From: a virus
Length of the DNA: 27,587 bases
Direction: 5' to 3' (one strand)
Virus record (IMG/VR): IMGVR_UViG_3300031957_001881
Coordinates: 1-27,587 of that record
The position numbers and the translations under genes are program-made. The notes below the pieces were generated by a model. It ran no database searches and was not told the origin of the DNA. It worked only from the letters and a program-made list of their open reading frames with translations. Numbering within the stretch: position 1 is the first letter of the stretch; each line of letters starts with the position of its first letter. Of this stretch, positions 1 through 27,587 are shown piece after piece.

Positions 1-1
1 T

Positions 2-952
2 GATCAAGATGCTTTAAACGAGTTTTACCGACAGTTTCCTAGAACTACAGAGCATGCTTTCAGAGATGAAAGTAAAAACAGTATCTTTAACTTAATGAAG
101 ATATACGAGCAGATAGACTACAACGAAGGTAGTAGACATGCTGCTCATACTACGACTGGAAGTTTTAGTTGGGTAAACGGTATTAAGGATTCTAAGGTGG
201 TTTTCCACCCAGATCCAGGTGGAAGATTTAAAGTTAGTTGGGTTCCCCCATCTCACTTACAAAATAAACAAATAATAAAAAATGGTGTTAAGTTCCCAGG
301 GAATGATCACGTTGGCGCGTTTGGCTGTGATAGTTATGATATTAGCGGTACTGTTGATGGCAAGGGTTCAAAAGGATCACTTCATGGACTAACAAAGTTT
401 TCTATGGAAGACGCGCCTTCGAGTACGTTTTTCTTAGAGTATATAGCAAGACCCCAAACCGCAGAAATATTTTTTGAAGATGTGTTAATGGCATTAGTAT
501 TTTATGGTATGCCTTTATTAGCAGAGAACAACAAGCCAAGACTACTGTACTATTTGCGCCGAAGAGGTTATAGAGGGTATAGCATGAACAGACCAGACAA
601 AACTTGGAAGAAGTTATCAGTTGCTGAAAAAGAAGTGGGTGGTATACCAAACTCAAGTGAAGATATTAAACAAGCTCACGCCTCAGCTATAGAGATGTAC
701 ATACAAGGACACGTAGGACATTTAGGTGAAGGTAATTACGGTACTGTTTACTTTAACGAGTTGTTAAACGACTGGGCTAAGTTTGATATAAACAAAAGAA
801 CAAAGCACGATGCTTCTATAAGCTCTGGTTTAGCTATTATGGCTTGCAACAGACATTTGTATGCCCCTAATGCTAAAGTAGAAAGAAAACCGTTAGACCT
901 GAATATATCTAAATACAACAACAAGGGATTTAATTCCGAAATAATAAAGTAA
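2..952 (+). CDS. Terminase large subunit, C-terminal nuclease part (5' truncated by window edge)
   Basis: The open frame runs from base 2, with no start in the window, to the TAA at 950-952, giving 316 residues. The first in-frame ATG, at 95, is internal because the upstream residues (DQDALNEFYRQFPRTTEHAF) already belong to the protein. This tail end of the ATPase and the region after it match the large terminase of crAss-like and Cellulophaga podoviruses as I remember them. Recognisable segments are GCDSYDISG, whose Asp (codon 329-331) suits the first acid of the RNase H-like nuclease, FFEDVLMALVFYGMP with a second acid, and HDASISSGLAIMA with a third (codon 809-811). The protein cuts and translocates genome DNA into the procapsid through the portal encoded next door. 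The Walker motifs lie outside the window. Family confidence is high; exact catalytic residues are inferred. Confidence 0.88.
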   Translation, partial: DQDALNEFYRQFPRTTEHAFRDESKNSIFNLMKIYEQIDYNEGSRHAAHTTTGSFSWVNGIKDSKVVFHPDPGGRFKVSWVPPSHLQNKQIIKNGVKFPGNDHVGAFGCDSYDISGTVDGKGSKGSLHGLTKFSMEDAPSSTFFLEYIARPQTAEIFFEDVLMALVFYGMPLLAENNKPRLLYYLRRRGYRGYSMNRPDKTWKKLSVAEKEVGGIPNSSEDIKQAHASAIEMYIQGHVGHLGEGNYGTVYFNELLNDWAKFDINKRTKHDASISSGLAIMACNRHLYAPNAKVERKPLDLNISKYNNKGFNSEIIK

Positions 953-955
953 AAT

Positions 956-3370
956 ATGGCTGAGTCAGTACATGTTAATTTTCCAAAGCAAAACGTTAGC
1001 GATGACGAAAAGAACTCTATTGAGTATGGAGAGAAAATTGCTAAAGCTATAAGCGCTGAGTGGTTTAGTAGAGAAACTAGCGCTAGTAGGTATACTACTA
1101 ATGCAAATGATTTTCATAAACTCAGGCTGTACGCTAGAGGAGAGCAGTCTATACAAAAATATAAAGATGAGTTATCTATTAACGGTGATTTATCGTATCT
1201 TAATTTAGATTGGACACCGGTACCTATTATATCTAAGTTTGTTGATATAGTTGTTAACGGTATAGCTGAAAGAACTTATGACGTAAAGGCTTTCTCTATA
1301 GACGCTGGTGGATCAGAAAAAAGAAACAATTTTATAGACACTGTTACTGGTGATATGCAAATGAAGGGGTTTGATAGCTCAATGATGCAGGAGTTAGGTG
1401 TTGATACTACACAAAGTAGCATGCAGGTTCTACCTGAATCAGATGAAGAGTTGCAGCTATATATGCAGTTGCAGTATAAGCAGGCTATCGAGATAGCGGA
1501 GGAGCAAGCTATTAGCGTTTTGCTAGAAGGAAATAACTATGAATTAATTAAGAAAAGATTTTTTCATGATTTAACAGTTTTAGGTATTGGAGTTGTTAAA
1601 ACAGGGTTTAATAAATCGGAAGGCGTCGTAGTGGATTATGTTGATCCAGCTAACGTCGTTTATTCTCACACTGAATCACCTTATTTTGAAGACATATATT
1701 ACGTTGGTGAAGTTAAAGCTTTACCGATCAACGAATTAGTCAGAGAGTTTCCTCACTTAACAGATAGTGAGATTGACGAAATTGTAAGCAAAAACAACAA
1801 GAATAATACTTATAGATATAATTCACGAAGTAGTCTTAGGGATGACAACATTGTGCATGTGCTTTATTTCAATTACAAAACCTACAATAGTGAGGTTTAT
1901 AAGATTAAGCAGACAGGAAGCGGAGGAGATAAAGCTATAGAAAAAACCGATAGGTTTAACCCTCCGGAAAACATGGACGGTAACTTCACTAGAGAAGCTA
2001 AGAAGCTGGAAGTTCTTTACGATGGGGTTATGGTTCTTGGTTGTGATAAAATACTTAAGTGGGAGTTGTCTAAAAACATGATTCGCTCTAAGAGTGATTT
2101 TAACAAAGTTAAAATGAACTACAGTATTGTAGCTCCTAGGATGTACAAAGGTAGAATCAAAAGTTTAGTTAGTAGAATAACTGGTTTTGCTGATATGATA
2201 CAGCTTACTCATCTCAAGCTACAGCAAGTTATGGCTAAGATGGTTCCAGATGGTGTTTATTTAGATGCAGATGGTTTAGCCGAAATTGATTTAGGTAATG
2301 GCACTAACTATAACCCACAGGAAGCTCTTAACATGTTCTTTCAAACTGGTAGTGTTATAGGTAGAAGCTTCACCTCTGAAGGTGACATGAACCCTGGTAA
2401 AGTACCTATTCAAGAAATACAGTCTAGTAGCAAAGGCGCTAAACTACAGTCTTTGATACAGACGTATAACTATTACTTGCAGATGATTCGTGATGTCACT
2501 GGTCTAAATGAAGCTAGAGACGGTAGTACACCTGATAAAAACGCTTTAGTTGGAATACAAAAAATAGCCGCAGCTAACTCTAATACAGCTACAAGGCATA
2601 TCCTGCAAGCTGGATTACTTCTTACAGCTGAAACAGCTGAAAAGTTATCATTAAGAATATCTGATGTCATAGAGTATTCACCTACTAAGAAAGCTTTTAT
2701 TGAGTCAATCGGGCACCGCAATGTAGCAAAATTAGAAGAGGTATCAGAACTGCATCTACACGATTTCGGTATTTTTATAGAACTATCTCCTGACGAAGAA
2801 GAAAAGCAGTTGCTAGAAAACAACGTTCAAATGGCTCTTCAACAAGGTGGAATTGAACTAGAAGACGCTATAGATATTAGAGAAGTAAAAAACTTAAAGT
2901 TAGCCAATCAGCTACTAAAGATAAGGCGTAACAAAAAAATAGAACGTGACAGACAGCAACAGCTAGAAAACATACAGGCTCAAACACAGTCTAACCAAGC
3001 CGCTGCTCAAGCTTCAGCTCAAGCAGAAGTTCAAAAGCAATCCGCTATTACACAGAGTAAAGTTCAACTGCTTCAAGCTCAATCACAGGCTGACGCTCAA
3101 AAGTTACAGTTAGAGATGGCTGCTAAAAAAGAACTTATGGGACTTGAGTTTCAGTACAACATGCAGTTGAAAGGTATTGAGGTTAGTGGGCTCAAAGATA
3201 GAGAGAGCCAAAAGGAAGATAGAAAAGACGAAAGAACAAAGATACAAGCATCCCAACAAAGCGAACTTATAGACCAAAGAAAAAGCGGAAAACCACCTAA
3301 AAAGTTTGAATCCGCAGGTAATGATACTATAGGTGGTGGATTTGGCTTAGAAGCCTTTGGGGCGCAGTAA
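956..3370 (+). CDS. Portal protein
   Basis: This 804-residue protein starts 3 bases after the terminase stop (AAAATATGG), with no Shine-Dalgarno. Its position between terminase and capsid genes, its length and its layout fit the dodecameric portal of crAss-like phages, which forms the DNA channel at one capsid vertex. The N-terminal half is mixed alpha/beta. Residues near 390-520 contain the helix-rich segment around MAKMVPDGVYLDADGLAEI and QEIQSSSKGAKLQSLIQTYN, followed by GLNEARDGSTPDKNALVG, a pattern I associate with portal stem/clip regions of this group. From about 650 to 775 the protein becomes a Gln/Ala-rich coiled coil (many QAQ and QSQ runs), probably the barrel or tail-side extension. 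It ends in a Gly/Phe-rich tip. There is no sign of truncation. Assignment rests on context plus family resemblance. Confidence 0.85.
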   Translation: MAESVHVNFPKQNVSDDEKNSIEYGEKIAKAISAEWFSRETSASRYTTNANDFHKLRLYARGEQSIQKYKDELSINGDLSYLNLDWTPVPIISKFVDIVVNGIAERTYDVKAFSIDAGGSEKRNNFIDTVTGDMQMKGFDSSMMQELGVDTTQSSMQVLPESDEELQLYMQLQYKQAIEIAEEQAISVLLEGNNYELIKKRFFHDLTVLGIGVVKTGFNKSEGVVVDYVDPANVVYSHTESPYFEDIYYVGEVKALPINELVREFPHLTDSEIDEIVSKNNKNNTYRYNSRSSLRDDNIVHVLYFNYKTYNSEVYKIKQTGSGGDKAIEKTDRFNPPENMDGNFTREAKKLEVLYDGVMVLGCDKILKWELSKNMIRSKSDFNKVKMNYSIVAPRMYKGRIKSLVSRITGFADMIQLTHLKLQQVMAKMVPDGVYLDADGLAEIDLGNGTNYNPQEALNMFFQTGSVIGRSFTSEGDMNPGKVPIQEIQSSSKGAKLQSLIQTYNYYLQMIRDVTGLNEARDGSTPDKNALVGIQKIAAANSNTATRHILQAGLLLTAETAEKLSLRISDVIEYSPTKKAFIESIGHRNVAKLEEVSELHLHDFGIFIELSPDEEEKQLLENNVQMALQQGGIELEDAIDIREVKNLKLANQLLKIRRNKKIERDRQQQLENIQAQTQSNQAAAQASAQAEVQKQSAITQSKVQLLQAQSQADAQKLQLEMAAKKELMGLEFQYNMQLKGIEVSGLKDRESQKEDRKDERTKIQASQQSELIDQRKSGKPPKKFESAGNDTIGGGFGLEAFGAQ

Positions 3371-3383
3371 ATTATTAAATAAC

Positions 3384-3401
3384 TATTATATTATATTATG
3401 G
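3384..3401 (+). promoter_or_regulatory. A/T leader at the scaffold-like gene start (copy 1)
   Basis: The same 18-base sequence as at 6094-6111, again ending on the start codon (ATG at 3398). It fills most of the 27-base gap after the portal gene. Its role in translation start or promotion is inferred only. Confidence 0.4.
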
Positions 3402-4561
3402 AAGAAGTAAAAAACGAAGAAGTGATCGAAGAGGTTACTCAAGAAACACCTCAAGAAGAGGTTGCTGAGGAGCAGAAACCCGAGGTAGATTTAAGTAAAT
3501 TTGAAAGCAAAGATGATGATGACGTCATTAAAATAGATTTAAGTAAACCAATAGAAACAGAATCAGAAACAGTAGATGAGAACCAAACTGATCTCGAAGA
3601 AGTTGTTGCAGAAGTTACACAAGAAGAGAACGCTAGCGATGAGGTACCAACCCTTGAGGAAATTACCGATGAGGAAACTGTCACAGAAGAAGAAGTAATA
3701 GAAGCCCTTGACGCTAATGAAGAGTCAGGGAAAGCTATACCAGAAAACGTTCAGAAGTTGCTAAACTTTATGGATGAAACAGGTGGAGACCTAGAAGACT
3801 ACGTTAAGCTAAATAAAGACACTAGTAATTTAAGTGATCAAGATGCTTTACGGGAGTACTACCAAAGAACTAAACCTCATCTAGCTTCAGATGAAATTGA
3901 TTTTCTTATAGAAGATGGATTTTCATATGATGAAGATATAGATGATGAAAGAGATATTAAACGTAAAAAATTGGCCCTCAAAGAGCAAGTTGCCGAGGCC
4001 AAGACCTACTTAGACGGGCAAAAGTCTAAATATTACGAAGAGATTAAAGCTGGAAGCAAACTCACAGGTGAGCAGCAGAAGGCAATTGATTTCTTCAACC
4101 GATACAATAAAGAGTCAGAGCAGACTAATCAAGCTGTCAAACGTAGTAGTGATGTTTTTGAACAAAAGACTAATAATCTTTTTAACGACAAATTCAAAGG
4201 TTTTGAATACAACGTCGGAGAAAAAAAATATCGATTCAACGTTAAGGATGTCGATGGTGTGAAAGCTAAGCAGAGTGATATAAACAATTTCATGTCAAAG
4301 TTTGTCGATGAAAATAAATCGCTTTCAGATGCTAAAGGATACCACAAGGCGTTGTATACAGCGATGAATTCCGATGCAGTTGCTCAACATTTCTATGAAC
4401 AAGGAAAAGCCGATGCACTGAAAGACAGTGTTCGGAAGTCGAAAAATATTGATATGGATCCCAGAGGTTCACATAAAGAAACGACTACCGGCGGCATGAA
4501 AGTTCGAGTGTTAGGTGATGATTCTGCCTCTTTTAAGTTCAAAATGAAAAATAAAAAATAA
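3398..4561 (+). CDS. Acidic scaffold-like capsid assembly protein
   Basis: This 387-residue protein lies directly upstream of the capsid gene, where tailed phages usually encode their scaffold. The first ~110 residues are extremely acidic (runs of Glu, and DDDD near residue 40) and look disordered. Residues ~125-260 are helical, with charged coiled-coil character (KRKKLALKEQVAEAKTYLDG). The C terminus is short and basic (FKFKMKNKK), as in scaffolds that bind the shell through a basic tail. The acidic N-terminal arm plus helical core plus basic tail fits an internal scaffold that is lost or degraded before packaging. No protease motif was seen in it. The start at 3398 follows a 27-base A/T-rich leader and has no Shine-Dalgarno. 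The function is inferred from position and composition, not from sequence identity. Confidence 0.65.
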   Translation: MEEVKNEEVIEEVTQETPQEEVAEEQKPEVDLSKFESKDDDDVIKIDLSKPIETESETVDENQTDLEEVVAEVTQEENASDEVPTLEEITDEETVTEEEVIEALDANEESGKAIPENVQKLLNFMDETGGDLEDYVKLNKDTSNLSDQDALREYYQRTKPHLASDEIDFLIEDGFSYDEDIDDERDIKRKKLALKEQVAEAKTYLDGQKSKYYEEIKAGSKLTGEQQKAIDFFNRYNKESEQTNQAVKRSSDVFEQKTNNLFNDKFKGFEYNVGEKKYRFNVKDVDGVKAKQSDINNFMSKFVDENKSLSDAKGYHKALYTAMNSDAVAQHFYEQGKADALKDSVRKSKNIDMDPRGSHKETTTGGMKVRVLGDDSASFKFKMKNKK

Positions 4562-4581
4562 CAATTTAAAAATTAAGAAAA

Positions 4582-6033
4582 ATGGCAATTACACCTGCAA
4601 CTCAGACAAGAGCCGGTGCTGTAAAGACAGCTCTATCTGAGAATTATTTAGACATCCAAAATAATGGATGGGCGCAGCAATACCTTCCAGATCTAATGGA
4701 AAAGGAAGCCGAAGTGTTCGGTAAAAGAACAATCTCTGGTTTTCTCGCTCAAGTTGGAGCTGAAGAAGCTATGGCTGCAGACCAAGTTATTTGGTCAGAA
4801 CAAGGTCGATTACACCTTTCATACAAAGGAACAATCGGAACAAACACAGTTAGTACTATTCAATTAGATACTGATATTGACGATCAAGACGTAGGAACCA
4901 CTCACGGTGTTCGCGTTGGAGATACTATTTTGGTAGCTTCTTCCGCTCTCACGGTTCAGTGTTACGTTTCTCAAATCAATTCAGATACTGGTGGTGGACA
5001 GAACACTGGGTCAACAGACTTTATCACAGCTGTGCCTTACTCTCATGAGCATCTTGACGATGCTGGTTTTGGAGCTGATGACGCTGTTACTGTACTAGTT
5101 TATGGTTCAGAGCACGCAAAAGGAACTGCTGGTAAAGTTGGGTCTAACGAGCCTTCTTTTACTACATTTACCAACAAACCAATTATCATGAAAGATATGT
5201 ACCAGGTTTCTGGTTCTGATGTTTCTCAAGTTGGTTGGGTGGAAGTTTCTGGTGAAGATGGGCAAAACGGTTACTACTGGTACCTAAAAGCTGAAGGAGA
5301 TACTCGCTCTCGTTTTATGGACTACGTTGAAATGGCGATGATTGAGTCTGAAAAAGCTGCTGTTGCTTCTATTGCTCTTAGCGGTGCTAATGACGTTAAT
5401 GAACTCCAAGGTACTGAAGGTTTATTCGCGGCTATTGAGTCACGTGGTCACCAGTCTTCTGGTATTACCGGTGTTAACGCGGCTACTGATTTAGCTGAAT
5501 TTGACGCAATTTTAGCTGAGTTTGATAAGAACGGTGCTATTGAAGAAAACATGCTTTTCCTTAACCGAGCTACATCACTAGCTATGGATGACATGCTCGC
5601 TTCAATGAATTCCTACGGTGCTGGTGGTACTTCTTACGGAGTATTTGACAACTCTGAGGACATGGCTCTAAACCTTGGTTTCTCAGGTTTCCGTCGCGGA
5701 TCATACGATTTTTACAAGTCTGACTTCCGCTACTTGAACGATCTAGCTACACGTGGTGGTATTAACGCTAGAAACACCGCTGGTGCTGTTCGTGGTGTGG
5801 TTATTCCAGCTGGGGTATCCTCTGTGTATGACGATGTTTTAGGCAGAAATCTCAAGCGTCCTTTCTTACACACCCGTTTCAGAGCTTCAGCTACTGAGTC
5901 ACGTAAAATGAAGACTTGGACTACTGGTTCTGTTGGAGCAGTTACATCTGATCTTGACGCGATGACAGTGAACTTCCTAACTGAGCGATGCTTAGTTGTA
6001 CAGGGAGCAAACAACTTTATGTTGTTGAACTAA
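4582..6033 (+). CDS. Major capsid protein (HK97-fold type, inferred)
   Basis: This 483-residue protein follows the scaffold-like gene by 20 bases and starts after AATTAAGAAAAATGG. The N terminus (SENYLDIQNNGWAQQYLPDL, EAEVFGKRTISGFLAQVG) resembles capsid proteins of crAss-like and related Bacteroidota phages, which have the HK97 fold. Features that fit are the N-terminal helix, the central segment with DYVEMAMIESEKAAVASIAL, the GTSYGVFDNSEDMALNLGF region, and the C-terminal FLTERCLVVQGANNFMLLN strand. Codon choice differs from its neighbours, using more C- and G-ending codons (for example GGT, CGC, AAC), as expected for the most highly expressed phage gene. A strong hairpin stands 17 bases after the stop. 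The assignment is secure from context; the fold is inferred. Confidence 0.85.
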   Translation: MAITPATQTRAGAVKTALSENYLDIQNNGWAQQYLPDLMEKEAEVFGKRTISGFLAQVGAEEAMAADQVIWSEQGRLHLSYKGTIGTNTVSTIQLDTDIDDQDVGTTHGVRVGDTILVASSALTVQCYVSQINSDTGGGQNTGSTDFITAVPYSHEHLDDAGFGADDAVTVLVYGSEHAKGTAGKVGSNEPSFTTFTNKPIIMKDMYQVSGSDVSQVGWVEVSGEDGQNGYYWYLKAEGDTRSRFMDYVEMAMIESEKAAVASIALSGANDVNELQGTEGLFAAIESRGHQSSGITGVNAATDLAEFDAILAEFDKNGAIEENMLFLNRATSLAMDDMLASMNSYGAGGTSYGVFDNSEDMALNLGFSGFRRGSYDFYKSDFRYLNDLATRGGINARNTAGAVRGVVIPAGVSSVYDDVLGRNLKRPFLHTRFRASATESRKMKTWTTGSVGAVTSDLDAMTVNFLTERCLVVQGANNFMLLN

Positions 6034-6050
6034 GATAAGTATATTTGGTG

Positions 6051-6094
6051 AAACTACCTCTCCTTCGGGAGGGGTAGTTTTATATTAATTTTTT
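6051..6094 (+). terminator. Rho-independent-like terminator after the capsid gene
   Basis: A 13-bp stem (6051-6063 with 6068-6080) closes on a TTCG tetraloop at 6064-6067. Twelve pairs are Watson-Crick and one is G-T. It is followed by a T-rich stretch (TATATTAATTTTTT, 6081-6094). It lies 17 bases past the capsid stop and just before the next gene's leader, so it could end or protect the abundant capsid mRNA. Confidence 0.8.
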
Positions 6095-6111
6095 ATTATA
6101 TTATATTATGG
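6094..6111 (+). promoter_or_regulatory. A/T leader at a gene start, identical to the one before the scaffold-like gene
   Basis: The 18 bases TATTATATTATATTATGG, containing the ATG at 6108, are identical to 3384-3401 at the start of the scaffold-like gene. No Shine-Dalgarno is present. The element may be an unstructured translation-initiation leader or contain a promoter -10-like sequence; the sequence alone does not decide. Confidence 0.4.
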
Positions 6112-6965
6112 CTAAAAAGCAAACAAAAAAAGTAGAGGTCAAAGAACCTTATGTAGAAGAACCAGTTGTGGTTGAAGAAGCTCCTAAAGAAATCTACGTG
6201 GAGCCTAAGACAAAACGAGTGGAACCGAAAAATCCAAGATCTGAAGATGGATGGGAAATCAAAGATAGAATCTATCACTTAAAAGGCAAAACACCTTTAT
6301 CAAAGTTATTAAAGGGTAGTAACACCTACTGGTTTGACCAAGAAAAAGGTTACGAAAGAGAAGTTAAGTACTGTTCTAACCAGACAACTTGTTTTGTTGA
6401 TGAGATGAAAGGAGATCAAAGATTAGAGCATATTATATTTAGAAACGGCAATTTAGCCGTTCCAAAAAACAAAGTGGTGCTACAAAAACTTCTTTCGTTA
6501 TACCACCCGCTAAAAGATGTTATATACGAAGAGCATAAACCATCTGTTATAGCGGAAAACCAAGTTGACAAAATAGAGCTTGAGATAGAAGCCTTAAACT
6601 CAGCAATTAACATGGATATTGACATGGCTGAAGCAGTCATGAGAGTAGAACTTGGCTCTAGAGTGTCTAACATGAGTTCTAAGGAGCTTAAACGTGATTT
6701 GTTATTGTATGCTAAGAAAAACCCTAAACTGTTCTTAGAATTAGTTAATGATGAAAACGTGGTACTTAGAAACTTTGGTATCAAAGCTACAGAAATGGGG
6801 ATTATCAAACTATCCTCTGATCAAAGAACGTTCTCATGGGGAAGTAATGACAGAAAGTTAATGACAGTTCCTTTTGATGAGCACCCGTATTCAGCTTTAG
6901 CTCAGTGGTTTAAGACTGATGAGGGAATGGAGATATACTCCAATATAGAGAAACGATTAAATTAA
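6108..6965 (+). CDS. Conserved phage structural protein next to the capsid gene, function unknown
   Basis: This 285-residue protein has a low-complexity N terminus of ~45 residues with alternating Lys and Glu/Val/Pro (KKQTKKVEVKEPYVEEP), probably disordered. It then has a compact region (GWEIKDRIYHLKGKTPLSKL, WFDQEKGYEREVKYCSNQT, FVDEMKGDQRLEHIIFRNG) that I recall from the capsid-proximal gene of many marine Bacteroidota phages without a known role. The C-terminal half is helical. It sits between two TTCG hairpins, so it may be a separately controlled transcript. It could be a capsid auxiliary, a vertex protein or a head-completion protein. No enzymatic motif was seen. The start ATG at 6108 is fixed by the duplicated A/T leader. 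Confidence 0.6.
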   Translation: MAKKQTKKVEVKEPYVEEPVVVEEAPKEIYVEPKTKRVEPKNPRSEDGWEIKDRIYHLKGKTPLSKLLKGSNTYWFDQEKGYEREVKYCSNQTTCFVDEMKGDQRLEHIIFRNGNLAVPKNKVVLQKLLSLYHPLKDVIYEEHKPSVIAENQVDKIELEIEALNSAINMDIDMAEAVMRVELGSRVSNMSSKELKRDLLLYAKKNPKLFLELVNDENVVLRNFGIKATEMGIIKLSSDQRTFSWGSNDRKLMTVPFDEHPYSALAQWFKTDEGMEIYSNIEKRLN

Positions 6966-6981
6966 TAATCAAAAATGGTGA

Positions 6982-7007
6982 TGCAACTACCCTTCGGGGT
7001 GGTTGCA
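6982..7007 (+). terminator. TTCG-loop hairpin in the gap before the adaptor gene
   Basis: An 11-bp stem (6982-6992 with 6997-7007, one G-T pair) closes on TTCG at 6993-6996. Unlike the hairpin after the capsid gene it is followed by an A-rich run, not a T run. It may therefore be a weak terminator, an RNA-stabilising or processing structure, or an element acting on the other strand. It shares the ACTACC/GGTxGTT stem core with the hairpin at 6051-6080. Confidence 0.6.
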
Positions 7008-7026
7008 AAACTACAAAAAAAGAATT

Positions 7027-7722
7027 ATGGCAATAAGTGTAGATAGAGTGTATCAAACAGTGTTAGCGTTAGCTAATAAAGAACAACGAGGTTACATAAC
7101 TCCGCAGGAGTTTAACTTATTCGCCAATCACGCTCAGAACTCAATATTTGAGCAGTACTTCTATGATCTAAACCAGTTCTACAGAATACCAAGTAACAAC
7201 AGCGTTATATCAGACCCTAGGGATATTATAGAAGAAAAAGTGTCTGTGTTTAAGAAAATGTGGGGTGGAGAGCTTATAGATTTCCCAGACGTAGAAGACT
7301 TGCACAAAGTAGAAAGTGTATGGGCTGAAGATGAAAGCAAACAAATAGCGTTAGCTGAAGAGCTCAGCTCGCTTGAAGAGTACTACTTACGTAATTCATC
7401 GAAACTCACTGAACCTTCAGTTAAAAGACCTGTGTATATCCTAGCTGGAGGCAAGATGTCTGTATACCCTGTACCGTATAAAGTCCAAGTTAGCTACATT
7501 AGAACACCTAAAAACCCTAACTGGACGTATGTAATAGTTAACAACCAAGCCTTATGGAATCCTGGTGCTCAAGATAAGCAAGACTTTGAGTTACACCCTT
7601 CGGAAGAGAAAAACCTAGTTACAAAAATCCTTCAATTAGCTGGTGTAGCTATTAAGGATTACAACATGGTTCAAGTAGCTGCTCAAGAAGAGCTCAAAAG
7701 TATTCAACAAGAAAAATCATAA
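7027..7722 (+). CDS. Head-tail adaptor/connector-type structural protein
   Basis: I place the start at the ATG at 7027 (AAAAAAAGAATTATGGCA), giving 231 residues. A longer frame beginning with TTG at 7003 would start inside the hairpin and is unlikely. The N terminus (MAISVDRVYQTVLALANKEQ, RGYITPQEFNLFANHAQNSI) resembles a protein conserved in marine Bacteroidota podoviruses next to the ring proteins. The rest is mixed helix and strand, with KRPVYILAGGKMSVYPVPYK and a helical C terminus rich in Glu/Gln. Position between the capsid-proximal gene and the P22 gp4-like protein suggests a connector ring or tail-completion protein. It ends 3 bases before the next start. No enzymatic motif was seen, and the exact ring position is unknown. 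Confidence 0.6.
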   Translation: MAISVDRVYQTVLALANKEQRGYITPQEFNLFANHAQNSIFEQYFYDLNQFYRIPSNNSVISDPRDIIEEKVSVFKKMWGGELIDFPDVEDLHKVESVWAEDESKQIALAEELSSLEEYYLRNSSKLTEPSVKRPVYILAGGKMSVYPVPYKVQVSYIRTPKNPNWTYVIVNNQALWNPGAQDKQDFELHPSEEKNLVTKILQLAGVAIKDYNMVQVAAQEELKSIQQEKS

Positions 7723-7725
7723 TAG

Positions 7726-9219
7726 ATGGGGTTATTAGACGATACAACTCAAAAGCAGTATTACCAAGGTAGTGACTATGGTGGATATCAATTTGTTTCG
7801 CTTGACGATGTTATAACTCAATTCCAAATAATGTACGTTGGAGAGGATAAGATTATATCGAAGGCAAGTAGGACCGACATAGCGTTTCACGCTCAAAGGG
7901 CTTTAGCTGAATTATCTTTTGATACTATAAAATCTTTTAAGTCTCAACAGATCGATGTTCCTTCTACATTAACCATGATACTTCCTCATGATTATGTTAA
8001 CTACACTAAAATTGCTTGGGTTGACGCAGCTGGTGTTAAGCGACCTGTGTATCCCACAAAGCACACATCGAATCCATTTCAAGTAAAACAAGAGACAAAC
8101 GGAGAATATTCTTTTGAAAGTCTTAGTGAGTTTGTTAAAAACCCAGGGTTTGACGATGGTTTAAACAACTGGGAAGTCGTACCTCTACCAAAAGAAGGTC
8201 GCACCACTATAGAAGCTAATGCTAATATACTTAGCTTTAACCATGCTTCGCACAGAAGAGGTGTGTCAAACTCGGTTTTTGGACATGCTTTAGCGGTTTG
8301 GCAAAAGCTTGATGTAACTGATATAGATTATTTAGATATAAAAGCAGATGGTGTTGCGGTAGCAGCTGCTGGTTCAGGCGCTACAGCTACTCCAGCTGGG
8401 GTTTTAAGGTTTGGATTGAGTACTCGATCTGGTGATGCAAACACCTTACCATACGAAGATACCACTTCAAATCCGAGCGGGCCATCTAACAACCAAGACT
8501 TTAAAATTTTTGATATACCACACGAAGGCGCGGCTGCAGGTAGCTATATAGAATGGAGGGGCGTGTCAAGCGACGATGAAACTAAATATAGTATAAACGT
8601 AGCGGAATACGACGTGGTGTACGCTTTAGTAACATCTTACGTTCCCCATAAAAAATATGATTCAGACGCGTCTATTCATCTTGTATCAAATAAGATAGAT
8701 AATATATCTGTAACGGGTTACAAGGCTAACGAAAGCTTAACATCTCCTAGAGGTAACGAAATAAACAGTTCAACTTGGAATACTTATAAATCTGCTACTC
8801 CATCTGAAAACTCTATTGAGGACTATAGATACGAGCAGCACTGGCTAAATCCAAATGAGCGTTATGGTCTTGAGCCAAGCCACGCTCAAATTAACGGATC
8901 TTTTTTCATAGATCAAAGATTAGGTAAGATACACTTCTCATCTAATATATCTGGAAAAACAGTTATACTAGATTATATAAGCGATAGTTTAGGTACAGAC
9001 GGAGAGATGCAGGTACCTAAGTTAGCTGAAGATGCTATGTACAAACACATGTTGTATGATCTAATGTCTACTAGATTGAATATTGGCGGAGGTAGATTAA
9101 ACTTTCATAAAAAAGAAAAGTTTGCTGCGGTTAGAAAAGCCAAACTCAGACTATCAAATATTAAATTAGAAGAGTTAACACAAATACTTAGAGGTCAGTC
9201 TAAACAAATAAAACACTAA
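7726..9219 (+). CDS. Ring/tail tubular protein (P22 gp4-like type) with a probable carbohydrate-binding insertion
   Basis: This 497-residue protein starts 3 bases after its neighbour's stop. Residues ~20-120 (DIAFHAQRALAELSFDTIKS, VPSTLTMILPHDYVNYTKIAW) and ~375-497 (INGSFFIDQRLGKIHFSSNI, MQVPKLAEDAMYKHMLYDLM) together resemble the ring or tail tubular protein of crAss-like phages. This protein plugs under the portal and joins head to tail. Between them, ~135-330, lies a beta-rich segment opening with NPGFDDGLNNWE at 139-150, the N-x-x-F-x-x-G-x-x-x-W opening typical of galactose-binding-like jelly-roll (CBM4/9-type) domains. This would be a surface-exposed insertion on the connector. The core assignment is reasonably sure; the insertion is a pattern-based inference. 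Confidence 0.65.
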   Translation: MGLLDDTTQKQYYQGSDYGGYQFVSLDDVITQFQIMYVGEDKIISKASRTDIAFHAQRALAELSFDTIKSFKSQQIDVPSTLTMILPHDYVNYTKIAWVDAAGVKRPVYPTKHTSNPFQVKQETNGEYSFESLSEFVKNPGFDDGLNNWEVVPLPKEGRTTIEANANILSFNHASHRRGVSNSVFGHALAVWQKLDVTDIDYLDIKADGVAVAAAGSGATATPAGVLRFGLSTRSGDANTLPYEDTTSNPSGPSNNQDFKIFDIPHEGAAAGSYIEWRGVSSDDETKYSINVAEYDVVYALVTSYVPHKKYDSDASIHLVSNKIDNISVTGYKANESLTSPRGNEINSSTWNTYKSATPSENSIEDYRYEQHWLNPNERYGLEPSHAQINGSFFIDQRLGKIHFSSNISGKTVILDYISDSLGTDGEMQVPKLAEDAMYKHMLYDLMSTRLNIGGGRLNFHKKEKFAAVRKAKLRLSNIKLEELTQILRGQSKQIKH

Positions 9220-9222
9220 TAT

Positions 9223-12200
9223 ATGCCTGAGATTAAAAATACTTTTATTCAAGGTAAGATGAACAAAGACCTTGATGAAAGATTAATTCCAAACGGACAA
9301 TATAGGGATGCCTTAAATATAGGTGTTACGTCTTCTGAAACTTCAGACGCTGGTGCTATCGAAAATATATTAGGCAACACTCTGATAGGTGATCTTATAC
9401 CAGAGAGTTATACTTGTGTCGGTAGTATTTCAGATGAAACGACAAACACTTTATATTGGTTTGTTAAAGGTGACGATAGAGACGCTATACTTAGGTTTAA
9501 CGAAGGACAATCATTTGTCGTTATAGTTGACGCACATGAGTCAAGCAGTGAGAGGTTTTTAAATTTCACAGGTGATCATATTACTGGTATAAATATAGTG
9601 GATAATTTTCTTTTCTGGACTGACGGTAACTCCGAACCAAAAAAGATTGATCTAGACAAAAAGTATCACGATGACACAAGTCTTTCGGTTAACGATCAAC
9701 CTTCAGCTTTGTTATATGTTAATGGTGAAAGCGCGGGAGACCTGCAAGAGCAACATATAACGGTTATAAAAAAGAAACCAAGTATAGCTCCAACAGTAAG
9801 TATTAATACGTCTGATAGCGTTTTAACTACACGAAGTGAGTCTATATTTGAAAAGATATTCCCTAGGTTTTGCTTTAGGTATAAATATGACAGCGGGGAA
9901 TACTCTGCTTTTGGACCTTTTACGGATGTTGTTTTTAATCCAATTTACGGATTAGAGCTAGGTCAATTTGACAACTACACAACTGAAGAGCCTTATAATA
10001 GAGCTATGACAAATGTTATAGACTCAATAGATTTATATGACTTTGTACCGTCTGACATACCTAAAGATGTTGTTCAAGTAGATATACTATATAAGCAAGA
10101 AAATTCTAACGTAGTATATTCAGTGGCTAATATAAAAAGCACTGACGAAGAGTTTACCGCAGATGGCTCTCAACAGCTTGTAATTGGAACACAAGGCACG
10201 GTTTCGAAGCATAAAGGTAAGTATAATATTTCTACAGAGAATATCCACGCTGCTTTACCAGAAAGTCAACTTTTAAGACCATGGGACAATGTACCTAGAT
10301 CGGCGTTAGCGCAAGAGATTACGGGTAATAGACTAGTGTATGGCAACTACAAGCAGGGTTATTATCTTGACGAAGAGCCTAAACTTACAGCTAATTATGA
10401 GCCCAGGAAATCTGGAAGTTTTAACGAAGGAGGATTAAAGTCTATAAAGTCAAAAAGAGATTATCAAGTTGGGGTTGTTTTAGGAGATAAGTACGGTAGA
10501 GAAACACCTGTGTTTACCTCACCAGAAGGCAGCGTTAAACTAAAATGGAATGATGATGGATTGACACTTTGTAGTTCGTCTTTAATGTTCAACGTCAAGC
10601 TAGATTCAGATCTTCCGGATTGGACTGATTACTACAAGTTTTATGTTAAGCAGTCATCTGGTGAGTATTATAATCTATTAACAGATAAAGCCTACGTTCC
10701 ATTTAGGCACGTTGATTTCAATAACAAGGACAAGCATATATGGTTGTCTTTACCCTCTTCTGATCGCAATAAGCTTTTAGAGGATGATTTTATTATGCTT
10801 AAAAAAGTATACAACGGAAATGATAATCAGTTTGTCACTAACGATAATAAATTTCAAGTACTGGATATAGAAAATGAAGCTCCAGATGCTGTTAAGTTTG
10901 TTTTTTCTAATCTAGGTGAAGTTGGTAACTCTTCAGCAAGTAATCAAGAAAACCTTTTAGCAGGTGATAACACTGATGGATTTACTGAACATATATTTCC
11001 AGATTCGGCTAGAAGAATAGACGTTGAAACAGACACGATATATATCAACAAACTTGCTTGGTTAAACTCTAGTTGCAGCGGAGCTCCATTGGTTACTGAA
11101 AGCCACAGCATCATGGGTGGCGCCACAGCTGCTGAAACTGTTAAAGACATATTTATTTCTTGGGAAAAAAATGGTAACAACTCAGATAGATACAGAGTTT
11201 CAAGCGTTAGCTTAGGCGCGGTTTCTATAGACGCTAACACCTATGTCTTAAAGTTAAGCAAAAAAATTAGTTCTAGCGACGCTGCTTTATGTGAGGGAGT
11301 TTCAAGCGCTTTTTTAAGTGAAGATTTAAAGTTTAACATCTCAAGACGAGATGAAAGAAGTACAGAGGATTTTAGCGGTAAGTTTTTCGTTAAAATTAAG
11401 ATGGATAATAGTTTAATAGACACCGTTTCAACCGGGTTTACACCTGAACAAATTTACGTGTGGAGTTCTCAAGATACAAGCTATCTTTACGACGTTCACA
11501 ACACAGGTGTTAATGTTCTTCCTGAATCGGTGGGTATTGTAAACTCTAGTACTACGAGCTCACAACCTACAGTTACCCCGTTGACGGGTATCGGTGGTAT
11601 AAACGATAGGTTAAATACGGCTGTGGAGTGGGCTTCTTTACTTTCAGGAGATGATAACTCTGTAGGTAGAACGTTTTTTATAGATAACCTATCTTTTGTA
11701 TCTTCTAACCCCTCTCCGAGTAGTTACGCTAAAGAATCTGGGGAAGGATGGTTTGGAGCCCGAACTCAATACGAGTCTTATAGCTGGGGGTTTAACGCTA
11801 ACTTTGTAAGGCCTGTATCTACTCCTGACGCAGACTTTATACCCGCGGCGGAAATTTCGGGTTTACCAGACGGTTATTATGGTTGGCGTTTTGGCGAACC
11901 GGCATCAGCATCATCTCAAGAAAGCGGTTCTCTGTTGACGGGAGTGCTGCAAGAAGGGTTTGCTGTAGCAGCACAAAACGTCACTGGAAGCGGGTTTGGG
12001 TTACAACCCTACCCCTATTTATCGGAAAATGAGGCGATTGTAAACGGTATAGACGGTTTTATGATTTCCGGCTTAGAGCATACTGGAGCTTACGCTGGCT
12101 ACAAGCGATGGTTAAGCGATACTATATACAGCGGGACTAGTTTGTCAGGTGAGAATACTGACACAACGTATGGCGAGGTTAATACTACTGGTAAGTTTTT

Positions 12201-14691
12201 CCTACACTTATCTTTCCTAGCCCCTGGCGTAGATCTTCATGATGGAAATTTTGGTGTAGAAACAGGTTTAGTAGGAGTCACCCGTATGGGTCACAACAGC
12301 ATCGCTTCTAAACTCCAAGGTATATGGGGTGGCGGTGTATTCACTAAATTTGGAACGGATCTTACGATAGATGGAACTGATATGCAGCCCGCGGATGACT
12401 TCGCGCAAGGCCCTGACACGGCTTTTGATTTAAACATATATAACCAAGTAGAGTTTGAGGGTAACTACAACTCAGATAACGAGCCGCAAGAAATCCCTCC
12501 TGGCCCTGGAATAGTAGGTAGCGGATATGACCTTAATTATTTCAACAGGCATAGCAACCAGTGGAACCCGGCGTATCAAGCTAACGGGATTATGAATGAA
12601 GATATACTTGAGTTTGTAAATAACATAACGAACTTAGAAAGCTTTAGATTCTCTGGAGATCCAGATGGTGAGATATATAAGATAATGTCAGTTAGTGTAA
12701 AACACTTGTATAACCACACGTCGTGGAGAGCAAGGCGGATTTGGGAGGGAAATGAATATACCGCGGGTAACAACAGCGTCGAAGAAGCCGCAAGTACTTG
12801 GGCTGATAGTGTTGCGGATGATGAAGGTGGGCACGTTGCACATGCCGATGATTTAAAGCAAAAAATACAAGATTTTGGAGCAGCTCACAATAGAAGGGTT
12901 TGCTATATTATAGAGTTAGACAAAGATCCAACTAGTGGAAGTTTTTGGGACCCCACGGTTGGTTACAGTGATGCACCAGCCATGAGCTTGACAGCGTCTA
13001 GTAAAATAGAATTTATATCTGACACGCCACCACTTGTAGCCGGACAGTTAGTCAGTTACCCAGCTATATGGGAAACAGAACCTAACCAGGTATCGGATTT
13101 AAACATATACTACGAAGCTAGTGGTAATATACCAACTAATATCTCAGACAACAAAGAAGAGATATTCGCACCTGTAGGCAGCAGAGTGTTCATAGAGGAT
13201 ACACCGAATGCAAGTTTAAATCCAAATGATTTAATTATATCAGGGTCAACACATCTTGCTCAGTGGAGTATTGACGCTGACAATACTATTTTTAAAGTAA
13301 AAATTGAACCTGGTTTTCCAGCTCTCAATGCGGATGGAGATGAAAATGATTATACTGACGCTGTTCTTAAGTTTGTAAGAATTGACGGTAGTTATACTAC
13401 TTGTAAGATATCTGATGACCCTAATCACGGTCCAGATGAATGGAATGATTTTGCTAGTCTAATAGATCTCAAAACTTCTTTTATCGTAAATGCAGAATTA
13501 GATCCTAAAAAACGCGTTGGATTAAGTTGGTACAACTGCTTTTCTTTTGGAGACGGAATTGAATCTAATAGAATACGAGATGGTTTCAACAAAATGCAAA
13601 TTACAAATGGAGCTAGAGCTTCAGCTACCTTAGAAGAGCCATACTCAGAAGAGATGCGTAAGTCTGGTTTGATATACTCTGGTATATACAATTCTAACTC
13701 GGGCGTGAATAACCTAAACCAGTTTATTCAAGCTGAGAAAATCACCAAAGATTTAAATCCTACGTACGGTAGTATACAAAAACTCTTTTCCAGAAACACG
13801 GACTTAATTGCTCTATGTGAAGATAGAGTGTTGAAAATACTAGCTAATAAAGATGCTTTATTTAATGCTGATGGTAACCCGCAGTTAATAGCGTCATCTC
13901 AAGTACTAGGACAAGCGGTTGCTTTTGTTGGAGATTTTGGTATATCTAAAAACCCAGAGTCTTTCGCATCAGAATCATATAGAGCTTATTTTTCAGACAA
14001 ACAAAGAGGAGCGGTACTTAGATTGTCTATGGATGGTTTAACACCTATATCAGACGCTGGAATGCGTGATTACTTTAGAGATAATCTAGCGCCTGCGGAC
14101 GATATTATTGGTAGTTACGATGATTACAGCAAGCAATACAACATAACTTTAACTAAACACTCAGAAGGCGGTACTACGGGTGAAACATTAAGCTTCAGCG
14201 AAGACGCCAAAGGTTGGGTTAGTTTTAAATCTTTTATACCTGAAAGTGGTGTTAGTTTATCAAACCAATACTTTACTATGAATAAAGGTGAGTTATGGCA
14301 GCATAACCTTGATAAAGATGTATACAACAGATTTTACGATGTACCATACCCGTCAAGCGTGACCGCGATTTTAAACGACTCACCTTCGGTTATAAAGAAT
14401 TTCAATACTTTAAATTATGAGGGTTCTCAAGCCTCTGTTGAAGGGTACACGACGTACATGTCTGGAGAAACACAAATTTCAAATTTAGCTCCATATAACA
14501 CAAGTAATATAACAGGTTGGGAAGCGTCTGAGATTTATAACTCTGATGAGTCTGGTTTTGTCACCGAGTTTATTGAGAAAGAAGGTAAATGGTTTAACTA
14601 CATTAAAGGAGGTGATATCGAAGACAACTCCTTACAGCAAACGTCTAAGTTTTCTGTTCAAGGATTAGGTATAGTTAAAAACGAAAAGTAA
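9223..14691 (+). CDS. Giant tail muzzle/stabilization-type protein
   Basis: This 1822-residue protein starts 3 bases after the ring protein. The N terminus (MPEIKNTFIQGKMNKDLDER, followed by LIPNGQYRDALNIGV) matches what I recall of the crAss-like stabilization or muzzle protein, which builds the distal tail. The first ~180 residues look like beta-propeller blades: TLYWFVKGDDRDAILRF, then LFWTDGNSEPKKIDLDK at ~130-147, close to a YWTD-type blade. Blade-like repeats return at the C-terminal end: TDLIALCEDRVLKILA (~1527) and AYFSDKQRGAVLRLSMDG (~1588). The propeller may thus be closed by both ends with a very large central part looped out. The central region is aromatic and Gly/Ser-rich. No peptidase or glycosidase motif was recognised. 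It is unusually long for a single tail component. Assignment is fairly confident; the propeller is inferred. Confidence 0.7.
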   Translation: MPEIKNTFIQGKMNKDLDERLIPNGQYRDALNIGVTSSETSDAGAIENILGNTLIGDLIPESYTCVGSISDETTNTLYWFVKGDDRDAILRFNEGQSFVVIVDAHESSSERFLNFTGDHITGINIVDNFLFWTDGNSEPKKIDLDKKYHDDTSLSVNDQPSALLYVNGESAGDLQEQHITVIKKKPSIAPTVSINTSDSVLTTRSESIFEKIFPRFCFRYKYDSGEYSAFGPFTDVVFNPIYGLELGQFDNYTTEEPYNRAMTNVIDSIDLYDFVPSDIPKDVVQVDILYKQENSNVVYSVANIKSTDEEFTADGSQQLVIGTQGTVSKHKGKYNISTENIHAALPESQLLRPWDNVPRSALAQEITGNRLVYGNYKQGYYLDEEPKLTANYEPRKSGSFNEGGLKSIKSKRDYQVGVVLGDKYGRETPVFTSPEGSVKLKWNDDGLTLCSSSLMFNVKLDSDLPDWTDYYKFYVKQSSGEYYNLLTDKAYVPFRHVDFNNKDKHIWLSLPSSDRNKLLEDDFIMLKKVYNGNDNQFVTNDNKFQVLDIENEAPDAVKFVFSNLGEVGNSSASNQENLLAGDNTDGFTEHIFPDSARRIDVETDTIYINKLAWLNSSCSGAPLVTESHSIMGGATAAETVKDIFISWEKNGNNSDRYRVSSVSLGAVSIDANTYVLKLSKKISSSDAALCEGVSSAFLSEDLKFNISRRDERSTEDFSGKFFVKIKMDNSLIDTVSTGFTPEQIYVWSSQDTSYLYDVHNTGVNVLPESVGIVNSSTTSSQPTVTPLTGIGGINDRLNTAVEWASLLSGDDNSVGRTFFIDNLSFVSSNPSPSSYAKESGEGWFGARTQYESYSWGFNANFVRPVSTPDADFIPAAEISGLPDGYYGWRFGEPASASSQESGSLLTGVLQEGFAVAAQNVTGSGFGLQPYPYLSENEAIVNGIDGFMISGLEHTGAYAGYKRWLSDTIYSGTSLSGENTDTTYGEVNTTGKFFLHLSFLAPGVDLHDGNFGVETGLVGVTRMGHNSIASKLQGIWGGGVFTKFGTDLTIDGTDMQPADDFAQGPDTAFDLNIYNQVEFEGNYNSDNEPQEIPPGPGIVGSGYDLNYFNRHSNQWNPAYQANGIMNEDILEFVNNITNLESFRFSGDPDGEIYKIMSVSVKHLYNHTSWRARRIWEGNEYTAGNNSVEEAASTWADSVADDEGGHVAHADDLKQKIQDFGAAHNRRVCYIIELDKDPTSGSFWDPTVGYSDAPAMSLTASSKIEFISDTPPLVAGQLVSYPAIWETEPNQVSDLNIYYEASGNIPTNISDNKEEIFAPVGSRVFIEDTPNASLNPNDLIISGSTHLAQWSIDADNTIFKVKIEPGFPALNADGDENDYTDAVLKFVRIDGSYTTCKISDDPNHGPDEWNDFASLIDLKTSFIVNAELDPKKRVGLSWYNCFSFGDGIESNRIRDGFNKMQITNGARASATLEEPYSEEMRKSGLIYSGIYNSNSGVNNLNQFIQAEKITKDLNPTYGSIQKLFSRNTDLIALCEDRVLKILANKDALFNADGNPQLIASSQVLGQAVAFVGDFGISKNPESFASESYRAYFSDKQRGAVLRLSMDGLTPISDAGMRDYFRDNLAPADDIIGSYDDYSKQYNITLTKHSEGGTTGETLSFSEDAKGWVSFKSFIPESGVSLSNQYFTMNKGELWQHNLDKDVYNRFYDVPYPSSVTAILNDSPSVIKNFNTLNYEGSQASVEGYTTYMSGETQISNLAPYNTSNITGWEASEIYNSDESGFVTEFIEKEGKWFNYIKGGDIEDNSLQQTSKFSVQGLGIVKNEK

Positions 14692-14692
14692 T

Positions 14693-15868
14693 ATGTTAAT
14701 TAATTCATTAAATATATCTTTATCTAATCTACCTAAAGAGGGTGGAAGTAGGGGTTTTTCAGTTATTGGTGAAAGAGGCGCCTCTTTTATAATGCAAGTT
14801 ATTAGATTAGGTGACGGTCACTTTTATAATTTTAAAAACAAAACCTTTGCTGCTGGTTTTACTAACAATAACAACCTAAAGGCTGTATTAGCAAGTAGCA
14901 GGTATAGCGGTAGTATATCATTTCCTTTAGACGCGGATGGAGAGACATACAACATCATGCTATTTCCTAATCCAGCTACAGAAACTTCTATTAGCGGATC
15001 AAAGAATATAATACGTAAGTCTATTGTTCAAGCAGTAGATCGTACGCTAACGTTCACAGCAAAACCCGTCGACACAGATGTATATACAACTAATCCACCT
15101 GACACACAGGTTACCGTAACAGGTAATCCTAGTGGTACGTATGAAAGAACGTTGTCTTTAGATTGGACTTTCACAAATAAAGCTAACGATGCTAATGGAT
15201 TTGGGTTAAGACTTATTAAGCAACCTACGGAAAATGATTTTCGCTATAGAGTAACACAGAGTGTAAATGGAGCTGTAGCCGTCGCTTCCACTCTAGTAGT
15301 TTTAGATGAGGTTACTAATTTGATAGTTGGTATGACTTTAATATCAGGCGCGTCTTCAGGTACGCCTTCCATAAAAGCTATAGATACTATAACTAAAACG
15401 GTTACATTATCCTCCAGTTCTACTTTTGGCGACGGAGACATATTGGCTTTTGATGCAATAGGTATGACCTCTATAAGTAAAGCTACGGGTATTAGTATTA
15501 AATTTAACGAACTCACAGCCACAGCCGTTGAACTAACTAAGACAGTTAGAGCGAACGTATCCAGTAGCACTACGATAACTTTAAACGGAACATATGGTAT
15601 AGCCGGTGGCAACCATGTAGGTATAAGAGGTCTTAACGTCAATAACAGTAGCGCTAATAAAGTTACCTCTGTTAGCGCTTCTGAGGCAGCTGGCAGTATG
15701 ATTGTTCAAGCAGCCCAAACTTTAACAGCTGGTACGAAATTATATTTCGATGGGTGCGCTCGGCAAATAAAGATAAAGGGGTCTATAGAGATCACTGGTT
15801 TTCCAAGTTCTAACGTAAGCATATACTTTATACCGGAAAATTTTATAACACCAGGAACAGCATCGTAA
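14693..15868 (+). CDS. Structural protein with two related beta-rich repeats, function unknown
   Basis: This 391-residue protein starts one base after the muzzle gene stop. Residues ~1-150 (GERGASFIMQVIRLGDGHFY, SISFPLDADGETYNIMLFPN) recall virion proteins seen in marine myo- and podoviruses whose function is not known. From ~195 to ~380 two beta-rich segments share a pattern: a valine-rich strand, a Gly-rich turn (LIVGMTLISGASSG in the first, NHVGIRGLNVNNSS in the second), an [IV]xx[IV] strand, then a Ser/Thr strand and GDILAF or GTKLYF. Such repeats are common in phage fibre and baseplate-peripheral proteins. It ends by sharing one base with the next start, so it is translated with it. A tail-fibre or head-decoration role is possible. 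Confidence 0.5.
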   Translation: MLINSLNISLSNLPKEGGSRGFSVIGERGASFIMQVIRLGDGHFYNFKNKTFAAGFTNNNNLKAVLASSRYSGSISFPLDADGETYNIMLFPNPATETSISGSKNIIRKSIVQAVDRTLTFTAKPVDTDVYTTNPPDTQVTVTGNPSGTYERTLSLDWTFTNKANDANGFGLRLIKQPTENDFRYRVTQSVNGAVAVASTLVVLDEVTNLIVGMTLISGASSGTPSIKAIDTITKTVTLSSSSTFGDGDILAFDAIGMTSISKATGISIKFNELTATAVELTKTVRANVSSSTTITLNGTYGIAGGNHVGIRGLNVNNSSANKVTSVSASEAAGSMIVQAAQTLTAGTKLYFDGCARQIKIKGSIEITGFPSSNVSIYFIPENFITPGTAS

Positions 15869-16203
15869 TGAAAGTATATTTAACAACAAACATAGCTAAC
15901 TCTTCTTTGCAAATTGGGGATAACGCATTTTACTGCGATGTAGCAGTTTTAAACGGTTCACAGCCAATAAACTCAGACGATGCAGTAGCATTAGGGAATA
16001 TAACTGAAATAGGTCCAGATTGGATAGAGGTTCAGAATAATGTTGAAATTCAGGACGGTGCTTTTCTTTTGTTTCAAAAATCAGCTATTGTTAACGACGC
16101 TGGTTTAAGAGGACACTACATGGCTGTAACCATGAGTAATGACACAACGGAAAAAGCTGAGTTATTTGCTATAAGTTCCGAGGTAACTGAAAGTAGTAAA
16201 TAA
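15868..16203 (+). CDS. Small conserved virion protein, function unknown
   Basis: This 111-residue protein overlaps the upstream stop by one base (TAATG), which suggests coupled translation. The C-terminal half (LRGHYMAVTMSNDTTEKAEL, FAISSEVTESSK) resembles a small protein found beside structural genes in marine tailed phages, cyanophages included. It is short, beta-rich and ends in a polar tail. No enzymatic motif, signal peptide or membrane segment is present. It may partner with the preceding repeat-containing protein. Function is unknown. Confidence 0.5.
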   Translation: MKVYLTTNIANSSLQIGDNAFYCDVAVLNGSQPINSDDAVALGNITEIGPDWIEVQNNVEIQDGAFLLFQKSAIVNDAGLRGHYMAVTMSNDTTEKAELFAISSEVTESSK

Positions 16204-16244
16204 ACACTAAAAAATGTAACTATATTAGTATAATTAAATTAAAT

Positions 16245-16721
16245 ATGATGACTGATAATAAGTTGCAGAAAAACTTTAAGTCAGATGTGAAAAATCTACT
16301 TAGTGCGTTAACAGCTAACGCAGATAATAAGAGCGTTGTTGTTGGTACTAAAAGTAAACCTATAGTCGCAGACTTTGACAAAACACCTATAGAACATTTT
16401 TTTATGGACGGGGTTTATATCAGAAAGATGACTATGCATAAAGGAACAGCGGTAATAGGCGCAATACATAAACACCTACATATGTGTTTTTTACTATCTG
16501 GATCTTTAACGGTTTCGAGCGAGAATGGCATTGTTGACTATACAGCGCCATGTCATATAGTGGCTACACCTGGGACTCAAAGAGTTTTATATGCTCATGA
16601 GAAAAGCGTGTGGTACAACACTCATAAAAACCCTACGAATACCGAAGATGTTAGGCAGTTAGAAAAAAACATGGTAGTGTTAAATCAAGAAGAGTATGAA
16701 GAATATATTAAAAATAAATAA
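16245..16721 (+). CDS. Cupin-fold protein in the virion module
   Basis: This 158-residue protein has a single conserved beta-barrel. A histidine cluster at H75, H77 and H79 (IGAIHKHLHMCFLLSGSLTV) with G86 fits cupin motif 1, although the usual glutamate is replaced by a hydrophobic residue. P109-G110 and H118 (TPGTQRVLYAHEKSVW) fit motif 2. Several histidines could bind a divalent metal. Similar short cupins occur among tail genes of marine phages, where their role is unknown; a structural or receptor-related role is as likely as catalysis. The reading frame begins ATGATG, so 16245 or 16248 may be used. It lies after a 41-base A/T-rich gap containing TATAAT (16231-16236), the longest gap in this part of the module. 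Confidence 0.65.
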   Translation: MMTDNKLQKNFKSDVKNLLSALTANADNKSVVVGTKSKPIVADFDKTPIEHFFMDGVYIRKMTMHKGTAVIGAIHKHLHMCFLLSGSLTVSSENGIVDYTAPCHIVATPGTQRVLYAHEKSVWYNTHKNPTNTEDVRQLEKNMVVLNQEEYEEYIKNK

Positions 16722-16724
16722 ATC

Positions 16725-17552
16725 ATGGCATTCGTAGTAGGCGCAGCTGTAATAAGTGGGTTAGCAACTTTAGGAGGTTCTTTGATAAGTAGCAATTCAG
16801 CTAGGAAAGCTAGAGAAGACGCTAACACACAGGTGTCAAATCAGCTTGCTTACCAAAGCGAGCAAGACGATTTACTAGAGGCTCAAAGACAAAGATACAG
16901 AGAGTTTGAGTTTACAAATCCGTACGCAAATCTTCAAAACCCATTTGAGGGTATGGAGAATACATATGAAGACTTAACTGTAAATCAAGAGGCGGCTAGG
17001 TTCCAAATGGAGCAAGGTACTCAGCAGAGGGCTAATATAATGTCTAATCTTCAAGGTGCCGCAGGATCGTCTGGAATAGCTGGTTTAGCTCAGAGTTTAG
17101 CAAATCAAGGTCGTTTACAAGCTAGACAGGTTTCAGCTGATATATCTCGACAAGAAACCGCCAACCAGCGCCTATCAGCTCAAGGAGCTATGCAAAACCA
17201 ACAGATGGAAAGACAAGGTCTTAGTGCTATTCAAATGGCTCAAGCTGGTGGGGAGATGGCGATGCAAGAAGCCGAGATGCAAAGACAAGCCACGTTATTG
17301 GGTGTTGCTTATCAGGGAGCTGCAGGTGCTTCTACTGGTTTACAACAGGCTTATGGAAATCAAATGAGCATGAACATGGCTGGTGCGCAGATGCAGATGC
17401 AAAACGCTCAAGCGTTTGGAGATATGATGGGTAATGTACCTTGGGATCAAATGAATTTTGGTAACAACAACACTAGCGGCAGTACATCAGCTAACCAAAG
17501 TCTTACTCCTCCACCTTATAATCCTTACGAGGATTACGGTCCAATTCATTAA
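16725..17552 (+). CDS. Small internal virion (ejection-type) protein, Gln/Ala/Met-rich
   Basis: This 275-residue protein opens with a hydrophobic, Gly/Ala-rich helix (MAFVVGAAVISGLATLGGSL), followed at once by a charged helical segment. The rest is strongly Gln-, Ala- and Met-rich and helical (GAAGSSGIAGLAQSLANQGR, then many QMxxQ repeats), ending in a disordered Asn/Ser/Pro tail. This layout resembles the small membrane-seeking ejection proteins that podoviruses pack with DNA (the gp14-like role of T7), and it precedes two more long internal-type proteins. It starts 3 bases after the cupin stop. Low sequence complexity makes homology calls weak, so function is inferred from composition and position. 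Confidence 0.6.
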   Translation: MAFVVGAAVISGLATLGGSLISSNSARKAREDANTQVSNQLAYQSEQDDLLEAQRQRYREFEFTNPYANLQNPFEGMENTYEDLTVNQEAARFQMEQGTQQRANIMSNLQGAAGSSGIAGLAQSLANQGRLQARQVSADISRQETANQRLSAQGAMQNQQMERQGLSAIQMAQAGGEMAMQEAEMQRQATLLGVAYQGAAGASTGLQQAYGNQMSMNMAGAQMQMQNAQAFGDMMGNVPWDQMNFGNNNTSGSTSANQSLTPPPYNPYEDYGPIH

Positions 17553-17563
17553 ATCTTATAGGT

Positions 17564-19405
17564 ATGAATATAAAAGCAGATTCAACAATAGTAGCCTCAG
17601 CAGGTGCTTTAGCAAGAGCTAAGGTACCGTTCTCTATGAGAGGTATGACCGCTGGTTTGTTACAGCAAAGAGGCGAGTTATTGGATAGTATATCCACTAA
17701 CTTTGAAAAAAGCATGCAGGAGATTGAAGGTATAAACGCTGAGGCAAAAGAAGCTATGGAGAAGCTTGCTAAAAACGCGAATGACGGTACTGTAAACAAC
17801 GCGGGCGAAAGAGCTGAAATGCAAGACCAATTAGATACATATAGAGAAGAGTTAAAAAATATACCACTATTTGGTAAAGAAAATAAAAGAAAGAGGGCAG
17901 ACTTACTTTACAGAATAAATAAATATACTAAAGCTAGACAAACAGAGGGTCAAATAGGTAACGATATAATCACGTCTTACAACACAAACGCTTACGACGT
18001 TGGACTAACTGGAGCTCCATCTATAGCTTTTATTAAGAATGTTGCTAATCATTATAACGGTGACGCTACGGATGATTCTTTTAAAATAGAAACCGTAGAT
18101 GGAAAACGTGTGTTTTCTTTTACTTACACAGATGGAGATAATAAAACTACTTCTTTTGAAAGACAGTCTATAGAAGATATATCTAAACTACTTAGAAAAA
18201 GAGATACAAGTTCTATAACCTCTGTTAACACGATATTAAACGACGCAAGAAAAAGCGCTAAAAACAACACTAAACTTGAAAAGCAAGACGTGCTTCAGGA
18301 GATACAAAACAATCTTGAAGACCTATTTAGTAACAACCCAGACGGGTTTGCTAGTGTCGCAAGGACTAAAATGTTTGGTCAATCTACAAGTTATTATGAT
18401 GCTTTACATAATCCAGATAGCCCTGAGTCAAAACAGATACTTGATGTTCTGCTCAGCATGAAACCAGAGCTTGATGAAAATAATGATAATATAATTACAA
18501 AAGAAGATTTCGCTACTCCAGAAAACTACGAAGAATTTATAAAGTCACTGGTAGATCCTAATCCACAGGAAAGAACCTTAGCTCACTCTCTCGCGGCTAA
18601 GTTTTACGCTGACGAAGAAGGTGGTCGAGCTGTTGATTTAGGTATAAAGTATAGAGCTGACGAAGAAAAAACTGGTAGTGGTGGTGGTGATGACGGTGTA
18701 AATGGATTTTATAAATCAAACGCACTTTGGAACGGCCAACAAGTACCCGTAACAGCGCACGAAAAACTAAAAAGAAGAAATAGTATAATTGAAAGAGATA
18801 CTGTAGAAGGTAAATTTGGAAGATACGAGTGGGATGATTCCACTCAAATGTACGTAGAATATAACTTTGACGGCGAAAAAGTAGGGGAGTTAACGCCTTA
18901 TGGAGTTGCTCAACAGGAGCTAGCGGTAAGATCAAACGAAACGCGCAATCATAAGGATTTCCAAACTACACTAGACGCAGGTGGAGATGAAGGCCAAGAT
19001 GAAATAACCGGAGGCGCTGAATGGAGAGCGATAAATGTAGATAACGACGATGATGCCGCTAAAAATCTTAATAACTACTTTGCGGACACAGATTTTAGTA
19101 AAAAATACAAGTTTGTACCACAGTATGGTTCTACGGATGTTTTTCCAGGAGTCGATCCAAACCAAGACGGAATTTTAGGTGCAGACAATCCTCTTAGTGA
19201 TGACATAATGCTTGTAGATTTAAATACAGGAAACCCAGTTGTAGTGAACGGGAAGACACTTAGATTTGAAACTGGTATGTTAGGAGAAGAAGCAGCGCAA
19301 AAGATTATAGACGAAATAAATTCGATTGATATTCTAAAGCCTTATAGAGAGCAAAAAAGAAGACTACTAATGGACGCTGCTGCTGATCCAAATAATCCAA
19401 ATTAA
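17564..19405 (+). CDS. Internal virion-type protein with two calcium-loop-like motifs
   Basis: This 613-residue, mostly helical and charged protein lies between a small membrane-seeking protein and the giant 2625-residue protein, the usual place of the middle internal or cargo protein. Residues ~1-130 are helical (RGELLDSISTNFEKSMQEIE, FGKENKRKRADLLYRINKYT). Two acidic loops resemble EF-hand or dockerin calcium loops: DENNDNIITKED at ~304-315 and DPNQDGILGADN at ~531-542. There is a glycine-rich linker (SGGGDDGVNG) near 380. No catalytic motif was seen. It starts 11 bases after the upstream stop and ends 10 bases before the next gene. Cargo-protein assignment is by context; calcium binding is inferred from the loop pattern only. 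Confidence 0.55.
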   Translation: MNIKADSTIVASAGALARAKVPFSMRGMTAGLLQQRGELLDSISTNFEKSMQEIEGINAEAKEAMEKLAKNANDGTVNNAGERAEMQDQLDTYREELKNIPLFGKENKRKRADLLYRINKYTKARQTEGQIGNDIITSYNTNAYDVGLTGAPSIAFIKNVANHYNGDATDDSFKIETVDGKRVFSFTYTDGDNKTTSFERQSIEDISKLLRKRDTSSITSVNTILNDARKSAKNNTKLEKQDVLQEIQNNLEDLFSNNPDGFASVARTKMFGQSTSYYDALHNPDSPESKQILDVLLSMKPELDENNDNIITKEDFATPENYEEFIKSLVDPNPQERTLAHSLAAKFYADEEGGRAVDLGIKYRADEEKTGSGGGDDGVNGFYKSNALWNGQQVPVTAHEKLKRRNSIIERDTVEGKFGRYEWDDSTQMYVEYNFDGEKVGELTPYGVAQQELAVRSNETRNHKDFQTTLDAGGDEGQDEITGGAEWRAINVDNDDDAAKNLNNYFADTDFSKKYKFVPQYGSTDVFPGVDPNQDGILGADNPLSDDIMLVDLNTGNPVVVNGKTLRFETGMLGEEAAQKIIDEINSIDILKPYREQKRRLLMDAAADPNNPN

Positions 19406-19415
19406 ATAATATTAT

Positions 19416-22400
19416 ATGTACGAACTTAACGGCGAACAGGTAGACTTAGCTAGGCTTAAAGAGCTTGCGGGTAACTACAATATGGATGTAAACACTTACA
19501 TTCAAAAAATGACAGATAAAGGGCGACTTGTAGTAAAGCAGGGAGGTGCCGCTGCGACCGATGCGGGAGCGGTACCACAAATAGTACCCGTAGGTATGGA
19601 ATCAGCATCGGTAGATACTTCTTTGGGGCAACTATCAGCTAGTGAAGATGAGTTACCTGAGGATAAAGGGTGGTTTGAAGACATGTTCACCGCGATATCT
19701 GGAGGAGCTAAAGCTGGTTCAGGTGTTGGTGAAGCTTTTGACGTGTATAGACAAGGGCGTAATATATCAGAGGAAGATTTAAAGGGTTTTGTGAAAGCGG
19801 CAAACGCTATGACAGAAAATCCAGAAACAAACGAAGCTGCTTCTTGGAGGAAAGATACGGAAAAACATGGAGGTGGTTTCTTAGGAGGTTTTATGGGTTT
19901 ATTAGAAAACCCAGGTTACGCACCTCAGTTTATAGCATCATCTTTTGCTACTATGGTTTCTTCTTTAGTTGACTCAGAGGAAGTTGCAGCGGCTACCACG
20001 GTTGGAGCAGGTGTAGGATATGGTGCTGGAAGTGGTATTGGAGCTCTTGGAGGTTCTATAGGAGGTCCAATAGGAACAGCTTTAGGTTACGTTGGTGGTG
20101 GTGCTGCTGGAGCTATAGGTGGAGGTATGGCAGGGTTGGTTGGTGCTATGGAAACTGGTTTGACTTTAACAGATCTATTGAGAGATGAATTAGGGGATAA
20201 AGACTTTAACGAAAAAAACATAAGAGCTTTATTGAACGATAAAGACGTTATGGACAGAGTTAAATCAAGATCTTTAGCTAGAGGTTTAACTATTGGGGCT
20301 GTAGAAGGTTTAACCATGGGTTTATCTCGTGGGGTTGGTGGTAAAATTATCACTTCAGCCGCGACAAAAGGCGCTGTGGGTTTATCAAAAGCAGGTTTAA
20401 AAACAGGTGCTAAAGTAGCCGCAGCAACTACAGGTGTAGAGATGGTTGGTGGTGGTGGTGGTGAAGCTTTAGGTATGTTAGCTGCAGGACAAGAGCTTAA
20501 AGGAGAGGAGATATTCCTAGAGGCTATAGGTGAGGCAAAAGGTGCTGTTAACACTTCTGATATAGTTAAGTCAGCTCTGACAAATACTTCATATAAATTA
20601 AACGGCGAAGACGTTACTGCTGATAAGATAAAAGAGACAATAGATAACCCTAATACTTCAAAAGCTGATTTAGCTAAGATGAAGATAGAGGTTACTGGAG
20701 ATAAGGCGTTTGATAATTATGTTAAGAGTAAGCAAAATGACGCTATAATAGACTCTCAGATAGACACAAGAATTACAGACCAAAAAGATAGAGATAAGTT
20801 AACTGAATTAGAGATTGAAAGAGAGAAAGCTAAAGCAGATACTAAAAAAGAAGGAGCTTACAAGGTGCCAGATGCTGAAAAAAAACTGAGTGATATTGAG
20901 AATGAAATTTCAGATATTATTGGTAAGTATGAGGGTGCTGTAGGATATGGGGAAACTGAAACCGCTAAAGAAGTTGCTAAAGTTAGGCGTGATATAAAAA
21001 TATCAGATACTATAGCTTTTGCAGAGGCCGCAGGGAAAAAGATAGGTAAAGATGTACACGTGGCTGATGATAACGCAAGTGCTCAAGAGCTATTTAACAA
21101 AATAAGGGAAGAGCATAATAAGAACGCTGAAGAACATAACGCCGCTAACCCAGATGATCAAATAAAACTTATAAAAGACGAGGATGTCTCTAATGCAGAT
21201 GGTTTTATAGTTGGTGATTCTATTGTTATAAATAAAGATATAGCAGGAAAAAGGGGCGCTATATCTGTTGGATCGCATGAAATATTGCATGGCATTTTAG
21301 CGAAGCACATGCAAGGTTTAGATGTAAGTGGTAAAAAAGAGTTAATATCTAGCTTTAAAAATGTTTTAAGCGAAAAGCAACTTACGGCTGTTACGAAAAG
21401 ACTACAAGATAATTACCAAGAGCAAATACAAGAAGATCCAGAATTTTTAGAAACTACAGATGAGTGGTTTACAGCTTTTTCTGATGCTATTGAAAAAGGT
21501 CAAATAACTTTCGAAGACACTCTTTTTACTAAAATTAGAGATATACTTCACAAAGTGTTTAAGAGATACAATGTAAACAAGGAGTTCGCGGACGGTCAAG
21601 CTGCATATGATTTTTTAAAAGAATATCATAAAAACGTTCAAGAAGGAAAGCTTGGTAAAAGAGCTATAGCTTTAGCCGGTGGAGGTGTAACAGCTAGTGA
21701 AACTTCGTTTTCTAGATCTAAAGCCGTAGAAGCGGTTAACGCTATAGAAGATGTTATTAGAAAAGGTGCGTTAGGTAGAGATGGGAAATATACTAAAAAG
21801 GATTTCCAAGAAAGTAGAGAGTTTGATGATGTACTTGATTCTATTATCGAAAACGGTGGTGCTATAAATAGTTATATAAAAGCGGTTGTAAAAAGCCCTA
21901 AAGAAAGAGAAAAAGCTATAAGAATATTAGGTGAGCGATTGTTAAACTATGACCCACAGGCTCAAAGAAAAACAGACTCTACAGAGCCTGTGACTATCGG
22001 TGAGTTCTTAATGGCTAACAAAGATTTCGCTAGATTAGTCGCTAAAAAAGAGTTAGCCGTTGAAGGTCAAGAGCAAGCAACAACAACTAGCATAGATACT
22101 CAAGATCAATACGGTCGAACAGTATCTGAAACGATAGCTGACACTACTGAAGAAACAGTAGCTGATACTAAAAAGCAACAGAAGCAAAGAGTACTACAAA
22201 GTCTAGCGGAAGTTACTTTAGACAACAAGAAGATTATTAATCTTAAGACTCAGCTTAAAATAGCTGATCTTATAGAACAAAATCCAGCTAACTTAGAAGA
22301 GAGATTAACTGAGCTTGTTAAAAAAGAAGTTACTAAAGCCGTTCAAAAAGAAATGGGTGGTATTAGCTTTAAGAAGGGTGAGGTGAAAGTTAGTGAAGAG

Positions 22401-25400
22401 TACAAAGCTTTTATGGCTTTTAATTATGAAAACATAATTAAAGGTTTAGATGTTACCACTATAAAGAATAACTACAAAACGTTATTTGAATTAACTAAAA
22501 TAGGTGTAGAGGAAAAGCGAACTAAAAAAGCTGATAAACCTAGTCTTAAGAAAGATAGTAACTTTAGAAAGGCTGTATTCAAAATCGAGACTAACAAAGC
22601 TAAGTTTACAAAGTTCTTTACAGACACAGCTAGCGATGTTAAACCTCAATCACACTTTAACAAGCTAAGAGGTAGACAAGCAGGTTTAGCTAAGCTAATA
22701 GCAGAGGGAATAGTTAAAGATGCCATCAACACCGAGATTGAGGAAACATCGACTAATATAGATGCGATAGTTGAAGCTAAACTTCGTGACTTTGCTAATA
22801 AGCTTGATAGGCAAAAGTCAGAAGTGCTAGGTAATTACAATGACCAAGTTAAGTTTTCAAAATCTGAGGTTAAAGCTGCGGTTGATTTGAAAAACTTAAT
22901 AGAATCTGGTGAAATTGTATTTGACACCAATGGTAAAACTTTACCAAAATACACAAAAAAATATAGTAAAAAAGTTAGAGACTTTGTTTACAAAGAACTA
23001 TACACTGCTGGTTTGCTGAAAGATGTAAACGATTTAAAGTTTATCGGTGCGGCATTTAGAAAGCTAGTTAAAGCAGGTAAACGAGGTATACAGTATGAAG
23101 CGTTTTTAATAGATCAGGCTATAGCTATTGAGAAAAAGTATGGCAAAGATGTTCTTGAAGTTACCATGCGTGAGCCAAGCGAAAAAGGTGGTTTGCCTGA
23201 TATACAGATAAGAATACAAGGTCAACTGTTTAACATCGAGGCTAAAATGAGTAACGCTCAATATAGCAGCGTTACGTTTGCTGTTGATGCTGGTGGTAAT
23301 TTTATTATTAAAAAGGATTACACGTTCAACGACGCGTTAATGGAGGCGCTTGGTAAACCAGCACAAGAGAAAATAAATCAAGTTAAAAAGCATTTAAAAA
23401 AGAAATACGGGTATGACTGGGAAAATATAAGTGTTCTGCCTAGCGAGTATTACAACGACTTTAAAGAACTAGTAGGTACTACACTTGCGTCTATGGAAAT
23501 AGACTTAGACCTAGTAAGCGAAATATACAATAAAAAAGCCAACTACCCAGTTAGCACGATACAGTTAATGGGTAGAGGTTTGTTTCACATGGGTGATGGG
23601 CCTAATCCATTAAACCTACCCAAATTAGAGGGTAAAGCTGTTATTAACTTGCGAGTAATTCCTAATACTCAGTACACAAAGGTTGATATAAAAAACATAA
23701 ACAGCATGAGCGACACAGAGTTGTTAGCGCTTGCTGAAAAAATGAAAGACCCAGAATACTTTAGACCTGTTCAAAGGGTGGCTACAGACTTTGAGATGGG
23801 TTCAGCTAGTAGAAACGACTTGATTAAAGCTATAAAGGTTCAAAGAGCTAAAAGTTACTCAAGAATTAAAACAGGTCTAAAGACGCTTACGTTTAGAGCT
23901 ATACCAATAATACCTAAATCTACATTAGAAACCCTAAAGTCAGATAAAAGTATAGGTAGTTTAACTAGGCTTGACGCTTTAGTGCGTAGCAAAGAGGTTG
24001 CTGCCATGGAAACGCAAAGAAAAGCTAAAGAAGCTAAGATATTAAGTAACGCAGTTAAAACTTCAAGAGCTAGTTTTTCTAAATCAACTAGTAATGAAAA
24101 TATAGTAAAAGTTGGTAAATGGAATTTAGATATTTCCACTAAACAAGGTAAAAAAATAGCTGCAGAACTAGCCAATATAAAAACCGTTAGTTCTAGTGAG
24201 TTCAAGCGAGTAGGTAGATGGAGTTTAGATACCTCTACCAAAGAGGGTAAAAGTATACTAGCACAACTAGAAGAAATACCAACAGTTAGCTCTAGCGAAA
24301 CTAAAGGTATCACCGTATTAGACTTTGACGACACGTTAGCTACTACTAAGTCGGAGGTTATAGTTATAGATCCTAATATAACGCAAGAGAAACTTTTCAA
24401 CGGTAGCCCTAAGTCGTTTAAACAGCTAGGAGATCGCGCTGGGCTTGTCTTTCTAGCTAGTGAAGTTAGGGAAGCGGAGGCTTACGCTGAGTCAAATAGA
24501 GGTGAAGTTAAAGAAATATATGTTGATAAGTCTAAAATAGGTACAGAGGCACAATTGCTAAGCAAGATAGAGGAGTTAGGTTATAGCACCGAAGATGCTT
24601 TAGCTTATGAGCTTATTGACACTAGATTTCCAAACTCTCTTAAGCAAGGTGAAATAAGCAAAGTAATTAAAGCCTTAAAGAAAGATGGTTTGTCAGGTGT
24701 GGAATATACAGACGGAGCTCAGGTAACAGGTAAAAACACTAAAAGCACCGTGGTGTTTGATAAGTCTGCTATAAGCGAAACTCCAATAGGTTCTATGAAA
24801 ATAAATGCAGAGGAATTCGCGAAGCAAGGTGCGGGCCTACTAGCTCAAGGGGCTAAATTTGATTTTTCAGAATTTAACAAGGTTGTTGAAGGTAAAACAG
24901 CGCCGCTGTTTAATAAAGCTATGAAGCTTGCTGGTAAGTTTGGGACAGATAATATGTTTGTTTTAACCGCTAGATCTCCTGAGTCCGCTAAAGCTATTAA
25001 GCAGTTTTTAGATGCTCAAGGGTTAAATATACCTCTTAAGAATATAACAGGTTTAGGAAAGTCGGAAGCTGAGGCTAAAGCTTTGTGGATAGCTGAAAAA
25101 GTTGGTGAAGGTTACAACGACTTCTACTTTGCAGATGACGCTATTCAAAACGTGAAAGCTGTTAAGAATATGCTAGATCAATTTGACGTTAAGTCTAAAG
25201 TTCAGCAAGCCAGAGTGAAGTTTAGCCAAAGCATGGACGGTGAGTTTAACAAAATCCTTGAAGACATACTAGGCATAGAAGCTGTTAAAAGGTTCTCTAG
25301 CATGAAGGCTCGTAAAAGAGGTGAAAGTAAGGGTAAGTTTAGATTCTTTATACCTCCATCTCACGAGGACTTCGTTGGGCTACTCTACAACTTCATGGGT

Positions 25401-27293
25401 GTAGGGAAGAAAGGTAACGCACACAGAGACTTTCTAGAGCAAGCCTTAATTAGACCTTTAAATAGAGCCAACAAAGAGCTTGATACAGCTAGACAAAGTA
25501 TAGCTAACGACTTTAAATCTTTAAACAAAAGATTTCCTGATGTTAAAAGTAAACTTAAAAAGAAAACACCAGAAGGTGATTTTACCAATGAAGACGCTAT
25601 AAGAGTTTATCTATGGGATACCAACGGTTATGATATACCTGGTATAACTAAAACAGATCAAAAGAATTTAGTTGACTATATCAACTCTAATCCAGAGCTG
25701 AAAGCTTACGCGGATACTTTAAGTGTTATATCTAAACAAGAAGCTTACGTGAGCCCTACAGAAGGGTGGGAGTCTGGTGATATTAGAATGGATCTAAACG
25801 ACGCAACTGGTAGGGTTGGTAGAGAAGAGTATTTCGCGGAGTTTTTACAAAACACGGATATAATATTTTCTAAAGAAAACCTCAACAAGATTGAAGCTGG
25901 GTACGGTAAAGGTGTTAGAGAAGCTTTAGAGGATATGTTGTACCGAATTAAAACTGGTAGAAACAGACCTAGTGGAAGCAACGCTTTAGTAAATAGATTT
26001 GTTAACTATATAAATGGGGCTGTTGGTAGTGTTATGTTCTTTAATATAAGATCAGCTGTTCTTCAGCAGATGTCTATAGTGAACTACATAAACTTTGCTG
26101 ATAACAACATGTTTAACGCAGCTAAGGCTTTTGCTGACCAAAAACAATACTGGAGCGATTGGTCTTACATTTTTAACTCTGACATGCTAAAGCAGAGAAG
26201 AGGTGGTATACAGACTGATGTTAACGGATCTGAGCTAGCTGAAACTATCAGTAAGTCTAAATTCCCTGTGAGAACTTTAATAAGGGAGCTCTTGAAGATT
26301 GGTTTTACACCTACACAAATCGGTGATAATATAGCTATTGCAACCGGTGGCGCTACATATTACAGAAATAGAATTAAAACATATTTAAAGCAAGGTTTAT
26401 CTAAGACTGAAGCTGAGGCAAAAGCTTGGACAGATTTCCAAGATATAACGCAGTCTACTCAGCAGTCCGCTAGACCAGACATGGTATCTCAGCAACAAGC
26501 CTCGCCATTAGGTAAGTTTATACTAGCGTTTCAAAACGTAACATCTCAGTTTAACAGGTTGGGTAAAAAAGCGTTTTTGGATATAAAAAACAGAAGAATA
26601 ACAAAGCCTAATACTTCGCAGTTCCAAAGCGATGTGTCTAACGCGTCTAGAATCATGTATTACTTTGCTGTGCAAAACATGATATTCTATGGACTACAGA
26701 CGGCTTTATTTGCCGCTCTGTTTGACGACAACGAGGATGACGAAAGGTTTCTCAAAAAGAAAGAGAGAATGATAAACGGTAGTATTGACTCTGTTTTAAG
26801 AGGAAGCGGAGTCATGGGAGCTGTTGTAGCTACAGTTAAAAACATGGCCATGAAGTTTGCAGAGCAAAGAGAAGCAGGTTATAATAAAGATGAAAGCGCT
26901 GTTTTAATGGAAATGCTAAACGTATCTCCACCTTTAGGTATAAAAGCTAGAAAAATAGTTAACGCTGAAAAAACGTTAAACTATAACAAAAAAGCTATAG
27001 AAGAAATGGAAACTTTTGATATTGACAATCCTCAATGGTCCGCAGCCACCAGTTACATTGAAGGTGTGACTAATGTTCCGTTAAACAGACTGTACAACAA
27101 AACACAAAACATGAGAGAAGCTTTAAACAACCAGCACTCGGCTTGGCAAAGAGCGTTAATGTCCATGGGTTGGAGTAAATATAACCTAGGAGCTTATGAA
27201 GAAGAGAAAGACTCTACTTCGTCTAAACCAAAAAGCACATCACGAGGCAGTTCATCAAGGAGTGGATCATCGAGGGGTGGAGGTAAAAGATAA
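19416..27293 (+). CDS. Giant polyvalent internal virion protein: membrane-active, zincin, PD-(D/E)XK, ART-in-HAD
   Basis: This 2625-residue protein is the largest in the window. Glycine-rich hydrophobic stretches at ~190-250 and ~288-355 suit membrane insertion. A zincin-like site, HEILHG, lies at 621-626, with a candidate third ligand E683 in DEWFTAFSDAI. A PD-(D/E)XK-like site has E1228, D1262 (LPDIQIRI) and E1275-A-K1277. A 33-residue tandem repeat spans 1566-1630. A HAD phosphatase core carries D1636-F-D1638 (VLDFDDTLA), T1851 (FVLTARS) and D1907-D1908 (FYFADDA). An ADP-ribosyltransferase-like segment (~1658-1785, LFNGSPKSF to TVVFDKSAI) interrupts that core. Residues ~1940-2600 are helical, a type shared with other phage polyvalent proteins, and the protein ends in a Ser/Arg/Gly-rich tail. 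It is probably packaged and ejected. No DxDGD polymerase motif is present. Individual activities are inferred from motifs. Confidence 0.75.
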   Translation: MYELNGEQVDLARLKELAGNYNMDVNTYIQKMTDKGRLVVKQGGAAATDAGAVPQIVPVGMESASVDTSLGQLSASEDELPEDKGWFEDMFTAISGGAKAGSGVGEAFDVYRQGRNISEEDLKGFVKAANAMTENPETNEAASWRKDTEKHGGGFLGGFMGLLENPGYAPQFIASSFATMVSSLVDSEEVAAATTVGAGVGYGAGSGIGALGGSIGGPIGTALGYVGGGAAGAIGGGMAGLVGAMETGLTLTDLLRDELGDKDFNEKNIRALLNDKDVMDRVKSRSLARGLTIGAVEGLTMGLSRGVGGKIITSAATKGAVGLSKAGLKTGAKVAAATTGVEMVGGGGGEALGMLAAGQELKGEEIFLEAIGEAKGAVNTSDIVKSALTNTSYKLNGEDVTADKIKETIDNPNTSKADLAKMKIEVTGDKAFDNYVKSKQNDAIIDSQIDTRITDQKDRDKLTELEIEREKAKADTKKEGAYKVPDAEKKLSDIENEISDIIGKYEGAVGYGETETAKEVAKVRRDIKISDTIAFAEAAGKKIGKDVHVADDNASAQELFNKIREEHNKNAEEHNAANPDDQIKLIKDEDVSNADGFIVGDSIVINKDIAGKRGAISVGSHEILHGILAKHMQGLDVSGKKELISSFKNVLSEKQLTAVTKRLQDNYQEQIQEDPEFLETTDEWFTAFSDAIEKGQITFEDTLFTKIRDILHKVFKRYNVNKEFADGQAAYDFLKEYHKNVQEGKLGKRAIALAGGGVTASETSFSRSKAVEAVNAIEDVIRKGALGRDGKYTKKDFQESREFDDVLDSIIENGGAINSYIKAVVKSPKEREKAIRILGERLLNYDPQAQRKTDSTEPVTIGEFLMANKDFARLVAKKELAVEGQEQATTTSIDTQDQYGRTVSETIADTTEETVADTKKQQKQRVLQSLAEVTLDNKKIINLKTQLKIADLIEQNPANLEERLTELVKKEVTKAVQKEMGGISFKKGEVKVSEEYKAFMAFNYENIIKGLDVTTIKNNYKTLFELTKIGVEEKRTKKADKPSLKKDSNFRKAVFKIETNKAKFTKFFTDTASDVKPQSHFNKLRGRQAGLAKLIAEGIVKDAINTEIEETSTNIDAIVEAKLRDFANKLDRQKSEVLGNYNDQVKFSKSEVKAAVDLKNLIESGEIVFDTNGKTLPKYTKKYSKKVRDFVYKELYTAGLLKDVNDLKFIGAAFRKLVKAGKRGIQYEAFLIDQAIAIEKKYGKDVLEVTMREPSEKGGLPDIQIRIQGQLFNIEAKMSNAQYSSVTFAVDAGGNFIIKKDYTFNDALMEALGKPAQEKINQVKKHLKKKYGYDWENISVLPSEYYNDFKELVGTTLASMEIDLDLVSEIYNKKANYPVSTIQLMGRGLFHMGDGPNPLNLPKLEGKAVINLRVIPNTQYTKVDIKNINSMSDTELLALAEKMKDPEYFRPVQRVATDFEMGSASRNDLIKAIKVQRAKSYSRIKTGLKTLTFRAIPIIPKSTLETLKSDKSIGSLTRLDALVRSKEVAAMETQRKAKEAKILSNAVKTSRASFSKSTSNENIVKVGKWNLDISTKQGKKIAAELANIKTVSSSEFKRVGRWSLDTSTKEGKSILAQLEEIPTVSSSETKGITVLDFDDTLATTKSEVIVIDPNITQEKLFNGSPKSFKQLGDRAGLVFLASEVREAEAYAESNRGEVKEIYVDKSKIGTEAQLLSKIEELGYSTEDALAYELIDTRFPNSLKQGEISKVIKALKKDGLSGVEYTDGAQVTGKNTKSTVVFDKSAISETPIGSMKINAEEFAKQGAGLLAQGAKFDFSEFNKVVEGKTAPLFNKAMKLAGKFGTDNMFVLTARSPESAKAIKQFLDAQGLNIPLKNITGLGKSEAEAKALWIAEKVGEGYNDFYFADDAIQNVKAVKNMLDQFDVKSKVQQARVKFSQSMDGEFNKILEDILGIEAVKRFSSMKARKRGESKGKFRFFIPPSHEDFVGLLYNFMGVGKKGNAHRDFLEQALIRPLNRANKELDTARQSIANDFKSLNKRFPDVKSKLKKKTPEGDFTNEDAIRVYLWDTNGYDIPGITKTDQKNLVDYINSNPELKAYADTLSVISKQEAYVSPTEGWESGDIRMDLNDATGRVGREEYFAEFLQNTDIIFSKENLNKIEAGYGKGVREALEDMLYRIKTGRNRPSGSNALVNRFVNYINGAVGSVMFFNIRSAVLQQMSIVNYINFADNNMFNAAKAFADQKQYWSDWSYIFNSDMLKQRRGGIQTDVNGSELAETISKSKFPVRTLIRELLKIGFTPTQIGDNIAIATGGATYYRNRIKTYLKQGLSKTEAEAKAWTDFQDITQSTQQSARPDMVSQQQASPLGKFILAFQNVTSQFNRLGKKAFLDIKNRRITKPNTSQFQSDVSNASRIMYYFAVQNMIFYGLQTALFAALFDDNEDDERFLKKKERMINGSIDSVLRGSGVMGAVVATVKNMAMKFAEQREAGYNKDESAVLMEMLNVSPPLGIKARKIVNAEKTLNYNKKAIEEMETFDIDNPQWSAATSYIEGVTNVPLNRLYNKTQNMREALNNQHSAWQRALMSMGWSKYNLGAYEEEKDSTSSKPKSTSRGSSSRSGSSRGGGKR
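24111..24305 (+). repeat. In-frame tandem repeat of 99 bases (33 residues) in the giant protein
   Basis: Two 32-residue units (residues 1566-1597 and 1599-1630) are separated by one Arg. They share the pattern VGxWxLDxSTKxGKxI, ending TVSSSE. By my count 21 of 32 positions are identical. The DNA copies have diverged more than the protein, so the duplication is old and under selection. They sit just before the HAD motif I. Confidence 0.8.
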
Positions 27294-27300
27294 ATTATAA

Positions 27301-27587
27301 ATGAAAAAAGTAATTGCATTATTAGCGTTTTCGCTGTGTATAGCAAATGTAAACGCTCAGGGGCTTAAGAAAGCTTTTAAGTTTGCTACGTTTTACGGAG
27401 CTGTAAATGGAGGTAACTCCGTATCGGATGTAGACGTCTTCTCAATTACAGATGGACTAGAAACCGAAGTTATAGCAACTCCGTTTGATTATTCTATTAC
27501 GTTTGGTGTAAGAAAGATCGCTAGACTAGGATATGAAAACCGTGGTAAAGTATTTTATGATGGTACAGAAAATTCATATGCTGACGC
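27301..27587 (+). CDS. Exported protein with Bacteroidota-type signal peptide (3' truncated by window edge)
   Basis: The frame opens with ATG at 27301, 7 bases after the giant gene's stop, and stays open to the window end (95 complete residues). It begins MKKVIALLAFSLCIANVNAQ: two lysines, a hydrophobic core and a small-residue cleavage site, with cleavage expected after NVNA leaving Gln as residue 1, a style very common in Bacteroidota. The mature part (KKAFKFATFYGAVNGGNSVS, then YSITFGVRKIARLGYENRGK) has alternating strands suggestive of an outer-membrane or periplasmic protein. Why a phage structural operon carries it is unclear; tail component, lysis helper and superinfection-exclusion factor are all possible. 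I do not recognise the family. Confidence 0.7.
   Translation, partial: MKKVIALLAFSLCIANVNAQGLKKAFKFATFYGAVNGGNSVSDVDVFSITDGLETEVIATPFDYSITFGVRKIARLGYENRGKVFYDGTENSYAD

Follow-up and report, generated by a model that had tools for sequence, protein, structure and literature searches.

A HAD phosphatase domain split by an ART-like segment in a giant polyvalent-type phage protein

The giant protein and its split phosphatase domain

The window, by which we mean the whole 27,587-base stretch of IMG/VR record IMGVR_UViG_3300031957_001881 analysed here, is DNA of an uncultured marine phage and carries terminase, portal, and structural genes together with two giant open reading frames. The portal is 43–53% identical to portals of phages that mostly infect marine Bacteroidota, and its relatives include Flavobacterium elemo phages, a Maribacter phage, and an uncultured Caudoviricetes record. 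The domain of interest lies in a 2,625-residue multidomain protein encoded at 19416..27293 (+), the N-terminal part of which matches phrog_32588 (E 7.6e-50). This protein is of the polyvalent type, a large phage protein that combines several enzyme-like domains and is encoded beside portal and structural genes, and its gene neighbours suggest that it is a virion component. Its HAD phosphatase domain and the ADP-ribosyltransferase (ART)-like module within it were assigned by profile and by relatives, and two further regions by motif alone. One is an HExxH motif at residues 621–625 (in SHEILHGIL; window 21273–21290), which is typical of polyvalent-protein metallopeptidases; a Pfam search of this region returned nothing above the cut-off. 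The other is a PD-(D/E)xK-like nuclease motif near residue 1275 (window about 23200–23250, GLPDIQIRIQGQLFNIEAK), and the related protein L336 has a similar D...ExK stretch. Together, the two motifs would fit a polyvalent protein delivered at infection.

The HAD motifs are complete. Motif I (DxDx[TV]) is present as D1636-F-D1638-D-T within VLDFDDTLA (residues 1634–1642, from nucleotide 24315), motif II is T1851 of VLTAR (from 1849), and the acidic pair of motif IV is D1907-D1908 in YFADDA (from 1904). Among 214 distinct related HAD domains taken from viral contigs and from contigs of metagenome-assembled genomes, the motif I aspartates and the motif II threonine are present in every case and the motif IV pair in 213. 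K1888, the candidate for motif III, is invariant in a 22-sequence alignment. Motif I is nevertheless separated from LTAR by 214 residues in the window versus 77–78 in relatives that have no insert. The earlier note, made from this DNA alone, had proposed that an insertion splits the HAD cleanly, and had cited the three motifs above together with four strings from the inserted segment, LFNGSP (from 1660), VFLASEV (1678), DGLSGVEY (1757), and TVVFDKSAI (1778), and one that follows it, IGSMKINAEEF (1791). All of these occur where it placed them, and alignment to insert-free homologues bears out the clean split.

The N-terminal part of the domain (residues ~1631–1655, 24306..24380, +) comprises the motif I strand and the squiggle and flap up to the hairpin tip; the same sequence precedes a short hairpin in uninserted relatives. 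The C-terminal part (residues ~1791–1939, 24786..25232, +) contains a helical segment followed by T1851, K1888, and D1907/D1908. Between them, at 24381..24785 (+), lies an in-frame insert of ~135 residues (~1656–1790). The earlier bounds of 1658–1785 were nearly right; comparison with the relatives L003 and L319 moves both ends slightly outward. L003, the closest relative, is 95% identical over the C-terminal HAD part and has no insert, its DFDDTLATTKSKVLITAPDGVKSKLNAEEF corresponding to DFDDTLATTKSEVIVIDPN of the window, followed by ~135 residues and MKINAEEF. The insertion point is a β-hairpin turn that follows motif I and precedes the helical segment, at the tip of the HAD flap hairpin, which in the HAD fold is the point of insertion of C1 caps. 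C1-capped HAD phosphatases are likewise interrupted between motifs I and II at this hairpin. An ordinary C1 cap is a small domain of helical or α/β type, whereas the inserts described here are whole enzyme-like domains that differ among close relatives.

L319, from a second contig, carries an insert at the same HAD position that is 45% identical to that of the window (alignment score of 310 versus a shuffled maximum of 58). Because a homologous insert occupies this position in a second contig, its placement in the window is not a matter of chance, and a chimeric assembly is unlikely. The segment is absent from 174 of the 214 related HADs, which sets aside the possibility, raised beforehand, that all homologues carry it as part of one known domain. 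Two repeats were also observed in this part of the gene. Just upstream of motif I, at 24108–24299, are two similar units of ~34 residues (VGKWNLDISTKQGKK... and VGRWSLDTSTKEGKS...), none of which was seen in the corresponding stretch of L003. Within the HAD region, the 35 bases at 25049–25083 recur at 26393–26427 of the same gene with 83% identity.

Structure prediction gave the fold of the C-terminal HAD part with mostly high confidence (AlphaFold pLDDT about 85–90). When the HAD model was compared with solved structures using VIA-align, the best matches were the 3′ phosphatase of T4 Pnkp (Z 9.6), T4 polynucleotide kinase (8.9), and Pnkp1 (8.7); many generic HADs score about 7–8, modestly below the top value. 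These Pnkp phosphatases (T4 Pnkp 5uj0; 1rc8; 4xru; Z 8.7–9.6) are the nearest solved structures by VIA-align, and they have the DxD, T, and DD motifs in common with the window HAD, with a sequence identity of only about 10%. A sequence search of the PDB with the HAD returned no match. Because Foldseek alone found nothing in the PDB at E ≤ 0.001, we treat the Pnkp likeness as a lead rather than as proof. Pnkp and relatives of the window HAD also both have a P-loop kinase partner. In T4 Pnkp the kinase and phosphatase are consecutive. Here, by contrast, the partner is nested within the phosphatase, and that of the window is ART-like rather than a kinase. Two HAD-like viral proteins in BFVD, A0A218MMM0_2 and A0A6J5MBE6, are annotated as 'cytidyltransferase-like', which may point to a further partner domain for this HAD.

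The nested ART-like segment

The earlier note had also recognised an ART-like layout inside the insert, and profile comparison agrees. Searched alone, the insert matches PF18760 (ART-PolyVal) with E 8.6e-4 to 8.8e-4, at 20.5 bits against a gathering cut-off of 31.2; the L319 copy scores ~20 bits, likewise under the cut-off. Four copies are known here (window, L319, L336, and L338, the last truncated by its contig end). Each matches PF18760 separately (best E 1.6e-4), and this is the sole family matched consistently across them. A profile built from PF18760 members, with the window left out, gives the insert 18.9 bits; the best control, drawn from 3,000 shuffles and from tiles of the proteins encoded by the window, reaches 9.8. 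With hhalign, the four-copy alignment matches the PF18760 members at 89–90% probability over about 120 columns, the whole length. In its N-terminal half, the insert is 31–38% identical to two polyvalent-protein ARTs, including the Roseovarius podovirus prototype. The predicted structure is less informative: pLDDT of the insert was about 50–65 in context and 43 alone, in models made without the L319, L336, and L338 sequences. In the structural check suggested by the earlier note, both models of the insert are too poor to confirm an ART fold.

Single-sequence searches for close relatives of the segment in viral contigs, phages, and plasmids gave none, or none that was significant, and a sequence search of the PDB with the insert returned no ART. 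A distant relative was found in phage C75C1 (E 8e-9). A six-frame search of 49 related virus records with PF18760 gave no match; this negative says little, because the same search also missed the window itself. L339 is a weak match to the module. L251 was rejected as a relative, its weak genome match lying inside an unrelated-looking charged, coil-rich ORF. An alignment with full HAD rows was dropped because it misplaced motif I across the insert, and an L238 row, which had aligned to the HAD, was dropped as well.

ART-PolyVal is the ART domain of phage polyvalent proteins described by Iyer et al. 2017 (PMC5512222), with the vRNAP of Roseovarius Plymouth podovirus 1 (CBX87992.1) as an example, and it has a histidine in strand 1, a tyrosine in strand 2, and an aspartate in strand 5. 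The insert follows the same block order ([YF]xG[ST], G-L-x-F, A-Y-A, and a closing hydrophobic strand), is of similar length, and likewise resides in a giant multidomain phage protein. It differs in scoring under the Pfam cut-off, in being nested inside another domain, in an extra conserved YE[LM]IDxRF block, and in two of the three residues. The strand-1 histidine is replaced by N1662 (24399..24401, +), as the earlier note had seen, and asparagine occupies this position in all four copies; the C75C1 relative has arginine there. The aspartate of the GxDG motif, which our reading of the alignment would equate with the strand-5 aspartate, is S1760 in the window (24693..24695, +) and lysine in L319 and L336, and L338 ends upstream of it. 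At the strand-2 tyrosine position, where the alignment is uncertain at this residue, the window reads GLVFLA versus GLFFT in the prototype.

These replacements, found in every copy that could be checked, justify the earlier suspicion about NAD chemistry. Since the histidine is asparagine in four copies and the strand-5 aspartate is replaced in three, transferase activity is doubtful. Judged from these residues, ordinary ADP-ribosyl transfer by the module is unlikely, and altered chemistry is possible. Several residues specific to the module are conserved among the copies (SPKSF, EAxAYA, YxDGxQ, and YE[LM]IDxRF). The suggestion that one protein might both attach and remove a group is not supported by the comparison, the canonical histidine and aspartate being replaced in all checkable copies.

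Occupants of the flap-tip site and of a second site

The flap tip is not always empty or ART-like. At this site, 174 of the 214 related HADs have no insert, 36 have a P-loop kinase, three have other segments, and one, L319, has the ART-like module. The kinase inserts are about 200 residues long with Walker A intact in all 36, and those tested exceed the Pfam cut-offs for AAA_33 and Zeta_toxin. An example is the Zeta_toxin/AAA_33 kinase nested in the HAD hairpin of L040:4305-5423, and 35 other distinct HADs (among them L066, L069, L240, and L279) have the same arrangement. Such a kinase nested in a Pnkp-like phosphatase could be a nested polynucleotide kinase-phosphatase. The three other segments are about 90 residues in L005:4635-5420, with no Pfam match, about 67 residues in L158 (from 2701), with sub-threshold Pfam matches only, and about 46 residues in L330. 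The occurrence of empty, kinase, other, and ART-like states in one loop suggests that this loop acts as a domain-swapping socket.

The module also occupies a second loop. In L336 (ORF 2-5464), it lies within the C-terminal region of the giant protein, after GGATFFRNRLNTYLKE, and no HAD was found between the nuclease-like region and the C-terminal region of that protein. The module of L338 is likewise in this second loop, and its protein ends with the contig. The equivalent loop of the window, after GGATYYRNRIKTYLK (approximately 26400..26420, +), is empty, and in more than 120 distinct relatives it is a plain spacer of 31–38 residues. The L319 module, although at the flap tip, shares 71 identical residues with that of L336 versus 59 with that of the window. 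Being closer to L336 than to the window, it indicates that the module copies do not sort by site.

In the HAD tree, the ART-like state at the flap tip needs two changes, both forced by starred branches, and the kinase state needs at least five, two of them so forced. The changes are not polarised, so gains are indistinguishable from losses or exchanges. The closest HAD relative of L319 is L318, which is uninserted (pair support 98), and an AU test against a single clade of the two ART-bearing HADs gave p 0.06, which is not decisive. Two ideas about origin were set aside. A recent foreign origin was rejected on base composition, since the ART-like segment is close in GC content to each of its hosts (0.40 vs 0.38, 0.30 vs 0.31, and 0.32 vs 0.35). 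A mobile element acting at the DNA level was rejected because the codons at the 5′ end are conserved no more than elsewhere.

Function and significance of the nested module

Most likely, the phosphatase is an active, Pnkp-like enzyme and the insert an ART-fold module, catalytically altered, that has been grafted onto it as one of several interchangeable inserts. As to what it does, we lean, with modest confidence, toward a binding cap: nested in the HAD flap and devoid of ordinary transferase activity, it would alter the targets of the phosphatase. In this proposal, the Pnkp-like phosphatase would be a working enzyme that acts once the giant protein is inside the host. Since C1 caps insert at the hairpin tip, the module would lie on the rim of the pocket of the phosphatase, where it may bind a nucleotide, ADP-ribose, or a nucleic-acid end, and in doing so change which substrates the phosphatase reaches; in other phages, the kinase would fill the same socket as an alternative module. 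A broader version, which we offer tentatively, is that exchange of domains at the flap-tip socket retargets the phosphatase and that the ART-like module, its active site still in the replaced form, moves from one loop of the protein to another.

The main rival is one of permissive loops: in-frame inserts would simply be tolerated at the flap tip and in the second loop, and the module would be a passenger, with an independent activity or none, that leaves the phosphatase unaffected. Several unrelated inserts at one site (the kinase, the L005, L158, and L330 segments, and the ART-like module) are in keeping with such permissive loops, as is the same module in an unrelated loop of the L336 protein, which shows no HAD. 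However, residues specific to the module (SPKSF, EAxAYA, and YxDGxQ) are conserved across its copies, and the kinase recurs in 36 distinct HADs, always with an intact Walker A, which points to particular partners being favoured by selection; we judge a mere passenger unlikely. It is more doubtful still that the module is an active ADP-ribosyltransferase or other NAD-using enzyme with a rearranged site, built from N1662 with Y1764, D1766, and Q1769 or with E1732/D1735, in a protein that both modifies and dephosphorylates. The asparagine, YxDGxQ, and YE[LM]IDxRF are strongly conserved in the copies that cover them, and the arginine of the C75C1 relative indicates that the strand-1 residue varies in the wider group, but the canonical histidine and aspartate are both lost in the copies checked, and the searches turned up no known ART that has this set of residues. 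That the insert is not an ART fold and its Pfam similarity is convergent would accord with the sub-threshold scores and the poor AlphaFold models, yet it is very improbable given that four divergent copies each match PF18760 and consistently no other family, that the profile–profile match spans the full length, and that the N-terminal half resembles two polyvalent-protein ARTs.

ART domains in polyvalent phage proteins have been described before. The open-access papers searched contain no account of an ART or a kinase nested in a HAD, and in them we likewise found neither the consistent replacement of the canonical residues nor a socket that an ART-like module and a kinase share. The main text of Iyer et al. 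2017 (PMC5512222) makes no mention of insertion, haloacid, or phosphatase.

Accounts of domain shuffling in phage polyvalent proteins usually picture the domains as beads on a string. The related phages compared here supply before-and-after pairs for a nested arrangement, in which an entire enzyme-like domain lies within one loop of a second enzyme; the inserts at one site are of several kinds, and one module is found at two sites. The result is a natural series for testing the effects of nested domains on an enzyme's substrate. If its substrate is nucleic acid, the commoner nested form, in which a Pnkp-like phosphatase encloses a P-loop kinase, would amount to a polynucleotide kinase-phosphatase with its domains reordered. 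The ART-like copies represent a lineage of domains that has been kept despite replacement of the residues for NAD chemistry, and they bear on the roles of pseudoenzymes in phage–host conflict.
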